From the IMG/VR virus record IMGVR_UViG_3300044713_000107, positions 16,847 through 80,846 of that record: a stretch of DNA of 64,000 nt; one strand, 5' to 3'. Below are positions 1-64,000 of this stretch, one piece after another. The notes under the pieces were generated by a model, which saw only the letters and a program-made list of their open reading frames with translations, searched no databases and was not told the origin of the DNA. The DNA comes from a virus. The number at the start of each line of letters is the position of its first letter. Positions within the stretch are counted from its first letter, which is position 1. The position numbers and the translations under genes are program-made.

Positions 1-1205
1 TGCCCCGGGTCAGCCGCGACGGTCACACCAGGCGGGATCACGCGGTTGGCGGCCAGGAGCGCGGCGGTGTGCGGGCCATGAGGATACGTTCCTGAATTGA
101 GGAGATCAGAGAGACCCTGCGGGAGACTGAACGCGGCCACGACCGCCGCAGCGACCAGAACGCCAGGGGCCTGACGCGCGTAGGAGCGGGCCCACGGGCG
201 CGGCGACATGATCAGACGCTGCCAGCCGTCGGCCGCGGCGAGGAACACGATCGGCATCAGCGGGGCCGAGTAGTGCCAGTACGTGTTCCAGTACTCGGGG
301 TTCGACGATTCGAACCGCCACAGCAGTGTCGGCACGGCGAGGAGAAGCAGCGGTGAGCGCAGGCACATGAACCCGGTGATGCCGAGGACCCAACCCAACG
401 TCTGCACCTTGATGGCGGGCCAGACGAGCGCGGCCAGCAGATGCCAGCCACCGCCAGGAAGTTCCGTGAAGTAGGCGTAGTGGTGGTGCGGGTTGAACAT
501 TGGGATCAACACGAACACCTCCGCGAGCGTCGCACCCACGCCAACAAGGGCGAGGAGCGACCCGAGGAGCCGGCGCCCATGCTGCCACGCCAGCAGCACG
601 CCCAGGGCGGCCACTGTCAGGCCCAAGTCCTCCTTGACCAGCAGCAGCGGCAGCGACCACACCGCAGCCCGCTCCGGACGACCCAGCAGCAACTGACGGC
701 CCACCACAGCCAGCACGGGGACAGCGAACGCGATCTCGTGGAACCCCGCAGCGACAGCCTGTGCCAACCCCCACGCCAGCCCGTATGCGACGGTCAGGCA
801 CGCGCCCCGGGAGCGGCCCAGGAGACGCACTGCGGTGTCGCCGACCACGCCGACTGAGCTGCCGAAGAGGACGGCCTGCGCGGTCACGAGCATCAAGGGC
901 GACGGCCACACCCACCACACGGGCGCGAGTAGGGCAATGATCGGCGACCAGTGATCACCGAGCAGATTCATGCCCTTGATCGGATCCCACGGCGCGCCAT
1001 GCGTCGCCCAACCCTTCACGGCCTCCGTGAAGATGGCCGTGTCGTACGTGTAGTCGTCGCCGCGGACCGTCCGGCACACCGCGAGGATGACCCAGGCTGC
1101 GGTGAATGCGAACGCGAGCATGACTGGCGTCGACGGGCGATGCGGGAGGCGCGCCTTGAGCGGGTGCAGGGCGATGGGTCTGGCAGGGTCACTAACGGAA
1201 GTCAC
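1..1205 (-). CDS. DUF2079-type polytopic membrane protein, 3' end missing
   Basis: About 400 residues are visible and the gene runs off the left edge. It starts at GTG 1205-1203, four bases after an AGGGGG ribosome-binding site. A hydrophobic segment follows a short basic leader, then a soluble loop with YDTAIFTEA and GDHWSPII, then several further transmembrane segments. This pattern matches the DUF2079 family, a GT-C-like membrane family of unknown substrate common in actinobacteria. The loop motifs D-x-x-x-F and H-W-S-P are family hallmarks. It lies downstream of the transfer-like operon in the same direction. Function beyond family membership is unknown. Confidence 0.75.
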   Translation of the reverse strand, partial: MTSVSDPARPIALHPLKARLPHRPSTPVMLAFAFTAAWVILAVCRTVRGDDYTYDTAIFTEAVKGWATHGAPWDPIKGMNLLGDHWSPIIALLAPVWWVWPSPLMLVTAQAVLFGSSVGVVGDTAVRLLGRSRGACLTVAYGLAWGLAQAVAAGFHEIAFAVPVLAVVGRQLLLGRPERAAVWSLPLLLVKEDLGLTVAALGVLLAWQHGRRLLGSLLALVGVGATLAEVFVLIPMFNPHHHYAYFTELPGGGWHLLAALVWPAIKVQTLGWVLGITGFMCLRSPLLLLAVPTLLWRFESSNPEYWNTYWHYSAPLMPIVFLAAADGWQRLIMSPRPWARSYARQAPGVLVAAAVVAAFSLPQGLSDLLNSGTYPHGPHTAALLAANRVIPPGVTVAADPG

Positions 1206-1272
1206 AATTCCCCCTGATTGCTTTCACGTTCCGTTTAATCAAGGTAGACGGCAGCACCGACGAACGAGCGGG

Positions 1273-1866
1273 TTACTGCCAGGGCGCGGGGCCGGTCCGG
1301 CTGGCCCAAGCGGCGAGGGCGTGTTCGTCGAGGAGCCGTAGCCCGACCCGCTTACCGAACGAGGCAGCGTCCTGCGTGAACGACGACGTGGTCACGACCG
1401 CCGCCAACTGCGCGCCGTGGATGTCGCGGTAGGTCCCGTTCACGGCCTGCAAAGCGGGGGACCGGACGGGGTTGCCGCGGGCGTACCGCTTCGCCTGGAT
1501 CAGGATCCGGCGCCCGTCCGGGGCAGTCGCGAGGACGTCAGCGGCGAGGTCACCGCCTCCGCCGACACGCTCGACGTTGCGGCATCCGTCGCGGCGGCAG
1601 AGGTCGGCGAGGGCGTACTCGAACTGGGTGGGGTCCATCTGCTGAAAGCCGACGATGGCGCGGGCCCGGGTGAGCTTGTGGCGACGGTGGTGGTGTCGGC
1701 GTCGCACGATCAGGGCGCTTGCCGCGAAGCAGCCGGCCGTGCACAGCACGACAGCGAGCGGGTGCTGCAGGATCGGCCACGCGACCGCGAACAGGACCAG
1801 GAACGCGATCAGACCGGGGCCGGCGTGGTGCCGGTGCCTCCGTATCCGCCTCACTGCCCTCTTCAC
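1273..1866 (-). CDS. Mrr-type restriction endonuclease domain protein with two N-terminal membrane segments
   Basis: A 197-residue protein starting at GTG 1866, whose GTGA overlaps the stop of the upstream gene. After a basic leader come two hydrophobic segments (about residues 15-30 and 35-50), an Arg/His-rich linker, then a C-terminal Mrr_cat domain. The domain begins MDPTQFEYALADL and carries the PD-(D/E)XK-like core: an acidic residue in GGDLAADVLA followed by ILIQAKRY (Q-x-K). Mrr-like nucleases cleave modified DNA, but membrane-anchored versions are also widespread and uncharacterised. Its place at the end of the transfer operon suggests a role at the membrane during DNA transfer or exclusion. 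The role is inferred; the domain is clear. Confidence 0.75.
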   Translation of the reverse strand: MKRAVRRIRRHRHHAGPGLIAFLVLFAVAWPILQHPLAVVLCTAGCFAASALIVRRRHHHRRHKLTRARAIVGFQQMDPTQFEYALADLCRRDGCRNVERVGGGGDLAADVLATAPDGRRILIQAKRYARGNPVRSPALQAVNGTYRDIHGAQLAAVVTTSSFTQDAASFGKRVGLRLLDEHALAAWASRTGPAPWQ

Positions 1867-2306
1867 CGCCTGCCCCCGATGCTGAAGCTGGAGTTGTCGC
1901 CGATCTTTACGTTGGAGATCCGGATGCCGCCCGCCACCTTGAGGGCGACGATCGCGACTGCGGCGAGCGCCACGGCGATGCTGATCGCGACGACGGCGTG
2001 CTCGGCCATGCTCAACCCCTTGAAGAAGACCCACGATCCGCACTCGACGAGCGCCAGGCCGGCGCACCAGCAGAACCCCATGAAGCCGCATCCGTGCATG
2101 CGCGCGGGCAGCGGGTCGTAGGCGGGAAGCGGCTGGGGTTCGGGGTCGGGCTGGTAGTAGGCGATGCCGTTGGCGTCGTGGAGGACGCGGACACGGGCCG
2201 GGGCCGGGATGAGCGGCTGCGGCGTGTAGACGGCCGGGGTGCTGGTGGGCTGCGGGTCTTCGTACGCGGCCCAGTCGAAGACCTCCTCGCTGCGGTGGTG
2301 CTGCAT
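1863..2306 (-). CDS. Membrane protein of the transfer operon (Spd-like)
   Basis: A 147-residue protein whose ATG at 2306 overlaps the TGA of the FtsK-like gene (TGATG), so translation is probably coupled. The N-terminal half is Pro-rich and soluble. The C-terminal half has two hydrophobic stretches (about residues 55-75 and 82-105) followed by a short polar tail. No family is recognised. Small membrane proteins beside traB in Streptomyces plasmids (Spd proteins) take part in intramycelial plasmid spread, and position makes that role plausible here. Confidence 0.6.
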   Translation of the reverse strand: MQHHRSEEVFDWAAYEDPQPTSTPAVYTPQPLIPAPARVRVLHDANGIAYYQPDPEPQPLPAYDPLPARMHGCGFMGFCWCAGLALVECGSWVFFKGLSMAEHAVVAISIAVALAAVAIVALKVAGGIRISNVKIGDNSSFSIGGRR

Positions 2307-4453
2307 CACTGCTCCTGGATGTGGTCGGTGTGGATGTAGTTGGTGCGCTCCCCGCCCGGCTGCACGATCTTCGGCTCGGCCTTCAGCCACGTGGTGACGG
2401 TCTGCCGGGACGGCGCCTTCGCGTTCGGGAACACCGCGCGGAAGGTGTCGAGGATGCCCTCGGGGTTGATGCCTTCCGGGCCGGAGGAGCGGACGATGCC
2501 GTAGACCTGGGGCCAGCGGTCGTCGCTGCTGATGCCGGGGGTGGGCGAGTTCGGACTGGCTGCGGGCGCGGGGGTGTCGTCAGTGGGGGGCGTCCAGACG
2601 CCACCGGCGCCTTCGACGATGTCGCGGAACTGGCGCTCCAGGTCGGCGTCACGGCTGGCGTTCTCGTCCATCGTCTGGTGCAAGTCCCGCTTCGCCGCAT
2701 CCGCCTGGTCGATCACAGACTGCGCCTCGGGAGCCAGCGGCCCGGCCTCCGGCTTGCCCCAGTCGGCGGTGACGCTACGGCGGCGCTCGGGCCGATCCCC
2801 GACGATGCTCGTCAGGCCTTCCTCAACTGGGAACGGCGCGGAGCCGAGGCCGAAGAGGTGGTCCGTGTTCTCCCACCGCTTCTCGTAGGCGTCGCCTGCG
2901 GCTTTGCGGGACAGGTCGTCAAGGTCGGGGTGGCGGTCGCTGGTGGCCTTCACGATGTCGGCGATCTGGTTCGGCAGCATCCGGTACGCCTTGAACGGCC
3001 GCGCGGGCTCGTCCAGGATCTTCACGAAGCCGCACCCGGGGTAGGGGGCGTCGTCGGTGCTGATCCGGTCGGACCAGCCGAACAGGTACGACATCTCCCG
3101 CTCGTCGGACTTCATGCCGATCTTCAGGCCGGACTGGGCCAGCAACTGCGGCTCGCTGATCACATCCTGCGTGGCGCGCAGCGCGGTGATGAGCGCGTTC
3201 ACGGCAACGGCGCGGGCGAGCTCGACGACCTGGATGAGGGTGTCGCCGGTCTCCTTCAGGATCTCGTTCTTGCGGGCCTTCGGGGAGAAGATCTCCGCGA
3301 TCTCATCGCCGACGATCATGATGCCGGGGACTGCGGCGCACACCGGCAGCTTGTCGTCGTTCGCCTCCAACTCCAGGTGCTTGTAACCCGGCTTGCGGGC
3401 CTTCGCGATCCGCAGCGCGGCCTTCGCCATCGCCAACGCCTTCGCCGGAGTGTCCGCAACCCAGTCGATCGGCGGCTTACCCGGGCGCCCGGCCTTCTCC
3501 CACGCGTGCAGCCACGCCAGCGCGAGACCACCGCCGTTGAGGTCGATCACCCACGTGATGTTGTCGGTCATGCGGACCAGGCCCGCGACCTCCACGTTCG
3601 ACAGGTTCGTCTTCCCGGAGCCCTTACGTCCGGCCATGAGCGTCGACAGCTGCCGCAGTGACGGAGCAACGCGCGCACCGTCCCGGTACACGCCCATCGG
3701 CAGGCCGTCGTTCAAAGACAGCGGCGAGTAGTCCGCCGGGTAGGGCTCATCCCCGGCGAGCCGGTTCACGGTCGCCACGTTGATCAGCACAGCACCGCGG
3801 TGCGCACCCGGGCCGACCTCAACCCCGCAGCCCTCGGGCAGCTTCGCGTCGGCGGCGAGGCCGTCCTCGAACGCCTTGAAGTCACGCCACTTCGTGCCGT
3901 TGGAGCACTCCCCATCGAGGGTGAACCCGCCGCCGGACTCCCACTGCTCAACGCCGACGATCTGCACGGTCGCACTGGTGCACACCCGGGTCAGACGCTC
4001 GGTCCACTCGTCGGCGACCGCGCGCCGCTTGGCGTCCATGCTGGCCGCACGCTCAATCGCCTCGAAGCGGGCCCGTTCGTCGGCCTTCACCTCCTCGTGG
4101 TGGCGTGCGCCCTCGATCGCGGCACCGAGACCGATGCCGCCTGCGATCAGCGCGCCAATCGCCTTGCCCGTCCAGGGACCTTCAACGGTCGCCCACGAGC
4201 ACCAGCCGCCGACACCCAGCCACGTGGCGGCACGCATGATCAGGGCTGAGCGGGGGATCCGCTTCTTCCGTCCGGCATACATGCTGCCGACCAGTCCGGC
4301 GCCAGCAGCACCGGCGAGCCAGCCGGGGCCGAGGTGGGCAAGGTGGTGATGGGCGAGTTCGTAGTCGGCCCAGGCAAGCGTGAGGCTCGTCCAGGTGGCG
4401 TTGATGGGGCCGGCGACGGGGCCGTGTCCGGCGTCCCAATCGATGTGCACCAC
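2306..4453 (-). CDS. traB: FtsK/SpoIIIE (TraB-type) DNA translocase
   Basis: A 715-residue protein starting at GTG 4453 with AAAGGA about ten bases upstream. Two hydrophobic segments near residues 40-110 anchor it in the membrane. The motor has Walker A GRKGSGKTN (about 275-283), a WVIDLNGGG strand and a Walker B-like GIMIVGDE (about 377-384). The C-terminal about 200 residues are charged and Pro-rich and end in a possible winged-helix segment. In Streptomyces, one such hexameric ATPase (TraB) moves double-stranded plasmid DNA between cells. Its neighbours are Spd-like proteins and a separate gamma-like domain, which supports a transfer role over cell division. The symbol rests on architecture and context only. 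Confidence 0.8.
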   Translation of the reverse strand: MVHIDWDAGHGPVAGPINATWTSLTLAWADYELAHHHLAHLGPGWLAGAAGAGLVGSMYAGRKKRIPRSALIMRAATWLGVGGWCSWATVEGPWTGKAIGALIAGGIGLGAAIEGARHHEEVKADERARFEAIERAASMDAKRRAVADEWTERLTRVCTSATVQIVGVEQWESGGGFTLDGECSNGTKWRDFKAFEDGLAADAKLPEGCGVEVGPGAHRGAVLINVATVNRLAGDEPYPADYSPLSLNDGLPMGVYRDGARVAPSLRQLSTLMAGRKGSGKTNLSNVEVAGLVRMTDNITWVIDLNGGGLALAWLHAWEKAGRPGKPPIDWVADTPAKALAMAKAALRIAKARKPGYKHLELEANDDKLPVCAAVPGIMIVGDEIAEIFSPKARKNEILKETGDTLIQVVELARAVAVNALITALRATQDVISEPQLLAQSGLKIGMKSDEREMSYLFGWSDRISTDDAPYPGCGFVKILDEPARPFKAYRMLPNQIADIVKATSDRHPDLDDLSRKAAGDAYEKRWENTDHLFGLGSAPFPVEEGLTSIVGDRPERRRSVTADWGKPEAGPLAPEAQSVIDQADAAKRDLHQTMDENASRDADLERQFRDIVEGAGGVWTPPTDDTPAPAASPNSPTPGISSDDRWPQVYGIVRSSGPEGINPEGILDTFRAVFPNAKAPSRQTVTTWLKAEPKIVQPGGERTNYIHTDHIQEQ

Positions 4454-4492
4454 GGCTGTGCAGTCCTTTCAGGAGGTGAGGGTGAGCTGGGG

Positions 4493-5905
4493 TCAGGACA
4501 GGTTGGTCGAGACGTCCCACATGCGCTCGCCAGCGATGCCCTTGCGCGGGTTCTCCAGGCGGGCGAGGTCGACCTGGTGGAGGCTCTTGAACGCGGGCTG
4601 CAGCTCGGCGGCGAGCTCGGAGGCCTTCAGCTGGAGACCGTGGATCTGCTTCATCAGGTCGACGATCTGCGGGTCGAGGGGGTGCTGGGCGTCGGCCTTG
4701 TCGACGGTGACCCTCATGGCCTCGGCAACGAGCTCCAGGCCCTCCTGGAGTCCGGCGAAGTCGGCGCCGACCTGGAGCATGCCGGTGGGTTCGTAGGCGG
4801 CTGCGGCGCGGGCCATTTCCATGGCGGGGCCGGTGAAGTGGTGGCCGGGCATGAGGGTTCCTCCGTTGGCGGTTCGGGTGATCTGGTTGGTGGGCTTGCG
4901 GACGACGGACGAGATGGTGGGTTCGGGCTTGGCCGGGTCGGTGGTCTTGTTCTTGCGGTTGGCGCGGTGCTGCTTCCATGCGGCCCAGGCTTTGGCGAGG
5001 CCCTTCTTGATGGACCAGTGGCGCAGCGTGCCCCACACGCCGGTGCGGATGGCGCGGAGGGCGTCGGCGGTGAACCCGCGGGACTTCCGTCCGGCTTTCT
5101 TCGCGGCAGCCCACGACTTGGTGCGCAGCGGCTTGCTGGTCTTCCACGCCTTCGAGGCACCGGCACCGGCGAGGCGACCGGCACCCGCGGCGGCGCGCCC
5201 GACGTGACCAGCCGTGGTCTTCGCGGCACGGCTGGCGGCGGACGGGCTCGTCTTCGAGGACTTCTGGGAGCGGTTCGAGTTGCTGCCGTTGGAGCCGGCG
5301 GAGCTGCCTCCATCGCGGCGGTTCCTGGTTCGCTGCGAACCAGGACCGCTAGCCGTGCTTCCGGTTCCGCTTCCGTGCGAACCAGCGCCCGCAGGCGAGC
5401 CGGAACCAGACCGCGAACCACCGCCGCTGGAACCTGCGGAACCCGTTGAGGTACGCCACGGCGAACCAGCCGCCGAGGTTCGCGAACCACCCGACCCGGA
5501 ACCACGCGAACCCCAGCTCGAACCCGTGCCGGAACCGCCCCACGAACCGCCGCGTGAACCACCGGAACCGAACCCGCCGGAACCGAGCGAGGACCGGCGC
5601 CGAACCTGACGGCGCCGGCGAACCACAGCCGCCACCGCCCCCAACGCAACCACCCCGCCAGCCGCGGCCAGCGCGGGCAGACCACCCGCCTCCGCCGCAG
5701 CCGTCAGGCCCATCGCGGTCGCGTTGCCGGTCGCAGCGAGCGCCGGCCCGGCGGGGATGCCGCGCTTCTTCGCGGGCTTCTCCTTGGCCTCCTTCGGCTC
5801 CGCAGCCTGCTGCCCGGCGGGTACAGCCCACCCGGCGGTGAGAGTCGGCGCGGGGATCGTGATGGTGGCCGGCTCCGGGGCGGGCGCGACCTGAGTGTCC
5901 GCCAC
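4493..5905 (-). CDS. Gly/Ser-rich membrane protein of the transfer operon (SpdB-like)
   Basis: A 470-residue protein starting at GTG 5905 behind AAGGGAGG. Order of parts: a Pro/Ala-rich leader, a hydrophobic segment (about residues 68-95), a very basic RRRRQVRRR patch, a long Gly/Ser/Thr repeat tract (about 105-200), a basic Lys/Arg region, then a C-terminal helical domain of about 140 residues beginning MPGHHFTGPAMEMARAAAAY. It resembles the SpdB2 type of Streptomyces conjugation proteins, which bind DNA and assist spread. Gly codons preceding Ser in the tract are mostly GGT, giving many GGTTC pentamers; see the repeat entry. Confidence 0.65.
   Translation of the reverse strand: MADTQVAPAPEPATITIPAPTLTAGWAVPAGQQAAEPKEAKEKPAKKRGIPAGPALAATGNATAMGLTAAAEAGGLPALAAAGGVVALGAVAAVVRRRRQVRRRSSLGSGGFGSGGSRGGSWGGSGTGSSWGSRGSGSGGSRTSAAGSPWRTSTGSAGSSGGGSRSGSGSPAGAGSHGSGTGSTASGPGSQRTRNRRDGGSSAGSNGSNSNRSQKSSKTSPSAASRAAKTTAGHVGRAAAGAGRLAGAGASKAWKTSKPLRTKSWAAAKKAGRKSRGFTADALRAIRTGVWGTLRHWSIKKGLAKAWAAWKQHRANRKNKTTDPAKPEPTISSVVRKPTNQITRTANGGTLMPGHHFTGPAMEMARAAAAYEPTGMLQVGADFAGLQEGLELVAEAMRVTVDKADAQHPLDPQIVDLMKQIHGLQLKASELAAELQPAFKSLHQVDLARLENPRKGIAGERMWDVSTNLS
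5280..5605. repeat. Dense GGTTC/GAACC pentamer cluster inside the SpdB-like gene
   Basis: About twenty GAACC or GGTTC pentamers fall in roughly 320 bases. They encode Gly-Ser steps on the minus strand, but GGT is used before TC-type Ser codons although GGC would be expected at this GC content. The same pentamers form the palindromic repeats in the neighbouring DUF2637 gene, so a DNA-level signal such as a motor recognition site is possible. Confidence 0.6.
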
Positions 5906-5987
5906 AGCGGGCCTCCCTTGGTGTCGTCGTCGGTGTCGTCGTCAAGCGGGATGGGGTGTCATGGGCGCAGGTGGAGGGGGTGATCTA

Positions 5988-6018
5988 GGTGGTGTCGTCG
6001 GGCGACGACGACACCACC
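5988..6018 (-). terminator. 13-bp perfect stem-loop between two Spd-like genes
   Basis: GGTGGTGTCGTCG at 5988-6000 pairs with 6006-6018 around a five-base loop. It lies just after the stop of the DUF2637-type gene and about 80 bases before the next start, so it may attenuate readthrough. There is no clear T-run. Confidence 0.5.
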
Positions 6019-6022
6019 ACCA

Positions 6023-6913
6023 TCAGTTGGGCGGGCTCTGCTCGTTGGCCTCAGACCAGGCGGTGCGGGCCTCGACGAGCCGGTTGTAGGAGGTGGTCTT
6101 GGACCATCCGGTCTCGTCCATGACGAACTTGAGCTTCACCGTGTCGAAGCCGTGCTCGTCGATCAGGTCGAGGATCTGCCGGACCTGCTCGGTGACAGGC
6201 GGTATGGCCGGCTGCTGTCCCGAGTTGGCGGCCGGCGCGAGCGCAGGGCGGGCAGCGGCGGCGTTCGGCCTGGTTCGCTTGGGCTGGTTCCGGACCAGGC
6301 TCGGGCCAGTAGCCGGAACCTGCTTCAGGGTGGGCTGCTGAACCGGGTTCGGAACCGTCGACGGAACCTGCGGTGCTGCCGGGTTCGGAACCTGGGCGGT
6401 CGTCTGGCTCACGGGGTTCGGAACCTGGTTCGCCGGGGTTCCAGCGGGCTGGTTCGGAACCTGCGCGGTGGGGTTCGCCGGAACCTGAACCTGTGCCGTC
6501 ACCGCAGGGTTCGGAACCGTCTCCGCGAGCGCGGTTCGGGATTCCGCTTCGGGGTTCGCATGGACTACCGTCTCGGCGAGCGCGTGGACTCGCCAGATCG
6601 TCAACGGAACCAGGATCGACACGAACGCGACGAGCGTGACGGACACCTGAACCTGTCCGGCATCGAGGAGACGGGCGGCGATCTGAGCGCACGACATGAT
6701 CGCGAGAGCGAACGCCAAATCCGGGCGACGCCCAGCACGAACCGCAGCCACGACGTACGCGTCGATCGCGAGAGGAAGCGCCGGAGCAACCCACGACGGG
6801 GCGCCGATGATCCGGGCCAGCTGCCACTCGGAGACTGCCGTCCACACGACGCCGGCTGCGACCGACAGGCGGACGAGCCAGACAACGGCCGTGTCCCTGG
6901 CTCGTTCGCTCAT
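6023..6913 (-). CDS. DUF2637-type membrane protein with C-terminal helix-turn-helix
   Basis: A 296-residue protein starting at ATG 6913 (MSERARD), with a GAGGGAGAA ribosome-binding site. Four hydrophobic segments occupy about residues 8-110, the DUF2637 pattern seen beside traB/spd genes in Streptomyces plasmids. A long Pro/Asn/Val-rich linker (about 120-225) repeats V-P-N-P and carries five copies of GGTTCGGAACC in its DNA. The C-terminal about 65 residues (EQVRQILDLIDEHGFDTVKL...WSKTTSYNRLVEA) look like a winged-helix or HTH, so a membrane protein that touches DNA. Role in transfer is inferred from neighbours. Confidence 0.7.
   Translation of the reverse strand: MSERARDTAVVWLVRLSVAAGVVWTAVSEWQLARIIGAPSWVAPALPLAIDAYVVAAVRAGRRPDLAFALAIMSCAQIAARLLDAGQVQVSVTLVAFVSILVPLTIWRVHALAETVVHANPEAESRTALAETVPNPAVTAQVQVPANPTAQVPNQPAGTPANQVPNPVSQTTAQVPNPAAPQVPSTVPNPVQQPTLKQVPATGPSLVRNQPKRTRPNAAAARPALAPAANSGQQPAIPPVTEQVRQILDLIDEHGFDTVKLKFVMDETGWSKTTSYNRLVEARTAWSEANEQSPPN
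6346..6518. repeat. Five copies of palindromic GGTTCGGAACC
   Basis: Identical 11-mers (arms GGTTC/GAACC around one G) start at 6346, 6382, 6415, 6451 and 6508. They encode V-P-N-P in the linker of the DUF2637-type protein. Streptomyces TraB motors bind short repeats at clt loci, so this cluster next to the motor gene is a clt candidate. Confidence 0.6.
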
Positions 6914-6937
6914 GATGGTTCTCCCTCTCGGGTAGGT

Positions 6938-6963
6938 GCCGGGCAGCGGGGGGACTGCCCGGC
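6938..6963 (-). terminator. 9-bp GC-rich hairpin
   Basis: GCCGGGCAG at 6938-6946 pairs with CTGCCCGGC at 6955-6963, in the gap between the small gene ending at 6985 and the DUF2637-type gene starting at 6913. It probably attenuates transcription. Confidence 0.5.
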
Positions 6964-6984
6964 GGACTGTGGTGGGCTGGCGTG

Positions 6985-7236
6985 TCAGGAGGTGGTGTCG
7001 TCGGAGCTGGGCCCGGTCTCGATGGCGGCGGCGATGCGGGCGTATGCGGCGGCGAGGGCGGTGTGGGCGTCGACGGTCCGCATCTGGTGGGCCTGTTCGC
7101 GCTCGGGGTAGCTGCGGCGGAGGAGCTTCGCGGCTTCGTGGGCGTGTTCGACGGCTTTGGTGAGGAGCTCCTCGCGCTTGGGTTGGTGGTCGCCGAGGTT
7201 GATGCGGACTCGGCTGGTGGGCTTGTTGTCGGCCAT
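6985..7236 (-). CDS. Small basic helical protein of the transfer operon
   Basis: An 83-residue protein starting at ATG 7236 with GGAAGGA upstream. It is mostly helical and charged: a basic N-terminus (SRVRINLGDHQPKREEL) then an Ala-rich amphipathic helix region. No family is recognised. Its position between the gamma-like protein and the DUF2637-type gene suggests a small accessory transfer (Spd) protein. Confidence 0.6.
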   Translation of the reverse strand: MADNKPTSRVRINLGDHQPKREELLTKAVEHAHEAAKLLRRSYPEREQAHQMRTVDAHTALAAAYARIAAAIETGPSSDDTTS

Positions 7237-7368
7237 GCGGGTCCTTCCGTCGGGGTGGGTGGCTTGGGGTCCCGGGCGCGGGCTTTGCGGTGGGGGAGCC
7301 GTGTGGACTCGCGCCCGGGGGTTGGCGGTCGGGTGGTGCGGCCGGTTTCATCCGCACGGCCCGACCAG

Positions 7369-7599
7369 TCAGTTGGCCTGTTGTGTCAGGCGTTGGTGTG
7401 CTTCCTGCGGGTCGAGGAGGACGTCGCGTGCGAGCGTGCCGCGTGAGGGTCCGACGATGCCGTGGGCGGCGAGCTGGTCCATGAGCCGTTCGGCGGTGGA
7501 GAACCGGATGCGGAGCTTGCGCTGGAGCATGTTGGTGGAGCCGAAGCGGGTGGTGGTGATGATCTCGGCGGCCTGGAACAGGAGGTCGTCGGCGGTCAT
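7369..7599 (-). CDS. Stand-alone FtsK-gamma-like winged-helix protein
   Basis: A 76-residue protein that is almost entirely one domain. DDLLFQAAEIITTTRFGST, NMLQRKLRIRFSTAERLM and DQLAAHGIVGPSRG follow the FtsK gamma winged helix in order: helix, QR-(x)-RI recognition helix, AxRLxDQLexxGIVGP. In bacterial FtsK this domain is fused to the motor C-terminus and reads KOPS. Here it is a separate gene four genes upstream of the motor. ATG 7599 overlaps the stop of the preceding gene (TGATG). It probably directs the translocase to DNA sites; the partner is inferred. Confidence 0.75.
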   Translation of the reverse strand: MTADDLLFQAAEIITTTRFGSTNMLQRKLRIRFSTAERLMDQLAAHGIVGPSRGTLARDVLLDPQEAHQRLTQQAN

Positions 7600-7949
7600 C
7601 AGAACGCGGCCCAGGCGTGCGGCTGCCCAAGGACGATGCGGTCGTAGGTGCGCTCGGTGCGCTCGTGGGAACCCTCGGCTTCGACGGCGGCGAGCTGGGC
7701 ACGAACCTGCTGGCGGGTCATCGAGACGGGGCCGTGTGGGGCGGTCGGGATGGAGTCCCAGTCGAGGTCGTGGCTCAGCGGGCGGGCGGTGAGCGGCCGG
7801 GCGGGCGGAGCCGGGCGCGGGCCGAGACCGGAGGGCTTGCGCGGGCCAGGGACGCGGGGGATGGCCGGCTTGTCGTCGTCGGTGTCCCAGCCCTGCGGGG
7901 CTGCTGTGCTGCTGATGGTGCTGGCGATACTCTCCATGTGTCTGCCCAT
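7599..7949 (-). CDS. First gene of the transfer operon, unknown function
   Basis: A 116-residue protein if ATG 7949 is used; ATG 7937 is an alternative. The N-terminal two thirds is Pro-rich and probably disordered. The last about 50 residues, with SMTRQQVRAQLAAVEAEGSHERTERTYDRIVLGQ, are predicted helical. No family is recognised. It leads the minus-strand operon and follows the divergent control region with the large dyad. Confidence 0.55.
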   Translation of the reverse strand: MGRHMESIASTISSTAAPQGWDTDDDKPAIPRVPGPRKPSGLGPRPAPPARPLTARPLSHDLDWDSIPTAPHGPVSMTRQQVRAQLAAVEAEGSHERTERTYDRIVLGQPHAWAAF

Positions 7950-8042
7950 TCGCTTCGGAGTGGTTGGGCGGCTTGGCCCGGTCGGTGTTCGCGCACTGGT
8001 CGGGCCGTCTTGCTGAGAACCGGGTGCGGTTCCCATGAGACA

Positions 8043-8083
8043 AACCCTAGGGCTTGTTCGTAGGCATGGCAAGCCCTAGGGTT
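8043..8083. promoter_or_regulatory. Perfect 14-bp inverted repeat, putative operator
   Basis: AACCCTAGGGCTTG at 8043-8056 is repeated inverted at 8070-8083, with a 13-base spacer. Each arm contains the palindrome CCCTAGGG, so four half sites are present. It lies between the transfer operon (minus) and the HTH regulator gene at 8128 (plus), as the Kor operators do in Streptomyces plasmids. It is most simply the operator for that regulator. Confidence 0.75.
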
Positions 8084-8127
8084 GGTGTCGTTGGATCTGC
8101 ACTCCCCAAAGGGAAGGGAGCGCGGGC

Positions 8128-8451
8128 GTGTCGAAGGAGCCCAAGGAGGTGGAGAGGCTGTTGGAAGCCATCGCAGCGTTCGAGGCCATCGATGACGACG
8201 CCGAATGCACGCGCGTCGTGTCTCAAGCACTCAAGGACTGGCCTGAGCTCCACTCGCGCCTTCGCGCGCTGCGGCAGGCCCGTGTGCAGTCTCTTCGCGA
8301 ACAGAAACTGTCGTGGGCTCAGATCGCTGAGATCATCGGAGGCGAGATCACGCCCGAGCGTGCCCAGCAGATCGGCAAGGGCCTCAGTGGCGCCACCCGC
8401 AAGAAGGCCAAGCGGGAAGCCGAGGCCGCGGCGGAGAAGCCGGCCGAGTAG
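8128..8451 (+). CDS. HTH regulator divergent from the transfer operon
   Basis: A 107-residue protein starting at GTG 8128 behind GGGAAGGGAG. The N-terminal half is helical and acidic. Residues about 55-85 (QSLREQKLSWAQIAEIIGGEITPERAQQIGKG) form a sigma-region-4-like HTH; the tail is Lys/Ala/Glu-rich. It is divergent from the tra/spd operon across a perfect dyad, the arrangement of Kor-type repressors that keep transfer genes off in Streptomyces plasmids. It is probably autoregulatory. The repressor role is inferred. Confidence 0.7.
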   Translation: MSKEPKEVERLLEAIAAFEAIDDDAECTRVVSQALKDWPELHSRLRALRQARVQSLREQKLSWAQIAEIIGGEITPERAQQIGKGLSGATRKKAKREAEAAAEKPAE

Positions 8452-8464
8452 CCGCCCGCTGTCG

Positions 8465-8490
8465 CGCCCCGGTGAGCTCTTGCCGGGGCG
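8465..8490 (+). terminator. Intrinsic terminator after the HTH regulator
   Basis: CGCCCCGG at 8465-8472 pairs with CCGGGGCG at 8483-8490 and is followed by TTGTTGTGTT. This is one of the few hairpins here with a T-rich tail on the sense strand. Confidence 0.7.
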
Positions 8491-8498
8491 TTGTTGTG

Positions 8499-8699
8499 TT
8501 ACCGGAACCGCAGCGTGCTGGTGGTGCCGCGGGCGAGCTCGGCCGTGTACATCGCACCCCCGGCGAGCTCGGTGTAGTCGGTGACGGGCTCGCCAGCCTT
8601 GATGAGGGCGACAGCGCAGTCCAGGCACCACGGGGAGGTGGTTTCACGGTCGACGATGACCGCGGCCTGGCCGCAGCTGCCGCACTGGTGCTCCGTCAT
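8499..8699 (-). CDS. Small four-cysteine zinc-ribbon protein
   Basis: A 66-residue protein from ATG 8699. The N-terminus has two CxxC knuckles (CGSC and CLDC) about 20 residues apart, then a short polar tail. It forms a pair with the next zinc-ribbon gene upstream. Such proteins are common in actinophage early regions; function is unknown. Confidence 0.55.
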   Translation of the reverse strand: MTEHQCGSCGQAAVIVDRETTSPWCLDCAVALIKAGEPVTDYTELAGGAMYTAELARGTTSTLRFR

Positions 8700-8710
8700 C
8701 GTTCCTCCGG

Positions 8711-8890
8711 TCATCCCCAGCTGGAACCGCACTGGACGCAGCCCCAGCGGCCACCGCCGGTCTGGTAGGTGCTGCTCGATCCGCAGACTGGGCAGTTCAT
8801 GTCCCGGCACTGGTGGTCGGGCTGGTCCTCGTCGGGCATCGTAGCCGGGATGGTGGTGGTGGTCGGGGGTTCGAGCAGGATCACGCTCAT
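8711..8890 (-). CDS. Small zinc-ribbon protein
   Basis: A 59-residue protein from ATG 8890, which follows an AGGAGG site. The second half has CPVCGSSSTY and WGCVQCGSSWG, a compact rubredoxin-like zinc ribbon. Two genes of this kind sit back to back between convergent terminators. No specific function can be given. Confidence 0.6.
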   Translation of the reverse strand: MSVILLEPPTTTTIPATMPDEDQPDHQCRDMNCPVCGSSSTYQTGGGRWGCVQCGSSWG

Positions 8891-9053
8891 GGGGGTGACC
8901 TCCTGTCGGTGTACAGGCGTGCAGCGGTAGCGTGGATGACTGGCCGTCACCACGTCGTTGCTGCTTGGGATGTCTCAATCCCACCGCGAGCCGGGCCGCA
9001 GCACGATGAGGGCAGGGACCATCTGGAATGCAGGTAGCCGACTGGGGGTTGGC

Positions 9054-9686
9054 GTGGATGTCGTTGGCAGGTGGTCGGCCAGGCGCGCGGTGGCGTTGCA
9101 GTTGGCGATGCGGGCCACGAATGAGGGTTTCGCCGGGGTGCTCGGTATCAGCACCAGGACTGTCGCCGCGTGGCATGCGGCCCCGGAGGTGACGCCTCGG
9201 GAGGAGTTCCAGCAGATCCTCGACACCGCGTTCGAGAAGGCCCCGGAGCAGGTGCGTGCCCGCTACGAACAGCTGGTCAAGACCCCGGCGGCGGATGTGC
9301 AGGCGCTCAGGGTTGCGGTCGCGGTGATCACGCATGAGGGCCGGGTACTGCTGGTGTGCCGCCGCGGCGACGACGCGATCAGCTGGCAGTTCCCGTCCGG
9401 GATCGTAAAGCCAGGCAGCAAGCCCGAGGCCGCTGCGGTGCGTGAGGCGCTGGCGGAGACCGGCGTCCACGTCGCCGTCCAGCAGCACCTCGGCGAACGC
9501 CTCCACCCCGTGACCGGGGTTCAGTGCCACTACCTGCAGTGCAGTTGGCTCGCAGGCGACGCTGCGAATGCGGACCCGGATGAGAACGTGGCAGTGATGT
9601 GGGTCGCGACCGCCGATGTGTCGCGGTTCATCCCAGCGGACAGGATCTACCCGCCCGTCATGGCGGTTCTGGAGGGGAAGCAGTGA
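9054..9686 (+). CDS. HTH-NUDIX hydrolase fusion
   Basis: A 210-residue protein. GTG 9054 is chosen because GGGGG lies five bases upstream and the homologous part starts there. The N-terminal about 75 residues contain an HTH (EGFAGVLGISTRTVAAWHA). The C-terminal NUDIX domain has a box spanning GIVKPGSKPEAAAVREALAETG, matching G-x5-E-x7-R-E-x-x-E-x-G with A for one Glu. NUDIX enzymes hydrolyse nucleoside-diphosphate-X compounds; the HTH suggests a sensor or regulator version. GTGA overlap couples it to a second NUDIX gene. The substrate is unknown. Confidence 0.8.
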   Translation: MDVVGRWSARRAVALQLAMRATNEGFAGVLGISTRTVAAWHAAPEVTPREEFQQILDTAFEKAPEQVRARYEQLVKTPAADVQALRVAVAVITHEGRVLLVCRRGDDAISWQFPSGIVKPGSKPEAAAVREALAETGVHVAVQQHLGERLHPVTGVQCHYLQCSWLAGDAANADPDENVAVMWVATADVSRFIPADRIYPPVMAVLEGKQ

Positions 9687-10075
9687 GCGAGCAGGGGATC
9701 AGCGCGGCGATCATCGTCCACGACGGGCGGGTGCTCATGGCCCGGCGCCGCGTCACGGAGGGCGAGCTGTCGTGGCAGTTCCCCGCGGGCGGCATCGAGG
9801 CGGGGGAGTCGGCGGAGCAGGCCGCAGTCCGCGAGACCGTCGAGGAGACCGGCCTCACCGTCAGCGCGGTGAAGGTGCTCGGGGAGCGCGTCCACCCGAA
9901 GACCGGCCGGCACATGTCCTACGTCGCCTGCACAGTCGAGGGCGGCGCGGCAACGGTCGCGGACGACGAGGAACTTGCTGAGGTCCGCTGGGCGACACTC
10001 GCCGACCTCCCGCAGCTCGTGCCGTACGGCTTGTTCCCGGTTGTGCAGCAGTACCTCGACGCCGAGCTCGCGTAG
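9683..10075 (+). CDS. NUDIX hydrolase
   Basis: A 130-residue single-domain enzyme starting at GTG 9683, overlapping the previous stop by GTGA. The NUDIX box is complete (GGIEAGESAEQAAVRETVEETG, with R-E-x-x-E-E). It resembles MutT-like house-cleaning or NTP-pool enzymes and the C-terminal half of the preceding fusion, so the pair probably arose by duplication. In a phage-like element it may act on modified or alarmone nucleotides; that is speculation. Confidence 0.85.
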   Translation: MSEQGISAAIIVHDGRVLMARRRVTEGELSWQFPAGGIEAGESAEQAAVRETVEETGLTVSAVKVLGERVHPKTGRHMSYVACTVEGGAATVADDEELAEVRWATLADLPQLVPYGLFPVVQQYLDAELA

Positions 10076-10090
10076 CATCCACCGCAAGCA

Positions 10091-10133
10091 CGACTGAGCC
10101 CGACCCCAACTGCCATGGGGTCGGGCTCAGTCG
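10091..10133. terminator. 18-bp perfect hairpin, bidirectional terminator
   Basis: CGACTGAGCCCGACCCCA at 10091-10108 pairs perfectly with 10116-10133 around a seven-base loop. It sits between the convergent NUDIX gene and the phage gene ending at 10143, so it can stop transcription from both sides. Confidence 0.8.
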
Positions 10134-10142
10134 CGTGCAAGG

Positions 10143-10670
10143 TCAGGCTGCGATCTCCCCGCCGCCGAGGTACTCGTCGAACGACGTGCCCATTGCCTCG
10201 CATGCCTCACGCGGATTCGCCGAACCGGGGGCGAGATCCTGAAGCGCGAGCACCTTGTCGCACATCGCCGCGTTGGTGCTGTAGGCGCGCTCCTGCTTCA
10301 GGTACTCCTGCCGCTTCGCCTCGATCGCATCCCAGGACGAGACCTCGATCAGCGCCTGCTCGATCCACTTCTCGCCCGTCTCGGTGGTGCGCCGGATACC
10401 GACGACCGCGTTCTTCGTCAGCTGCTCGCCGTCGTGGGAGAACATGACCTTCTGCTGCTGCACGAACCAGGTCACGACGGCGTTCGAGCCGCGCCGCAGG
10501 ATGTCCGCCTCCAGATCCATCGCCCAGCGCCGCTGAGCCTGGATCGCGTCGCGCCAGATGCTGATGAAGGCAGCGATGCGGTCGGGCGTCCGCTTCGAGC
10601 TGGCGATCACCTCCCGCATCGCCTCGTCGAACTCGTCGTTGTCGACGTCCGACCACCAGGGCTTGCGCAC
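10143..10670 (-). CDS. Phage-type protein of unknown function next to parB
   Basis: A 175-residue protein. GTG 10670 is favoured because a GGAGG inside the end of parB lies five bases upstream; a TTG at 10682 is possible. It is mostly helical with many Trp and charged residues (KPWWSDVDND, RWAMDLEADILRR). No family is recognised. It is cotranscribed with parB, so it may be a partition partner in place of a ParA. No Walker motif is seen. Confidence 0.6.
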   Translation of the reverse strand: MRKPWWSDVDNDEFDEAMREVIASSKRTPDRIAAFISIWRDAIQAQRRWAMDLEADILRRGSNAVVTWFVQQQKVMFSHDGEQLTKNAVVGIRRTTETGEKWIEQALIEVSSWDAIEAKRQEYLKQERAYSTNAAMCDKVLALQDLAPGSANPREACEAMGTSFDEYLGGGEIAA

Positions 10671-10671
10671 A

Positions 10672-11664
10672 TCAACCTCCAACTATCAGGGACAGGCCCG
10701 CGGGGCGCTCCCGCAAGGCTTCGATGCGACCGACGTAGTCGGCCACGGACTTGGCCAGCTGGCGCAGGTCTTCCATCTGGCGCTCGTCGGCGCCGGCCGC
10801 GACCTGTTCCGGGGTGAACATCCCGATCAGGCCGAAGGAACGGGCGAGCTCCTTCTGGAAGTTGTGCTGCCACTGCTTGCGACGGATCTCCTCGGCGGCG
10901 CCGGAGGATTCGAGGTAGTCGCGGACAGGGGCGACCAGGGCGTCGGCTTCGGCCTGCTTGACCTTCTTGAAGGCCGGGTCGACCTTGCCGGTGCGGTCCA
11001 TCACGGCCTGGGCCTCGCGAGCGGCTTCGCGCACCGGCTCGGGTGCCTCCAGGTCGCGGGCGGCCTCGACGACATGCCGGGCCTTCTCCAGGGTCCGGCC
11101 GGACATGCCAGTTGCCTTGGCGATCTGATCCCGAGTCTTCAGCGACGGCTTCGGTGCTTCGGCGGCAACGACGCTCGGTGGAAAATTTCCACCGAGCGTC
11201 GACTTGGCTTCTGGCTCGACGGCGACGAGTACGGGTGCTTCTGGATCGGCGGCTAGGCGCGCCTTTGCGGCTTGGGGGCCGCCGGCGCGCTGGCCCGCCA
11301 GGCGGCGTTCGGCTGCGCGCTGCTCCTCAATGCCGCGGATCCGCTCGGCGTGCTCAACCGCCTCGGTGGGCGTGAATGCCTCGCGCTCGGTGTTCTCTTC
11401 GCCCTCGGCGAGCAGGGCCTCCAGTTCGTCGGCGAGAGACCCGGCGACGTGGGCGTCGATCGTGTCGCGGCCGAGTAGCCGGTGGGCTTCGATGCGCCGA
11501 CCGCCAGCGACGAGGGCGTAGCCGCCGCCGTCGGGCCGGACGACGATCGGCTGGAGAAGCCCTCGCTCTTTGATGGATTTTGCAAGGGAATCGATGTTGC
11601 GCATCTCCTGGCGCGCCCTGTCGCCAATGGTGATGCGGTCGAGGGATATGGCGTTGACGATCAA
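10672..11664 (-). CDS. parB: ParB-family partition protein
   Basis: A 330-residue protein starting at TTG 11664 with GGAGG eight bases upstream. The N-terminal ParB/Srx domain has LAKSIKERGLLQPIVVRP and YALVAGGRRIEAHRLLG, the canonical ParB motif. A middle HTH follows (TRDQIAKATGMSGRTLEKARHVV), then a long helical C-terminus. No parA is found in the window; the downstream 175-residue gene may serve instead. A 33-bp palindrome inside this gene (11169-11201) is a candidate parS. It acts in segregation of the episome or in regulation. Confidence 0.85.
   Translation of the reverse strand: MIVNAISLDRITIGDRARQEMRNIDSLAKSIKERGLLQPIVVRPDGGGYALVAGGRRIEAHRLLGRDTIDAHVAGSLADELEALLAEGEENTEREAFTPTEAVEHAERIRGIEEQRAAERRLAGQRAGGPQAAKARLAADPEAPVLVAVEPEAKSTLGGNFPPSVVAAEAPKPSLKTRDQIAKATGMSGRTLEKARHVVEAARDLEAPEPVREAAREAQAVMDRTGKVDPAFKKVKQAEADALVAPVRDYLESSGAAEEIRRKQWQHNFQKELARSFGLIGMFTPEQVAAGADERQMEDLRQLAKSVADYVGRIEALRERPAGLSLIVGG
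11169..11201. repeat. 33-bp near-perfect palindrome inside parB, candidate parS
   Basis: Sixteen-base arms (11169-11184 and 11186-11201) are perfectly complementary around one central A. The core GTGGAAA-A-TTTCCAC is strikingly A/T rich for this gene. It encodes a flexible STLGGNFPPS segment between the ParB domain and the HTH. ParB proteins bind 16-bp palindromes of similar design, though the sequence is not the chromosomal parS. Confidence 0.65.
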
Positions 11665-11891
11665 GAGCGGACCTCCGCAGACGTCTGACCGATACTCACT
11701 ATGAGTGAACGACTGGGGGATGCGCAAAGAGCCCGAGGCTGACGTGCTATGGAGTCCCGAATGGTGTGACTTTCCGGGCGCGCTGACGGCCCTTCAAGTC
11801 ACACGCAGTTGCGACGCTCGCAAAAGCGCCCGCGCTCCGAAGAGAGCAGGCGCTTCGTTGTGCTCAGTCCCGCGGTGGGCGATGAAACAGG
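11665..11891. other. Upstream region of parB with dyads
   Basis: No gene is seen. The region holds a small dyad ACTCA-CTA-TGAGT (11694-11706), just upstream of the parB ribosome-binding site, and a wider one, GTGTGACTT (11764-11772) with AAGTCACAC (11796-11804). Either could be an operator. The left end of the region also carries the terminator of the next gene. Confidence 0.5.
11824..11855 (-). terminator. Terminator of the 11892-12311 gene
   Basis: AAGCGCC at 11824-11830 pairs with GGCGCTT at 11849-11855, with further partial pairing inside. On the minus strand the stem is followed by TTTTGC. Confidence 0.6.
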
Positions 11892-12311
11892 TCACGCCCT
11901 GTTCAGGAAGATCTTCGCTCCGTTGTGGCACAGGATCGTCGCCCCGTACCCGACCGCGGGCGGTGCTGGCCGGCGCGAGTACAGGTCCACGGCCGCGATC
12001 TCCCCGGCGTCGGCGTCGAGGACCGCGGCGATGAGCGCTGCTTCGAGGTGCTCGGGCGTGCCGGGAGTGCCGCTTACGGCAGGGGCGTCGGGCTTCTCGC
12101 CGAGGACCGGCTCTCCCTCGGGCTGGTCGTACTTGTCGCCCGGCGCGGACGCGGCCACGACCTGCCAGCGCGACGTCTTCCCGCCCGCCTGCACCGTCAC
12201 CAGATGCGGGCGCAGACTCCGGCCGTCAGTCTCCGGCGTCAGCTCGGCAGTCACCCCATCGAGCGAGTTGGCGGCGGACACAAGCAGGCGGGCGAAACGA
12301 TCAGGGCGCAT
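11892..12311 (-). CDS. Hypothetical protein downstream of the XRE regulator
   Basis: A 139-residue protein starting at ATG 12311, ten bases after the stop of the XRE regulator, so in the same operon. It has an N-terminal helix (RFARLLVSAANSL), a beta-rich middle, a Pro-rich linker and a C-terminal Ala-rich helix. No family is recognised. Confidence 0.5.
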   Translation of the reverse strand: MRPDRFARLLVSAANSLDGVTAELTPETDGRSLRPHLVTVQAGGKTSRWQVVAASAPGDKYDQPEGEPVLGEKPDAPAVSGTPGTPEHLEAALIAAVLDADAGEIAAVDLYSRRPAPPAVGYGATILCHNGAKIFLNRA

Positions 12312-12320
12312 GCGGGCACG

Positions 12321-12917
12321 CTACCCCTCAGCCTCGGGCGGCTCCGGCGGGACCTGCCGCGGACGGCCACCGACACCACGCTGCACGCCAGGAGTGCGCC
12401 CACGGTTGCGGGAGATGCGCGCGCTGAGCTCCTCGGTCACCTTGTGCGACGGGTCCGGCTCCTTGGTGGCCCGATACTTCCGCAGACCCGGTGCCCTTGA
12501 CGTGGTCTGAAAGTCGTTCCATACCGCGCCGTCGTCATCAGCGGGCAAGTCGAGCGGCTGCTCGGCGAGGGCCCACGACCAGGCGAGGTCGGCGCTCACG
12601 CTGCCGTGGCCGGTGATCTCGATGTCGCTGTTGGGGTCGGCAGTCGGGGGCAGGAGTAGCGCGACCGGACTGACGCGGAGTGCGACGGCCAGCGCCATCA
12701 GGTCGTCGACGTCGACCTTTCGGGCTCGGGACTCGATGCGGCTGATCGCGCTGGGGGCGATCGGCCGGCCTGCGGCGGCGAGCAGCTTGGAGAGGTCGTA
12801 GGTCGACAGACCGCGGACTTCTCGTAGGGATACGAGGTTCCTCGCGACTGCCTGACCTGTGGGTCCGACCTCGTTGGTCTTGCGCGTTGCCTTCTCGCGC
12901 GCTTCGTCCGCTGCCAT
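12321..12917 (-). CDS. XRE-family transcriptional regulator
   Basis: A 198-residue protein. The HTH spans about residues 25-85 (LVSLREVRGLSTYDLSKLL, PIAPSAISRIESRARKVDVDDLMALAVAL), followed by a linker and a basic, Arg/Pro-rich C-terminal tail. It is divergent from the excisionase-like gene at 13023 across a dyad at 12979-12997, so it probably represses that operon. Confidence 0.75.
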   Translation of the reverse strand: MAADEAREKATRKTNEVGPTGQAVARNLVSLREVRGLSTYDLSKLLAAAGRPIAPSAISRIESRARKVDVDDLMALAVALRVSPVALLLPPTADPNSDIEITGHGSVSADLAWSWALAEQPLDLPADDDGAVWNDFQTTSRAPGLRKYRATKEPDPSHKVTEELSARISRNRGRTPGVQRGVGGRPRQVPPEPPEAEG

Positions 12918-12978
12918 GTCCGCAGCATCCCATGTCTATGTGCCCGCGCCTATCGACACGGGCCGCCATCCACGTATA

Positions 12979-12997
12979 TGCTGCGTAATAAGCAGCA
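12979..12997. promoter_or_regulatory. Operator-like dyad between XRE and excisionase-like genes
   Basis: TGCTGC and GCAGCA flank the AT-rich GTAATAA. The site sits 26 bases before the start of the plus-strand operon, where a repressor would block it. Confidence 0.5.
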
Positions 12998-13022
12998 CAC
13001 ACCATCAAGGAAAAGGCATGTG

Positions 13023-13247
13023 ATGTTGGAACTGGCGCGTCCCCTCAGGGACGACGAGCTGCTGACCCCCATCGAGGTCAGCAAAATGACCAAGCTCGCC
13101 CTGCGCACCCTCGCCGACAAGCGATGGAAGGGAACGGGCCCCGACTACATCAAGCTCAGCCCCGGCAGGAACGGCCACGTGCGTTACTGGCGCAGCGCCG
13201 TCCTTGCGTGGCTGAACGAACACGACGACCTCGCGGACGCAGCATGA
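13023..13247 (+). CDS. MerR/excisionase-like HTH protein
   Basis: A 74-residue protein. ATG 13023 is chosen for the AAGGAAAAGG six bases upstream. LLTPIEVSKMTKLALRTLADKRWKGTGPDYIKL and VRYWRSAVLAWL are the helix and wing of the HTH_17/AlpA-excisionase fold. These serve as recombination directionality factors or small regulators. ATGA overlap couples it to the GIY-YIG gene. It could be the RDF for the serine integrase, but the distance (36 kb) makes that uncertain. Confidence 0.7.
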   Translation: MLELARPLRDDELLTPIEVSKMTKLALRTLADKRWKGTGPDYIKLSPGRNGHVRYWRSAVLAWLNEHDDLADAA

Positions 13248-13825
13248 TCGAGCTCGACCGACGTCGGACCGCCGTGTACCGCTTCTACGACGCACGCGAC
13301 AACCTGCTGTACGTCGGAGTGGCAGTGAACCCAAAGAGCCGCTGGTACGGGCACAGGGACGACAAGCCTTGGTGGCCCGAGGTGACCACTAGGACGATCG
13401 AGTGGTTCGACGATCGGCGTGCCGCCGAGCGCGCCGAGTTCGAGGCCATCCAGAAGGAACGTCCTCGCTACAACATCCACCCGACGTTCTGGCCCAAGGA
13501 ACCCGTCGCGGCCGACCCTGACGAGCCCGGCATCGAGTTCGTCGAATGGGTCCGGCGCACCGCACTGGCCAAGGGCTATCGCCTCGGCGAGCGCGGAGCA
13601 ATGCCCGCTCTGGCCCGTGCCGGCGACATGGATCTGAACATCCTGAAGAACTTTCTCGCCCCCAAGGGGCCCACCCAGAAGTGGCGGCGAAGCCCATTCG
13701 TGCCGTATCCGCCGAGCGTTGCGTTGCTCCGTGGCGTCGCCAAGGCATTTGGGCTGCCGCTGGACGACGTGATCATTCGCGCCGGACTCGCGGAGATCGA
13801 CGACTTCACCCGAGGCAAGTCCTGA
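13244..13825 (+). CDS. GIY-YIG nuclease-domain protein with C-terminal HTH
   Basis: A 193-residue protein overlapping the preceding stop by ATGA. The N-terminus has AVYRFYDARDNLLYVGVAVNP (the GIY and YIG strands as VYRFY and YVG), RWYGHRDDKPWW with the catalytic Arg, and a Glu (AEREFEAIQKE region). The C-terminal third (LNILKNFLAP, SVALLRGVAKAFGLPLDDVI) resembles an XRE-like HTH. Such stand-alone proteins occur in many actinophages and may be homing-type or regulatory nucleases. Confidence 0.75.
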   Translation: MIELDRRRTAVYRFYDARDNLLYVGVAVNPKSRWYGHRDDKPWWPEVTTRTIEWFDDRRAAERAEFEAIQKERPRYNIHPTFWPKEPVAADPDEPGIEFVEWVRRTALAKGYRLGERGAMPALARAGDMDLNILKNFLAPKGPTQKWRRSPFVPYPPSVALLRGVAKAFGLPLDDVIIRAGLAEIDDFTRGKS

Positions 13826-13834
13826 ACATGCGAA

Positions 13835-13860
13835 AGGCCCAGCGCGGGAACGCCGGGCCT
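13835..13860 (+). terminator. Hairpin after the GIY-YIG gene
   Basis: AGGCCC-a-GCG pairs with CGC-c-GGGCCT. The upstream CATGCGAA context is shared with the hairpins near 58.1 and 60.1 kb. Confidence 0.5.
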
Positions 13861-13925
13861 CGCAACTCACTACGCGCCGCTGGCCTCGACAACCGGGCGC
13901 GCTGTTCTTGAAGGGATGCATTGCC

Positions 13926-14378
13926 ATGGTGGCATACGACGAACGATCCGTCAGCCCCACACCGGAGCACGGAACCGAGCAGGCCATCGACGCCGCCGCG
14001 CTCCAGCTCGCCCGTGAGATCCGCGCCTACGCCCAGGCGAACCCCCAGCACGGGATCCCCGCCGGGCAGCGCCTCACCGTCGCGCAGACGCTGGCGTTCG
14101 ACTCCCTGATCCCGCTCCTCGTCGCGGTCCACGACCAGCTCGACGACATCTTCCCCGGCGCCAAGACGCAGCTGGAGCGGAAGCGGGACGTGCTGCTGAA
14201 CATGCTGACGACGTACATGCTGCCCGAGCTGTTGAACGCGTCCGCCGAGGCCGCCACAGGCGAGAAGCCGGACCACAACCGCATCCACACCGCGGTGTAC
14301 GGCGACGTCGACAGCCTCTTCGACTTCGTGCTGCACCGCGCCAACGACGCCGTCCGCGAAGCCAAGCGAACCGTCTAA
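13926..14378 (+). CDS. Phage-type helical protein of unknown function
   Basis: A 150-residue protein starting at ATG 13926 with GAAGGG ten bases upstream. It is almost wholly alpha-helical, including LAREIRAYAQANPQHGIP and FDSLIPLLVAVHDQLDDIFPG. No family is recognised. It opens the operon that leads to the initiator and DnaB genes, suggesting a replication or regulatory role. Confidence 0.6.
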   Translation: MVAYDERSVSPTPEHGTEQAIDAAALQLAREIRAYAQANPQHGIPAGQRLTVAQTLAFDSLIPLLVAVHDQLDDIFPGAKTQLERKRDVLLNMLTTYMLPELLNASAEAATGEKPDHNRIHTAVYGDVDSLFDFVLHRANDAVREAKRTV

Positions 14379-14435
14379 CCCACAAGCTCCCTGCGCCGCC
14401 CGGTGCAGGGCCGCCACAACCCTTAGGAGCACGTC

Positions 14436-14642
14436 ATGTCCAACGTCACCGCGATCCCCGTTCCGGACCGCAAGACGTTCCTCGTCGAGCAGATCGACGA
14501 CACCCACACCGTCACCACCATCCCCGGGTTCGGCGGCTGGGGCACCTGGTACGAGGTCTGGGACGTCACGAAGGGCCGCACCATCGGCGGTGCCAACCGG
14601 CGCCACCTCGTCCCGGCACTGATCGCCCGCACCGCCGCCTGA
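14436..14642 (+). CDS. Small protein of unknown function upstream of the replication genes
   Basis: A 68-residue protein starting at ATG 14436 behind TTAGGAG. It is beta-rich with a GFGGWGTWYEVWDV stretch. No family is recognised. Confidence 0.55.
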   Translation: MSNVTAIPVPDRKTFLVEQIDDTHTVTTIPGFGGWGTWYEVWDVTKGRTIGGANRRHLVPALIARTAA

Positions 14643-14651
14643 CACACCAAA

Positions 14652-14680
14652 GGGCCGCCCCAGGGAAAGTGGGGCGGCCC
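14652..14680 (+). terminator. 11-bp hairpin upstream of the initiator gene
   Basis: GGGCCGCCCCA at 14652-14662 pairs with TGGGGCGGCCC at 14670-14680. With no T-run, and 43 bases before the next start, it may attenuate rather than stop transcription. Confidence 0.55.
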
Positions 14681-14722
14681 ACACCAACCGTACCGCCACG
14701 CACAGGAGTCGGAGTAGGACAC

Positions 14723-15604
14723 GTGGGCGACAGCGACGCCGGACAGCCATCCGGCAAGAAGCGCGCAGAGACGCGCTACTGCCGTGTCCCGCAGTGGCTC
14801 TACAGCGCTGGCGTCTCACTCCAGGCCATCGCCGCATACGGCTGGCTGCACGGCCGCTACGGATTCCTGCCCGTGATCAACCCGTCGTACGCGACGCTCG
14901 CCGAGGAGCTCCACTGCAGCCGCGGCAGTGTCATCACCTACCTGAAAGAGCTGGTCCGGGTCGGTGCGATCCGCATCAACGTGGGCGGCCCGAAGGGTCG
15001 AACGATCAACACCTACGAGATCGCGTTCGACGCTCCGTTCCCCGTAAGTGGTCAGTCGGCTGACCACTTGAAGGGTGCCGAGAGCTCCCAAGTGGTCAGC
15101 GGGCTGACCACTACTGGTCAGCCCGCTGACCAGAGCCCCGGTCAAAGTGGTCAGCGGGCTGTACCCGAAGAAGAAGTAGTTAAGAACGGGAAGACTCTCT
15201 CTGCTCGCATGCCCCGTCAGCCCCAGCCGTCTCCCGCTCCAGTCGAGAGAGAGACGGTTGCTTCGCAGGACAAGCTGACGACCGCGCAGCGGATCGTTCG
15301 CACTGCCGCCGTCGTAGCCGAAGCAGACGAAGACACGTTCATCGCCTGGGTGCGCGCCAAGCACCCGCCAGCCGGCCCGCAGTTCTGGCGCAAGGTCTCC
15401 GCCCAGGGCGATCTGCCCGAGCTCGTCGAGGCCTGGCGCGCCGACCAGCCTTCCCGGCCCACGCTGTCGCTCATTCCCGACTGGTGCGGCCACTGCAACC
15501 GCGGCCAGCAGCCCGCCAGCATCGCCGAACGCATCAACGAGACAACCGACGGCCGCATCGAACAGTGCCGGGCCTGCCACCCGGCCCGACGTGCCGCCGC
15601 CTGA
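14723..15604 (+). CDS. Winged-helix replication-initiator-like protein
   Basis: A 293-residue protein starting at GTG 14723, with GGAGTAGG eight bases upstream. Residues about 15-110 form a wHTH of the HTH_36 type (LQAIAAYGWLHGRYG, PSYATLAEELHCSRGSVITYLKELV), then a low-complexity linker, then a helical domain (about 190-265) and a C-terminal CGHCNR...CRAC zinc pair. The linker DNA carries 3.5 phased copies of a GGTCAG dyad (15046-15161) and then an A-rich stretch. With dnaB directly downstream, this resembles lambda O: an initiator whose gene contains its own origin. The function is inferred from architecture and context. Confidence 0.7.
   Translation: MGDSDAGQPSGKKRAETRYCRVPQWLYSAGVSLQAIAAYGWLHGRYGFLPVINPSYATLAEELHCSRGSVITYLKELVRVGAIRINVGGPKGRTINTYEIAFDAPFPVSGQSADHLKGAESSQVVSGLTTTGQPADQSPGQSGQRAVPEEEVVKNGKTLSARMPRQPQPSPAPVERETVASQDKLTTAQRIVRTAAVVAEADEDTFIAWVRAKHPPAGPQFWRKVSAQGDLPELVEAWRADQPSRPTLSLIPDWCGHCNRGQQPASIAERINETTDGRIEQCRACHPARRAAA
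15046..15161. repeat. Iteron cluster inside the initiator gene, candidate origin
   Basis: A dyad of AAGTGGTCAG, four bases, and CTGACCACTT is perfect at 15046-15069, near perfect at 15090-15113, a shortened perfect form (CTGGTCAG/CTGACCAG) at 15114-15133, and a half copy starts at 15145. Their centres are 44, 22 and 33 bases apart, all multiples of 11, so they share one helical face. An AT-richer run (GAAGAAGAAGTAGTTAAGAA) follows at about 15168-15187 and could be the unwinding element. Confidence 0.7.
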
Positions 15605-15614
15605 AAGGACCCCC

Positions 15615-16973
15615 GTGCAGACCGCACCCGACCCGTTCGACGACCTCGTAGACGAGCCCGAGCCCGATCCGATCCTCGACGCCGAGCAGGCTGTCCTCGG
15701 GTCGATGATGCTCGACCGCGACACCATCCCCGACGTCAACGCGATCCTCGCTCCGCGCGACCACTCCCGTCCGGCGCACACCACGATCCACGAGGCCGTC
15801 AATGCCCTGTTCCAGCGCGGCGAGCCGTGTGACCCGATCACCGTCACCCGGGAACTCATGGCCCGTGGCGATCTCGCCCGCGTCGGCGGAGCGTCCTACG
15901 TTCACGGCTGCGTCGAGGCCGTTCCGACGGTCGCGAACGCCGAGTACTACGCCGAGATGATCCACGAGCGCGGCGTGTTCCGGCGCCTGGAGGCCGCGGG
16001 GATCGGCATCGTGCAGCTCGGGCAGCAGCGCCTCGGGAACGCCGTCGAGGCGGTCGACAAGGCGCAGGCCGAGCTGTTCACCATCGCCGAGGAGCGGGCG
16101 AGCGAAGACGTCGTCCCGGTCGGGCAGACGCTCACAATCACGCTGGACGCGATGGAGGAGCGGCAGAACAGCGACCAGGCGAAGATGCCCGGCGTGCCGA
16201 CGGGCTTCACCGATCTGGACACGCTGACTGGTGGCCTCCGCGGCGGCCAGATGATCGTAGTTGCCGCACGGCCAGCCATGGGCAAGTCCACCGTGGCGCT
16301 CGACTTCGCCCGCTCCGCTGCGATCAAGCACGGCATGACGACGGCGTTCTTCTCGCTGGAGATGGGACGTCAGGAGATCGAGGAGCGTCTCATCTCGGCG
16401 CAGTCCCGGGTTGCCCTGCACCACATCCGCCAGGGGACACTCACCGACGACGACTGGACCAGGATCGGCCGCCACACTGGCGAGATCCTGGAAGCGCCGC
16501 TGCTGCTTGACACCTCGACGAACCTGACCGCTATGGACATCCGGGCGAAGTCCCGCCGGTTGGCGCAGAAGCACGACCTGAAGCTCGTGATCGTGGACTA
16601 CCTGCAGCTGATGCAGTCCGGGGGAGCGAAGTCCGAGACGCGGCAGCTCGAAGTCACTGAGATCAGCCGGAACTTGAAGCTGTTGGCCAAGGAGCTCGAC
16701 GTTCCCGTGGTCGCCCTGTCGCAGCTGAATCGTGGTCCGGAGCAGCGCGCCGACAAGCGGCCGATGGTCTCCGACCTCCGTGAGTCGGGCTCCATCGAGC
16801 AGGACGCGGACATGGTCATCCTGTTGCACCGCGAGGACGCCTACGAGAAGGAATCCCCCCGCGCCGGCGAGGCCGACCTCATCGTGGCCAAGCACCGCGG
16901 CGGCCCCACGGCGACGATCACAGTCGCCGCCGCGCTCCACTATTCGCAGTTCGTCGACATGGCGCAGAGCTGA
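15615..16973 (+). CDS. dnaB: Replicative DNA helicase DnaB
   Basis: A 452-residue protein starting at GTG 15615 with AAAGGA upstream. The N-terminal primase-binding domain (AEQAVLGSMMLDRDTI) is followed by the RecA-like motor with Walker A ARPAMGKST (about 218-226), SLEMGRQE, Walker B LVIVDYLQLM and the Arg-finger region near the C-terminus (SDLRESGSIEQDADMV). The length is normal for DnaB. It unwinds the replication fork and is presumably loaded by the upstream initiator-like protein. No intein is present. Confidence 0.95.
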   Translation: MQTAPDPFDDLVDEPEPDPILDAEQAVLGSMMLDRDTIPDVNAILAPRDHSRPAHTTIHEAVNALFQRGEPCDPITVTRELMARGDLARVGGASYVHGCVEAVPTVANAEYYAEMIHERGVFRRLEAAGIGIVQLGQQRLGNAVEAVDKAQAELFTIAEERASEDVVPVGQTLTITLDAMEERQNSDQAKMPGVPTGFTDLDTLTGGLRGGQMIVVAARPAMGKSTVALDFARSAAIKHGMTTAFFSLEMGRQEIEERLISAQSRVALHHIRQGTLTDDDWTRIGRHTGEILEAPLLLDTSTNLTAMDIRAKSRRLAQKHDLKLVIVDYLQLMQSGGAKSETRQLEVTEISRNLKLLAKELDVPVVALSQLNRGPEQRADKRPMVSDLRESGSIEQDADMVILLHREDAYEKESPRAGEADLIVAKHRGGPTATITVAAALHYSQFVDMAQS

Positions 16974-17060
16974 CCCACGCTCACCCGCGCGTCCCGGGTC
17001 TCACTGCACGCACACTGATAGCCAACACCTATCAACCAACCCTCAACGATAGGACCACCG

Positions 17061-18194
17061 ATGAGCGATCTGACGCTGACCGACCTGTTCCCGCCCGAGG
17101 CGCTTGCCGCCGCGATCGACGCTGGGCACGTGACCCGCAAGCAGCACCCGACACTGCCCCTGTCGATCTACACCTACACGCGGGAGTGCCAGTACGGGCA
17201 CATCTGGACCCCCGTCACGATGCAGTGCCGGGGCCTGATCGCTGACGACGCGTCGGGGCGCATCGTGGCCCTGCCGTTCCCGAAGATCTTCGTGACGGGC
17301 ATGCACGGCGTCCACGACTTCGCCCCCGCGCTGCCCGCCGAGCCGTTCGAGATCTTCGAGAAGGCCGACGGCAGCCTCATCATCCTGTTCCACCACGGCG
17401 GGCGCTGGCACGCCGCCTCAAAGGGCTCGTTCATCAGCGAGCAGGCCACCTGGGCGCAGCAGTTGCTCGACGCCTCCGACCTGACCCGCCTTGACCCGCA
17501 GTTCACCTACCTCGCCGAGGCCATCTACCCCGGCAACCGAATCGTCGTTGACTACGGCCAGCGCGAGGCCCTGATGCTCCTCGCCGCGTACCGGCCAGCG
17601 GACGGCACCGAGGAGCTCCTGTCGACGGTCGCGGCGCACTGGGAGCCGATAGGCCCGGTCGTGCGCTCCTGGGGTCTGTCGTCGGACATCGCGGTGCTGG
17701 AGAAGCTCGCTGCGGAGTCGACCACCGTCGACGGCCAGGAGGTCGGCGGCGTGGACGAGGAGGGCTACGTCATCCGCTTCCAGTCCGGGCTGCGCGCCAA
17801 GGTGAAGCTTGCCGCCTACCTCAAGCTGCACAAGCTGTTCACTGGCACGAACGAGCGCACCATCTGGGAAGTCCTCGCGTCCGGCCAGGACCCGGCCGTC
17901 CTCTTCGACCAGGTCCCCGACGAGTTCGCCGACTGGGCCCGCCAGATCGCGGACGGGCTGCACGAGCAGCACCGGCAGCTCCTCGCCGAGGCCACCGCGG
18001 ACTATGCGGAGGTACTCGCCCAGCTCCCTGCCGGTTGCGACCGCAAGTCGTTCGCGCTCCTGGCCAAGGAGACCCGGCACCGCTCCGCGCTCTTCCTGCT
18101 CGTGGACGGCCGCGTCGACGCGGCGAGCGCCTGGGCGTGGAAGCAGCTCAAGCCCCGCGGCGACAAGCCGTTCAAGACCGACGAGGAAGGCTGA
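17061..18194 (+). CDS. T4 Rnl1-type RNA ligase
   Basis: A 377-residue protein starting at ATG 17061. The nucleotidyltransferase core has motif I EKADGSL with Lys101 (T4 Rnl1 uses Lys99), a TYLAEAIYPGNRIVVDYG motif III region, EGYVIRF motif IV and KVK motif V. A helical C-terminal domain follows, and the length matches Rnl1. Rnl1 seals tRNAs cut in the anticodon loop by host anticodon nucleases, using ends healed by Pnkp, which is encoded immediately downstream. The pair forms an RNA-repair cassette. Confidence 0.9.
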   Translation: MSDLTLTDLFPPEALAAAIDAGHVTRKQHPTLPLSIYTYTRECQYGHIWTPVTMQCRGLIADDASGRIVALPFPKIFVTGMHGVHDFAPALPAEPFEIFEKADGSLIILFHHGGRWHAASKGSFISEQATWAQQLLDASDLTRLDPQFTYLAEAIYPGNRIVVDYGQREALMLLAAYRPADGTEELLSTVAAHWEPIGPVVRSWGLSSDIAVLEKLAAESTTVDGQEVGGVDEEGYVIRFQSGLRAKVKLAAYLKLHKLFTGTNERTIWEVLASGQDPAVLFDQVPDEFADWARQIADGLHEQHRQLLAEATADYAEVLAQLPAGCDRKSFALLAKETRHRSALFLLVDGRVDAASAWAWKQLKPRGDKPFKTDEEG

Positions 18195-18196
18195 CC

Positions 18197-19114
18197 ATGC
18201 CCACCATCCACTTCACTACCGGCCTGCCGGCCAGCGGCAAGACCACGTACGCCATGGAGCTGTTGCGCCAGTCGAACGGCTCGATGCGCAGGGTCAACCT
18301 CGACGACATCCGCGCGATGCTCGACCAGGCCGGCGACACCAAGGTCTGGACGCACCGGCACGAGGCGACCGCGCAGGCCGTCCAGGAGGCCGCTGTGCGT
18401 GCGGCGGTGAAGGACGGCTTCGACGTGGTCGTCGACAACACCCATCTGACGCCGCGGATGCCGGGCCGGCTCAAGCAGGTGCTCGGCGAGTTCGACGAGC
18501 TGACGTTCGTGGTCCACGACTTCACGGACGTCCCGCTTGCCGAGTGCCTGATCCGTGACGCGAAGCGGGAGAAGCCGGTGGGGGAGGAGGCGATCCGACG
18601 GCTCCACTCCCGGCACGTCTCGGCGACGAAGGGCGGATGGCGGCTCACCCCAGAGTGGCTCGCCGACCGAGTCCCCGTGCACCCGTACGAGCCAGATGCG
18701 TCGCTGCCTGCGGCGGTCATGTGCGACATCGACGGCACCCTCGCACTCCACACCGACCGCGGCCCTTACGACTTCGACCGCTGCATGAGCGACGGGCTGA
18801 ACCTGCCGGTGTTCGAGGCCCTGACGATGTACCGGAACTCTGGGCACGCGATCGTGCTGCTGTCCGGGCGGCAGGAGGAGTATCGGCGGCACACGGAGCA
18901 GTGGCTTGCCGAGTTCAAGGTGCCGTACGACGAGCTGTGGATGCGCGGAGTCGGCGATCGGCGCCGGGACGACATCGTCAAGGCCGAGCTGTTCGACGCG
19001 CACGTCCGGGACCGGTTCAACGTCCGGGTGAGCCTCGACGACCGTGACCGTGTCGTGCGCCTGTGGCGCCGGCTGGGCTTGCCGACGTGGCAGGTCAACT
19101 ACGGCGACTTCTGA
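18197..19114 (+). CDS. pnkp: Polynucleotide 5'-kinase/3'-phosphatase (T4 Pnkp type)
   Basis: A 305-residue protein starting at ATG 18197, two bases after the ligase stop. The kinase domain has the P-loop GLPASGKTT (about 9-17) and VNLDDIR. The HAD phosphatase domain has DIDGT (177-181) as nucleophile, LLSGRQEEYR and a C-terminal SLDDRDRV acidic motif. The order and length match T4 Pnkp. It heals 2',3'-cyclic phosphate and 5'-OH ends so the adjacent Rnl1-like ligase can seal them, restoring tRNAs cleaved by host defence. Confidence 0.93.
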   Translation: MPTIHFTTGLPASGKTTYAMELLRQSNGSMRRVNLDDIRAMLDQAGDTKVWTHRHEATAQAVQEAAVRAAVKDGFDVVVDNTHLTPRMPGRLKQVLGEFDELTFVVHDFTDVPLAECLIRDAKREKPVGEEAIRRLHSRHVSATKGGWRLTPEWLADRVPVHPYEPDASLPAAVMCDIDGTLALHTDRGPYDFDRCMSDGLNLPVFEALTMYRNSGHAIVLLSGRQEEYRRHTEQWLAEFKVPYDELWMRGVGDRRRDDIVKAELFDAHVRDRFNVRVSLDDRDRVVRLWRRLGLPTWQVNYGDF

Positions 19115-19120
19115 GACGGA

Positions 19121-19152
19121 CACCGACCCCGGTCTAGCTGTCGGGGTCGGTG
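19121..19152. terminator. 11-bp hairpin at convergent gene ends
   Basis: CACCGACCCCG at 19121-19131 pairs with CGGGGTCGGTG at 19142-19152. It overlaps the last codons of the minus-strand ribbon-helix-helix gene and follows pnkp, so it probably serves both directions. Confidence 0.65.
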
Positions 19153-19340
19153 GTCTTGCCGCGGCGCTTCTTCGTGACGAGGTCGTGGAGTGCTTCGACG
19201 ACGAGGTCTGAGTGCTTGCGGCCTTCGTCTTCCGCGATCTGCTCGACCTCGGTCCAGAGTGCGGCCGGCGGTCGGAAGGACTTGACCGGCGTTTGGCCGG
19301 TCTTGGGCCTGCCGGGGCTCTTGGGCGGGGTTCCTGTCAT
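19134..19340 (-). CDS. Ribbon-helix-helix (CopG/Arc-like) DNA-binding protein
   Basis: A 68-residue protein. After a basic leader, TPVKSFRPPAALWTEVEQIAEDEGRKHSDLVVEALHDLV fits an RHH fold: a beta strand then two helices. The start is ATG 19340. It is divergent from the 19442 operon and probably represses it. No toxin partner is adjacent, so an antitoxin role is less likely. Confidence 0.7.
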   Translation of the reverse strand: MTGTPPKSPGRPKTGQTPVKSFRPPAALWTEVEQIAEDEGRKHSDLVVEALHDLVTKKRRGKTTDPDS

Positions 19341-19441
19341 ACAGAAAAGGATAGCTGTCTGGGCCTATGGGTTGACAAGGGTCTGCGACGGGTCCATTCT
19401 TGTATTACGGAAAAGGGAATGGACCAGCCAAGGAGCCCGCC
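19341..19441 (+). promoter_or_regulatory. Divergent promoter region with repeated ACRGAAAAGG
   Basis: A sigma-70-like promoter for the plus operon has TTGACA at 19372-19377, a 17-base spacer, and CATTCT at 19395-19400. ACAGAAAAGG at 19341-19350 and ACGGAAAAGG at 19407-19416 are direct repeats, one before each gene, and are likely operator half sites for the RHH protein. Confidence 0.6.
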
Positions 19442-19618
19442 ATGGCCACCGAGCAGCAGATCGCCGAGGCCCGCCAGGCCCTCGCCAACGCTGACCGCAC
19501 CGAGCTCATCTACGGCGTCGACAGCGAACCCGCCCAAGACGTGCGACGCGCCGCCGACAAGCTCGCACTCCACGCCCTCATCGCCGGCGCCACACCGGAG
19601 CAGCTCGGCCAGCACTGA
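19442..19618 (+). CDS. Small helical protein
   Basis: A 58-residue protein starting at ATG 19442 with AAGGAG upstream and a good promoter before it. It is Ala-rich and helical (EQQIAEARQALANAD, ADKLALHALIAGATPEQL). No family is recognised. It is the first gene of the rightward early operon. Confidence 0.6.
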   Translation: MATEQQIAEARQALANADRTELIYGVDSEPAQDVRRAADKLALHALIAGATPEQLGQH

Positions 19619-19667
19619 ACGCACCTGCTCATCGTCCGCAACGAGATCGAAGCCTGAGGAGGCCGCC

Positions 19668-19964
19668 GTGAGTAACGTGGTCCGGCTCGGCCGAAGCCCG
19701 TCCGAGCCTCGTCGTGGCCGTCAGTGCGTGTGTGGCGCGTTCTGGCGGCCGGGATTCGCATCCGATCCGGCATGGCTGCTCACCGCTGACCCGGAGTTGA
19801 GTTTCTTCGTGGGCGTGCTGTCGTGCCACTGCTGCGGGCGCAAGAAGTTGGACGTGATCCGGGAGCAGGCCGAAGCCGCCCGCGCCGCGAAGCCCTCGGT
19901 GATCGTCGTGGAGCGGGAGGAGCGCGAGCCGGCCCCGGTGATCGAGCTCCGATCCCGCGAATGA
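19668..19964 (+). CDS. Putative zinc-binding protein
   Basis: A 98-residue protein starting at GTG 19668 behind GAGGAGG. It has QCVCGAF and SCHCCGRKK cysteine clusters about 40 residues apart, then a charged helical tail. Function is unknown. Confidence 0.6.
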   Translation: MSNVVRLGRSPSEPRRGRQCVCGAFWRPGFASDPAWLLTADPELSFFVGVLSCHCCGRKKLDVIREQAEAARAAKPSVIVVEREEREPAPVIELRSRE

Positions 19965-20094
19965 GCAGCCCGCCACGCCTGTTGGCCTGCGGTGTTAAGG
20001 CCAGCGGATGTTGCCGTTCGGCTGATGTCGATCACCAGATCACGAGAAGATATACCTACTCAGAACCCCACAATTGCCGTGAAAGGTAACCCTC

Positions 20095-20559
20095 ATGGGA
20101 ATGAGCGCTGATGGCCTCCTCGTCTACGGCTACGACCTTGGCGGCAGCGAGGAGTGGAAGATTCGCGAGACCGGCGAGTACGGCGAACCGAACCTGCCCT
20201 GGTATGGCGACGAGGACGACTTCGGGACCGTGGCCATGCGCCGGCTCCGCGCCGAGGTCGCTGGGTTCACGGAGACCTGGGAGACCCGCACCGGCGACGG
20301 CTACCACACGCGGGAGCGAGAGGCCGACAAGAGCCTGGGCGTGGACCTGGAGTTCTACTGCTCGCACGACTACCCGATGCACATCCTTGGCGCCGCGAAG
20401 ATCTGCGTCGATCAGGGCTACACGCACCTGCTCGACTTCGACGACCTTCGGCAGCGCCAGGAAGGCTGCGACGAGAAGCTGCAGCGGGCGATCACTGCAC
20501 TCGGCGTCACGCCGCTGCAGGACCGGCCGGGCTGGCTCCTCGCCTCGATCTACGGCTGA
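20095..20559 (+). CDS. Conserved phage-type protein of unknown function
   Basis: A 154-residue acidic protein starting at ATG 20095 (MGMSADGLLVYGYDLGGSEEW), behind AAAGG. Its N-terminal segment resembles small proteins found repeatedly in Streptomyces phages, but no function is known. It has a central YHTREREADKSLGVDLEFYCSHDYPMHILG region. The preceding 130 bases show no gene, only a possible -10 TATACC at 20051-20056. Confidence 0.6.
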   Translation: MGMSADGLLVYGYDLGGSEEWKIRETGEYGEPNLPWYGDEDDFGTVAMRRLRAEVAGFTETWETRTGDGYHTREREADKSLGVDLEFYCSHDYPMHILGAAKICVDQGYTHLLDFDDLRQRQEGCDEKLQRAITALGVTPLQDRPGWLLASIYG

Positions 20560-20605
20560 CCCGAGCACCCTCGCCTGACTCCCGACCCTCGAAACGGAGC
20601 ACCCC

Positions 20606-21040
20606 GTGACCAACGTCCGCGCCCTCACAGTCAAGCAGCCCTGGGCGTCGCTGATCGCCATGGGCATCAAGGACATCGAGAACCGCACCTGGGTCCCCGC
20701 CCAGTTCCACGGCCCCATCCTCATCCACGCCGGCGCCAGCCCGGACAAGCAGGCCATGCAGCGGGCCCAGGTCACCGGATCGCTCGGCGGCACCCGCCTG
20801 GACGAACTGCCCGCGTCCGCGATCATCGCGGTGGTCGGGACCGTTCGCGCGCACCGGGACAGCATCGGTGGCCACTGTGAGCCGTGGGGTCTCGACGACT
20901 GCTGGCACTGGGTCCTGTCCGACGTCCGCCAGCTCCCTCGGCCCATCCCCGCCACGGGCAGGCTCGGCCTGTGGAAGCCCGACGCCGACCTGCTCGCCGC
21001 CGTCGAAGCCCAGTACACCGACATGGAGGTGGCGTGGTGA
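20606..21040 (+). CDS. ASCH-domain protein
   Basis: A 144-residue protein starting at GTG 20606. ALTVKQPWASLIAMGIKDIENRTWVPAQFHGPILIHAGA is the hallmark of the ASCH (ASC-1 homology) PUA-like beta barrel. These domains bind RNA or modified nucleosides, and some hydrolyse acetylcytidine or act as RNases. It overlaps the next gene by GTGA. A role in RNA metabolism would match the nearby RNA ligases, but that is inference. Confidence 0.85.
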   Translation: MTNVRALTVKQPWASLIAMGIKDIENRTWVPAQFHGPILIHAGASPDKQAMQRAQVTGSLGGTRLDELPASAIIAVVGTVRAHRDSIGGHCEPWGLDDCWHWVLSDVRQLPRPIPATGRLGLWKPDADLLAAVEAQYTDMEVAW

Positions 21041-21813
21041 TCCGCATCGACCCAGCGAACACCCGCTGGTACCCACGCCAGCACACCCGCAAAGGCCACA
21101 TCGACGAACCGACCTGGGCCGCCTCCACCTGGCAGTCCTCGCACCCGGCCCGGCGCGTCGAAGACCGCGAGCACGAACGGCAACGCCGCGAAGCGAACCC
21201 CGTTCTCACCCCCGGCATGCTCGTCATCTTCCACCGGAAACCGTGCCGCATCGTCGAGATCCGCGAGCACGCCGCAGACCTGTGGCCCGAGCAGTACGAG
21301 CGTGGCCTCGCCGAAGCCCAGCGCGCCTGGGACCGCGACCCCCGGTTCGGCGACCGCCCAGAGCGGGCCACCTGGCGGAAGCGACCCATCGACATCGCCC
21401 TCGTCGCCGACGAGCCCGGCGCCAGCGAGCAGCACTGGTGCGTGCCCGCGAACCGTGACTGGGACGTGCTGCCCGAGCACTACATGATCTGCCGCCAGTG
21501 CGGGCAGCTCCCGCCGTGCGACGACGAGTTGGCCGAGCATGTCATCCAGCACGCCGTCGGCCAGGCCGAGCACCTGATGTCGATCCAGCGCGGCTGCTGC
21601 CTTGGTTGCGGGGAGCCGATCACGCACCGCATGAAGGCGACCCGCTTCCCCGGCCCGAACCTGTGGCGCCCTGACTTGGGCGACGGCTCGGCGGTGTTCC
21701 ATGCCCGGCAGGGCTGCGACAGCTTCACGTACCGGTATCGGGAGCAGTGGGAGGCCGCACGGAAGGCCGAGCAGCCGGCCGGGCAGTTGACGCTGGACGA
21801 GGGGAGCGCCTGA
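21037..21813 (+). CDS. Zinc-finger protein of unknown function
   Basis: A 258-residue protein starting at GTG 21037 in a GTGA overlap. The C-terminal half has ICRQCGQLPPCDDE and GCCLGCGEPITHRMK cysteine motifs. The N-terminal half (LTPGMLVIFHRKPCRIVEIREH) looks like a small beta barrel. It is typical of actinophage early genes. Confidence 0.6.
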   Translation: MIRIDPANTRWYPRQHTRKGHIDEPTWAASTWQSSHPARRVEDREHERQRREANPVLTPGMLVIFHRKPCRIVEIREHAADLWPEQYERGLAEAQRAWDRDPRFGDRPERATWRKRPIDIALVADEPGASEQHWCVPANRDWDVLPEHYMICRQCGQLPPCDDELAEHVIQHAVGQAEHLMSIQRGCCLGCGEPITHRMKATRFPGPNLWRPDLGDGSAVFHARQGCDSFTYRYREQWEAARKAEQPAGQLTLDEGSA

Positions 21814-21986
21814 TGGCCCGTCCGGAGCCTGCCCGCATGAACTGCCCGCGCTGCGGCGAGGAACTGCTGCTGCCGATCACCGTCTGGGGCGACACCGACA
21901 GTCCCAAGCCGCTGTTCCACGTCGCCATCAGCACCGAGCCCGTCGAACGGCACGTCGCCCGCTGCGGCGACGACCCGACTGCCTGA
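21813..21986 (+). CDS. Small zinc-ribbon protein
   Basis: A 57-residue protein, TGATG-coupled to the previous gene. It has NCPRCGEELLL and HVARCGDD, a degenerate four-ligand ribbon. No function is known. Confidence 0.55.
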   Translation: MARPEPARMNCPRCGEELLLPITVWGDTDSPKPLFHVAISTEPVERHVARCGDDPTA

Positions 21987-22034
21987 CCCGTCCGCCTGGT
22001 TGCGGCCAGGCAGCCACCACGAAGGAGACCCGCC

Positions 22035-22619
22035 GTGAAGAAGATCCCCACCGTGTTCCTGCGTGACCCTGATGACCGTGCCCACGTCCTGCCTGAGGTC
22101 AACCCCGACTGTCAGTGGGTTCTCGACGGCGAAGGGCGCGCGACCCGCAAGTACGACGGCACCTGCACCTTGTTGGACGAGCTCGGCAAGTGGTGGGCCC
22201 GGCGCGAGGTCAAGCCTGGGAAGCCGCTGCCCGCCGACTACTGGCTCATCGAGGGCGACGAGGTCACCGGGAAGCTGTTCGGCTGGGAGCCGATCGGCCA
22301 GTCCGCGTTCGCCAGGTTCCACGCCGAAGCCCTCGACAACCACCGCGGCACCAACAACGGGATCTACACGCCGCGCCCCGGCACCTACGAGCTGATCGGG
22401 CCGAAGGTCAACGGGAACCCGGAGCGGGAGCAGCGGCACTGGCTGATCGAGCACGCCAAGGCGGAGCGCATCCGCCAGCTCGACGAGCTGACCTTCGACG
22501 GCATCCGCGAGGTGGTGCTCGCCCTGGCCGAGGCCGACGGCTGCGAGGGCATCGTCTGGCACCACCCCGACGGCCGCATGGCGAAGATCAAGGCACGCGA
22601 CTTCAAGGCCGGTGCGTGA
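22035..22619 (+). CDS. Compact nucleotidyl-transferring ligase (RNA ligase-like)
   Basis: A 194-residue protein starting at GTG 22035 with GAAGGAGA upstream. Motif I is RKYDGTC with Lys39; motif III-like GTYELIGPKVNG; motif IV CEGIVWHH (from about Glu171); motif V KIK (184-186). It is a bare adenylyltransferase domain with no N- or C-terminal extension, closest in style to small RNA ligases annotated in actinophages. With the Rnl1/Pnkp pair it gives the element two distinct ligases. RNA rather than DNA substrate is inferred. Confidence 0.75.
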   Translation: MKKIPTVFLRDPDDRAHVLPEVNPDCQWVLDGEGRATRKYDGTCTLLDELGKWWARREVKPGKPLPADYWLIEGDEVTGKLFGWEPIGQSAFARFHAEALDNHRGTNNGIYTPRPGTYELIGPKVNGNPEREQRHWLIEHAKAERIRQLDELTFDGIREVVLALAEADGCEGIVWHHPDGRMAKIKARDFKAGA

Positions 22620-22903
22620 TGCCCAAGCTGATCCGCCAGCTCCTCGACGGTGTCACCCACTCCGGCCCGTCGTACAACCCGCCTGTGTTGCCGCGTCGTG
22701 GTGACGCCGTCGAGGCGTGGCTCAAGCAGCAGCGGGACGGCGCCGCCGACTACCCCGAGGCGTACCAGGCCACCGACGGCCTGCTGGACCTGTACCGCCT
22801 CCACGCCGACACGGGTACGCCGCTGCACGAGCACGTCTGCGAAGGCGGCAACCGCGACGACTGCGCCGGCTGCTACGACGCACAGAACGGAGCGACCGCG
22901 TGA
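22619..22903 (+). CDS. Hypothetical early protein
   Basis: A 94-residue protein, TGATG-coupled to the ligase. The first half is helical; the last 25 residues hold HVCEGGNRDDCAGCYD, possibly metal binding. No family is recognised. It may assist the ligase, by coupling only. Confidence 0.5.
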   Translation: MPKLIRQLLDGVTHSGPSYNPPVLPRRGDAVEAWLKQQRDGAADYPEAYQATDGLLDLYRLHADTGTPLHEHVCEGGNRDDCAGCYDAQNGATA

Positions 22904-23364
22904 CCGCCCAAACCATCGTCGATCTCCGCCGCGAGCTGGAGAAGGCCCGCATCACCCTCATCGCCGCCCAGTCCCATCTCGCCGCGCACGCGGAAGCGAA
23001 CGCCGCCCTGCACTGCGCCGCGACGGTGATGTACTCGCCGCTGCACGCCCAAGTCACCGCCGCCATCGCACAGATCGAACACGCCCTCACGCGCACCGAG
23101 CAGGCGTACATCGACGCCAGCCGCACCCCGCAGCGCGACCGCGACATGGAGCAGCTCGGCGCGATCCTCCTCGACCTCGACCGGTGCACCCACGGCCGCC
23201 ACTCTCTCGACCCGTGCGGTGACTGTGGCGGGAAATCGCGCGGTAACCCGTATCTCCGTCCTGGTGAGGGGATCGGCTACACGGTGCATGGGCAGTCGAT
23301 CGTCATACCCGAGGCGGCTGACCGGCACAACCCGAAGGCATGGAAGGTAGGCCCCAATGACTGA
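22900..23364 (+). CDS. Helical protein with CxxC motif
   Basis: A 154-residue protein starting at GTG 22900 (GTGA overlap). Residues 1-90 are a long helical hairpin (IVDLRRELEKARITLIAAQSH). The end has CTHGRHSLDPCGDCGGK, a small zinc-binding segment. Function is unknown. Confidence 0.55.
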   Translation: MTAQTIVDLRRELEKARITLIAAQSHLAAHAEANAALHCAATVMYSPLHAQVTAAIAQIEHALTRTEQAYIDASRTPQRDRDMEQLGAILLDLDRCTHGRHSLDPCGDCGGKSRGNPYLRPGEGIGYTVHGQSIVIPEAADRHNPKAWKVGPND

Positions 23365-23560
23365 CCAGGAGTTCGGCCGCCCGTTCAACCTGACCACCGC
23401 TGAGGGCTCGCGCTTCCACGGCGTTGAGTTCCCGTCCGGGCACGTCGTCCTCGCGAACGAGGGCGGCCTCGTGACCGCCTACATGTCCCTGGCTGTGATG
23501 CTCAACTTCCCGGACATGGCCGACGCCACCATCGAACGGCCTGCGGCGGGGGAGGGCTGA
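23357..23560 (+). CDS. Small beta-rich protein
   Basis: A 67-residue protein overlapping its neighbours at both ends. It contains GVEFPSGHVVLANEGGLVTAYMSL. No family is recognised; overlap at both ends argues that it is translated. Confidence 0.55.
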   Translation: MTDQEFGRPFNLTTAEGSRFHGVEFPSGHVVLANEGGLVTAYMSLAVMLNFPDMADATIERPAAGEG

Positions 23561-23901
23561 TGGGCATCGACGAACTCGCGGCCCTGGTGCGCGCGGGCCT
23601 GGATGCCGACGAGCAGCCCGCTAAGGGACTCCTCGGTGCCGCGCGGTTCCTGGACCGCACACCGGACTTCTACGGCGCTGGTGGGCCCGCTGCTGAGGCG
23701 TTGTGGCGACGCTTCAGCGAGGCCCGTGTGTTGGCGGAGGTGGCGTCGAAGCGGGAGTTGGTTGCCAGGCTGCTCCGCGAGAAGCACCACGCCGACTGCG
23801 TGTCCAGCATCGACGTCTGGTGTGACTGCGGCCGGGACGCCCGCGTGCTCGCCGTACTCCAACTCCTCGCCACCCCCTACCAGGAGGTCGAACGTGGCTG
23901 A
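23560..23901 (+). CDS. DUF6221-like protein
   Basis: A 113-residue protein from ATG 23560. It has KRELVARLLREKHHADC and CDCGRDARVLAVLQLLATPYQE, resembling the DUF6221 family of short actinobacterial proteins of unknown function (a terminal LALPYaD-like motif). It is part of the overlapping early operon. Confidence 0.6.
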   Translation: MGIDELAALVRAGLDADEQPAKGLLGAARFLDRTPDFYGAGGPAAEALWRRFSEARVLAEVASKRELVARLLREKHHADCVSSIDVWCDCGRDARVLAVLQLLATPYQEVERG

Positions 23902-24169
23902 TCCTGGACAGCGTCTCTACGAAGCCCTCCGCATCGGACACGCCGGCTGGGCGGTCCTCGACAGCGACCTCCGCGAATACTGGGCCAGCATCGAGTCCAC
24001 TGCGCGCCGACAGGCAGCCGAAGACCTTCGCGCCTGGGGCGAGGAAGGGCATCTGCGCCGGGCCGTGGACCAGTACGGTGCTCCCCTTCACCAGTCGCCG
24101 TTCTACATGTACGAGGACGCCGATCGGGCCGCCGACTGGATCGACCTCGACAAGCAGGAGACACCGTGA
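23894..24169 (+). CDS. Hypothetical early protein
   Basis: A 91-residue acidic protein starting at GTG 23894 and overlapping the previous gene by eight bases. It has a helical stretch with a Trp-rich N-terminus. No family is recognised. Confidence 0.5.
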   Translation: MADPGQRLYEALRIGHAGWAVLDSDLREYWASIESTARRQAAEDLRAWGEEGHLRRAVDQYGAPLHQSPFYMYEDADRAADWIDLDKQETP

Positions 24170-24315
24170 TCCATCTGCACAAGTGGGGCCGCTGGCAGGA
24201 CGCCCAAGCCACCTACAGTTCCCCGCTGTTCCCGAAGCTGGGCGAGTCCCAGGGTCTGATACAGATCCGGGCGTGTGAACGCTGCGGCAAGAAGAAGATC
24301 CGGGAGGTACGGTGA
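24166..24315 (+). CDS. Micro-protein with CxxC motif
   Basis: A 49-residue protein starting at GTG 24166 in a GTGA overlap and ending in a GTGA overlap with the next gene. Sequence includes HLHKWGRWQDAQ and ACERCGKKKIREVR, a half zinc ribbon common in actinophage early operons. Coupling at both ends supports it. Confidence 0.6.
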   Translation: MIHLHKWGRWQDAQATYSSPLFPKLGESQGLIQIRACERCGKKKIREVR

Positions 24316-24926
24316 CAGACACTCTGCGGGACCAGATCCACGCGATCCTCGACGGCGGCATCTCCTGCGGTGCCTGCGGTACGCCCGACTGGTACACCGG
24401 CCAGATCATGGCCGTCGTCGAGCAGCAGGCAGCCGACGACCTGGCTCTGTGGCGGTCTGCGGCGTACCAGCACGCCCGCGAACGCGACCAAGCCCGCGAG
24501 ACGCTCGCCAAGGTGCGGGAGTACCTGGAGACCAGCGACGACGACGGCGTGCGCACCCGCCAGCACATCCTCGGCATGCTCGACCGGGCCGGCGTGCCCA
24601 GCGGCTTCCGCTGGCACGTCCTGAGCCAGTGCCCGGACGAACAGGCGTGCACCATCCACGGCCGCAACGACGAGCCAGCAGCCTGCCCGCCAGCCTGCGC
24701 CGAAGCGCACACCTACGACGGCGACTGCCAGCAAAGCCCGTACCTCGACGGCGTGATCGGTAGCGGATGGGACAACGGCCGCGAATCGTGGGTGTGGCGC
24801 TGCGAAGACGCGCCCGGCTGCGACGGCCTCCTCAGCCTCGGCCATGGTTCAGCAGCGGAGGCAAGGCGCTCCTACGACCGGCACTGCAACCGCGAGCACG
24901 GACCGGCTGTCAGTGCCACGTCGTAG
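24312..24926 (+). CDS. Cys-rich early protein
   Basis: A 204-residue protein starting at GTG 24312. It has an N-terminal SCGACGTPDWY, a central helical part (HARERDQARETLAKVREYLE) and a C-terminal region with many Cys/His residues (HCNREHG at the end). It is probably zinc binding; no function is known. It is the last gene of the rightward early operon. Confidence 0.55.
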   Translation: MTDTLRDQIHAILDGGISCGACGTPDWYTGQIMAVVEQQAADDLALWRSAAYQHARERDQARETLAKVREYLETSDDDGVRTRQHILGMLDRAGVPSGFRWHVLSQCPDEQACTIHGRNDEPAACPPACAEAHTYDGDCQQSPYLDGVIGSGWDNGRESWVWRCEDAPGCDGLLSLGHGSAAEARRSYDRHCNREHGPAVSATS

Positions 24927-25044
24927 CGTCGTTTCCAGCGCACCACGCCCGCCAGGGCCACGATCGAGCGCGACGGGCCGGGCCAGCTCCAACACACGGG
25001 AGACGGCCCGGCTTACTCACGTTCCGTGATCGGGATCGTGGGCC

Positions 25045-25085
25045 GTGCAGCTTTTGTTTCTCTCTGGAGGTAACAAACGCTGCAC
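25045..25085. other. 14-bp imperfect hairpin with GGAGG in its loop
   Basis: GTGCAGCTTTTGTT at 25045-25058 pairs with AACAAACGCTGCAC at 25072-25085 with one mismatch; the loop contains TCTCTGGAGGT. It follows the early operon and could be a terminator or a small structured RNA. The surrounding 24927-25210 holds no convincing gene. Confidence 0.5.
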
Positions 25086-25127
25086 AGCCGCCGCATAGTC
25101 GTAGCAGCCAGTGACTAGCGGCCCAAC

Positions 25128-25164
25128 TACTAGTCCAGTAGCTACTAGTAGGTAGATAGTAGCT
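25128..25164. promoter_or_regulatory. Operator-like cluster of CTACTAGT repeats
   Basis: CTACTAGT occurs at 25128 and 25142 (14 bases apart), each with the ACTAGT palindrome. AGCTACTA at 25140-25147 is inverted at 25157-25164 as TAGTAGCT. This AT-rich island lies 50-80 bases upstream of the 25211 gene. Confidence 0.6.
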
Positions 25165-25210
25165 GTACGCCCGCTGGTACGGCGTTCCCCGTAGAGATAC
25201 CTTCGAACAT

Positions 25211-25630
25211 GTGAGCGAGTACAGGTCTCCGGTTCCTCCAGGCTGGCCGAAGCAAGTCGACCGCCCCGGCGCACCCGACAGCGGCTGGGAGACCAGCGCC
25301 GTCCGCTGGCTCTACGACCAGGCCCCCGGCGCGTGGCGAGACGGCCTCAATGGACGCCAATACCCCGACCGGCCCCTCATGCTCGCCCGGGACGTCCGCT
25401 ATCTCGTCGACGGCCAGATCAACGGGCTACGTGAGGCATACAGGCGCGCCCGCGTCGAACTCGCCGAGAAGTTCGAGCCGAACCAGATCGCCGAGCAACT
25501 CAACATGTACCAGCAGGAAGCCGCACGCCTCGAAGCGCTCCTCAAACAAGTCCAAGTCGTCGAAGACGCGCTGTCGGGCATCAGATGGGTGCCCAGGAAA
25601 GCCGACGTCACCTTCGACACCCTCAACTGA
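25211..25630 (+). CDS. Helical protein, solitary plus-strand gene
   Basis: A 139-residue protein starting at GTG 25211. No ribosome-binding site is evident, and an AT-rich AGATACC lies about ten bases upstream, so it may be leaderless. The first 60 residues are Trp/Pro-rich; the rest is a coiled-coil-like helix (ARVELAEKFEPNQIAEQLNMYQQEAARLEALLKQV). No family is recognised. It is convergent with the minus array that follows. Confidence 0.55.
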   Translation: MSEYRSPVPPGWPKQVDRPGAPDSGWETSAVRWLYDQAPGAWRDGLNGRQYPDRPLMLARDVRYLVDGQINGLREAYRRARVELAEKFEPNQIAEQLNMYQQEAARLEALLKQVQVVEDALSGIRWVPRKADVTFDTLN

Positions 25631-25638
25631 GCCGGCGC

Positions 25639-25827
25639 CTACTGCATGCCGGGCAACACGTCCTGCTCCACCTCGAAGCCGCGCGGCGTCAGCGGCACCT
25701 CGTGGCGGCATGCGGCCCCGCGCCGATACAACCGCGCGACCGGATCCGTGAGCGGCCGACCGCACGCCTCACAGCGCACCACCCTGCGCTCAGGTGGCAC
25801 GCTGCCAGGAAGAAGCAGTTGGGTCAT
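25639..25827 (-). CDS. DUF6011-like small zinc protein
   Basis: A 62-residue protein starting at ATG 25827. VRCEACGRPLTDPVARLYRRGAACR is close to the DUF6011 motif (CxxCGRPLtDP...GxxC), a small zinc-binding domain frequent in actinophage proteins. It is the last gene of the minus-strand array. Confidence 0.65.
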   Translation of the reverse strand: MTQLLLPGSVPPERRVVRCEACGRPLTDPVARLYRRGAACRHEVPLTPRGFEVEQDVLPGMQ

Positions 25828-25967
25828 CGGCCCGTCGGGGAACCAGCACCCGGACCAGGCGGCGGCACAGGCTCCTCGGGCGTCTCCCTGGACGGCATCG
25901 CACGATGGCCGCCCTTCGACACCATCGCCCGCAACTCCGCCGAGGTCAGCCGCTTCTCGCTGCTCAC
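25824..25967 (-). CDS. Micro-protein of the minus array
   Basis: A 47-residue protein with GTG 25967 in a GTGA overlap and an ATGA-type overlap at its end. The first half (KRLTSAELRAMVSKGGHRAM) is helical and basic; the rest is Pro-rich. No family is recognised. Confidence 0.5.
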   Translation of the reverse strand: MSSEKRLTSAELRAMVSKGGHRAMPSRETPEEPVPPPGPGAGSPTGR

Positions 25968-26440
25968 GTCGTCTCCTGGTTGTTCGGAACGGTTTCCTCG
26001 CCGACACCCGAACAACTCGCATCCGGGCGCGGGCCACGCCAGTCCACCGCGGCGTCCGGGCAGGTCTCCCGGTGCTCGCCGTCGACGTACTCCAGCCACG
26101 ACTGCCCACACGAGCACGTCCGCCGCCAGCCCGCGAATGCCTGACGGCCGCCCGCGTAGTGGTGCTCCAACGGGCCCACGTACAGCGGGCAGTACATCAG
26201 GTGCCCCAGCCGCTTCTTCGTCCGCGCGAACTCGGACTCCGGATGCGGGGCGTTGCAGCGCAGGCACTGCCCACGACGCCAGCGGACGGACATGCTGCGG
26301 GCGTCGTACAGCGGCGCGATCAGCTCATCCCACACGACGTCGGCGGTCTCGGCCGGGAGCAGACTCAGAAGACGCTGGGCGGCCTCCTCGCGGCCCAGCA
26401 CGACCGGCAGGTGCAGATCGGTATTCAGCGGCTCACGCAT
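25964..26440 (-). CDS. Cys-rich protein of the minus array
   Basis: A 158-residue protein from ATG 26440. It has LRCNAPHPESEFARTKKRLGHLMYCPLY and WRRTCSCGQSWLEYVDGEHRETC, two putative zinc sites. Function is unknown. It overlaps both neighbours. Confidence 0.55.
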   Translation of the reverse strand: MREPLNTDLHLPVVLGREEAAQRLLSLLPAETADVVWDELIAPLYDARSMSVRWRRGQCLRCNAPHPESEFARTKKRLGHLMYCPLYVGPLEHHYAGGRQAFAGWRRTCSCGQSWLEYVDGEHRETCPDAAVDWRGPRPDASCSGVGEETVPNNQETT

Positions 26441-26789
26441 GCTCGTCCTCCTCGGGCTTGGGCATCGGCGGCAGGTGCAAGTCGACGAACACGGGCACCT
26501 GAGCCGTTGTCGACGCGCTGGGACGCTCCCACTGCGGTTCGCAGTCAGGCGGCTCCAACTGGGCGGGCACTCTGGGCGGGAGATGGCCGGCGACCCACGC
26601 GGTCCGGGTCACCTGCCGGGACATGAACTCGACGTGATCCTCGCCGTGCAGGGCGACTTCGTGGTCGTAGGCGTTCACAGCATCACGGAGGAAGCCGTTG
26701 AACTCGCGAGTGTGCTGCTTGCCCTGGAAGTACGTGATGCGGACGGCGTACTCGGTGATGCGCTGGACGTCGGTGGTGGGCTCGATCAT
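26433..26789 (-). CDS. Hypothetical protein of the minus array
   Basis: A 118-residue protein from ATG 26789. The N-terminal 70 residues (ITEYAVRITYFQGKQHTREFNGF...HVEFMSRQVTRTAW) form an alpha/beta segment seen in small actinobacterial proteins; the tail is Pro-rich. Function is unknown. Confidence 0.55.
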   Translation of the reverse strand: MIEPTTDVQRITEYAVRITYFQGKQHTREFNGFLRDAVNAYDHEVALHGEDHVEFMSRQVTRTAWVAGHLPPRVPAQLEPPDCEPQWERPSASTTAQVPVFVDLHLPPMPKPEEDEHA

Positions 26790-26800
26790 CGGTGGTGCTC

Positions 26801-27007
26801 CTAGCGGCGTTCGTGTTCGGGCTGGCGGGCAGGCAGGCGGTGCAGTTCTTCGAGGTAGGCGATGGCGTAGTCCTGGTTGACGGTCGACCAGATCGCGGCC
26901 AGCTTGAGCCGGTTTCGGCGTTCGACCCGGTGCACCATGACTCGGCCCACGATCAGCCCGGCCGCGACCACGCCAACCGCCACCATCCACGCCCACACGG
27001 CCGTCAC
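26801..27007 (-). CDS. Small single-pass membrane protein
   Basis: A 68-residue protein starting at GTG 27007. A hydrophobic helix (about residues 2-22) is followed by a basic, helical cytoplasmic tail. It overlaps the LuxR-type gene by GTGA. Confidence 0.6.
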   Translation of the reverse strand: MTAVWAWMVAVGVVAAGLIVGRVMVHRVERRNRLKLAAIWSTVNQDYAIAYLEELHRLPARQPEHERR

Positions 27008-27309
27008 CGCTCGGCCTCTGTCAGATTCAGCGGGCCGATGATCTTCTGCCGGAAGCCCAACGCCACAGCATGCGCCCTATTCCGCGCACCCAACTGCTTG
27101 AACATGACCCGCAGGATCGTCTTCACCGTGTCCTCCGCGATGTACAAGCGGCCACCGATCTCCACGTTCGACAAGCCACACGCAACCAGGCACAACACCT
27201 GCCGCTGGCGTGCCGTCAACAAGCCGCCGGCCGCCATGGCATCGTGCTCCCGCACACTGTCCTGCGCGGCCAGCACAGCCGCGACCGTGTCCTGCACCGT
27301 CGGCGTCAT
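27004..27309 (-). CDS. LuxR-type HTH regulator
   Basis: A 101-residue protein. LLTARQRQVLCLVACGLSNVEIGGRLYIAEDTVKTILRVMFKQLGARNRAHAVA is a full LuxR/GerE HTH. The N-terminus is only 30 residues, with no receiver or ligand domain, so it is a stand-alone DNA-binding protein. It is embedded in the array and may control it. Confidence 0.85.
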   Translation of the reverse strand: MTPTVQDTVAAVLAAQDSVREHDAMAAGGLLTARQRQVLCLVACGLSNVEIGGRLYIAEDTVKTILRVMFKQLGARNRAHAVALGFRQKIIGPLNLTEAER

Positions 27310-27497
27310 CTGCTCGTCTCCTGCTCGGGCAGTTCACGGAACGAGATCGTGACGGGCTGCGTGGTGCCGCAGTTGCTGCACCGGACCGCGAACTCGTGAT
27401 GCACCGCGTCCACAAACTCCGAGTTGGCGATCTCGTCCAGCAGATGCTGCTGCTCGGCGTCAGCAGCAGGCAGCGCAGTGATGTCGGTCTTCGTCAT
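27306..27497 (-). CDS. Small protein with CxxC motif
   Basis: A 63-residue acidic protein from ATG 27497. RCSNCGTTQPVTISFRE is a single zinc-knuckle-like pair preceded by an acidic helix. It overlaps its neighbours on both sides. Confidence 0.55.
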   Translation of the reverse strand: MTKTDITALPAADAEQQHLLDEIANSEFVDAVHHEFAVRCSNCGTTQPVTISFRELPEQETSR

Positions 27498-27967
27498 GAC
27501 GGGTTCTCCTTCGCGATCGTGTCGAGGTCTCTGGCTGCCATTCGCAGCAGCAGCGGATCCGATGCCGGGCCTGCTTCGACCCGGTCAGCGGTCGAACGCA
27601 ACAGGGCAGCGGTCGACCGGCAGGCACTGATGGCGTCCGCGAGCTCCTTCGCGTGCTTGTACGCGGCGTTCCGCCAGCCCTCGACCTCCGTGTTCAGCGC
27701 GGCGACCTTCGCGGCGTGCCGCTCGTCCGAGCAGACCAGCGGGATGCCAACGCGAAGCCGCTCCAACTCCGGCTGCACGACGGCGGCCATCAGGTCGGCG
27801 ATAGCGTCGACCGGGCCCTCAATGGCCGTGACCTGGTCGAAGTTCAGCACCGTGGCTTGGATCGGATGCGCCGCATCACACGCAGCCGGGTCCGGGCAGT
27901 CGTCGTCGCACAACCGCCCGGCCTCACGCAGCGCCTCGGCGATCCGGGCACGCAGGTCATCAGCCAC
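27494..27967 (-). CDS. Helical protein of the minus array
   Basis: A 157-residue protein starting at GTG 27967 behind AGGAGACC. It has an acidic Cys-containing N-terminal part (CDDDCPDPAACDAAH) and a long helical C-terminus (KVAALNTEVEGWRNAAYKHAKEL). The WRNAAYKHA motif recurs in variant form (WRSAAYQHA) in the gene at 24312, pointing to shared ancestry. Confidence 0.55.
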   Translation of the reverse strand: MADDLRARIAEALREAGRLCDDDCPDPAACDAAHPIQATVLNFDQVTAIEGPVDAIADLMAAVVQPELERLRVGIPLVCSDERHAAKVAALNTEVEGWRNAAYKHAKELADAISACRSTAALLRSTADRVEAGPASDPLLLRMAARDLDTIAKENPS

Positions 27968-28301
27968 GGCGGGTCTCCTTCCGCCGCTCGTGCATGCGGA
28001 TCGCGTCAGCAACCGTGAATCCGTTCACCGTCACCAACGGCGCGGCCTCGCGGGCGAGCTTCAACGCCGTGTCCAGGTCGAAGCGATGCTCAGCAAGCCA
28101 CTCGTCCTCACGCGCCGACGGCCGCATCTCGTACTCCCAGGCGCCCGCCGCCGAGAGGCAGCACCCGTGGCGGAGGACTGCCCAACGGTCGCGGCCTCGG
28201 TACTCGACGGTGATCTCGAACGCGCCGCCGTCCATGACGCCTTCGGGTACGCAGTTGACGGTGTAGCGGTCCGCACGCACGGCAGGCTCAGGCACGGTCA
28301 T
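27960..28301 (-). CDS. Hypothetical protein of the minus array
   Basis: A 113-residue protein from ATG 28301. It is alpha/beta with EITVEYRGRDRWAVLRHGCCLS and a C-terminal helix; it resembles small actinophage proteins of unknown function. Confidence 0.55.
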   Translation of the reverse strand: MTVPEPAVRADRYTVNCVPEGVMDGGAFEITVEYRGRDRWAVLRHGCCLSAAGAWEYEMRPSAREDEWLAEHRFDLDTALKLAREAAPLVTVNGFTVADAIRMHERRKETRRG

Positions 28302-28635
28302 CACGGGCCTCCCCGAGAATCGCCCGCGCCGTCGCCAGAGCGAGCTCGTCGAACCGGTCGGTCTCCTGGATGTCCGCCTCCGGGTCGAAGCGGCCAGCAG
28401 CCGCGTCCAGCCAGTTGGACAGCGCCAACGCCACGCCCGGGTGCAGCGTTGCCACGTACTCGCTGACGCCGCCCCAAAACGCGAGCAGGATCGGCGCGTC
28501 CTCACCGGGCGCGGTCAACACGCCCTGCTTCTCCGGGAACGGCTTCTGGATCCACGGCGTCGGCACGTGCCCGACATCAGCGTTCAGCTCCCGCAGACGG
28601 GCAGACGCGGCACGCAATGTCTCAATGTCGTTCAT
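28288..28635 (-). CDS. Hypothetical protein of the minus array
   Basis: A 115-residue protein from ATG 28635. It has a helical N-terminus, a VATLHPGVALALSNWLDAAA segment typical of small actinobacterial phage proteins, and an acidic C-terminus. Function is unknown. Confidence 0.55.
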   Translation of the reverse strand: MNDIETLRAASARLRELNADVGHVPTPWIQKPFPEKQGVLTAPGEDAPILLAFWGGVSEYVATLHPGVALALSNWLDAAAGRFDPEADIQETDRFDELALATARAILGEARDDRA

Positions 28636-28874
28636 GAGGTCTCCTGGGTGGTGTTGGTGTCGGCCATGCGCAGCACGGCCTCCATCGCTGCCGCACGGTC
28701 ACGCGGGTCGTGCCAGAACGTCTCCGCCCCAAGCACCTCGACGACCTTGAACAGCACCTCGTTGCGGTGCACCGCCTCGTACTCGTCGAGCAGCTCGTCG
28801 ACCTCGCTGACGGGCCGGTTCGCCATCGCGAACGCGAGCCCGAACGGCACGCGGATGTCATCCCGGGCGCTCAT
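28632..28874 (-). CDS. Small acidic protein of the minus array
   Basis: An 80-residue helical protein from ATG 28874 with ATGA-type overlaps at both ends. No family is recognised. Confidence 0.5.
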   Translation of the reverse strand: MSARDDIRVPFGLAFAMANRPVSEVDELLDEYEAVHRNEVLFKVVEVLGAETFWHDPRDRAAAMEAVLRMADTNTTQETS

Positions 28875-29377
28875 CGGGTCGCCTCCCCGGCAGCCGGCAC
28901 AGCCAGGTCGAGCGCGGCCCGTACGTCGTCGGCGAACAGGAAGCCCTTCCCGTCCTCGTTCTTCCAGACACGAACCTGGGCGATCGCGTGGACCTTCGCC
29001 TCGGCCTTCTTGCGGGCGAGAGTCGCGGCAATGGCCTTCTCCATGCGCTCCTGTGCGCGCTCCACGGCCTCGTCACGCTCGCGACGCTCACGCGCCAACT
29101 CAGACCGGAGGCGCTTCACCTCGTGCGCCTCGCCCAGGTAGTTGTCCATCGCGGCGCGGTACTCGAACTCCCAGAACAGGAGCTCGCCGAGACGCTGCTC
29201 CGACTCGAAGCGGAGGCCGTCGATCACGGGCATCACGGCGTCGGCGTACAACTCCCGGACCCGCACACAGTCCGCACACCCGGTCTCGCCGGGCTCGAAA
29301 CCACACTCGCCACAGAACGCGCCAGCGGTCGACAAGGCGGCGAGCACCTGCTCGCGCTCGGGCATTTCCTTGCTCAC
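28871..29377 (-). CDS. Coiled-coil protein with N-terminal zinc site
   Basis: A 168-residue protein from ATG 29377. FCGECGFEPGETGCADC near the N-terminus is a four-Cys site. A long charged coiled coil follows (about residues 75-125). Function is unknown. Confidence 0.55.
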   Translation of the reverse strand: MSKEMPEREQVLAALSTAGAFCGECGFEPGETGCADCVRVRELYADAVMPVIDGLRFESEQRLGELLFWEFEYRAAMDNYLGEAHEVKRLRSELARERRERDEAVERAQERMEKAIAATLARKKAEAKVHAIAQVRVWKNEDGKGFLFADDVRAALDLAVPAAGEATR

Positions 29378-29613
29378 CAGTTCTCCTCTCCAGTGCTCGG
29401 GTAGGCGGCCAGGAAGATCGGGCAGCGATCCGCATGGTCGTTCGGGTTCGGGTAGCAGTCACAGGCACGCAACTTGGCCAGCTCGGCGCGGAGGCGGTCC
29501 AGCTCCGCCAGCAGCACGCCCACGGTCGTGGTGTCGCGCCAGTCCGGGTGCGTGGTCCGCTCGAACTCAGCGCGGATCTGCTGCTCGCGCTCGGGGGACA
29601 GGGGCCCGGTCAC
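29374..29613 (-). CDS. Small helical protein
   Basis: A 79-residue protein starting at GTG 29613 in a GTGA overlap. GPLSPEREQQIRAEFE and VLLAELDRLRAELAKLR are a helical pattern shared by many actinobacterial phage proteins; CDCYPNPNDHADRCP follows. Function is unknown. Confidence 0.55.
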   Translation of the reverse strand: MTGPLSPEREQQIRAEFERTTHPDWRDTTTVGVLLAELDRLRAELAKLRACDCYPNPNDHADRCPIFLAAYPSTGEENW

Positions 29614-29786
29614 CGCAGGTCTCCTTCGTGCTGCTTCCGCCACTCGTAGCGAAGCGCGGCCATCTCCTCGCAGATCGCATCGAAGTTGGCCTGAGCCCGG
29701 GACAACGCCTTCCGGGCGTCCTCCGCGTTCGCTTGCAGCCGCCGCATCTGCTTCTCGTACTCGGCCTCAGACAGTTCGTCAGGCAT
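29610..29786 (-). CDS. Small coiled-coil protein
   Basis: A 58-residue protein from ATG 29786 that is nearly all helical (EAEYEKQMRRLQANAEDARKAL). It lies just downstream of the methyltransferase gene. Confidence 0.5.
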   Translation of the reverse strand: MPDELSEAEYEKQMRRLQANAEDARKALSRAQANFDAICEEMAALRYEWRKQHEGDLR

Positions 29787-29812
29787 CGGGGGTCTCCTTC
29801 GGGGTGGTGGGG

Positions 29813-30850
29813 TCAAGCCGCGGCACGAGCCGCAAGAAACGGAACACCAGCAGCAGCCGACACAACATGCGCCGCCAACAACGGCGGCACAGCGTTACCG
29901 ACCTGAAGCGACCGCTGGCCCTTGTTTCCCTGGAACGGGTAGCCATCAGGGAAGCCCTGCAGACGGCCGGCTTCCTCGACCGTCAGATTCAGGTGACCGC
30001 CGGCCTGCTTCCCACCGACATGCCCGACCGTCCCGGTGACAGTCGGCGCCGGACGCCGCCAAGCCCAATGGCTGGGGTTGTCCATCGCCGCGCGCATCGC
30101 CTTACGGCTCGTCGACGAGAACGGCTCAGCGCCGCCCGTCTCCGTGCCGCCGCCCGTCACCGTCGGCGCCGGCCGCCGGGTGTAGCCCCAGCCGAGCGTG
30201 TCCGCCATCGTCCGCCACGGCAGCAGCGCCGGACCGAACAGGTCGTCAGCCGGATGCTCGGCATGCGTCGGAGCAGGCGGCGAAACCTGCCGCACCCGGG
30301 ACGCGACCAGGAACGCCCTGCGGCGCGCCTGCCCCAGGCCGTAGTCCGCGGCGTGGAGGATCCCGCACCACGAGCTGTAGCCCCAGCCGGTGAGGATCTC
30401 GCCGTAGTGCCGCCACAGCGGCAGGACCGCGGGGACCTGCTCCATGGCTATCCACTCGGGGCGGATCGCCTCCAGGTAGCGCATCGGCTCGGCGGCCAGC
30501 AGTGACCGCGGGTCCTTGCAGTCGGCGAGCAGTTGCGGGCGGGAGTCGCGGCCGTGGGCCAGGTCGTGGACCGCCTGGTGCACGAGCGGCTCGTCGTCCA
30601 GGCCGGCCATCTTGCCTCCCTGGGACCAGGTCTGGCACGGCGGCGAAGCGATCACGGCGCGGACGTTGCCGACCATCCGAGCAACGGTGAGGGCGGCGAC
30701 GTCGGCCTGGACCGTGGTGTGTCCGGCGGCGCGGCGGGTGTTGCAGGCGGCGGTGTCGAACTCCACGCCGACGTCCCGCACGTCGAGCATTCGCAGGGCC
30801 TCGCTCCAGCCTCCGGGGCCCGCGAACAGGTCCAGAATCACGGCGGTCAT
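29813..30850 (-). CDS. DNA cytosine-C5 methyltransferase
   Basis: A 345-residue enzyme from ATG 30850. Motif I is ILDLFAGPGGWSEAL. Motif IV is SPPCQTWS with Cys72 as nucleophile. Motif VI is MEQVPAV, where the usual ENV is EQV. Motif VIII is GQARRRAFLVA and motif X is GNAVPP. The target-recognition region has two repeats of RRPAPTVTG. It probably protects the element DNA from host restriction; no cognate nuclease is adjacent, so it is an orphan. The target sequence cannot be read from here. Confidence 0.93.
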   Translation of the reverse strand: MTAVILDLFAGPGGWSEALRMLDVRDVGVEFDTAACNTRRAAGHTTVQADVAALTVARMVGNVRAVIASPPCQTWSQGGKMAGLDDEPLVHQAVHDLAHGRDSRPQLLADCKDPRSLLAAEPMRYLEAIRPEWIAMEQVPAVLPLWRHYGEILTGWGYSSWCGILHAADYGLGQARRRAFLVASRVRQVSPPAPTHAEHPADDLFGPALLPWRTMADTLGWGYTRRPAPTVTGGGTETGGAEPFSSTSRKAMRAAMDNPSHWAWRRPAPTVTGTVGHVGGKQAGGHLNLTVEEAGRLQGFPDGYPFQGNKGQRSLQVGNAVPPLLAAHVVSAAAGVPFLAARAAA

Positions 30851-30925
30851 GCGGTTTCTCCAGTTCGGGCTGGGGCTTCGGGGTGGTGGGGTCGCGCCAA
30901 CAGGAACAACCCCAAGGCGGGCAGG

Positions 30926-31231
30926 TCAGTCTTCGTTCTCGAAGTACGTGGTGATGGCGGCGTGGCGCTTCCAGCGGTCCGTGAACGCCTCCACGGACAC
31001 ATCGCCCTCCGTGTACGCGGCAAGCCCGAACACACCCAACTCCGTGTCGTCGTAGACCGCGACGACCTGATACGGCCAGTCGCCAACGAGACGGCCGTCG
31101 ATACCGGCCAGCTCCCGCCAGCCGGTGCCGGTGAGCAGCTCGATCCAGTCGTAGCCGCTGTCACACAGGGCCGGGTTGGGCAGCTCGGGCAGGAGCGCGG
31201 TGGCGGCCTCGATGCTGAGGATCTCGGTCAT
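30926..31231 (-). CDS. Hypothetical protein of the minus array
   Basis: A 101-residue acidic alpha/beta protein from ATG 31231. GYDWIELLTGTGWRELAG and PYQVVAVYDDTELGVFGLAAYTEGDV suggest a small beta sheet. No family is recognised. Confidence 0.5.
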   Translation of the reverse strand: MTEILSIEAATALLPELPNPALCDSGYDWIELLTGTGWRELAGIDGRLVGDWPYQVVAVYDDTELGVFGLAAYTEGDVSVEAFTDRWKRHAAITTYFENED

Positions 31232-31246
31232 GGCGGTGGTCTCCGA

Positions 31247-31549
31247 TCAGGCGGTCGGGTCGGTGGGGCGCGGCAGTAGTTGGCCCTCGGAGTTGACCGG
31301 GTGGGCGTGGCGGGTGCCACAGAAGCGGCAGCCGGCCTCGATGGCGGCGCAGTCGGTGGTGGCCTCGGCTGCCTGCAGAGTGCAGACGTTGCGGTCGTCG
31401 CCGTCCCACTTCACGGCGATCCACAGGCCCTGGAACTGGCCCGGCATGTCGTGCAGGTCGACGGCGTCGCCGACGTTGAGGTCGCGCAGGCTCTCACCGT
31501 TGTCGAGCTCGATGGCCCAGTGGTCGACGGTGATCTCTCGGACGGGCAC
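31247..31549 (-). CDS. Hypothetical protein with C-terminal Cys motif
   Basis: A 100-residue protein from ATG 31549. The beta-rich N-terminus (EITVDHWAIELDNGESLRDLNVGDAVDL) is followed by AGCRFCGTRHAHP. Function is unknown. Confidence 0.5.
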   Translation of the reverse strand: MPVREITVDHWAIELDNGESLRDLNVGDAVDLHDMPGQFQGLWIAVKWDGDDRNVCTLQAAEATTDCAAIEAGCRFCGTRHAHPVNSEGQLLPRPTDPTA

Positions 31550-31558
31550 GGCGGGCTC

Positions 31559-31789
31559 CTAGGCGGTGGCGGTGGGGTGCGGGTTGCGGCACGTCGGGCC
31601 GTAGATGTCGGCGGACCGAACGTGGTCGATCTGGCAGTGACCGGACTCGTCGACGTTGCCCTCCCACATGCACGGGGACAGGTCGATCTCGTGGTCGTCG
31701 CACCGGTCCATCCCGTACTTCGAGTGGGTGGCCCCGGCACTGCACCACTCCCGGCCGTCGATGTGGGCGCAGAGGAAGGTGAACGGCAT
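31559..31789 (-). CDS. Small Cys/His-rich protein
   Basis: A 76-residue protein from ATG 31789. It has five Cys and several His residues (FLCAHIDGREWCSAG, DRCDDHEI, CMWEGNVDESGHCQIDH) and is probably zinc binding. Confidence 0.5.
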   Translation of the reverse strand: MPFTFLCAHIDGREWCSAGATHSKYGMDRCDDHEIDLSPCMWEGNVDESGHCQIDHVRSADIYGPTCRNPHPTATA

Positions 31790-31802
31790 GACGGGCTCCA
31801 GT

Positions 31803-32081
31803 TCAGGCGGCGGTGCTGGGGGTGTGGGTGAGCGGTTCGGTGCGGGCGGCGTACACCGCGTCACGGTGCGCATCCATCGCGGACTCACGGTCATCAGTCC
31901 GCTCGTTGTACTTGTCGATCACCCAGCGGCCCACGGAACGGCCCGTGTTCGCGCGGTCCTCGGACTCGTCGAACACGACCGTGTCGTAGCGGCCACGACA
32001 GATACGGATCGTCGACACGAGCAGGACACGGTCACCGCCATGGACGGGGGTCGTACGGACGGTCTCAGGCAGACAGGACAT
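31803..32081 (-). CDS. Hypothetical protein of the minus array
   Basis: A 92-residue protein from ATG 32081. RYDTVVFDESEDRANTGRSVGRWVIDKYNERTDDRESAMDAH resembles small repeated-use actinophage proteins. Function is unknown. Confidence 0.5.
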   Translation of the reverse strand: MSCLPETVRTTPVHGGDRVLLVSTIRICRGRYDTVVFDESEDRANTGRSVGRWVIDKYNERTDDRESAMDAHRDAVYAARTEPLTHTPSTAA

Positions 32082-32135
32082 GACGGGCTCCTAGGCGGCG
32101 AGGGTGAGGCGGTTGTTGGGGCTGAGTGCCTGACG

Positions 32136-32160
32136 GGCTGCCCGTACGAGACGGGCAGCC
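32136..32160 (-). terminator. 10-bp hairpin
   Basis: GGCTGCCCGT at 32136-32145 pairs with ACGGGCAGCC at 32151-32160 around a five-base loop, just past the stop of the 32170 gene. Confidence 0.6.
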
Positions 32161-32169
32161 GACCGGCCA

Positions 32170-32592
32170 TCAGACGAAGCACGCGAACCCGAACGTCTGG
32201 TCGACGCCGGTCTCGTCCAGCACCTCGATGTCCGTCGCGGCGTCGCGGTCCGCGAGACGCATCACCACCCGGCCGACACGCTCGACACCCGCGGCAGTCA
32301 GCACGCGCTCCTTGACGCCCTCGGCGGTGCGGTACCGCAGCGTGAACACGGGCTCCGGCGTCCAGTCCCGCCCGTACGCGGTCAGCTCGACGTAGGCGTT
32401 CCGGTTCCGGTCGTGGCCAGTGGAGAGGAGGCCCATGCGGGCGGCACGACCGACAGCGGCGGGGATGTGGTTCTGGGCGTCGCCCATGCCCCAGCCGAGC
32501 GCGGCCACGTCGGTGCGGAGGTAGGTGCTGGACTGCAGGCGGCGCATGACGTCGGCGACGGTCGCGGTACGGAGAGCGGCGGTGGTGAGCAT
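32170..32592 (-). CDS. Winged-helix-like hypothetical protein
   Basis: A 140-residue protein from ATG 32592. The N-terminal half (VADVMRRLQSSTYLRTDVAALGWGMGDAQNHIPAAVGRAARMGLLST) has a wHTH look; the C-terminal half is beta-rich. A DNA-binding role is possible; no family is recognised. Confidence 0.55.
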   Translation of the reverse strand: MLTTAALRTATVADVMRRLQSSTYLRTDVAALGWGMGDAQNHIPAAVGRAARMGLLSTGHDRNRNAYVELTAYGRDWTPEPVFTLRYRTAEGVKERVLTAAGVERVGRVVMRLADRDAATDIEVLDETGVDQTFGFACFV

Positions 32593-32649
32593 CGGGGCCT
32601 CTTTCGGACTGGCGGTACGCGGACGGGCGGCGGGTGCGGCGAAGTCGGT

Positions 32650-33057
32650 CTATGCGACCTCCGCGAGGACATGGACGGGGACGAGGTGCGCGGTCCGGCT
32701 GTAGCTGCGGAGGCCGGACTCGATGGCCGGGTCGCCGGGCACGTACACGTGGGCGTGGATCCATCGGCCGGTGGTGCGGTGGCGGACCCAGGCCTTGAGC
32801 GGGTTGCGGTGGTTGGTGAGCCGGTAGGCGGTGGCGATGTGGCGGCCGGCCCAGGAGTGGTAGCCGTCCTTGAACTCCGGCTCCACGCCGTAGCCGTCGA
32901 GGATCGTGTTGACGGTGACGAGCTGCCCGAGGTCGAGCATCTGCTGGACCTGGGTGCCGTCGAGGAGGCGGAAGAGGAGGTCGGTGGGGAGCTGCATGAC
33001 GCGGCCGAGGATCGCGGTGACCTGGCGGGTGATCGAGCGGCGGGCGGTGGCGTTCAC
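32650..33057 (-). CDS. Hypothetical protein divergent from an HTH regulator
   Basis: A 135-residue protein starting at GTG 33057 behind AGGGGAG. It has helical N-terminal (TRQVTAILGRVMQLPTDLLF) and Trp-rich middle (WAGRHIATAYRLTNHRNPLKAW) parts. As first gene of the minus array it is directly exposed to the three operators at 33113-33201. Function is unknown. Confidence 0.6.
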   Translation of the reverse strand: MNATARRSITRQVTAILGRVMQLPTDLLFRLLDGTQVQQMLDLGQLVTVNTILDGYGVEPEFKDGYHSWAGRHIATAYRLTNHRNPLKAWVRHRTTGRWIHAHVYVPGDPAIESGLRSYSRTAHLVPVHVLAEVA

Positions 33058-33112
33058 GGTGGCTCCCCTGGTGCAGTGGGCCGCTGTGCGCTTCCCTCTG
33101 CTCCAATTATGT

Positions 33113-33201
33113 AGCCCTACGCGTAGCGCTGTCCATAGGTGTGGTGTAGCAATATTGAGAGCCCTACATGTAGCGCTCCGATGCGCCCTATCCGTAGTAC
33201 T
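33113..33201. promoter_or_regulatory. Three copies of an 18-bp operator in a divergent promoter
   Basis: AGCCCTACGCGTAGCGCT (33113-33130) and AGCCCTACATGTAGCGCT (33160-33177) differ at two central bases. CGCCCTATCCGTAGTACT (33184-33201) is a weaker copy. Each has CTAC/GTAG half sites. The minus promoter has TACATAAT-like sequence at about 33105-33112, abutting the first copy. Confidence 0.75.
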
Positions 33202-33216
33202 CCAACCCGTGAGACC

Positions 33217-33738
33217 ATGACGACCATGACCAAGACCTGGAAGCCCGACGACGAAACCGCAGAGATCTTCGCCACCTACAGGGACGCCATCGAAACCGAA
33301 CGCCGACTCAAGCCCGACGTGCGGGAACGCGCCGAAGCCGCCCTCAAAGCCGGAGCCACCGGAACCCAGCTCTCCCGCCTCACCGGCATGACACCCGAGG
33401 TCTTCCGACGCATGGCCCGCGACCTCGAACTCCCCGTCGACCCGCGCTACGCCGAACGCGCCGCAGCCAGCCGCCGAAAGCCCCGAACCGACGCCGCGAA
33501 AGCCACCGCGACCGAACCCCGCGAGCGCCCGTCCCCGCAGCCGGACGCGGAGCAGCCCAACCCCGTCCCGCAGCTGACTGATCGACAGGCCGCCGAGCTG
33601 GCCACGCGCGCCTACCCCAAGGCCGACCCGCGCCAGTACGAACTGCTGGCCAACGCTTCCGCCAACGGAGACCGCGCCGTCATCCGGGCCGCACTCGACA
33701 TGGGCCTGCTCGACGCAACGGACCTGCTCATCACCTGA
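33217..33738 (+). CDS. HTH regulator of the minus array
   Basis: A 173-residue protein from ATG 33217 (ATG 33226 also possible). Residues about 30-70 (ERAEAALKAGATGTQLSRLTGMTPEVFRRMARDLEL) form an HTH, followed by a basic/Pro-rich linker and a C-terminal helical domain (YELLANASANGDRAVIRAALD). It is divergent from the long minus array across three copies of an 18-bp site and is likely an autoregulated repressor. Confidence 0.7.
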   Translation: MTTMTKTWKPDDETAEIFATYRDAIETERRLKPDVRERAEAALKAGATGTQLSRLTGMTPEVFRRMARDLELPVDPRYAERAAASRRKPRTDAAKATATEPRERPSPQPDAEQPNPVPQLTDRQAAELATRAYPKADPRQYELLANASANGDRAVIRAALDMGLLDATDLLIT

Positions 33739-33897
33739 GCCGCCCCGCCCCGCTGCCGCCGGCCCTGCCTGCCGCGCGGCATTTCGTGCTGCCCAGAACG
33801 CGCGAGCTGACGACAGAACGTTCCCGTACTGACGCCCTGTGACCTGCCCCACAGCCGAATCCTTGCCGCGCACCGAAACGCTGAGCACGCTGGGCGC
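33739..33897. other. Intergenic region, nothing recognised
   Basis: A GC-rich CGCCCCGCCCCGCTGCC tract follows the regulator stop, then sequence with no clear repeat, promoter or gene. Confidence 0.4.
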
Positions 33898-34125
33898 ATG
33901 GACCAAATCCCACGCCAACACCCCGTCGAAATCAGCGTGTTCAACCCCTGCGACCGCATGCGGCAAGTCCGCATCGCCCGCCCCGGCCACACGCCCCTGT
34001 GGGTCCAATGCCAGTCGCAGGCCGAGCTTGAGTCTGCGATCAACACGCACCGCCCCGGCATCGACCACACCGACCCCGAACAGGTCCACTGGATCGACCA
34101 CCCCGGCGAATGGTCCGGCATCTGA
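33898..34125 (+). CDS. Small hypothetical protein
   Basis: A 75-residue protein from ATG 33898. It is polar with a hydrophobic centre (VRIARPGHTPLWVQCQSQAELESAI), beta then helix. It is convergent with the SLOG gene. No family is recognised. Confidence 0.5.
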   Translation: MDQIPRQHPVEISVFNPCDRMRQVRIARPGHTPLWVQCQSQAELESAINTHRPGIDHTDPEQVHWIDHPGEWSGI

Positions 34126-34130
34126 CCCGC

Positions 34131-34637
34131 TCACCGGGCCACCTGCTGGGTGGTGAAGTTCCGGTACGGCAACCCCGCAGCCTTGATGCGCCGCCAGCAG
34201 TCGTGCGTGCCCCGATTCCGCTGCTGCCCGCCGACCTCCGGAACGAGGAACACCAGCGCCAGCACACCACCCGGCACGGCCTGCGCGGTGACGTGCTCGA
34301 CCATGCGCTGGTTACGGCGCGCACCCTCCGCCGGGCAGTACGTGCCGCCACCGCGCTGCGGACGCCGATGGTCTTTCGCGCACTCGGCGGTGCAGTTGCC
34401 CGCCCAGTCCGCGCGGAAGATCCGCCAGTTGACGCCACGCGCCTGCCGCCGTTCAGCCCACTCCTGCGCCAGCAGGTCCGCGCCGCGCGCGCCGCCGTGG
34501 ACGACGACGAGGTCGTTGAAGCCGCGGCCCATCGCTTCCGTCCACGCGTGGTCGAGAGCGTTCCGGAGCAGGCGGTGGTCGTTGAACTGGCGGCTGCCGG
34601 TGACGAGCAGCAGCGCCGGCTGCTCGCGGGCCGTCAC
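34131..34637 (-). CDS. YspA/cpYpsA-related SLOG-family protein
   Basis: A 168-residue protein starting at GTG 34637 in a GTGA overlap. LLLVTGSRQFNDHRLLRNALD and DLVVVHGGARGADLLAQEWAE are the Rossmann-like nucleotide-binding motifs of the DUF2493/SLOG family. The C-terminal part has additional His/Cys residues. SLOG proteins are thought to bind nucleotide signals, and several sit in phage or defence loci. The ligand is unknown. Confidence 0.85.
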   Translation of the reverse strand: MTAREQPALLLVTGSRQFNDHRLLRNALDHAWTEAMGRGFNDLVVVHGGARGADLLAQEWAERRQARGVNWRIFRADWAGNCTAECAKDHRRPQRGGGTYCPAEGARRNQRMVEHVTAQAVPGGVLALVFLVPEVGGQQRNRGTHDCWRRIKAAGLPYRNFTTQQVAR

Positions 34638-34924
34638 GCTGCCGCCTCCGGCTCGTCGTTGCGGCCGAAGCGGTAGTCCGTGCCGGGCTTCTGCCAGCAC
34701 ACGCCCCACGGCTGCTCGACGGGTACGAGCTTTGCCTTGCTCGGGTGGACGCAGTGCCGGTCGATGCCGGGCTTGCCGCGGCGGTGCATCTCGGCGGCCG
34801 AGTCGGAGTTGAACGTCTCGTGGCAGACGGGGCAGTGGGCGCGGCGGAGTCCGGTCCAGGTTTTGCCGCACTCGCCGTGGGTGATCGCGCCCCGAAGCGT
34901 CACGGGAGTCTCGGTGTTGTTCAT
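34634..34924 (-). CDS. FDXHR-type putative zinc-binding protein
   Basis: A 96-residue protein from ATG 34924. It has GECGKTWTGLRRAHCPVCHETFNSDSAAEMHRRGKP and a following Cys/His, matching the FDxHR zinc-binding proteins common in actinophages. It is coupled to the SLOG gene. Function is unknown. Confidence 0.7.
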   Translation of the reverse strand: MNNTETPVTLRGAITHGECGKTWTGLRRAHCPVCHETFNSDSAAEMHRRGKPGIDRHCVHPSKAKLVPVEQPWGVCWQKPGTDYRFGRNDEPEAAA

Positions 34925-34971
34925 AAGTGCCTCGATTCGCTGTCGTAGTCGTGCTCAGATCGATCGGGGGG

Positions 34972-34992
34972 CCTCCGCTGTAGCGGCGGAGG
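34972..34992 (-). terminator. 7-bp hairpin
   Basis: CCTCCGC at 34972-34978 pairs with GCGGAGG at 34986-34992, between the stop at 35019 and the start at 34924. Confidence 0.5.
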
Positions 34993-35018
34993 AACGGGGG
35001 TCTCGTGCGTGGCGCTGG

Positions 35019-35261
35019 CTACGACTGCGAGGGCGGCGTCTTCGGCAGGACGCCGGTCCTCGCCGACGGCCGCCTGGGGCGCTTCCTGCCACCAGGCGGA
35101 GGCGGCGGCGGATCAACCGGACGCGCCTCAGCCGCCGCCATCGCCGCCAACTTCGCGATCCGCCCCAACAGCAACGGCGTGACCGGCCAACGCTCCTGCT
35201 CCGCGTGCTGCATGAGGCGGCGTCGGATCCGCCACTCGACGGCGGAGATCGTCACGGACAT
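35019..35261 (-). CDS. Small basic protein
   Basis: An 80-residue protein from ATG 35261. The N-terminal half is helical (AVEWRIRRRLMQHAEQERWPVTPLLLGRIAKLAA), the rest Pro/Arg-rich. No family is recognised. Confidence 0.5.
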   Translation of the reverse strand: MSVTISAVEWRIRRRLMQHAEQERWPVTPLLLGRIAKLAAMAAAEARPVDPPPPPPGGRKRPRRPSARTGVLPKTPPSQS

Positions 35262-35358
35262 GCGGTCCTCCTGGGGGTGCGGCGGCGTTCCTGTGGGCGG
35301 CGAATGAGACGGGGTGTCAACAAGCGGCTGGCTGCGGATCGGCCCGGCTGGCGGCTGG

Positions 35359-35976
35359 TCAGCTGGCTTCCGGTCGCGCGGCGTAGGCCTCTTTCCGCGA
35401 CGGGTGTGTGTCCTGCAGGACCCGATGCCGGGTGGGCGTGCGGCACGGGTTGCCTGCGTAGGCCCGGCAGTAGGGGCAGTCGACGGCGATGTCCGGGTGT
35501 GCGAGCTTCATCGCACCCCAGCCGGTCAGGGATTCAGCGAGCTGCAACCGGATGTGGTCCGGCATGTACTGGCGCTTCTCGGGCTTGATGACGTTGCGTT
35601 CGATGCCTGCGGTGAGTTCTTTGACGTCGTAGACCGGGGCTCGGCCTGTGACGACGGCGCTGCGCTCGGCGTGCAGCTGGCGTCGGTAGTCCTTCTCGTC
35701 GTCGGGGTCGGCACGCGGTGGTGTCTCGACGTGGCGTTCGAGGCGGCGCCTCGTCTCGGCTTTCCACTTCGCGGCTATGTCCGCGGGCAGGACGGGGAAC
35801 GGCGAGGTGGCGTAGTGCTGGCCGACGGCGTCGAGGGCGAACTGCAGCGGGACGTCCTTGAGGACGGTGGCCCACATGGCGACTTGGCCGCGTTGCTCGG
35901 CGGGGTCTTCACGGAGGACGCGGGGGTCGGCGTAGCTGATCTGCTTGAGGAGTTCGGGGACGTCTTGGAGGTTCAT
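35359..35976 (-). CDS. Replication-module protein with zinc-finger C-terminus
   Basis: A 205-residue protein from ATG 35976, overlapping the initiator-like gene. The N-terminal about 75 residues (PELLKQISYADPRVLREDPAEQRGQVAMWATVLKDVP) are helical in the manner of helicase-loader-type proteins. DCPYCRAYAGNPCRTPTRHRV at the C-terminus is a zinc finger seen in actinophage replication proteins. A helicase-loader role is inferred from its pairing with the upstream gene. Confidence 0.65.
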   Translation of the reverse strand: MNLQDVPELLKQISYADPRVLREDPAEQRGQVAMWATVLKDVPLQFALDAVGQHYATSPFPVLPADIAAKWKAETRRRLERHVETPPRADPDDEKDYRRQLHAERSAVVTGRAPVYDVKELTAGIERNVIKPEKRQYMPDHIRLQLAESLTGWGAMKLAHPDIAVDCPYCRAYAGNPCRTPTRHRVLQDTHPSRKEAYAARPEAS

Positions 35977-36848
35977 GCGGTTTCCCCGCTTTCGATGGCT
36001 TGGGCGGCGATTTCGGCGGCGATGGCGTCGTAGCCGGAGCGGGCGGCGTTGCGGGCGGCGGCCTTGGGGTCGGCGGCGTGGATGGGCACGACTGCGGCGC
36101 CGGGCTGTGGGGGCGCGGGCCTGCGGGTGCGGTGCCAGGTGTCGTAGAAGAGCCGGCTGCTGACGGCGGGGCCTTTGAGGGTCTGCATGACGCTGATGGC
36201 GAGGCTGACCATGAGCGGGACGCCGAGGCGTTTGATGTCGTTGTGGAGCCGGAACGCGTCGTCGCCTTTGAAGCTCCAGGGCACGTTGATGCCTGCGGCG
36301 CTGATGGCGTCGGCGAGTTCGATGCACCAGATGGGGAAGTCGTCGTCGGGGTCGCGGCGGGCGATCTCGCGGGAGGTCGCGGGCGCGCGCGTTGATGATT
36401 GGTTCCCTGACGGTTCCTCTGATGGTTCTAGTGATGATTCGGGTGAACTTTGGACGGGGTTTCGTGTCGCAAAGTTCGGGGTTTCGTGCTCAAAGTTCGG
36501 GGTTTCTGTCGCAGAGTTCGGGGTTTCTCGCTCCGTTACCCCGTCAGATGTGCGGGGTTTCTGGGCGGATACCCCGTCGATCTGACGGGGTTTCGGGATG
36601 ATCTGATACCGGTTCCGGCGGTGTCGGCCGCCGCCGAGACCCACCGCCAGTTCGCCGATTTCGATCAGGTTGGCGATGCCCTTCTGGACCGCGCGCGGGG
36701 ACAACAGCGTCCGGTTGGCGATGTCCTCGATGGACGGCCACGCGAACCCGTTCTCGTCGGCCCGGTCCGCGATGGCGAGCATGACGAGTCGGGCTCCGTT
36801 ACGGGACTGGGAGTTCTCCCAGACCCAGTTCGTGACCTTGATGCTCAC
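35973..36848 (-). CDS. Second winged-helix initiator-like protein
   Basis: A 291-residue protein starting at GTG 36848. The N-terminal HTH_36 wHTH (SRNGARLVMLAIADRADENGFAWPSIEDIANRTLLSPRAVQKGIANLIEIGEL) is followed by a low-complexity linker repeating ETPNFxx and a helical C-terminal domain (about 180-240) like that of helicase loaders. The linker DNA carries six phased GGGGTTTC repeats. Architecture parallels the 14723 gene: wHTH, repeat-laden linker, helical domain. It is probably an alternative replication initiator for this element. Confidence 0.7.
   Translation of the reverse strand: MSIKVTNWVWENSQSRNGARLVMLAIADRADENGFAWPSIEDIANRTLLSPRAVQKGIANLIEIGELAVGLGGGRHRRNRYQIIPKPRQIDGVSAQKPRTSDGVTERETPNSATETPNFEHETPNFATRNPVQSSPESSLEPSEEPSGNQSSTRAPATSREIARRDPDDDFPIWCIELADAISAAGINVPWSFKGDDAFRLHNDIKRLGVPLMVSLAISVMQTLKGPAVSSRLFYDTWHRTRRPAPPQPGAAVVPIHAADPKAAARNAARSGYDAIAAEIAAQAIESGETA
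36456..36594. repeat. Second intragenic iteron array
   Basis: GGGGTTTC starts at 36456, 36478, 36499, 36520, 36554 and 36587: spacings 22, 21, 21, 34, 33, close to whole helical turns. Three copies share AAAGTTCGGGGTTTC or one change. ACCCCGTCAGAT at 36538-36549 is also inverted at 36580-36591. Together they look like an origin embedded in the linker codons. Confidence 0.65.
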
Positions 36849-36887
36849 GTAGGTCTTCTCTCGGAAGTGAGCGGACGGATGGAGGAT

Positions 36888-36913
36888 GCGGGGCGGCCGG
36901 CGGACCGCCCCGC
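36888..36913 (-). terminator. 9-bp hairpin between ParB-like and initiator-like genes
   Basis: GCGGGGCGG at 36888-36896 pairs with CCGCCCCGC at 36905-36913. Confidence 0.6.
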
Positions 36914-36921
36914 GGGTGGGG

Positions 36922-37764
36922 CTACTTGGGCTCGGGGAACGGCTCGGGCTTCGCGCCACCGGCGCGCCAGACGAGGATCTGGACGGTCTTGCCTTCGCGG
37001 AAGAGGTTCCAGGCCTTGATGACGAGGGCGTTTACGTGCGTCTCGTCGGGGCGTCCTTGCTGGTTGGCGAGGTTGGCCAGGGCGCGGCGCAGGGCGTAGA
37101 TGGGGTCTTCGCCGTCGAGGCCGACGCCGTCGCCGAGACGCGCGAAGAAGTACGCGCAGTCGCTCTTGTCGATGCTGTTGAACAGCCAGTGGCACAGCGC
37201 GGCGGTGCTGCCGTTGAGGGCGATCACGGAGCGGACGCGCTCGGCGATTTCGGCGGACCGGCGCAGCTCGGGGTGCTCGTTGAGGATTTCGAGGAGCTGC
37301 CGGTTGGTGACGGTGGCGTTGCCGCCCCGCTTGAGGTTCTTTCGGTAGCCCTGCTTCCACTTCGCGACGCGCAGGAGCGCGGCGGCGAGGATGACGACGT
37401 GGGCCTCGCCGCGGAGCTTGAGGACGTCGGCCATGGTGCGCTTGGCGCCGGTGTCCATGGTGTCCTGGGTGTGGTTCGGCAGGTCCCGGACGACGAGGAG
37501 GCGGATCGTGACGCCGGACTGCACGATCGCGGCGAGGCGGTGCTGGCCGTCGAGGAGGGTGCCGTCGGCGGCGAACTTGATGGACTGCCCGTCTTCGAGC
37601 CACGCGCCGGAGGCCATGTCGGTGGCGTAGCCGTTGACGACGCGCTCGCGGAGGTTGCGGTTGTGGGTGTTGCGCTGGAGCCATTCCTTGGCCATGGCGG
37701 GCGTGATCGCGGTGACTTCGTAGGTCGGGCCGTTGTCGAGGGTTCCCTGTACGGTGGTGCTCAT
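36922..37764 (-). CDS. ParB/sulfiredoxin-fold protein
   Basis: A 280-residue protein from ATG 37764. IKFAADGTLLDGQHRLAAIVQSGVTIRLLVVRDL contains the DGQHRL motif of ParB-like nuclease-fold proteins, common in actinophage early regions. The rest is helical (LILAAALLRVAKW, ALRRALANLANQQ). It could be a nuclease or a DNA-binding switch protein; residues around the motif are intact. It is cotranscribed with the next upstream gene. Confidence 0.7.
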   Translation of the reverse strand: MSTTVQGTLDNGPTYEVTAITPAMAKEWLQRNTHNRNLRERVVNGYATDMASGAWLEDGQSIKFAADGTLLDGQHRLAAIVQSGVTIRLLVVRDLPNHTQDTMDTGAKRTMADVLKLRGEAHVVILAAALLRVAKWKQGYRKNLKRGGNATVTNRQLLEILNEHPELRRSAEIAERVRSVIALNGSTAALCHWLFNSIDKSDCAYFFARLGDGVGLDGEDPIYALRRALANLANQQGRPDETHVNALVIKAWNLFREGKTVQILVWRAGGAKPEPFPEPK

Positions 37765-37767
37765 CTC

Positions 37768-38571
37768 TTACTGCTCCTTATTGAGGGTGTCGGCGACGTC
37801 GCGCAGGGCGTCGCTGGTCTTGTGGAGGCTCGCCGCCCACCAGCGGCGGGCCTCCTCGTTTGTGGTGGTGCCGAGGTCCATGGCTTGGATCAGGGCGGTG
37901 GTGTTCTCCAGTGCCGTGATGAGGTCGGGCATCTGGTGGTGGGTCTGGTCCCGGTTGCGGTTGAACCGGTCGTCTTCGCGGAGTCGGCCGAGGCGCTCGC
38001 TGGTCTTGGCGAGGTCGAGGGCGGCTTCGGCGAATGCTTCGGGGAGCGGCCGGCGCTTCGGCTTCGACGGCTCTGCCACAGGCTCGGGGGGCCGGATGGT
38101 GACGGTCGGCGTGATGGTCTCGGTGCCCGCCATCTCGACCAGGTCTGCGGGCTCGTCGTCCATGACCCAGTCCGCGCCGGCGAAGAGTTCCGCCTCGGTT
38201 GCCGCGGCTGGCCGACTGGCGGTGTACGACTTGCCGTCGGCTCCCGTGATCGAGGTAGGTGACTCAATTTGAGTCACGTCCTTGAGGACGGTGTTGTAGG
38301 CCGCCCCTGTGGCGGAGGCGATTGCGCGGACGCTGAGGCCGCTCTCGCGGAGGCTGGCGACGACTTCCTGTCGCTCCTCGCGGGGCAGCCGGAGGCGCGC
38401 GGCGCCGAACTCGGCGTTGCAGTAGTCGTCCCAGTTGCTGTAGCCGAGGGCGGCCCAGGCGCGGCTGGTGTACGCCTCCTGGATGAGGAGCCAGGTGCCT
38501 TCGACGGCGACCTTGATGCGGTCGGTGAGGGTCCGCGCCTGCTCCTTGTCGACGGTCACGATGTCGGTCAT
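37768..38571 (-). CDS. HTH protein of the ParB-like pair
   Basis: A 267-residue protein from ATG 38571. The N-terminus (DRIKVAVEGTWLLIQEAYTSRAWAALGYSNWDDYCNAEFG) and the HTH (VVASLRESGLSVRAIASATGAAYNTVLKDV) match a family of actinobacterial phage DNA-binding proteins sometimes called ParB-like. A disordered Pro-rich linker and a C-terminal helical domain follow. It ends three bases before the ParB-fold gene. Confidence 0.65.
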   Translation of the reverse strand: MTDIVTVDKEQARTLTDRIKVAVEGTWLLIQEAYTSRAWAALGYSNWDDYCNAEFGAARLRLPREERQEVVASLRESGLSVRAIASATGAAYNTVLKDVTQIESPTSITGADGKSYTASRPAAATEAELFAGADWVMDDEPADLVEMAGTETITPTVTIRPPEPVAEPSKPKRRPLPEAFAEAALDLAKTSERLGRLREDDRFNRNRDQTHHQMPDLITALENTTALIQAMDLGTTTNEEARRWWAASLHKTSDALRDVADTLNKEQ

Positions 38572-38744
38572 GCGGGTGGTCCTCCCTTCTGGTTGTTGTC
38601 GGTCTTGAGGTGGTGGCCTGGGAGGTGATCCGGGCATCTGGGGCCTGCGGGGAACGGGCTTGCCTTCTTGCCGCACCGGCCGGTTGGCAGGCCCCAGTTG
38701 CAGCCCGCGTTGAGGCGGTCGGGTGGTACGCCCGGCGCGGTCAC
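38568..38744 (-). CDS. Small protein with Cys motif
   Basis: A 58-residue protein starting at GTG 38744 in a GTGA overlap. NWGLPTGRCGKKASPFPAGPRCPDH is a short Cys/His motif recurring in Streptomyces phage proteins. Function is unknown. Confidence 0.5.
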   Translation of the reverse strand: MTAPGVPPDRLNAGCNWGLPTGRCGKKASPFPAGPRCPDHLPGHHLKTDNNQKGGPPA

Positions 38745-38962
38745 GGACTGGCCCCTATGCGGCGTTCGCGGGCGGCGAGTCCGGCGCGGATGCCGTAGGC
38801 GGTGTTCTCGTCGGTGGCGCGCGCGTCGTCGAGGCAGGCCCACACGACGGGGCAGCGGTGGCAGATGTTCTTCGCGGCCCGCTGGTCCTCTTTGTCGTCG
38901 GAGAACCACAGTTCGGGGTCGACGCCCCGGCATACGGCCTGTTCGCGCCAGTCGTCGTTCAT
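38741..38962 (-). CDS. WhiB-family Fe-S transcription factor (first copy)
   Basis: A 73-residue protein from ATG 38962. The four cluster ligands are Cys11, Cys34, Cys37 and Cys43, followed by the GIRAG beta-turn and a basic C-terminus (ARERR). WhiB proteins bind sigma-region 4 and control development or stress genes in actinobacteria. Phage copies can interfere with host WhiB2 and septation. Confidence 0.92.
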   Translation of the reverse strand: MNDDWREQAVCRGVDPELWFSDDKEDQRAAKNICHRCPVVWACLDDARATDENTAYGIRAGLAARERRIGASP

Positions 38963-39405
38963 GCGACGGCCTCCGCCTTGGCTTTGGCCCTGATGATGCG
39001 GCGGCGAATGTTGTGCGGCTCCTCGCCGAGGAGTTGGGCGATCTGCACGTAGTTGAGGCCGCGCCGGTGGAGGTCGAGGGCCTGCGTGAGCTGGTCTTCG
39101 GGGAGGACGAGGGGGGTCCACTGGTTGCGGGCGTTGGCGCGGATGCTGCCGCTCGCGGTGCCCGGGTTGGTGGGGCGCCCGTTCTCGTCCCAGGTGATGT
39201 AGGCGAGGGTGTCGTTGATGTCGGCGTCGGGGTTGACGAGGCCGGCGAGGACCACGATCAGGGCGGGGATCTCGACGTCGTCGAGCTGGCCGAGGACGTA
39301 GCGGATGTCCTGCTCGTTGCCGTCGCCGTGGACGATGCAGGCGAGTTGCGCGGCAACGGGGAGCATGCGTTCGGCGAGGTCGCCGCGCTGTTCGGCGGTC
39401 AGCAT
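38959..39405 (-). CDS. Hypothetical protein with C-terminal HTH-like segment
   Basis: A 148-residue protein from ATG 39405. The first half is a helical region (DIRYVLGQLDDVEIPALIVVLAGLVNPDADI). The C-terminus (TQALDLHRRGLNYVQIAQLLGEEPHNIRRRIIRAKA) is a sigma-like HTH. It may be a regulator; it is coupled to both neighbours. Confidence 0.6.
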   Translation of the reverse strand: MLTAEQRGDLAERMLPVAAQLACIVHGDGNEQDIRYVLGQLDDVEIPALIVVLAGLVNPDADINDTLAYITWDENGRPTNPGTASGSIRANARNQWTPLVLPEDQLTQALDLHRRGLNYVQIAQLLGEEPHNIRRRIIRAKAKAEAVA

Positions 39406-39923
39406 CACGCCACCGCCTTGGCGAGCTGGGGCCACTTCATCTTGTCGAGGGATGCGCGCTGGGCGGCGGGGAGCTCGAACTCGGCGTGCCCGAGCCAGTC
39501 GAGGCCGGCCCAGCGGAGCCAGGCGGCGTCGCACTGGTTGTCGTCGCCGAACTCGCGGTTGGCCCGCTTGAGTGCGGCGATGGCCATGGGGGTCTTGTCT
39601 CCGTTGCCCTTGCCGGTGGCGTACTTCTTCAACGTGGCGGGGACGACGAGCGCGTAGGGGATTCCGGCTTCAAGGAGGGCGGCGCGGGCGACGCCGTGGA
39701 CCATCCCGGTGATCCCGGCGGACTTGGCGTGTACGGGGAGGTCTTCGACGACGGCGAGGTCTGCGCCGGGCGCGAGGGCGTTGGCGAGGGTGTGGGCGAT
39801 GTGGAGGAGTCGGGCGTCGCCATCCTTGGCATTGGTTTTGATGGTGTGCGTCGTGCCGTCGGGGAGGCAGATCCCGGTGGCGGTGAGGCTGAGGTCGAGG
39901 CCGATGACGCGGGGCGTGTTCAT
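39405..39923 (-). CDS. RuvC-like Holliday-junction resolvase
   Basis: A 172-residue protein from ATG 39923. The RNase H fold begins VIGLDLSLTATGICL with Asp10. LAVVEDLPVHAKSAGITGMVHGVARAAL has the second acidic residue and the RuvC-like helix. DKTPMAIAALKRANREFGDDNQCDAAWL gives the final Asp pair. It cleaves branched recombination or replication intermediates before packaging. Confidence 0.85.
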   Translation of the reverse strand: MNTPRVIGLDLSLTATGICLPDGTTHTIKTNAKDGDARLLHIAHTLANALAPGADLAVVEDLPVHAKSAGITGMVHGVARAALLEAGIPYALVVPATLKKYATGKGNGDKTPMAIAALKRANREFGDDNQCDAAWLRWAGLDWLGHAEFELPAAQRASLDKMKWPQLAKAVA

Positions 39924-40237
39924 GCCGCCCTCCGGTATGAGCGCCGGCTGCGGCCGACGCCGACGTGGTTGGCGCGCTCTTCGGGGGTGAGGCCGCCTCG
40001 GATGCCGTTGCGACTCTCCGCCTTGGTGCGCTTCTCCTCGTCAAGGGCGTCGTCGAGGCAGAACTGTCGGACCGGGCAGGTGGCGCAGATGCTCTTGGCC
40101 TCTTCGACCTTCGGCAGACAGGCGGGGTCGACGTAGCTGATCGGGAAGAACAGCTCGGCGTCATCGGGGCCGCAGGCAGCGCGGACCTGCCAGTTGGTGT
40201 TGTCGGTCTCACGGATTCGGATGCGTGCGGTGCGCAT
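39920..40237 (-). CDS. WhiB-family Fe-S transcription factor (second copy)
   Basis: A 105-residue protein from ATG 40237. Ligands are Cys22, Cys51, Cys54 and Cys60, with an extra Cys40. GIRGG and a basic C-terminus (GRSRRSYRR) follow. It is diverged from the first copy. Two WhiB genes two genes apart suggest distinct targets. Confidence 0.9.
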   Translation of the reverse strand: MRTARIRIRETDNTNWQVRAACGPDDAELFFPISYVDPACLPKVEEAKSICATCPVRQFCLDDALDEEKRTKAESRNGIRGGLTPEERANHVGVGRSRRSYRRAA

Positions 40238-40274
40238 GGTGTCCTCCTTTCTGGAGGCGTGGGAGGGTTGGGGT

Positions 40275-40307
40275 GCCAGCCCGCTCAATGGCCCTGAGCG
40301 GGCTGGC
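40275..40307 (-). terminator. 13-bp perfect hairpin
   Basis: GCCAGCCCGCTCA at 40275-40287 pairs with 40295-40307 around seven bases. It separates the whiB-containing operon from genes upstream at 40312 onward. Confidence 0.75.
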
Positions 40308-40311
40308 GTGT

Positions 40312-40497
40312 TCAGTCGTCGTGGTCGAGGCCGAGGACTGCGAGGAGTTCGCGGAGTTCGGCGGCTGGCTGGCTGGTGGTGAGGGCGTGGGCGGCGAGCT
40401 TGAGCTGGGCGCGGCGCCGCTCTTTGCTGGTGTTGTGGGCGGCTCCGGCGAGTAGTGCGCCTTTGCCGTCGCCGCTGATTTCGTCGATGGCGCCCAT
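40312..40497 (-). CDS. Small helical protein
   Basis: A 61-residue protein from ATG 40497, coupled to the membrane protein by TGATG. It is Ala/Leu-rich and helical with a basic KERRRAQLK. Function is unknown. Confidence 0.5.
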   Translation of the reverse strand: MGAIDEISGDGKGALLAGAAHNTSKERRRAQLKLAAHALTTSQPAAELRELLAVLGLDHDD

Positions 40498-40709
40498 CAG
40501 CTGGACCGCTGCCCGGGGATACGGCCGTCGTTGATGGACTCGCGGACGAGTTCGAGCTTCTGGGTGGCCTTGGTGATCTCGTCGAGGTGGCGCTGGCGGC
40601 GGCGCTCGGCGATGTCGTCGATGTAGGCCCAGGCTCCGGCGAGGAAGAACAGGGCCCCGCAGATCATGAAGATCGCGAAGGGGTAGCCGTACGGGTGCGT
40701 GATGGTCAC
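40497..40709 (-). CDS. Small single-pass membrane protein
   Basis: A 70-residue protein starting at GTG 40709. A hydrophobic helix (about residues 10-30, FAIFMICGALFFLAGAWAYI) is followed by a basic coiled-coil-like tail. Confidence 0.6.
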   Translation of the reverse strand: MTITHPYGYPFAIFMICGALFFLAGAWAYIDDIAERRRQRHLDEITKATQKLELVRESINDGRIPGQRSS

Positions 40710-40744
40710 GGCGGTGGTTCCGTTCAGTCGGTGCTGGTGGTGGG

Positions 40745-41116
40745 CTAGCGCTGGCCGCGGGTGAGGATCTGCTCGGCCGTCGACCAGGGGCCGCACGGCC
40801 ACGCGATGAGCGCGCCGGTCAGGGAGCAGGCCTCGCACAGTGCGCCGGGCTGCGTGGGGTCGGCGTGCGGCCGCGGCCGGTGGCTGTCGCGGAGCTGGGT
40901 GAGGTCTTCGCGCATCCGCTTGATCTCGGCGCACGCGTTGGAGCCCTGGAACACCGCCTGCTGGACGGCTTCCATGAACTGGCGGGCCTCGTCCGGGGTG
41001 GGCGGGGCGGCGTTGGGTCCGCGGAAGCTGAAGGTGACCATGGTGACGAGCGCGGTACCGATGGCCTTGTGGGCGGTGTCGAGGTCGAACGGCGGCAGGT
41101 CGGTGGGCGTGTTCAC
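40745..41116 (-). CDS. Hypothetical early protein
   Basis: A 123-residue protein starting at GTG 41116 in a GTGA overlap. It has helical N-terminal and central parts (DEARQFMEAVQQAVFQGSNACAEIKRM) and a C-terminal CEACSLTGALIAWPCGPW motif found in other Streptomyces phage proteins. Function is unknown. Confidence 0.5.
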   Translation of the reverse strand: MNTPTDLPPFDLDTAHKAIGTALVTMVTFSFRGPNAAPPTPDEARQFMEAVQQAVFQGSNACAEIKRMREDLTQLRDSHRPRPHADPTQPGALCEACSLTGALIAWPCGPWSTAEQILTRGQR

Positions 41117-41709
41117 GGGGTGGCTCCTTCGGGCTGGAGGGTGGCGTGGACTTTGGTGACGGCGGCGAGTCCGGCGGTCATGGAGATCTCGCTCGGGCCG
41201 GCTCCGGGTAGCGCGCCGGGCGCGGTGGCCCACGCTTCGAGGGCCGCTTGGTCGCCGGTCTTGGTGCCCCAGGTGAGCGGCGGCAGGGAGTCCACGGCTG
41301 CGGGGAGGACGGGCATCGTGGGCGGGATGGCGACGATGGGGATGACGGCGGTGTCGCCTTCGCCTATCGCGTCGCGGAGTTCGGAGACGTCGACCGCCTG
41401 GGTGTCCGCGTTCGACGCGGGGGTGTCGCGGCAGCCCGGCTCGATCGGCGCCGGAACCGGCTCCGTACCGGGAACACCCGCGTCTGCGCCGAGGAGATGC
41501 TGCAGGTGCTGGACTTCGGCCCGGGAACGCCGGAGCAGGTTGAGGTGGTAGTTGGAGCGGCGGCGGGCCTCGTCACGCTCCTCCCGCATGGTGGCGAGCT
41601 CGTCGCGAAGCCGGTCAACGAGACCAGCCTCCGTGTGACGGCCCAGCCGGGGCGCATCCTCGGCAGGAGCGGCCTTCGCAGCGAAGCTGATGCGGTCCAG
41701 AAGTCTCAT
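41113..41709 (-). CDS. Coiled-coil hypothetical protein
   Basis: A 198-residue protein from ATG 41709. The N-terminal coiled coil (GLVDRLRDELATMREERDEARRRSNYHLNLLRRSRAEVQHL) is followed by a Pro-rich part. Function is unknown. Confidence 0.5.
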   Translation of the reverse strand: MRLLDRISFAAKAAPAEDAPRLGRHTEAGLVDRLRDELATMREERDEARRRSNYHLNLLRRSRAEVQHLQHLLGADAGVPGTEPVPAPIEPGCRDTPASNADTQAVDVSELRDAIGEGDTAVIPIVAIPPTMPVLPAAVDSLPPLTWGTKTGDQAALEAWATAPGALPGAGPSEISMTAGLAAVTKVHATLQPEGATP

Positions 41710-42119
41710 GCCGCAACCTCCTCGGCGGTGTTGGTGGTGATGGGCTCAAGCCATTCGTCGATCTGCTCGCCCAGCTCGGCGGCCTGCGCCTGCTCCTTGG
41801 CGTGGCGGGTCTGCCACTCCTGGTGGTCGGCGGCGTGCTGGTCGACGAGGGCGGGGATCTGCCGGAGCGCGTCCTGGAGGTCCAGGCCGTACATGGGGTG
41901 GCCGGACGCGATGGCGTCGACGGGGGTGATCCAGTCGCTGCCGTTCCAGATGGAGCGGTCGTCGACGCCGTGCCGGAAGACACCCCAGCGGCCGGAGCCG
42001 ATGAGGTCGGTCTGGACGGCGATGAGCTGCGACGGCGCGTCGGGGACGGTCCACACGAACCCGGTCGCGTGCTGCATGGCGGTGAGCAACTGGTCCTTCG
42101 TCAGCGGGCGAACGCTCAT
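41706..42119 (-). CDS. Hypothetical early protein
   Basis: A 137-residue protein from ATG 42119. It has an alpha/beta N-terminus (LTKDQLLTAMQHATGFVWTV) and a helical acidic C-terminus. No family is recognised. Overlaps couple it on both sides. Confidence 0.5.
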   Translation of the reverse strand: MSVRPLTKDQLLTAMQHATGFVWTVPDAPSQLIAVQTDLIGSGRWGVFRHGVDDRSIWNGSDWITPVDAIASGHPMYGLDLQDALRQIPALVDQHAADHQEWQTRHAKEQAQAAELGEQIDEWLEPITTNTAEEVAA

Positions 42120-42415
42120 CGGGCACCTGCCTGGCGACGCAGGCGGCCGAGCTCGGCGCGGGCCTGGGACTGCTTCCGCTCCACGTCTCGCTTCCACGGC
42201 AGGGACACCGCCACGGCCGGGATCTTCAGCATCTGGGTGTACCGCTGCAGATCGTTGAAAGCGTCGGCAGCGGTGCGCTCGCGGATCGGCTCGCTGGCCA
42301 GCTCGGCGCGGAGCGCGGCGTTGCGGATCTCCCGGTCCGCGATCTGCTGGAACAGGACCCGCTGCCACGGACTCAGGGTGCTGGTGGGGCGGACGTGCGA
42401 CGTGTCGACCGACAC
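42116..42415 (-). CDS. Small helical protein
   Basis: A 99-residue protein starting at GTG 42415, with GGAGG five bases upstream. It is mostly helical (SPWQRVLFQQIADREIRNAALRAELAS). Function is unknown. Confidence 0.5.
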   Translation of the reverse strand: MSVDTSHVRPTSTLSPWQRVLFQQIADREIRNAALRAELASEPIRERTAADAFNDLQRYTQMLKIPAVAVSLPWKRDVERKQSQARAELGRLRRQAGAR

Positions 42416-42441
42416 GAGAACCTCCAGGAAGGAGAGGGTGG

Positions 42442-42567
42442 TTACTGCTGCTCGGGGCCCGGTTCGGGCTTCTTCCGGCGCGTGTGGGGCAGCTGCGAGG
42501 CCGCGATCAGCGACAGGGCGAAGACGCCCAGGAACGCCACGACAACGGAGGTCCAATCGACGCCCAT
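42442..42567 (-). CDS. Micro membrane protein
   Basis: A 41-residue protein from ATG 42567: one transmembrane helix (about residues 6-25) and a basic Pro-rich tail. TGATG overlap with the exonuclease gene supports translation. Confidence 0.55.
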   Translation of the reverse strand: MGVDWTSVVVAFLGVFALSLIAASQLPHTRRKKPEPGPEQQ

Positions 42568-43157
42568 CAGGCACCGCCGGTGACGGCGTCGTAGAGGTCG
42601 CGGGCCCAGCGGCAGTCGCCGAGCGCGGTGTGAGCGACATCGCCGGACGGGCGCGGCACACCGACCGCCTCGGAGATCTCCCACGACCGCCACGGACGAC
42701 CCAGCGCCGCGGTCTCGCCGTGCGCGTACAGCCAGCCGGCTGCCATCGCGACGACGTCGTCAGGCCGGTAGTGCCACGGGATGCGCCTGCCGTGGTCCTG
42801 CAGCAGCGCGGTCAGGAACCGGTCGTCGAACGCCGGGTTCGACCCGATCAGAACCCCGCCGCTGAGAGTGTCCTGGAGGTCGTAGAGGAACTCCGGGAGC
42901 GTGAGCCGGAAGGTGGGCTTGCCGTCAACGATGCAGGCGGCGTCCCAGCCGTCTGGGACGACGAACCGCTCGTGGTAGCGGCCGATCTCCAACGCCTTCG
43001 GCTCGGCTTCGGTCAGGTCGGGGCGGACCTGCCACACCGTCTCGACGTCCTTCGCGTCGGGCTCGCGGAGGATGACCGCGATCTCCCACACGTGGTGACG
43101 TCGCACATCGAGGCCCGTGGTCTCCGTGTCGACGAAGATCAGGTTCTGGTCAGCCAC
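42567..43157 (-). CDS. DnaQ-like 3'-5' exonuclease
   Basis: A 196-residue protein starting at GTG 43157. ExoI has LIFVDTETTGLD with Asp10 and Glu12; ExoII has GSNPAFDDRFL; ExoIII has DVAHTALGDCRWARDL with His and Asp. It is a DEDDh exonuclease like DNA polymerase III epsilon or RNase T. It probably trims or proofreads during phage replication or recombination. No polymerase gene is adjacent. Confidence 0.88.
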   Translation of the reverse strand: MADQNLIFVDTETTGLDVRRHHVWEIAVILREPDAKDVETVWQVRPDLTEAEPKALEIGRYHERFVVPDGWDAACIVDGKPTFRLTLPEFLYDLQDTLSGGVLIGSNPAFDDRFLTALLQDHGRRIPWHYRPDDVVAMAAGWLYAHGETAALGRPWRSWEISEAVGVPRPSGDVAHTALGDCRWARDLYDAVTGGA

Positions 43158-43257
43158 GACGACCACCACCCCGACGCCCGGTCAGCCACGCGTCGACACC
43201 CAGGAGCAGCAGCGCCGCAATCGCGACCGCCCACACACCCCACATCGGCCCAGTCAC
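43150..43257 (-). CDS. 35-residue membrane micro-protein
   Basis: It starts at GTG 43257 in a GTGA overlap with the BRO-N gene and ends inside the exonuclease start (GTGGCTGA). One hydrophobic helix (VWAVAIAALLLLGVDAWL) is followed by a basic tail. Coupling on both sides argues for translation. Confidence 0.55.
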   Translation of the reverse strand: MTGPMWGVWAVAIAALLLLGVDAWLTGRRGGGRRG

Positions 43258-43982
43258 GCCGACTCACCGCCCTGGATCGCCGGGAACTCGCGGCCGATGG
43301 CGTCGAGCTCCAGGAGCATCTGCACGTTGTCCGACGCGGCCTGTATCCGGCGCACCGTCACCAAGGCGACACCGACGAGGTACTGCACGGCGTGCGCGTG
43401 GATCTCCCAGCGCGTGTCGGTCGGCCAGAACAGGTCCTCGTACTGCTTGCGCGGCGCGCCCGTGAGCTTGAGGATGCTCGCGGACTTGAGGACCCGCTTC
43501 CAGGCGTGCTCGTCCATGCCGAGGCCGTGGTGTGCCCGGCCAATCGCCGCAGCGGCCTCCCACGACAGCGTCGTCGGCAGCGACCCGTGGACGCGGTCGC
43601 CGCCGGGCAGCTCGTACCGGCCGTGCTTCCTCAGGGCCGGCAGGACGTCGTGGAAGATCCACCGCTGGAACCGTTCGACCTGAGCCCGGATCTCCTCGTT
43701 CTTGATCCGCGCTGCCTGCCGCTGACCGATCACCCGATACAGGCCCGGCTCGGAGATGAAGCGCACTTCCTGCAGGCCACCGGGGGTGGGAGCTAGTGCC
43801 CACCCTTTCTCGTCCTCTGGAATGGATCGGAGCATGTCCTTAGCCGATCCGAAAGCCAGGCCGCGCGCGATTCCCGGCGCCAGCGCGCGGAAGGAGTCAC
43901 CAGCCGCGATGAGCTCGATATCGAACTCGCTGTTCGTAAAGTGCTCGATGCCCGACTGTGGGTGCATGTTGGGAGTCGCCAC
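43254..43982 (-). CDS. BRO-N domain protein, antirepressor-like
   Basis: A 242-residue protein from ATG 43982. The N-terminal BRO domain has FDIELIAAGDSFRALAPGIARGLAF and FISEPGLYRVIGQRQ; a helical C-terminal domain follows, with FQRWIFHDVLPALRKHGRYEL linking the two. Phage proteins of this design act as antirepressors or bind DNA during induction. It heads the transcription unit downstream of the recombination genes. Confidence 0.8.
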   Translation of the reverse strand: MATPNMHPQSGIEHFTNSEFDIELIAAGDSFRALAPGIARGLAFGSAKDMLRSIPEDEKGWALAPTPGGLQEVRFISEPGLYRVIGQRQAARIKNEEIRAQVERFQRWIFHDVLPALRKHGRYELPGGDRVHGSLPTTLSWEAAAAIGRAHHGLGMDEHAWKRVLKSASILKLTGAPRKQYEDLFWPTDTRWEIHAHAVQYLVGVALVTVRRIQAASDNVQMLLELDAIGREFPAIQGGESA

Positions 43983-44021
43983 GGAGGGTGCTCCTTCCTC
44001 TGGTTGGTTCGGATGGATCAG

Positions 44022-44050
44022 GCGGGGCCGCAGGCGCAGGACGGCCCCGC
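44022..44050 (-). terminator. 9-bp hairpin
   Basis: GCGGGGCCG at 44022-44030 pairs with CGGCCCCGC at 44042-44050 between the 44058 stop and the BRO-N start. Confidence 0.65.
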
Positions 44051-44057
44051 GAGATGG

Positions 44058-44504
44058 CTAGAACGGGTGGGTCTCAATCCGGCCGCCAGCACCGCGCAGC
44101 GACGGCACCGTCCGCATTGCCTCCAGCACCAGCCGGTCGACACGGGTCTCGATGTCCGTCAGCCCGGCGTTGTCAGCGGCGAGCTCCAGCTCTCGGGCCC
44201 TGGCCGCCTGCTCGTCGCTGCCAGACACGTACGCGCCGGCGATGTGTCGAGCCAGGTCGCTACGCAGCGCATCCACACGGCTCGTCGCGGTTTCGGCTTT
44301 TGGAGGAGCCCACGCTGCGGGGCTTCCGCCGAGGGCGACGATCCGGGAGCGGGCCTCGTCTGCGACGTCCACGCCGCCGCGCCTGAGCTCCTCCGCGATC
44401 GACCATGCCCACGTGCGGGTCGCCAGCGGGCCATCGAGCATCGCCTCCGCCAGGTGGCCCACGACGACACGCAGCAGGACGGCAGACTCCAAGTTGGCGT
44501 TCAT
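44058..44504 (-). CDS. Helical protein after the annealing-protein gene
   Basis: A 148-residue protein from ATG 44504, coupled to the upstream gene. It is almost all helical and Ala/Arg/Glu-rich. No family is recognised; a recombination accessory role is possible from position. Confidence 0.5.
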   Translation of the reverse strand: MNANLESAVLLRVVVGHLAEAMLDGPLATRTWAWSIAEELRRGGVDVADEARSRIVALGGSPAAWAPPKAETATSRVDALRSDLARHIAGAYVSGSDEQAARARELELAADNAGLTDIETRVDRLVLEAMRTVPSLRGAGGRIETHPF

Positions 44505-45520
44505 GCCGCACCGCCCATCAAGAGACGCGACGTGGTGGCCTGGATCGGGCCGACACCGGCCTGGGACGGCTGCATGTCGTGCTCGTTGACGAACTCGGCG
44601 TCCACCTGCTCACGCGACAGACCAAACCGCTCACCCGCCGCGTACAGCGCAGCCAGTGCGTCCTCGTGGGACGGCTCCGCCTCGGTCTTCTTCGCAGCCC
44701 GCTTCGGCGCAGGGGCCTGCGTGATCTCGTCGATGGTCTGACGCGGCGCAGGGAACTCCTCCTCCACGCTGATCTCGCCCCGCTGGATCGACCGGAACGT
44801 GATGCTCAGCTGCGCCACGTCGTGCTCCGTCCACTTCGCCGACGGACGACCACCGAGGCGCTTCTCCAGCTGATCCGTGGTCACCCCCAGGCCGGCGAAA
44901 GCCCGGATCGCGTCCGCGATGCGCTGCGGCAGCGGCACACCACCGCCGTCGCGGAGCGTCTGGTTGCACAGCTCCTTCGCCTTCTCGACGAACCACGGCG
45001 GGAGGATCGCGAAGATCGCCTCACGGACCCGGCGGGCACCGTTGTTCGCGTTGTTCTCGTAGATGTCCCGCATGTCCGTGAGCTTCTCCGGGCCGCCCTT
45101 CTTGTCCCTCATGTGCGGGACGATGAACGTGGAGGCGTTGCGGGTGTTCGTCTGCACGTCCCACGCGAACGCCTGCATCTCCGACTGGGCGTAGTCGTCG
45201 TCACGGCGCATCTCCGTCAGCCCGTATTGGACGTTGCCCCAGCAGCGGGCGAGCTCGCGGGCCAGGTGCACCGAGGGGCCGGTCACGGCGCCGCCAGCGC
45301 GGGGGAAGCGGTAGAACGCCTTCTCTGCGAGACCCATCTGGCGGCAGGACATCTCCAGCTCGACCAGGGCCTGCTGGACGTTGCGGGGGCACTGCTGGGC
45401 GACGACGATCGCGGCCTGGACCTCGGCGACGGCGCGGGACTGCTCGACGGCGGTTCCCTGCCCGAGCCGGGCCGGAACGGGGGGCGCCTGCACGGTCGCG
45501 GGCGCGTACTGCTGACTCAT
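44501..45520 (-). CDS. Putative single-strand annealing protein (RecT-like role)
   Basis: A 339-residue protein from ATG 45520 (MSQQYAPATVQAPP) with AGGAG upstream. It has RAVAEVQAAIVVAQQCPRN, GPSVHLARELARCWGNVQYGL and TFIVPHMRDKK, then a Pro/Lys-rich linker and a C-terminal segment. I do not see the canonical RecT motif. Its size, position directly downstream of a RecE-like exonuclease and conservation pattern suggest the annealing partner. Alternative: a structural or DNA-binding protein. Confidence 0.6.
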   Translation of the reverse strand: MSQQYAPATVQAPPVPARLGQGTAVEQSRAVAEVQAAIVVAQQCPRNVQQALVELEMSCRQMGLAEKAFYRFPRAGGAVTGPSVHLARELARCWGNVQYGLTEMRRDDDYAQSEMQAFAWDVQTNTRNASTFIVPHMRDKKGGPEKLTDMRDIYENNANNGARRVREAIFAILPPWFVEKAKELCNQTLRDGGGVPLPQRIADAIRAFAGLGVTTDQLEKRLGGRPSAKWTEHDVAQLSITFRSIQRGEISVEEEFPAPRQTIDEITQAPAPKRAAKKTEAEPSHEDALAALYAAGERFGLSREQVDAEFVNEHDMQPSQAGVGPIQATTSRLLMGGAA

Positions 45521-45530
45521 CGAAAGGCTC

Positions 45531-46394
45531 CTATCGGTACTCGCGCTCAACCCAGGCGGGGAGCGTGATCTCAGGCAGTCGGGGGCGGGCGTCGACCATG
45601 TAGTCCGACCACTCGCCGGAGGCGGTGCACTCGGCGTAGGCGTAGATCGCCATCTCGGCGAACCGCTTGCCGATGTCCAGGGCGACCGTGTCGAGCTCGA
45701 CGATCGTGATCAGGTACGGGGCGGTCTTCTCCTGGAACACGAACCGGAACCACGGGTCGGGGTCGCACAGGCCCAGGGCCTTCACGCCGGCCAGGTACCA
45801 GGCGGCCTGGATGTGGTAGCCGTACTTCCACACATCCCGCTGGATCGAGTCCAGGTCTGCGGCGGTGGTCGTCTTGTAGTCGACGACCTGGTCGGGGCGC
45901 AGCCAGTCGGGGCGGCATCGCAGCGTCACACCCGTGCCGTGGTGCAGCCAGTACAGGGACTGCTCGGCGTGGCCGGTGCCCGGGGCGAACAGCGCGCCGG
46001 CGACCGGGTGGTCCCGTACGACGCGGGCCATGGCCTGGAGCTCGACGTACTGGCTCTCCAGGACGGGGACGGCACCGCGGGCGCGCGCTTCTTCCTGCGC
46101 CTCCTCGGCGGCCTTGGACCGCCAGCTGTTGAACTCGCAGACCGCGATCTCCGGGCCGTCGTCCAGGATCAGGGTGTGCGCGGCGGTGCCGAAGTCGAAG
46201 TGCGGCTTCGGCCCCTCCGGGTGGTCCATCGCGTACCGGAACTTCGCCGGGCACGACGGGGCAAGGAGCTTCCGCGCGCCCGACGACGACAGCGTTGTGG
46301 TGTCGGCGTGGTACTCGGCGAGCGGGATGTCGGAGTACACGCCCGGCTCACGCGACGCCGCGAGAGGTATCGGTGTCTCAGCCAGCAACGTCAT
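45531..46394 (-). CDS. RecE-like/PD-(D/E)XK exonuclease (DUF3799 type)
   Basis: A 287-residue protein from ATG 46394. YSDIPLAEYHADTTTLSSSGARKLLAPSCPAKFRYAMDH and FDFGTAAHTLILD are the entry motifs of RecE C-terminal/DUF3799 nucleases. The catalytic part is RCRPDWLRPDQVVDYKTT (D...D-Y-K). YGYHIQAAWYLAGVKAL is the usual QxxxY helix. It resects double-stranded ends to feed the annealing protein encoded next. Confidence 0.88.
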   Translation of the reverse strand: MTLLAETPIPLAASREPGVYSDIPLAEYHADTTTLSSSGARKLLAPSCPAKFRYAMDHPEGPKPHFDFGTAAHTLILDDGPEIAVCEFNSWRSKAAEEAQEEARARGAVPVLESQYVELQAMARVVRDHPVAGALFAPGTGHAEQSLYWLHHGTGVTLRCRPDWLRPDQVVDYKTTTAADLDSIQRDVWKYGYHIQAAWYLAGVKALGLCDPDPWFRFVFQEKTAPYLITIVELDTVALDIGKRFAEMAIYAYAECTASGEWSDYMVDARPRLPEITLPAWVEREYR

Positions 46395-46656
46395 AGCGGG
46401 GGCCGTCCGATCGGGTGTAGTAGCGGCGGCCGGGGGTCTCGTGCAGGTCCAGGACGCCCTCGGCGTGAAGACGTGCCAGGTCGTGGCGCATGGTGCGGCG
46501 CAGGATGTGCGTGAGGCGGGCGTCGTGGTGGTACAGGCGCTTCAAGCGGCCGGGCGTCCACTCGCCGCTCTGGCGGTCCACGGCGGCACGCAGGATCGCG
46601 AGGCGCTCACCAGTCCTGAGCGGCAGGGCCTTCATCGGCTGCACGGTGGTCGTCAT
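46378..46656 (-). CDS. Winged-helix-like small protein
   Basis: A 92-residue protein from ATG 46656 overlapping the exonuclease start by 17 bases. RLAILRAAVDRQSGEWTPGRLKRLYHHDARLTHILRRTMRHDLARLHAEGVLDLHE resembles a wHTH. It may regulate the recombination genes. Confidence 0.6.
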   Translation of the reverse strand: MTTTVQPMKALPLRTGERLAILRAAVDRQSGEWTPGRLKRLYHHDARLTHILRRTMRHDLARLHAEGVLDLHETPGRRYYTRSDGPRYDVAG

Positions 46657-46886
46657 GCCGCACCGCCAGTCGTGACCTCACGCCGCACGGTGTAGGTGCC
46701 GTTGGGGCGGATCAGGACGGTGTCGCCGAAGTACGCCACAATGTGGTCCGGGCGCCGGCCGATCCGCATCCCGACGGTGATGATCTCGTCGCCGATCCAC
46801 GTCGTGAACGGCTTCGCGAAGACGTTGAACCGGTCGAGCTCCGCGTCGATCAGCGGATAGCTCGCGGGCGTCAGCAGGCGGTTCAT
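46653..46886 (-). CDS. Small beta-rich protein
   Basis: A 77-residue protein from ATG 46886. EIITVGMRIGRRPDHIVAYFGDTVLIRPNGTYTVRRE is beta-rich. No family is recognised. Confidence 0.5.
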   Translation of the reverse strand: MNRLLTPASYPLIDAELDRFNVFAKPFTTWIGDEIITVGMRIGRRPDHIVAYFGDTVLIRPNGTYTVRREVTTGGAA

Positions 46887-47251
46887 GCGGCCTCGACCGC
46901 CTCGTGGTTGTCGGTGGCGTGCTTGTCCTGGCGGGCGCACCAGGCCGAGCAGTACGCCTGACCGGCCGCGACGATCTGCGGGCAGTACACGTGAGCGCAC
47001 TGGGACACGGCAGCCCAGGCGGCAGTGGCCTGACGCGTCGACCAGGTGAAGTTGTGGCCGTTCACCAGCGCGCCGTGCACGTCCGTGCCCTGCTCGGCGT
47101 GGTCCACAGCGCACACCACGAACCCCGTAACCGAGCCCGTGTGCGGCATGTTCGACGGGCACAGGACCGGCTCGGCTCGCTGCACCGGGGCGGGGATGTC
47201 CCACAACTTGGCGTTCTCGCCCGTGTACTGGGCCAGCGACACGGCGCTCAC
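46883..47251 (-). CDS. Cys-containing early protein
   Basis: A 122-residue protein starting at GTG 47251 in a GTGA overlap. The C-terminal half (CAHVYCPQIVAAGQAYCSAWCARQDKHA) holds four Cys and is probably zinc binding. Function is unknown. Confidence 0.5.
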   Translation of the reverse strand: MSAVSLAQYTGENAKLWDIPAPVQRAEPVLCPSNMPHTGSVTGFVVCAVDHAEQGTDVHGALVNGHNFTWSTRQATAAWAAVSQCAHVYCPQIVAAGQAYCSAWCARQDKHATDNHEAVEAA

Positions 47252-47460
47252 GCGGCACGCGCCATGCTGTGCAGGGCGCGGATCTCGTCCGCCGCGTCGC
47301 CGTGCAGCAGGCACGAGCCGCTGTCCGCGACCGCGTGCGCCACCACGTTCTTCGGCCCCCACGACTGGTCCATGCACAGGCGGGACACCTGGATCGACAG
47401 TTCACGGACCGTCAAACCCAGCTCGGCCGCCAGGTCGTTCACACTGATCTGCGCGCTCAT
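47248..47460 (-). CDS. Small HTH-like protein
   Basis: A 70-residue protein from ATG 47460. ISVNDLAAELGLTVRELSIQVSRLCMDQSWG has the look of an HTH; the rest is helical. A regulatory role is inferred. Confidence 0.55.
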   Translation of the reverse strand: MSAQISVNDLAAELGLTVRELSIQVSRLCMDQSWGPKNVVAHAVADSGSCLLHGDAADEIRALHSMARAA

Positions 47461-47777
47461 GCCGCCGCCCCCATCTCGGGGAGCTGGTCGCCGCGGACCA
47501 CCGTGACGGGGAACTCGTGGACCGTCGCCGTCGCCGTAGCAAGGTGGTCGGTGACGTGCGCGTCCGGGCGCTGGTCTGCGTAGTCGTACAGGGCGACGAT
47601 CCACGCCGACCACGCCGTCACCGAGTCGACCAGGACGATCAACACGTCCGCCCGCTCGATGATCTCCGTGGCCTGCCAGGCGGCAGGAAGCTGGTCGTCC
47701 GCCTGCAAGAGCGCCATCAGCGCCTCACTCGCGGGGGAGTGCGATCCGATCGGACCGCTACTCTGGGAAGGCGTCAT
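47457..47777 (-). CDS. Hypothetical early protein
   Basis: A 106-residue protein from ATG 47777. It has a Rossmann-like stretch (RADVLIVLVDSVTAWSAWIVALYDYA). No family is recognised. Confidence 0.5.
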   Translation of the reverse strand: MTPSQSSGPIGSHSPASEALMALLQADDQLPAAWQATEIIERADVLIVLVDSVTAWSAWIVALYDYADQRPDAHVTDHLATATATVHEFPVTVVRGDQLPEMGAAA

Positions 47778-47859
47778 CGCCTACTCCTTCGGTTGAACCT
47801 GAAGTGGGTGGTGGTGCTGGGCCGTCCGGTGACGCGGGCGGCCTTCTTCTTTTCCGCTG

Positions 47860-48063
47860 CTATGCGGCGGCGGGGCCGGCGTGCTGCTCGATGAGCAGGG
47901 CGTCTTCGGCGCGGCGCTGGATGATGCGGGCTTCGATCGCTTCAACGGTCTTGTCCGGGTGGCCCGGATACCAGGCGGCCTCGGCGGCTTCGCGGGCGGG
48001 GAGGGATTCGCGGGCTTCGATGGCGCGGATGTAGGCGCGGGCGAAGTCGTCTATGGCGCTCAT
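47860..48063 (-). CDS. Small helical protein after the Cro-like gene
   Basis: A 67-residue protein from ATG 48063, ATGA-coupled to the Cro-like gene. It is helical and charged. Function is unknown. Confidence 0.5.
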   Translation of the reverse strand: MSAIDDFARAYIRAIEARESLPAREAAEAAWYPGHPDKTVEAIEARIIQRRAEDALLIEQHAGPAAA

Positions 48064-48308
48064 GCGGCGACCGGCTCGGGCTCGGCGTTGTCGTCCTCGT
48101 TGAGGATGAGTCCGTCGACGGTGAGGCCGTAGGGACGGCCAAGAGCTCGGAAAGTCGCGACCTTGGGTTCGTTGGTGGCGTCGGGTCGGGCGAGTCGGGA
48201 GATGGTGGCCGGGGAGACGCCGGTTCGGGCGGAGATCATGGTGTCGGTGGTGTCTCCGTGAGCCTTTGCTGCTGCCCGGAGTCGCTCGACGTTGAGGCGG
48301 GTGGTCAT
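48060..48308 (-). CDS. XRE-family Cro-like regulator
   Basis: An 82-residue protein from ATG 48308 with AGGAGG upstream. LNVERLRAAAKAHGDTTDTMISARTGVSPATISRLARPDATNEPKVATFRALGRPYGL is a complete HTH, with a short acidic tail and no oligomerisation domain. It is the first gene of the leftward early operon and divergent from the repressor gene, the position of Cro. Confidence 0.8.
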   Translation of the reverse strand: MTTRLNVERLRAAAKAHGDTTDTMISARTGVSPATISRLARPDATNEPKVATFRALGRPYGLTVDGLILNEDDNAEPEPVAA

Positions 48309-48322
48309 GTTCACCTCCTGTT

Positions 48323-48401
48323 TTACGTCTGCGGAAGAGCTTCCGTTGGCGAAAACAGTAGGCGGATGGCGACGCGTGCGCAAGCTCTTACGCAGACGTA
48401 A
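48323..48401. promoter_or_regulatory. Immunity operators: inverted pair of 20-bp sites
   Basis: TTACGTCTGCGGAAGAGCTT (48323-48342) and AAGCTCTTACGCAGACGTAA (48382-48401) are reverse complements with one mismatch. A third match to the CGCAGACG core lies at 48512-48519, overlapping the repressor promoter. Three operators between Cro-like and repressor genes mirror a lambdoid switch. Confidence 0.8.
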
Positions 48402-48507
48402 GAGTAAAGCTATGGCAAACCGCTTGGCGTGAACATGAGCCCAAATGTGGCGTCTGAGTGAAGGTGTGGCTTACCCTCTGACCACTGCCCTTTCGTGCAT
48501 GAAAGAG

Positions 48508-48545
48508 TTGCCGCAGACGCAACAAAGCCCGCTAGCCTGCCAACA
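48508..48545 (+). promoter_or_regulatory. Promoter of a probably leaderless repressor mRNA
   Basis: TTGCCG (48508-48513) and TAGCCT (48533-48538), with a 19-base spacer, place the transcript start at the ATG (48545). No ribosome-binding site precedes the gene. The -35 overlaps the third operator core. Confidence 0.6.
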
Positions 48546-48994
48546 TGGGAAGCGATGTCGACATGACGCCATCAGAGGAGTTCGCTGCCTGGCTCGAACC
48601 CGCCATGCGCCGCGCGGGCTACGACCTCGACCGGCTCAGCGGCGGACGCACAGCCTTCGCCGAAGCAGTCGGCGTCTCAGGAGCCACCGTCACACGCTGG
48701 CTCTCCGGCAAGTCCATGCCAGACCCCGACAAGTTCGAATCGATCGCGACGGCCCTCAAGGTCAACCCGATCGACATGCTGCACGGAATTGGCGTTCTTT
48801 CAGCCAAACCGGCTGCAACAAGCCGTGAAACAGCAGTACGATCGCGTCCCATCACCCCCTCAGAAGCCGCCGACGCGCTAGGCATTGACGACCCATACGA
48901 CCGTCAGATGTTCACTGCGATGGTCAAACAACTCGCCAAACGCCCCAAGCTCACCGCCGCGCCCGACCAGGGGAGTTCTGCAGCCGAGGGATAG
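48545..48994 (+). CDS. XRE-family repressor (immunity candidate)
   Basis: A 149-residue protein from ATG 48545, probably leaderless. The HTH is about residues 35-75 (GGRTAFAEAVGVSGATVTRWLSGKSMPDPDKFESIATALKV). The C-terminal part (PITPSEAADALGIDDPYDRQMFTAMVKQL) is a short helical segment, not a LexA-type peptidase, so induction may depend on the BRO-N antirepressor instead. It is followed by a membrane protein and the integrase, a lysogeny module. Confidence 0.8.
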   Translation: MGSDVDMTPSEEFAAWLEPAMRRAGYDLDRLSGGRTAFAEAVGVSGATVTRWLSGKSMPDPDKFESIATALKVNPIDMLHGIGVLSAKPAATSRETAVRSRPITPSEAADALGIDDPYDRQMFTAMVKQLAKRPKLTAAPDQGSSAAEG

Positions 48995-49006
48995 CGGGGG
49001 CACGCC

Positions 49007-49534
49007 GTGAAAACAGCCTGGAGACTGGCCTACATCACCACCATCACGGCCGCCCTCGCCGGGCTCGGAGCCATCGCCTACTGCGTCGCCCACAACCGCC
49101 CCACCCTCGCCATCGGCAGCCTCGCGGCCTTCCTCGTCGCCGTCATCGCCTTCCGCATGGTCTGGGAGATCGACGTCCTCCACCGCCGCCGCGTGCGCCT
49201 CGCCGCCCAGGAGCGAGGCTTCGAAGCCGACCGCGGAGTGTTCGAGCAGGACAAGGAACGCGCGATGCGTGACCTCTCGGACCGGGAACGGGCCATGCGC
49301 GACCAGGCCACGATCGAGCGCAAGAACCTGCGCCGCGAAATCGAGGCTGAGCGCGACCGGCTGGAGACCGACCTCGCCAACAAGAAGGCCCTCATCGAGC
49401 GCAAGGCGGTCCAACTCGCCTTCCAGATGGCCGAGAACGGCATAGCAGACGAGCAACGACCCGCCGATGTGATCGTGCTGCCCGTCGGCCAGAACGCACC
49501 CACCATCATGGGAACCGGCACCACGCACCCATAG
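49007..49534 (+). CDS. Two-helix membrane protein with coiled coil
   Basis: A 175-residue protein starting at GTG 49007. Two hydrophobic helices (about residues 5-28 and 33-53) form a hairpin. A charged coiled coil follows (about 55-135; ERDRLETDLANKKALIERKA), then a Pro-rich tail. It is cotranscribed with the repressor, so it is expressed in lysogens; superinfection exclusion is a reasonable guess. No family is recognised. Confidence 0.6.
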   Translation: MKTAWRLAYITTITAALAGLGAIAYCVAHNRPTLAIGSLAAFLVAVIAFRMVWEIDVLHRRRVRLAAQERGFEADRGVFEQDKERAMRDLSDRERAMRDQATIERKNLRREIEAERDRLETDLANKKALIERKAVQLAFQMAENGIADEQRPADVIVLPVGQNAPTIMGTGTTHP

Positions 49535-49554
49535 CCCGCACCCTCGGGGGGACC

Positions 49555-51135
49555 ATGCTGACCCAGACTCGCCAGAACCTGCAGCCCGTCGAGCTGATCC
49601 CCGCCCTCGGATACATCCGCGTCAGCGCATGGTTCGAAGAGAAGATCAGCGACGAGATCCAGAAGGCCTCCATCGAAGACGGCGCCCGCCGCCGAGGACG
49701 CCGCATCGTCGCCTGGATCACCGACCTCGACGCCACCGGCCGCAACTTCAAACGCAAGATCATGGAAGCGATCGGCGCAGTCGAAACCGGCGAAGCCGAA
49801 GGCGCCCGCGAGATCTGGGTGTGGAAATACTCCCGCTTCGGCCGCAACCGCCACGGCGTCGCCGTCAACCTCGCCCGCGTCGAACAAGCCGGCGGCCACC
49901 TCATCTCCTCCACCGAGGAAGTCGATGCCACCACCGCCACAGGCCGCTTCACCCGCGGCATGCTGTTCGAACTCGCCGCGTTCGAGAGTGATCGCATCGG
50001 CGAGCAGTGGCGCGAAACCCACGAATACCGGCGCGTCCACGGCCTGCCCGCTACCGGCGGCGAACGCTTCGGCTACCTGTGGCACCGCCGCGAGATGGAC
50101 AACGGCATCCTCACCGTCCCCGAGAACTACGAGCCGAACCCGGACTCGGCAGAAGCCGTCAAACAGATCTACGAGGACTACGCCCACCACGACGCGTCGT
50201 TCCGCGACCTGGCCGACACCCTCAACGACGCCCGGATCCTCAACCCCGGAGCCATCACCGCCGACAGATGGAAGCGGCAGACACTGCGCTACTACCTCGA
50301 CTCCGGCTTCGCCGCAGGCCTGCTCCATGTCCACCGCGGTGACAAGAACTGCCCGGCAAGTCAACGGTGCCCGCACGTCGTGGAGCACTACGGCTACATC
50401 CCAGGCGCGCAACCGCCCATCATCTCGGACGACCTATGGGCGGCATACCGGGAACGCCGAGGCCAGCGCAAGGAGCTCCCGCCCCGGTCCCGTATCCCCC
50501 GCTACCCGTTCTCTGGTCTTGCTAAGTGCGGGCTGTGCGGGGGTGCCGCAGTTGCCGCGAACGGTTCAGGTGGCCGGCGCGGCTACATGTACCGCTGCTC
50601 GGTCAAGTACACCGAGCCCGAGCTCGGCCGGTGCCGTGGGGCGGTTGTGCCGTCGAAGTGGGTTGAGGCTGAGGTGCTGCGGTGGCTGGGGAAGGCTGCG
50701 GTCGAGATCGACCGGAGGCTGCAGGGGACGGTGCTGACGCCGAAGAAGGCCGAGCCGCGCGTTGACTCGCGGAAGCGGGAGCGGCTGGCCGCCGAGGTGA
50801 CGAAGATTCAGCAGGGCCTCGACCGGGCGTCGACGGCTTACGCGATGGGTGACATGCCGCGTGACAGCTACCTGCGGGTCCGTGATGAGCTCACGGCGAA
50901 GCGGGAGCAACTCGACTCGCAGCTCGGCGGCTTGCGGGCCGAGGAACGCGAGGAGTCGAAGACTACGTGGGAAATGCGGGGTGCCGTGGTCCGCAGTCTC
51001 CTGGAGGAGTGGGACACGCTTTCGGTGTCCGGCAAGCGGGATTTGCTGTCGAGGGCTGTGACGGAGATCAGGGTGTTTCCGACCGGGATGGAGCCCCGTG
51101 TGGTGTGCGTTCCCCGGGAAGGCTTTGTGTTTTAG
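49555..51135 (+). CDS. int: Large serine integrase
   Basis: A 526-residue protein from ATG 49555. The catalytic resolvase domain begins LGYIRVS with Ser24 and includes VWKYSRFGRNR and ELAAFESDRIGEQW. The recombinase domain (about 160-330) has PPIISDDLWAAY. The zinc ribbon is CGLCGGAAV...YRCSVK...RCRG, then a coiled coil (VTKIQQGLDRASTAYA). All parts of a phiC31-type integrase are present. It would integrate attP into attB unaided. The candidate attP overlaps its 3' end. Confidence 0.95.
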   Translation: MLTQTRQNLQPVELIPALGYIRVSAWFEEKISDEIQKASIEDGARRRGRRIVAWITDLDATGRNFKRKIMEAIGAVETGEAEGAREIWVWKYSRFGRNRHGVAVNLARVEQAGGHLISSTEEVDATTATGRFTRGMLFELAAFESDRIGEQWRETHEYRRVHGLPATGGERFGYLWHRREMDNGILTVPENYEPNPDSAEAVKQIYEDYAHHDASFRDLADTLNDARILNPGAITADRWKRQTLRYYLDSGFAAGLLHVHRGDKNCPASQRCPHVVEHYGYIPGAQPPIISDDLWAAYRERRGQRKELPPRSRIPRYPFSGLAKCGLCGGAAVAANGSGGRRGYMYRCSVKYTEPELGRCRGAVVPSKWVEAEVLRWLGKAAVEIDRRLQGTVLTPKKAEPRVDSRKRERLAAEVTKIQQGLDRASTAYAMGDMPRDSYLRVRDELTAKREQLDSQLGGLRAEEREESKTTWEMRGAVVRSLLEEWDTLSVSGKRDLLSRAVTEIRVFPTGMEPRVVCVPREGFVF

Positions 51136-51164
51136 GCATCATGACGGACAAGGTCGTGCCTAAA
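51131..51164. other. Candidate attP dyad at the integrase 3' end
   Basis: TTTAGGCA (51131-51138) and TGCCTAAA (51157-51164) form an inverted pair 18 bases apart. The left arm overlaps the int stop codon; the right arm overlaps the stop of the convergent gene. Serine-integrase attP sites are imperfect dyads of about 50 bp next to int. The core dinucleotide cannot be assigned from one sequence. Confidence 0.5.
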
Positions 51165-51399
51165 GCATGCCTGATGGGCCGTCGGGAGCCTCGCCGCACC
51201 GCTTGCTGAGCTCGGCGCAGAGGCCGAGCAGGTCCTTGGCGGTGGTGCGGAGTCGGGCGAATTGGTGGGCGCGCTCGGCGTCGTCGAGTCGGTTGATGTC
51301 GGTGTGCTCGGCTGCGGTGAGGTTTCGGTGGGCGGTGATCCAGCGCAGGCCTTCGGAGGGGGAGAGGCCGGGCGGAGGGGATGGATCGTGGTCGTTCAC
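51160..51399 (-). CDS. Small helical protein convergent with int
   Basis: A 79-residue protein starting at GTG 51399. GLSPSEGLRWITAHRNLTAAEHTDINRLDDAERAHQFARLRTTAKDLL is helical. Longer upstream starts (for example ATG 51459) exist. Function is unknown. Confidence 0.5.
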   Translation of the reverse strand: MNDHDPSPPPGLSPSEGLRWITAHRNLTAAEHTDINRLDDAERAHQFARLRTTAKDLLGLCAELSKRCGEAPDGPSGML

Positions 51400-51584
51400 T
51401 GTTCCTCGCGAGGGTGGAGCGGAAGCACGTTGTGCGATTGGCATATGACGCTTAGGCATAGTGCCCGATAAGTTGTGGCTTAGCACTAGCTGTTCGAACG
51501 TTTGACCTACTCTTTGCTCCTTGATCCAGTTTCATGACAGATCTGACAGTGACAAGATGATCATGGTGCCGCGAGCGTTCAAGG

Positions 51585-51842
51585 GTGCCAACCCCGCCCG
51601 AGCCCTGGATCATCAACCAGCGAATCCAGATTGGCAGCCGGCTCCGCGCCCTGCGAGAGTGGCGCAACCTCTCCCAAGAAGACCTCGGCCTTGCAGCAGG
51701 CCTGTCCGCGTACTCCGTCTACCGCGCAGAACACGGCGTCACGAGCCTCAACCTTGACCACCTGATGCGGTACGCGCGCGTCCTCAAAGTGCCCCTGGTG
51801 TGGTTTTTCACCGACAACTCAGAACTTCCCGGCGACGACTGA
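51585..51842 (+). CDS. XRE-family HTH protein
   Basis: An 85-residue protein starting at GTG 51585. IGSRLRALREWRNLSQEDLGLAAGLSAYSVYRAEHGVTSLNLDHLMRYARVLKVPLVWFF is a full XRE HTH with a short tail. No strong ribosome-binding site is seen. The upstream 51400-51584 is relatively AT-rich (TTTGCTCC, GACAAGATGATCATG) and probably holds its promoter. Confidence 0.75.
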   Translation: MPTPPEPWIINQRIQIGSRLRALREWRNLSQEDLGLAAGLSAYSVYRAEHGVTSLNLDHLMRYARVLKVPLVWFFTDNSELPGDD

Positions 51843-51956
51843 TCCAGCACCACCAAGCCGCCTGGGTGAACCGTCGGGAAACGCTGGCCAAGAGGTTGCT
51901 GTGAGCCGTGGTGAACCGCGACGCGCACGGCGCGCGGCATCAGCCGCACGCCCCAG

Positions 51957-52187
51957 TCAACGGGCCGTCAGCCGGTTCCGGTCCGCGGTGTGGCAGGTGC
52001 AGTCGCAGCCGTGAACCCGGCCGCTGACCTTGTACACACCGACCGGGCACACGTGGGTGTCGCCTGTGCTGCCGCCCTTGCACTCACCGAACAGGTACCG
52101 GTCCGGCGCCTGCCACGTGCGGACGCCCGGCTCCGGGAACGTGAACGGCTCCCGGCACTCGGGGTATGGCGGCCGTGGGGCGGTCAC
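51957..52187 (-). CDS. Small Cys-rich protein
   Basis: A 76-residue protein starting at GTG 52187. FGECKGGSTGDTHVCPVG and HGCDCTCHTADRN provide six Cys and two His, probably zinc binding. Function is unknown. Confidence 0.5.
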   Translation of the reverse strand: MTAPRPPYPECREPFTFPEPGVRTWQAPDRYLFGECKGGSTGDTHVCPVGVYKVSGRVHGCDCTCHTADRNRLTAR

Positions 52188-52336
52188 CGGCCACCGTCCT
52201 CGCGCTTGGCGACCTCGGCGGCGCGCTGGTAGTCCTCGAAGCGGAGCGGACGCCCCTCCGAGTCGGTGAGGGGTCGGCCGTTCTCCATGACCAGGTAGCC
52301 GCCGGAACGGGGGTCGTGCTCCACAGTCCGGCTCAC
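52184..52336 (-). CDS. Micro-protein
   Basis: A 50-residue protein from GTG 52336, coupled by GTGA overlaps on both sides. MENGRPLTDSEGRPLRFEDYQRAAEVAKRE is polar and helical. Function is unknown. Confidence 0.5.
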   Translation of the reverse strand: MSRTVEHDPRSGGYLVMENGRPLTDSEGRPLRFEDYQRAAEVAKREDGGR

Positions 52337-52746
52337 GCTGCACCCTCCAAGGGCAGCAGCAATGCCCGACGCAGCGCCCCGGCATCGACCAGACCATCCG
52401 GCCCGTCAGGATCCGGCGGACAGAGCCAGAACAGGCCAGGAGGCTCTATCGTCGTCCAGCCAGGCAAACCGACGTACGCGGTCTCACCGAGGGCCTGAGT
52501 ACCCGCCACACGCCAGCCATCGGCCGTACCGAGGGGCACCAGGAAGTACAGGCGCGGCGACATGCTGTTCTGATCCCACGCGACAGGTCCCGGGTCCCGC
52601 CCGGTCTCGTGGTCGAGGACTTCAAGCGCATCAAGGCCGCGCTGCTGGGGGACGACGATCGCGTCCCACCAGCGTCCGGCCTGAACGGCGCTGATCGTGT
52701 TGTCCGGTGGCATCCACACCGGGCGGAGGGGCCTCGTCGCCCGCAT
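52333..52746 (-). CDS. Hypothetical protein downstream of the XRE-TPR regulator
   Basis: A 137-residue protein from ATG 52746. It has a beta-rich core with GRWWDAIVVPQQRGLDALEVL and YFLVPLGTADGWRVAGTQALGETAYVGLPG. I see the style of a widespread Streptomyces chromosomal family often found beside XRE-TPR regulators, but cannot name it. It heads the short operon of micro-proteins. Confidence 0.55.
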   Translation of the reverse strand: MRATRPLRPVWMPPDNTISAVQAGRWWDAIVVPQQRGLDALEVLDHETGRDPGPVAWDQNSMSPRLYFLVPLGTADGWRVAGTQALGETAYVGLPGWTTIEPPGLFWLCPPDPDGPDGLVDAGALRRALLLPLEGAA

Positions 52747-52804
52747 CGCGCACTCTCCCTGTGGTAGCTGGTGTACTCACAGGGTGGGTGGATGCCATGC
52801 CCTC

Positions 52805-52828
52805 AACCATCACAGTTTTGTGATGGTT
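52805..52828. promoter_or_regulatory. 10-bp perfect inverted repeat
   Basis: AACCATCACA at 52805-52814 pairs with TGTGATGGTT at 52819-52828 around GTTT. It lies upstream of the 52746 gene and just after the XRE-TPR stop, so it may be the regulator's operator or a terminator. Confidence 0.6.
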
Positions 52829-52840
52829 CTTGACACTGGG

Positions 52841-54025
52841 TTACATGCCGACCCATTGGGCGAAGTTGGAGAGCGTGTCCGGGGCCTGCCGCTTCGCGTT
52901 GACCAGCCCAGCCACGGTGTCCCGCACGGACGCCGAGTAGCGGACCTGCTGAGGGGCAAGCTTCCGCGCCTCCAGCAAAGACCTGAACGCGGCGTCCGTG
53001 CGGCCAGTCCACAACTGGGCGCGCGCGATCTCCGCCCGGTGATGGGCCGCACGGGACGCGGGCCAGTCTGCGGGCACGCTCACGGTCTTGGCGACCGTCA
53101 ACGCCTTGGCGTACTCGTCCTGGTCCGTCAGCACGCTCACGCGGTGGGCGACGACGTTGAACGGCCCGAACGACAGCCAGTACACCCGGGACGCGTCGCC
53201 GGTCAGGGCCGCGTACCGCTCAGCCTCCACGAGATGCCCCTCCGCGGCGTCGCCGTCACTGGAGCGTGCCGCGAGAACGGCGCCGCCGAGGTGGATCTGA
53301 CCCGTCACCGCGTCCCGGGCCCGGCTCGGATCGGCCAGCTGCGCCATCGACTCCCCGACCGTGACCAGGCGGCGCCCGGTGCGGTACTCGCCGGCGCGCA
53401 GGTAGGCCAGCGCCCGCAGGTACTGGCGGATCGCACCAACCAGCGGATCACTGCCGCGTTCGGCAGCCCACGCCATGCGGTCCAGTGCGATCCCGGACAG
53501 GTCTGGGAAGCCGAGCTTCGTGGCGACGTCGTACGCGGTGCGGTACGTCGACGCGAGCGTCCCCCAAGCCTTGTCGGACGGGCGAAGGGCCGCGGCGGTG
53601 GTCGCTTCGGCGATCAGCGCCGGGAGCTCGGCGGCGGCCGTCCTCAGGTCGGTGGCGCGCACGAGGGCGCACAACCGGTCGGCGTCCTCCGCGATCTCGG
53701 CGGCGCTTCGGGGCTGGATGTCGGGGTCGGCGCCGAGGTCGTAGACATCGAGGGATTCGCGGATGGGCTGGATGAGCTGGTCGAGCTGGTCGGCCTGCAG
53801 CTCCACGAGGTAGGGCTGCCCAGTGAGGTCGGTGACGGGCACGGACAGGGCGCGGGCGATCGACGCGATCGCGGCTGGGGTTGCCTGCCGATGCCCCTTC
53901 TCGATCTTCATGAGGAGGCTGTAGGAGATGTTGGCTTGCTGCGCGAGACCGGTCTGCGTCAGGTGCCGCAGCTTCCGGATTCGGGCGATGCGCGTACCGG
54001 TGTGCTCAAGGTCGGTGGAGGGCAT
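52841..54025 (-). CDS. XRE-TPR transcriptional regulator
   Basis: A 394-residue protein from ATG 54025. The N-terminal HTH (RIARIRKLRHLTQTGLAQQANISYSLLMKIEKGHRQATPAAIASIARAL) is followed by about 300 residues of TPR-like helical repeats (LIAEATTAAALRPSDKAWGTLASTY, YLRALAYLRAGEYRTGRRLV, RAEIARAQLWTGRTDAAFRSLLEA). These regulators are abundant on Streptomyces chromosomes and often control development or antibiotic genes in response to a ligand. Its presence among phage genes suggests host-derived cargo. Confidence 0.8.
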   Translation of the reverse strand: MPSTDLEHTGTRIARIRKLRHLTQTGLAQQANISYSLLMKIEKGHRQATPAAIASIARALSVPVTDLTGQPYLVELQADQLDQLIQPIRESLDVYDLGADPDIQPRSAAEIAEDADRLCALVRATDLRTAAAELPALIAEATTAAALRPSDKAWGTLASTYRTAYDVATKLGFPDLSGIALDRMAWAAERGSDPLVGAIRQYLRALAYLRAGEYRTGRRLVTVGESMAQLADPSRARDAVTGQIHLGGAVLAARSSDGDAAEGHLVEAERYAALTGDASRVYWLSFGPFNVVAHRVSVLTDQDEYAKALTVAKTVSVPADWPASRAAHHRAEIARAQLWTGRTDAAFRSLLEARKLAPQQVRYSASVRDTVAGLVNAKRQAPDTLSNFAQWVGM

Positions 54026-54194
54026 ACTGGACTCCGTTCTTGGCTCGACACCTTGAACATACCGAGCGCGCGGGCGTCCGGTAATGGCAATCCGCCTCCT
54101 GGACGTGTTCCAGGGGGCGGTTGCGTTTCTGGTGGGGTAGTCGTGCAGGTGCTAACTGGCCGCCGCCCGGCGGCATCTGGCACCCCGTGGCCGC

Positions 54195-54200
54195 TAGAAT
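54195..54200 (+). promoter_or_regulatory. Minus-10 box of a probable leaderless promoter
   Basis: TAGAAT ends six bases before the GTG at 54207, and no ribosome-binding site intervenes. A -35 box is not obvious. Confidence 0.5.
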
Positions 54201-54206
54201 TGTGGC

Positions 54207-54410
54207 GTGCCTGATAGTTCGCGTGACCTGCGGAAAGCAGTCGAGGACGCGAACCAGGCCATCCGCGCACATGCCCGCGGCACCCACGTGTGGACGCAGC
54301 TCGCGCACCACCGCCACACCCAGCTCGTCGACGCGTGGCTGCGCGCCGTCGAAGCCCTCCGGGTGCACGGGGCAGACGACGAACCGGAGCCCGAACCCCT
54401 CGCCGCGTGA
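54207..54410 (+). CDS. Small helical protein, probably leaderless
   Basis: A 67-residue protein from GTG 54207. It is one long helical region (LRKAVEDANQAIRAHARGTHVWTQLAHHRHTQLVDAWLRAVEAL) with an acidic tail. No family is recognised. Confidence 0.55.
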   Translation: MPDSSRDLRKAVEDANQAIRAHARGTHVWTQLAHHRHTQLVDAWLRAVEALRVHGADDEPEPEPLAA

Positions 54411-54415
54411 CCGAC

Positions 54416-54460
54416 CTATGGCACCCCTCCCATTGACATCCTATGTGAGGGGTGCCATAG
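54416..54460 (+). promoter_or_regulatory. Promoter embedded in a perfect 14-bp inverted repeat
   Basis: CTATGGCACCCCTC (54416-54429) is inverted at 54447-54460. Between and within the arms lie TTGACA (54433-54438) and, after 17 bases, CATAGT (54456-54461). A protein on the dyad would clamp the promoter of the 54507 gene, or the RNA could fold as the terminator of the gene before it. Confidence 0.75.
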
Positions 54461-54506
54461 TCGTTGTGTCGGGACGGAAGCCCGGCCAACTCGGGAGGAC
54501 ACCACC

Positions 54507-55217
54507 ATGCGACCGCTCACCGCCACCGACATCCTCGACTTCTACGCCAGCCGCGCCGACCTCCTCGTCCTCCGCACCAGCACCGGCGAGTACGACCACA
54601 TCGACGCCAGCGACATCGACGAAGGCCGCCCCGACAGCTACAACCTCGTCACCCTCACCGACGAGACCGACGCCCAAATCCTCCTCGCCCGCGACACCAT
54701 CACCGACGGCGAGTGGTTCCCCGACGCCCTCGACGACGAAGGCGATCTCGATCCCGGCGCCGCCAACGACATGGCGTTCATTATCACCAGCGACGGCGTC
54801 CTGCAGCGCTGCCTGAAGCGGGCCAACTTCGCGAGCACGGCGTGGACCGAAGCAGCCGAGAAGGCCAACCACTATGCCGCCCTCCGCGCCGCAGCCGTCG
54901 CCGAGGTCGTTGACGTCGTCGGCGGCAACCAGTCCGAGGCCGCCCGGCTCCTCGCCCTCGACCAGTCCACCGTCAACCGGCTGGTAAAGAAGGCCCGAGC
55001 CGCCGCCGAAGCCGACAACGACCGCCCCAAGGAGTCCACCATGACGTTCACCAGCAGCGACCTCCGCGACCAGGTCACCACCGCGACCGATGCCAGCGAT
55101 GGCGAGTACGACGTCGACGCGATCGTTGAGGCCATCATCGAGCGCCATGGCGCGGTACCGGTGGACGACCTGGACAGCGACGAGTTCTGGGGCATCGTCA
55201 TGGAGCACGCGAAGTAG
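54507..55217 (+). CDS. Regulatory-type protein with FIS-like HTH
   Basis: A 236-residue acidic protein from ATG 54507 behind GGGAGG. Residues about 125-170 (AAAVAEVVDVVGGNQSEAARLLALDQSTVNRLVKKA) form a FIS-like HTH. The N-terminal part is alpha/beta with many Asp; the C-terminal part is helical. It follows a strong dyad-bound promoter and could be autoregulated. It lies just before the tRNA-like gene and lysis cassette, so a late regulator is possible. Confidence 0.6.
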   Translation: MRPLTATDILDFYASRADLLVLRTSTGEYDHIDASDIDEGRPDSYNLVTLTDETDAQILLARDTITDGEWFPDALDDEGDLDPGAANDMAFIITSDGVLQRCLKRANFASTAWTEAAEKANHYAALRAAAVAEVVDVVGGNQSEAARLLALDQSTVNRLVKKARAAAEADNDRPKESTMTFTSSDLRDQVTTATDASDGEYDVDAIVEAIIERHGAVPVDDLDSDEFWGIVMEHAK

Positions 55218-55236
55218 CCTCCTGGGAACGCAAAGA

Positions 55237-55284
55237 GAGCCCCCGCCGCCCGTCCGGCCGAAGCCAGACGAACGACGGGGGCTC
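55237..55284 (+). terminator. Terminator hairpin after the FIS-like gene
   Basis: GAGCCCCCG at 55237-55245 pairs with CGGGGGCTC at 55276-55284. Confidence 0.6.
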
Positions 55285-55337
55285 GACGCCCAGGTCAGGG
55301 AGCGTTGCACGGCTGCGGAACCAGACTACGACAGAGC

Positions 55338-55425
55338 CTGCCGGGGCCGGACTTGAACCGGCGACCTCGGTTTCAACTTCTTACGTCCCGGGACCGCGCT
55401 CTGAACTCTGCTGAGCTACCCGGCA
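55338..55425 (-). tRNA. tRNA-like gene with oversized anticodon loop
   Basis: On the minus strand, TGCCGGG and CCCGGCA form a perfect 7-bp acceptor stem. GCTC/GAGC form the D stem and GCCGG-TTCAAGT-CCGGC a perfect T arm. The anticodon arm is abnormal: CGGT/ACCG closes a 21-base loop instead of a 5-bp stem with a 7-base loop, about 12 bases too long. No CCA is encoded. It may be a degenerate phage tRNA, or a tRNA carrying an insertion. The isotype cannot be assigned. Confidence 0.6.
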
Positions 55426-55444
55426 GGCATCACCAGACTACGCG

Positions 55445-55951
55445 TCAGGCGCCGATCAGCGCGGCGAGGTCCGCGGGGGTCACGTCGCCCGGTTCGCGTC
55501 CGTCGGTGAACAGGTGGACGCCAGCAGCCTGGTAGGCGGCATCAGTCAGCTGGCTGCAGATCATCGAGGCGCGGGACGCCATGACGTGCTTCGCCCACGG
55601 GATCCGCAGGCGGAAGTGCCACAACGCCAGCGCGAAGTAGTCCGCGGCCGAGTACGGCACCCCTATGAACGACCGGGCCGCGCCGACGATGACCGCTCGC
55701 TGGGCCTCCGTCAGCTCGACGTACCCCGTCGACCACGCGACCGGACGGCCCGCGTACTCGTCGAGCCCGGCCAGGCGCGCGCCGCCCGGCTCCGCCTCCA
55801 CGATCTGACCGTCGCCGAGGTACACCCCGGCGTGGTCCCAGTGACCGAACCGGGAGCCATTTGCCCACTCCCCGAGCGAGATGAGGAACCCGACCTGCCC
55901 GGAAATCGACGTGACGAAGAAGTCACCCGGCAGCGGCTGAGACGCGGTCAC
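55445..55951 (-). CDS. YiiX/NlpC-P60-like cysteine peptidase-fold protein
   Basis: A 168-residue protein starting at GTG 55951, GTGA-coupled to the endolysin gene. GHWDHAGVYLGDGQIVEAEPGGARL holds the conserved His of the permuted NlpC/P60 fold; MICSQLTDAAYQAAGV holds the Cys. The fold has peptidase or amidase activity on peptidoglycan or lipids. As the last gene of the lysis cassette it probably aids cell-wall breakdown. Confidence 0.75.
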   Translation of the reverse strand: MTASQPLPGDFFVTSISGQVGFLISLGEWANGSRFGHWDHAGVYLGDGQIVEAEPGGARLAGLDEYAGRPVAWSTGYVELTEAQRAVIVGAARSFIGVPYSAADYFALALWHFRLRIPWAKHVMASRASMICSQLTDAAYQAAGVHLFTDGREPGDVTPADLAALIGA

Positions 55952-56775
55952 GCCTTCGCCGGCGGAGTCGGCGGCACCACAGGCGCGGGCTCGGCCTCCA
56001 ACTTCTTGATCTCCGCGTGGATCGCCACGATCGCCGCCGCAGCCGCCGCAGACGCCCCCGCCGGCACGACACCCGTGACGGCGTGCTGCCACCACCACAG
56101 GTCATCAGCGACCGCCAGACCCCGGTTCTTCGGGTCCTGCAGCGCCAGGTTCGCGCCCTGCTGGGCCGCGTCGATCAGATCCTGCTTCGTGAACTGAGCC
56201 ATGGGGTCGACCTCCGGTCGAGGGTATTGGCCGAAGTCCGGAACCTCGGCCGTGTCGTAATCAGCACCACCAGACAAGGTCGTGCCGCCAGGCTGCTGGA
56301 TCGTCGCGTACGGAACCCACACGCCCCCAGACCACGCCACCGTCTGCCACAGGAACGGAATCCCCGCCGCGTGCGCGCCTTCGATGACCTGCACACCGCC
56401 GTACACGCCGACGCGCGAGACGCCGAGCTCGGACATGACGCCCTGGAAGTATGGGGCGACCTGCGGCCATGTCGTGTCGGTGTCGACGGCGAAGTAGATC
56501 GGCATGTCGGCGGGAAGGCCCACGCTCACGCACTGCGCCTGCGCGGCTTGGGCGTCCGCGACACCAGCCGCGTGACCGTTCAACGGGGTCGTGCCCGTCG
56601 ACTCCCACACGACGACGATCCCGAGACCCGCCGCCGGATAGTCGTGAACCTCCGCCGCGGTGAGGTTCTTCGTCGGATCCGGCGAGAAGTACCGCGCCAC
56701 CCAGTGCGCGCCTGTCGCCAAGATCTGTGCCACCGTCGGCGTGTCCCACGCGATGTCGATACCGATGACGCTCAT
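55948..56775 (-). CDS. DUF1906 glycoside-hydrolase-like endolysin
   Basis: A 275-residue protein from ATG 56775. The TIM-barrel-like DUF1906 (Rv2525c-like) domain has [52 protein letters not shown] and GVYGG (about residues 3-190). An Ala-rich helical linker and a Pro-rich tail follow, probably a wall-binding or spacer region. In actinophages this fold serves as the muralytic endolysin. No signal peptide is seen, so a holin is needed. Confidence 0.85.
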
Positions 56776-57314
56776 GCCGCCGCCTTTCCAGCTGCCGCTT
56801 GCAGCATGTGGTGGTGGATCGCGTCCACGCGTGCCCGCGCCTCCGCGGCGACGAGCGGGTCGCGGACGATCGTGGCCTGGTTGTCCTGCTTGGTCTCTCC
56901 CGATCCGGACCAGTTCGTGGAGCCGGTCACGACGTCGATGCCGTCGACGATGAGCAGCTTCATGTGCATGATCGCCCCGCGCTCGGAGCGGCCAACCGCG
57001 ACCGAAGCAGACGGGTACGCCTCCGCGGCGAGGAGCTTTCGCTCATGCACGCCACCGGCCTGCGAAGAGTCCAGCGTCAGCTGCACGAACACGGATGGGT
57101 CGGCGAGCTTGGCGTGGATCGCATCCGCCAGCTCTTCGTCGTCGAATCCGTAGAGAGCGACGATCAGCGACGACGTGGCGGACTGGACCAGATCCATGAG
57201 CGCCCCGTGGACGTCGTCCACCGGGGAGTACAGGCTTCTGAGGATCGACGGGTAACCCGGCGGGTACCCGCCCGTCTTGTGCTTGTCCAGCAAGGACAAG
57301 TCGGAGAGAGCCAT
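56772..57314 (-). CDS. Phospholipase D/HKD nuclease-family protein
   Basis: A 180-residue protein from ATG 57314. One HKD motif is clear: [20 protein letters not shown] (H-x-K-x4-D, then S/T-N). [18 protein letters not shown] begins the domain. A single HKD implies a dimeric enzyme, as in Nuc-type endonucleases and bacterial PLD nucleases. No signal peptide is seen. It is coupled to the endolysin gene, an unusual site; it could hydrolyse phospholipid at lysis or degrade DNA. Confidence 0.82.
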
Positions 57315-57348
57315 GCGGACCTCCAAGGGTGAGGGTGGGCATGAGAAA

Positions 57349-57370
57349 GCCCCGGCCATGGGCGCGGGGC
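57349..57370 (-). terminator. GCCCCG hairpin of the late region
   Basis: GCCCCG at 57349-57354 pairs with CGGGGC at 57365-57370; on the minus strand it is followed by TTTCTCAT. Confidence 0.6.
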
Positions 57371-57378
57371 GGGGTGGT

Positions 57379-57630
57379 TCAGGGCTTGAGGTCGTCGAGC
57401 TGCTGGCGGAGTTGAGCGAGCGCCCTGTCCTGCGCGCTGAGGACGGCGTCTTGCGCCGCGAGGGCCTTGTCCTGGCGGGCGAGCGTCTCGTCCTGCTCGC
57501 TGAGGTGCTCGTTCATCGCCCCGAACCGCTGACCGGCCTTCAGCAGCAGGACGGCGACACCGGCCAGGCCGACGAGGATCGACACCCACGCCGCCAACGG
57601 CATCTGGCCCGAGGCAGCGGCGGCGGTCAC
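57379..57630 (-). CDS. Membrane-anchored coiled-coil protein, holin-like
   Basis: An 83-residue protein starting at GTG 57630. One hydrophobic helix (about residues 12-30, [19 protein letters not shown]) is followed by a heptad repeat with recurring (A/R)QD-x4-L. Its size and site just upstream of the endolysin group fit a holin or a lysis regulator. Confidence 0.6.
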
Positions 57631-58100
57631 TCGGGCTCCGCAGGCGCTGGGACGCCGAGGTGGTCGGCGACGGCAGCAATCAGCCGGCGCACCTCCTCGA
57701 CGTCCTCGAACGTCTTCGCCGAGCGGGCGTCGTTGGCCTCGTTCTGCAGGTTCTGGCCCACCATCAACGCCGGTAGGAGCACTAGCTGGACGTAGTTCTG
57801 GCACACCCAGGTGATCAGCAGCACGAACCCGAACGTGAGGAAGTAGGCGGGCACGATCGGGACGTGGATGCCCATCTGGTGCAGCGTCGCCGGGAGGCTC
57901 AACAACGACAGCACCGTGAAGATCCAGAAGCACGACATCGTGCCGACGTTCCGGGTGATCCACAGCGCCAGGGACTTGTTGAACCGCTGGTAGCGGGTCT
58001 CAGCGGCAAGGTGGTCGACCGTGGCGACGTGGACCGCCTGGCCCAACTTGGTGAAGCCGAAATGCGGCCGCGCAACGACGTCATCGAGGGCGTCGGGCAT
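57627..58100 (-). CDS. Two-helix membrane protein of the lysis cassette
   Basis: A 157-residue protein from ATG 58100. Two hydrophobic helices (about 55-72 and 84-115) lie between a soluble N-terminus and a helical acidic C-terminus. The segment FNKSLALWITRNVGTMSCFW resembles DUF1003-type membrane proteins. It could be the holin or a partner of the coiled-coil protein. Confidence 0.6.
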   Translation of the reverse strand: MPDALDDVVARPHFGFTKLGQAVHVATVDHLAAETRYQRFNKSLALWITRNVGTMSCFWIFTVLSLLSLPATLHQMGIHVPIVPAYFLTFGFVLLITWVCQNYVQLVLLPALMVGQNLQNEANDARSAKTFEDVEEVRRLIAAVADHLGVPAPAEPE

Positions 58101-58121
58101 GATGCCTCCGGGCATGGAGAA

Positions 58122-58141
58122 GCCCCGCACGATGGCGGGGC
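58122..58141 (-). terminator. GCCCCGC hairpin of the late region
   Basis: GCCCCGC at 58122-58128 pairs with GCGGGGC at 58135-58141; on the minus strand it is followed by TTCTCCAT. Confidence 0.6.
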
Positions 58142-58157
58142 GGTGAGGGTTGAGGGT

Positions 58158-58910
58158 TCAGCGGGGGCCGGTCGAAGTCGCTGGCGTGGCACGGGGCTTG
58201 GCCGGATGCTTGATCCCGCCGCTCGTCACCGCAGTCTGCGACGGTGCCGGGGTTGGGGCCGGCGAGGGTGTGGTGCCGGTCTCCGTGCACGAGTAGCTGG
58301 TCGAACCGGACGAGGTCTGGGTGCACGTGTACGTGTGCGTGACCCCGGTCGCGTCAGTCCACGACCACGTCCACGACGACGGCGCAGGCCCAGCCGGGCC
58401 CTGAGCTCCGGTCTGGCCGGGACTGCCCTGAGGTCCAGCGGGGCCCGCGGGTCCGGTGCTCCCGACCCCAGCGGCGCCCTGAGCACCTGTCTGGCCAGTC
58501 TGCCCGGGGACGCCTTGGGCTCCAGTCTGGCCAGTTTTCCCTGTCGGCCCGGCCGGACCTGTGGGCCCGACCACGCTAGCCCCCGGCGGCCCGGAGGGTC
58601 CGGCAGGCCCGGGGACGCCCTGAATGCCCTGCATCCCGGGAACGCCCTGGACGATCTGCCCCGGCGGCGGCGCGGATGGCTGCAGCCCGTGCTGCTTCAG
58701 CTGGTTCTGCGTCGTTTGCAGCGCCGAACTGAGCTGCCCGATCGCGGTCGCTTCGCTCTGCTTGTCCTGCTGCAGCTGCACGTTGGCGTCCGCCGCGGAC
58801 CGGAGCGCGATCACTGCGAAGCCGACCGCGAGCAGCCCCAGCAGCAGACACCCGAGGATCACCATCGTGGAGCGGCGCGGCGCCCTTGGGCGGATCGAAT
58901 CCACGGTCAC
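58158..58910 (-). CDS. Collagen-like membrane-anchored protein
   Basis: A 250-residue protein starting at GTG 58910. A basic N-terminus and transmembrane helix (about residues 16-38) are followed by a coiled coil ([20 protein letters not shown]), then about 25 Gly-X-Y triplets (about 90-175, for example [19 protein letters not shown]), then a Ser/Thr domain with a Cys pair. Phage collagen-like stretches form trimeric stalks; the membrane anchor is unusual for a virion fibre, so it may be displayed on the cell surface. Confidence 0.8.
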
Positions 58911-59239
58911 TAGTGAGCCCCCTTCAGCGTCCCGTAGGCCGTCACGACGAGCGTCAACACCGCTGCCACCGCGAGGATCACGGCCGCCCACCTGCCGACC
59001 GTCATCGCGGGCCGCTGCTCCAGTGCTTCATGCCGGTGCTCTAGGCCCTCCATGCGCCGCTCCAGGGTCTGCACCTCGCGGTCGCGGGCGCGCTGGTCGG
59101 CCCGGTACTCGCCGAGAGGGACCGTGCTTGCCTCAAGGCGCGAGATGCGTTCGTCGAGCGCAGCGTGTTTGACATCGCTGCGCTGCACGTGATCCCGCAT
59201 GCTGCGGTAGAGCTCACCTGCAGTCGGCTCATCGGCCAC
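58910..59239 (-). CDS. Coiled-coil protein with C-terminal membrane helix
   Basis: A 109-residue protein starting at GTG 59239 with AAGGGGG upstream. A charged coiled coil ([21 protein letters not shown]) precedes a C-terminal hydrophobic helix (about 85-103). It overlaps the collagen-like gene by one base. It is typical of phage proteins next to tail and lysis genes; function is unknown. Confidence 0.65.
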
Positions 59240-59275
59240 GTCGCCCCCTTCGTACACGGGCGGTCAGGGGGTGGA

Positions 59276-59512
59276 TCAGGTGAAGACTGCCGGGCTCTGA
59301 GTGAAGTCGGCCTGGTACGACTCGTCGGTGACGAAGTCCTTCTGCAGCGTGATCGTGGTCCCGGTAGGCCACGCCAGTGCCTTGACTGCCTCGCCGAGCT
59401 GCAGCACGAGATCGTCGGTGATGCCGTCCGCGCCCACGAGGATCATCTGGGACACGTTCGCCCCGAATGCGATGTTGAGCGTCCACTGCGTGTTGTTGCC
59501 TGTGCTACTCAC
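59276..59512 (-). CDS. Small tail-associated protein
   Basis: A 78-residue protein starting at GTG 59512. It is beta-rich with QWTLNIAFGANVSQMILVGADGITDDLVLQLGEAVKAL. It follows the C1q-like protein and is probably part of the tail-fibre gene set. Confidence 0.55.
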   Translation of the reverse strand: MSSTGNNTQWTLNIAFGANVSQMILVGADGITDDLVLQLGEAVKALAWPTGTTITLQKDFVTDESYQADFTQSPAVFT

Positions 59513-59529
59513 GGTTGATGGCCTTTCGG

Positions 59530-60060
59530 CTAGGCGTGGACCCAGATCACGGTCATGCCGGTCCCGGTTCCAGAGGTGGTCAGGCTGCTGCCGGAGGTCT
59601 GGTTGACGCCGACTTCGACGTAGTCGGTCGTGCCGTTCAGCTGCACCAACGCCACGCACTGCAGCTGTGTGCCGTTGCCTGCAGCGGGGGCCAGGCCGAC
59701 AACGATGCCGAGCGGCACGTTGGTGCCGTTCTTGTTGACCTGGCAGATGCGGTTTCCGGTCGCGTTGCCGCCGAGCCCGACAGACCCGATGACGAGGTAG
59801 TAGCCCGACTGCTGGGCGGTGTACCGGCTGTTGTTGGTGGTGTTGGAGTGTCCTGCGTAGGTGTCGAGGACGCTCGTGTCGATGGCGATCGCCGTAGAGC
59901 CGCCGCCGGTTGTGATGGACTGCGTGGCGGTCTGGTAGCCCTGGAATACGGGCGGGTTGAAGGCGAACGTCAGCCCGTTGTAGACGTTCGCGTTCCACAA
60001 CGTGCTGGTGATGAGGTTCCCGGGGACTTCGGAGGCGGGCGTGGGCAGTGCGAGCGGCAC
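59530..60060 (-). CDS. C1q-like tail fibre/appendage protein
   Basis: A 176-residue protein from ATG 60060. PLALPTPASEVPGNLITSTLWNANVYNGLTF is a tail-attachment N-terminus common in actinophages. The C-terminal about 130 residues (RYTAQQSGYYLVIGSVGLGGNATGNR...YVEVGVNQTSG) have the jelly-roll of C1q/TNF-like domains. It probably trimerises at the tail tip and may bind the receptor. Confidence 0.75.
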   Translation of the reverse strand: MPLALPTPASEVPGNLITSTLWNANVYNGLTFAFNPPVFQGYQTATQSITTGGGSTAIAIDTSVLDTYAGHSNTTNNSRYTAQQSGYYLVIGSVGLGGNATGNRICQVNKNGTNVPLGIVVGLAPAAGNGTQLQCVALVQLNGTTDYVEVGVNQTSGSSLTTSGTGTGMTVIWVHA

Positions 60061-60082
60061 GAAGCCTCCCTGGACATGCGGA

Positions 60083-60104
60083 AGGCCCCGCTGGACGGCG
60101 GGGC
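60083..60104 (-). terminator. GGCCCCGC hairpin of the late region
   Basis: GGCCCCGC at 60083-60090 pairs with GCGGGGCC at 60097-60104; on the minus strand it is followed by TTCCGCATG. Confidence 0.65.
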
Positions 60105-60120
60105 CCTCAACGGGTGGTGG

Positions 60121-63100
60121 TCAGTAGGAGAAAGCCACGGAGCCGAACACCGCGCTCGCGTCGTAGGCGGACGCCGACGTCACCCCGGACGGCAGGGGTT
60201 CGCACACCGTGTCCCCGCTGTTGTGGGACTTGGTCGTGTTGGCCTGCAGGGTGATCGTGGCCGTCGACCAGCCCGATGTCGTCGCGCTGACCGACTTGAC
60301 AGTGACGGTCTCCTGGTTCGCGGTGCCCAGGCCGAGGACGAGCTGCTGCCCGAACCCGATCTGCGCCGCCGCGGGGTTCGTGTTGTCCGCACCCGCGTGA
60401 ATGATGAACGAGCCCACACCCGAACTGATCGACGCGTTCAGCGTGGTGTGGAACGACGCGAAGATCCCGTAGGGCGTGAGATCGACCGGGCTGCACTGCA
60501 GCGTGAGGAATGCCTCGCCGCCGTCGTCGTTCGTCCACTGGAGGTTCTCGACGAAGCAGTCAACCGTGATGGGCGGTGCGCCGGGCGGCCTGCGGTTGAC
60601 CCGGATCCGCATGCCCAACTCCAGAGACAGGCAGACAGGCCACATCGAAGGGTTCGCCGACGGGTGCAGCACCATCGTGCTGATGCGAGTCGCGGGCTGC
60701 TTGTACCTGCTGAGCAGGTAGTCCGCCGCCGACTGGCACTCCACCGTGCTCGAAGCGTTCACAGTCCGCGTCATCGTTCGAGGGAAATACTCCTGCTGCG
60801 ACGTACTGTCCTGCGCGGTCAACACCTGGTTGCTGCTGGCCTGCGTCACCTGGACGATGTTGCCGAGGTGCGTCGGATCGTAATCCAACTGAGCGTTCTC
60901 GTATGGGATTTCGCCCGAGCCGGTGTTCTCACCGAAGACGTACACTGGCGTCGTCGCGTTGTAGCGGGCTGCCCTCGACTGGAACGTCACCGTGCCGTCC
61001 CGGCCGATGAAATGCTGGCCATTCTCGGTGTCCACGACCGCCTGCAGGGCGCTCAACGCGTCCTGGCCGGACGTGGCCATGGGGCCCATCGACGTTGTCT
61101 GCCCGGCCTGGAGGTTCGTCAGCCCCGTGTATCCGGCGTAGCCGAGGATCCGCGAGTACCGCCGGTCCGTGCTGTCGCCGGTGAACGCTGACAGCCACGC
61201 CCCGTAGAGAGAGGCCGTGTCCGATGTCGCCAGCGCGAACGGGAACTCGGCAGCGAAGGACATGTCGCCCTTGTAGTTTCCGAGGGCGTAGTTGCCGTTC
61301 TGCGAGTCGATGTACGCGCCGAGGCTGTCGCTCTTGAGGTTCTGTGCAGTGTTCGCCGTGGTGACGCCGCTGTAGACGTTGTAAAAGCTGTCCACCTGGA
61401 TCAAGAACGTCCCGGCCGCGTTCGAATAGGACAACTGCGCCAGGTGCCAGTTCGAGTCGCAGACGTTCACGCCGGACGTGTAGACGTACACCGGCGATCC
61501 AGCCGGGCCGGCCATGGCGATCCCGAAGGCTCCCGTGTTGTCGATCTGCCAGTACAGGACCGAACCGCCGGGCCCACCGTTGGCGGCACGGACCCCGTCG
61601 AAGCAGGTCCACAGGTACGCAGTCCCCGTAGGCGTCGGCCCGGTGTACCGGAACGCCAGGATGCGGCTCCATGCCGTCGTTGGATTCGCCGGGCCCGTGA
61701 TGCCCGCCGAGGTGAGGCTGATGAAGCTCGCCGCCTCGAAGGCATTGACCCCCGGGTTCGGGTTGCTGATCGTGACGACAGTGTTCGAGGAGCCCGTGTA
61801 CACGCCGGTAGGCGACGCGGCCGTGACCTGGTTCCCGAACGTCAACGATCCGGCGCCGAGTTTGGCGTTCCCCACGGGTGCCGGTGGGTTGTTGCCCGTC
61901 AGGTCCGCCGCGTAGGAAGAGTTGCTCGGGTCGCCGAGGGTGTAGACGAACCTGGGGGTCCGGGCGTTGATCTCCTGGGTGAGCGCGTCATCCAGTGTCA
62001 CCTGCGACAGCAGGGCCATCGCGTCCACGCCGGTCGGCTGCACCGTGCCGTAGGTGCCGCCCATGTCCCACTGGGACGGCCAGCGCTCGAAGAAGCCCGC
62101 GAACCAGGGGTACCAGACGCCGGGGCAGGCCCACGATGACGGCGTCGCGGCCTTTTCTGCCTGCCAGCCGTCGATCTGCACGTTGCACGTCGCCGCTGGC
62201 GCCGCGTGCACGAGGAGCCCGATCAGGACCTCGGCCGTGGTCGGGTCCATCGTCGCCGTCACTGTGGCGGGCGTCCATGCGGCCGTAGTGCTGCCGGTCA
62301 GCGTGACGGGCGAGCCGGTGGTGAGCGTGATGGTGTTCAGGCTCGTGTTGAGGGTGCACGTGAACGCCTGGACCTGGACGCTCGTCGACGCGGTGACGTT
62401 GCGGACTTGCAGGGTCTCCGAGTAGGTGGTGCCGACCTCGGCGGCGACCTGCCGGGTGTAGCAGATGTACGTTCCCGCACTGGTGCCAGATGGCACGTTG
62501 AACTGGAAGACGCTGCCGCCCTGCCACGCGGACGCGGTGGCGACGATGCTGCCGCCCGTCACGTCGCTGGCAGAGTAGATGGCCGCGCTCGCCGGGATGC
62601 TGCCAGCTGAGGCGCCGCCGAGGTCACCGCCGGTCGCCTGGATCTGCGTGAGGAGGTTCCGGGTCCGTGGCCACTGCGCGCGCTTCTTGTACGGCTGGTA
62701 GGGGCGGATGCTGCCGTAGTACGGCCCGGCGGCGTTGAGCGGGTCGAGTATCCCGTCCAGGTTCTCCAGTTCGATGGACGCTTCGCCGGAGCGCACCTGG
62801 TCGACTTCGTACTGCTTGCCGCGGTTAGCCGAGGACTGCTGGCGGGTCCGGTTGGTGATCTCGACGTAGGAGTCGATCGGGACGCTTCCACCGTCAGCGG
62901 TGGCCCATGGCGCCCAGCCCTCTTCGAGCAGCGGCCAGTTGATGTTGAAGGGTCCGCCGACCATCGTATTGACGTGCTGCAGTGTCGCCGCGTTACCCGC
63001 GACCTCGGTTGCGGTGGCGGAGGTGAGGAACTGGAACTGGACCCCGGTCGCAGCCCATGTGTACGCGGACGAGTACAGGTTGGTCCAGGTGAAGCCGTCC

Positions 63101-63537
63101 GCGCTGACGTCGGCGTAGAAGACGCCGCTGGCCTCGCGGATCCGCCACCAGCCGTAGGCGTTCGGGTCGAACGTGGTCGCCAACTGGGTGGTGACTGTGG
63201 TCCCGGCGGTCTGCAAGGTGAAGTTGAAGACGTTGGATTGCAGGCGCATCGCCACACTGTTGTTGGCATCAAGCAAGACCTTGAACGCGGTGTTGGTGTG
63301 CCCGCCGCCGTTGGCGACGGGGCCGACCTCGGCGTAGATGCTGCTGCCGGTGGCGTCGTACAGGTTTGTCGACCCGAACGTGTTGGTAGTGGATGCGACG
63401 GTCGGCTGCGCAAGCACCACGAGGTCGTTGACCTGGTCGAGCGTCGCCACACCAGCGGTGACGTTGTTCCACAGCGTGGTGTTGATCGACGTGCCGGTGA
63501 AGCCGTCGATGAGCGTTGCGATCTTCGGGTTTGCCAC
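60121..63537 (-). CDS. Large minor tail protein/baseplate hub-fibre
   Basis: A 1138-residue protein starting at GTG 63537. Residues about 1-210 form a lectin/glucanase-like beta sandwich (IDGFTGTSINTTLWNN, GWWRIREASGVFYADVSADG). Then comes the conserved siphovirus segment with SGEASIELENLDGILDPLNAAGPY (about 255-285). A second LamG-like domain lies near 630-800 (WSRILAFRYTGPTPTGTAYL). The C-terminal third has YLLSRYKQPATRIS and IRVNRRPPGAP, typical of actinophage minor tail proteins downstream of the tape measure. It contacts the host envelope. Confidence 0.88.
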   Translation of the reverse strand: MANPKIATLIDGFTGTSINTTLWNNVTAGVATLDQVNDLVVLAQPTVASTTNTFGSTNLYDATGSSIYAEVGPVANGGGHTNTAFKVLLDANNSVAMRLQSNVFNFTLQTAGTTVTTQLATTFDPNAYGWWRIREASGVFYADVSADGFTWTNLYSSAYTWAATGVQFQFLTSATATEVAGNAATLQHVNTMVGGPFNINWPLLEEGWAPWATADGGSVPIDSYVEITNRTRQQSSANRGKQYEVDQVRSGEASIELENLDGILDPLNAAGPYYGSIRPYQPYKKRAQWPRTRNLLTQIQATGGDLGGASAGSIPASAAIYSASDVTGGSIVATASAWQGGSVFQFNVPSGTSAGTYICYTRQVAAEVGTTYSETLQVRNVTASTSVQVQAFTCTLNTSLNTITLTTGSPVTLTGSTTAAWTPATVTATMDPTTAEVLIGLLVHAAPAATCNVQIDGWQAEKAATPSSWACPGVWYPWFAGFFERWPSQWDMGGTYGTVQPTGVDAMALLSQVTLDDALTQEINARTPRFVYTLGDPSNSSYAADLTGNNPPAPVGNAKLGAGSLTFGNQVTAASPTGVYTGSSNTVVTISNPNPGVNAFEAASFISLTSAGITGPANPTTAWSRILAFRYTGPTPTGTAYLWTCFDGVRAANGGPGGSVLYWQIDNTGAFGIAMAGPAGSPVYVYTSGVNVCDSNWHLAQLSYSNAAGTFLIQVDSFYNVYSGVTTANTAQNLKSDSLGAYIDSQNGNYALGNYKGDMSFAAEFPFALATSDTASLYGAWLSAFTGDSTDRRYSRILGYAGYTGLTNLQAGQTTSMGPMATSGQDALSALQAVVDTENGQHFIGRDGTVTFQSRAARYNATTPVYVFGENTGSGEIPYENAQLDYDPTHLGNIVQVTQASSNQVLTAQDSTSQQEYFPRTMTRTVNASSTVECQSAADYLLSRYKQPATRISTMVLHPSANPSMWPVCLSLELGMRIRVNRRPPGAPPITVDCFVENLQWTNDDGGEAFLTLQCSPVDLTPYGIFASFHTTLNASISSGVGSFIIHAGADNTNPAAAQIGFGQQLVLGLGTANQETVTVKSVSATTSGWSTATITLQANTTKSHNSGDTVCEPLPSGVTSASAYDASAVFGSVAFSY

Positions 63538-63553
63538 CGGACACCCCTACCCT

Positions 63554-63569
63554 GGTGCCCGGTGGCACC
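63554..63569 (-). terminator. Small hairpin between tape measure and minor tail genes
   Basis: GGTGCC and GGCACC pair around four bases. The stem is short, so it more likely reduces than stops transcription. Confidence 0.4.
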
Positions 63570-63576
63570 CTCGCTG

Positions 63577-64000
63577 CTACTTCTTGGCGCTCTGGTATGT
63601 CTGGCTGTTCCGGCCACCACGCTGCAGGTTCAGCTTCTCCAGCAGGTCACGCAGTTGACGTTCCGCCACGACCGTGCCCGCGACGTTGATGTTCACCACC
63701 TGGCCGCCCCCACCAGCAGCGGCACCCCCGTAGCCTGCGCCGGCCATCGCCAACTGCCTGCCGCCGCTCACCCCGAGCGCCACGCCCGGGCTGCCGAAAC
63801 CGGTCACGGCACTGAGCGCCAGGTTGGTCGAGGCACTCGTGACCTGCTGCTTGCCAGCCGTGATGCCGTTGACGAGACCCTTGGTGACGTTCACGCCGAT
63901 ATCGTGGAACACCCGCGACGGGGAGAAGATCCCCAACACCTTCAGCACCGGCCCCGGCACGACCGACTTGATGAAGCCGGTGATCGAGCTGGCGATCCAC
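63577..64000 (-). CDS. Tail tape-measure protein, C-terminal end only
   Basis: The frame is open to the right edge and continues beyond; about 141 residues are seen. WIASSITGFIKSVVPGPVLKVLGIFSPSRVFHDIGVNVTKGLVNGI is the hallmark tape-measure C-terminal motif (GI-x-SPS-x-VF-x-x-IG). A Gly-rich segment, a beta stretch and a helical basic end (LRDLLEKLNLQRGGR) follow. It sets tail length and is ejected at infection. The rest lies outside the window. Confidence 0.88.
   Translation of the reverse strand, partial: WIASSITGFIKSVVPGPVLKVLGIFSPSRVFHDIGVNVTKGLVNGITAGKQQVTSASTNLALSAVTGFGSPGVALGVSGGRQLAMAGAGYGGAAAGGGGQVVNINVAGTVVAERQLRDLLEKLNLQRGGRNSQTYQSAKK

Follow-up and report, generated by a model that had tools for sequence, protein, structure and literature searches.

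Initiator B and the neighbouring loader gene

The window considered here (the whole 64-kb stretch of viral DNA that was analysed, to which coordinates refer unless another sequence is named) carries on its minus strand an initiator gene, called initiator B, and an overlapping loader gene:

35973..36848, minus strand: initiator B, a 291-aa winged-helix (HTH_36) replication initiation protein
35359..35976, minus strand: SPP1 G39P-family helicase loader carrying a zinc finger (Phage_zn_bind_8) at its C-terminus; the gene overlaps the initiator B stop codon

Initiator B matched Pfam HTH_36 (7.4e-11) and two PHROG families, phrog_1032, replication initiation (1.3e-23), and phrog_391, replication initiation O-like (7.9e-21), and by profile match it belongs to these PHROG groups of HTH_36 initiators. 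The AlphaFold model agrees with the three-part plan that a sequence-only reading had proposed for the protein: a winged helix (residues 1-85, mean pLDDT about 90), a disordered linker (93-165, for the most part with pLDDT under 50) containing most of the repeat array described below, and a helical C-terminus from residue 173, with a C-terminal domain at 173-242. Residues 85-135 are encoded by the array and are mostly disordered in the model. A fold search returned generic winged helices only; the top Foldseek match of the winged helix was the plasmid Rep structure 4pql (E 3.3e-3), and the top matches included many MarR-type regulators.

The loader was identified from three comparisons. A profile of 14 neighbours occupying the loader slot, compared with the PDB at E values up to 10, had SPP1 G39P (1no1) as its sole match (3.3e-5); 1no1 was also ranked first, weakly (E about 1), by Foldseek with the loader model; and the loader matched the PHROG helicase loader family (1e-5). 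A loader or helicase gene is the neighbour to be expected of an HTH_36 initiator, and a G39P-family loader adjoins initiator B, the arrangement of the SPP1 module, in which a G39P-type loader is encoded with the initiator. The operon of initiator B and the loader has no DnaB gene, the only one found in the record being at 15591-16973. In relatives, the slot after the initiator is often occupied by a DnaC-like loader or a DnaB helicase, and a DnaB gene lies near the initiator by coordinates in five relative phages (G402, G417, G424, G425 and G431).

An iteron array inside the initiator B gene

The linker-coding part of the gene contains six copies of GGGGTTTC, at plus-strand positions 36456, 36478, 36499, 36520, 36554 and 36587. 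The spacings of 22, 21, 21, 34 and 33 are those given by the sequence-only reading, and neither strand of the 64-kb window has any other copy (this count takes in the window alone, which starts at contig base 16847 of an incomplete genome). On the gene strand, the cores read GAAACCCCG and start at offsets 254, 287, 321, 342, 363 and 385, in codon phases 2, 2, 0, 0, 0 and 1:

36571..36591, minus strand: palindromic iteron 1, ACCCCGTC-AGATC-GACGGGGT, with its core GAAACCCCG at 36586-36594
36538..36558, minus strand: palindromic iteron 2, ACCCCG-CACATCTGA-CGGGGT, with its core at 36553-36561
36519..36527, minus strand: iteron 3, core GAAACCCCG, then AACTCTG
36498..36506, minus strand: iteron 4, core GAAACCCCG, then AACTTTG
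36477..36485, minus strand: iteron 5, core GAAACCCCG, then AACTTTG
36455..36463, minus strand: iteron 6, core GAAACCCCG in a different codon phase (RNPV), then an inverted CAAAGTTC

The units are therefore read in three frames (KPR, ETPN and RNPV), with ETPN encoded by three of the six, all in one phase. Iterons 1 and 2, each a palindrome of the form ACCCCG...CGGGGT, are joined by a 12-bp inverted repeat (36580-36591 and 36538-36549). This repeat, ACCCCGTCAGAT / ATCTGACGGGGT, had been noted before and is real; it lies within a 29-nt imperfect palindrome (strand folding z = -5.7). The suggestion that all spacings approach integral helical turns holds for 21, 21 and 22 but not for 33 and 34, which miss an integral turn by 1.5-2.5 bp if a turn is taken as 10.5 bp.

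Constraint on the array at the DNA level

Initiator B was recoded synonymously in 20,000 rounds, keeping the protein and using the phage's own codon usage. The recoded genes had a mean of 0.37 copies of the repeat and a maximum of 4; six copies were reached in none of the 20,000, and no octamer of any kind reached six copies. The use of three codon phases likewise indicates DNA-level sites, since a repeat serving the protein would stay in one phase.

Synonymous codon identity among 12 orthologues was 0.56-0.63 over residues 21-84, rose to 0.94 over residues 107-135, and was 0.85 directly after them and about 0.65 further on; over the last 90 residues the value is distorted by the presence of two different C-terminal domains among the 12. 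Close relatives keep the array register of 33, 34, 21, 21 and 22, and L079 and L085 have one additional 33-bp unit (11 aa, in frame). With the register unchanged, units 1-2 of L132 have CCCGG and units 3-6 CCCTG, while in L135 units 2-6 have CAGCG and unit 1 CCGTG; the array units have thus switched nearly in concert in these two close relatives. Compared with the window, their peptides change from ETPN to ETLN or ETAH/ETAS and, in the other phase, from NPV to NSV. As the units change while the peptide is altered in differing phases, it is the DNA unit, and not the peptide, that changes as a set. Direct repeats conserved as DNA within the initiator gene, a feature of the lambda O / SPP1 gene 38 plan of intragenic origins, are consequently present here.

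A frameshifted initiator copy in Streptomyces sp. SW4 (L011 6001-6420) still keeps five of the six cores; it is either a pseudogene or a sequencing error.

The AT-rich stretch and a second repeated element

A second feature of such origins, an AT-rich region beside the repeats, was found by base composition directly adjoining the iteron array:

36392..36451, no strand assigned: AT-rich stretch, candidate DNA unwinding element, 45% GC against 68.5% overall
36408..36427, minus strand: two AACCRTCA direct repeats, copies at 36420-36427 and 36408-36415, 12 bp apart

The stretch is among the lowest 0.09% of 60-bp windows in GC and is the fifth-lowest separate GC spot of the 64-kb window, not the lowest. 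Both AACCRTCA repeats of the window fall within it. Across 68 non-redundant initiator genes, this octamer occurred 101 times where 14 were expected (at most 22 in any of 200 shuffles), and pairs 9-13 bp apart numbered 45 against 0.7 expected (maximum 3). The pair spacings were 10, 11 and 12 bp with a single exception of 13, and in 21 of the 68 genes the element was found in more than one codon phase. In the distant phage G404 the iterons are wholly different (GGACGTGGACGT), yet two AACCRTCA copies follow them 23 bp apart; in the L125 initiator gene, copies lie at offsets 547 and 570. Five named phages that were checked had at most one copy each. AACCRTCA directly after the iterons is thus a second element common to many phage initiators, whatever their iteron, and is a candidate unwinding element or helicase-loading site. 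The sequence-only reading had not noted AACCRTCA, and the open-access literature searched contained nothing on this element or on the GAAACCCCG iteron.

Distribution and variation in the initiator family

A search by DNA alone, for a pattern of two cores spaced 21 bp, gave 35 viral loci; those with at least three copies were mostly HTH_36 initiator genes, a few being in unrelated frames (L063, L072 and L075). A protein-only search gave 80 initiator loci, and 65 non-redundant ones were tested against synonymous shuffles within the gene. A linker octamer was in excess (p<=0.01) in 43 of the 65, the linkers of the remaining 22 having no significant repeat, and the top octamer was present in at least three copies and at least two phases in 57. 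Intragenic repeats are therefore general in the family, with a repeat sequence that varies. The GAAACCCCG iteron is not universal, the initiators of five named phages having different or weaker repeats; compared with named phages, the array DNA gave only chance-level matches to Mycobacterium phages (E 0.6). The relatives are for the most part uncultured contigs, the closest with a name being Streptomyces genomes, which makes an actinobacterial host likely.

We also compared the recognition region of the winged helix with the iteron type. All 29 genes with an AACCCCG-type array share R52 and Q55 in the recognition helix, and wing position 75 is R or K in each of them. The seven ACCCCCG genes mostly have P75, and other classes often have R55. 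The recognition region is changed in both relatives with switched units (Q55R in L132, P51R in L135). As 12 of the 29 genes entered the sample partly through the DNA pattern, and as only four independent contrasts could be placed on the tree (none contrary, too few for significance), the link between residues and iteron is a lead and no proof.

A second initiator module, probably of the same phage

The plus strand of the window carries another initiator gene with its own repeats:

14669..15604, plus strand: initiator A (the 14.7 kb gene), a diverged HTH_36 protein, PHROG replication initiation 1.5e-9
15046..15167, plus strand: initiator A array, four AGTGGTCAGCnnGCTGACCACT-type palindromes (AGTGGTCAGC..GCTGACCACT) at spacings of 44, 22 and 33
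15591..16973, plus strand: DnaB-type replicative helicase beside initiator A, Pfam DnaB_C 1.4e-98, PHROG DnaB-like 7.9e-107

Its GGTCAGC palindromes stand in several codon phases, and in the shuffle test 6 repeats were observed against a mean of 1.8 and a maximum of 6 (5000 shuffles), a weaker result than for initiator B. The two initiators match overlapping PHROG initiator families; a direct BLASTP comparison gave no similarity (E = 0.25), and initiator A had no homologue among named phages or plasmids. A homologue with 42% identity was found in G404; its GGTCAGC repeats occupy two codon phases and a DnaB gene accompanies it (module at L003 5917-8251). On the minus strand this distant phage has another HTH_36 initiator, together with a same-family loader.

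The anatomy therefore bears out the proposal that one phage has two initiator genes whose repeat sets are unrelated, a dual layout shared with G404. Judged from its genes and repeats, the initiator A module (14669-16973) is probably a second origin, and two origins in one phage are plausible. The further proposal, that one origin would serve lysogenic maintenance and the other lytic growth, is not supported, in view of the following region:

48060..51135, no strand assigned: lysogeny switch, with an HTH gene (48383-48060, minus strand), a repressor (48545-48994, plus strand) and a serine integrase (49555-51135, plus strand)

Given the serine integrase (match 1.7e-85), the lysogen need not replicate on its own. 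The minus-strand operon that reaches initiator B begins at this switch and runs away from the repressor and integrase, and, judged by the example of temperate phages, is an apparent early lytic operon.

The contig has terminase, portal and head genes at its start and tail genes at its end, all on one strand, and its GC content is even. Structural genes split in this way between the ends fit a single phage genome cut within the structural region, and both modules likely belong to one phage. The fusion of two elements by assembly was considered and is not favoured, on the grounds of the single strand of the end genes, the even GC and the occurrence of both modules in G404.

Other genes of the window include an FtsK/SpoIIIE-like protein (2306-4453, minus strand, PHROG 3.5e-89) and a ParB-N protein (10672-11727, minus strand), plasmid-like features that would be compatible with a phage-plasmid past. 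A tRNA-His (gtg) was predicted by ARAGORN at 5585-5659 (minus strand), within a same-strand gene predicted to encode 470 aa. Downstream of initiator A lies an RNA-repair set (17061-19114 and 22035-22619, plus strand) in which a T4-type RNA ligase, a polynucleotide kinase/phosphatase (HAD_PNKP) and another RNA-ligase-like protein are encoded close together.

Interpretation of the initiator B locus

The claim that initiator B is an initiator gene with its own intragenic, DNA-level repeats is strongly supported by the PHROG families, the recoding, the synonymous conservation, the unit switching and the G39P-family loader. On this sequence evidence, the gene very probably encodes a replication starter and carries the start sites within its own coding sequence. 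We consider it highly likely that the locus is an intragenic theta origin that follows the lambda O / SPP1 gene 38 plan, initiator B carrying its own origin. The N-terminal winged helix would bind the GAAACCCCG iterons, that is two palindromic sites separated by 33-34 bp, three direct ones spaced by 21 bp and a last one at 22 bp. Because the array encodes a disordered linker, its DNA can be constrained at little cost to the protein. Binding would strain the adjoining AT-rich AACCRTCA region, and the C-terminal domain, together with the G39P-type loader from the overlapping gene, would bring in the replicative helicase, probably that of the host and possibly the phage DnaB, leading to the start of theta replication. 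We infer these four steps (binding by the gene's own product, unwinding, helicase recruitment and origin activity) from what is seen at the locus, namely the initiator and loader families, the DNA-level constraint on the array, its nearly concerted switching, the AT-rich stretch and the adjoining loader.

Winged-helix proteins are often repressors, and the MarR-type regulators among the top fold matches would suit an array acting as an operator, through which initiator B or another regulator represses or roadblocks its own gene while replication starts elsewhere. We regard this as unlikely: the array lies about 255-395 bp into the gene, a sigma-70 consensus scan found no promoter-like site nearby, and the AT-rich stretch, the loader gene and the PHROG family all indicate replication. 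Autoregulation could, for its part, coexist with an origin.

The array could also be mainly a recombination joint for swapping C-terminal domains and loaders between phages. Close relatives with the same N-terminus and array indeed fall into two sets (L002, L008, L009, L010, L055, L057 and L071 versus L074, L079, L085, L132 and L135) that differ in the C-terminal domain and in the loader genes, which points to domain swapping directly after the array. As the array's main role, however, this is very improbable, for it leaves unexplained the nearly concerted unit changes, the kept spacing and the same design in distant phages, and the swapping may itself follow from a conserved origin.

Scarcely credible is a by-product of a repeated ETPNFxx linker peptide, which the three ETPN units in one phase and the disordered linker might suggest; a protein-level repeat was rejected on the synonymous identity of 0.94 and the unit switching, with one DNA core being read in three phases and kept by divergent phages with other peptides. 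Such a repeat would predict homologues that lose the DNA repeats and keep the peptide, and L132 and L135 show the reverse: the peptide follows the iteron and the register stays.

Comparison with known replication systems

In SPP1, the initiator gp38 has oriL inside gene 38, and acts with the loader gp39 (G39P) and the DnaB-type helicase gp40 (PMC6316719, PMC3485210). By layout and loader, the intragenic origin proposed for initiator B resembles this system in its direct repeats and AT-rich region inside the initiator gene, in the adjoining G39P-family loader gene and in the number of origins, two in SPP1 and two modules here. It differs in that gp38 alone binds oriL and oriR, whereas the two arrays here are unrelated and each lies in an initiator gene of its own, and in that the SPP1 helicase is in the same operon, whereas DnaB here adjoins initiator A.

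The lambda origin lies in the middle of O, and extra iterons add residues in Stx phages (PMC7466680). Compared by layout, both have iterons with a flanking AT-rich region midway along the initiator gene, in keeping with the O-like PHROG label, and iteron copy number changes as an in-frame insertion, of 13 aa in Stx phages and 11 aa in L079 and L085. The iteron sequence is different, and so is the loader, which is lambda P in lambda and G39P-like or DnaC-like here.

Phage P1 has separate plasmid and lytic replicons, and its lysogens are plasmids. Its oriL has been proposed to lie within repL, where synonymous substitutions in an AT-rich part strongly reduce function (PMC9948254). The likeness would lie in an intragenic lytic origin and two replicons per phage; unlike P1, with its plasmid lysogens, the phage studied here encodes a serine integrase. 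Initiator B would work along the lines of lambda, SPP1 and P1; what sets it apart is the iteron, the second element and the presence of another module of different specificity.

The plasmid Rep initiators 4pql, 4pt7 and 5kbj, which we take to be of the RepA_N type, share the winged-helix fold (4pql), and a Rep-DNA complex exists. With Z about 9 and rmsd 4, the match is no better than to unrelated winged helices and is a fold lead only; initiator B had no sequence match to plasmid Rep initiators.

Biological significance

We are evenly divided over a wider proposal, in which HTH_36 phage initiators would be widespread two-part intragenic origins, made of a swappable array that the winged helix reads through a residue code (recognition-helix position 55, wing position 75) and, after it, of a constant AACCRTCA at every helical turn, recognised by a shared factor, some temperate phages having two modules of independent specificity. 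At the locus itself, a suspected origin becomes testable by synonymous recoding, and the lambda/SPP1 plan is extended to many uncultured phages. The window, L132 and L135 offer natural pairs for the study of how initiator and origin specificity change together. Finally, the two modules of this phage prompt one to ask why a virus would keep more than a single start, and make it a good test case for initiator-origin pairing in viruses.
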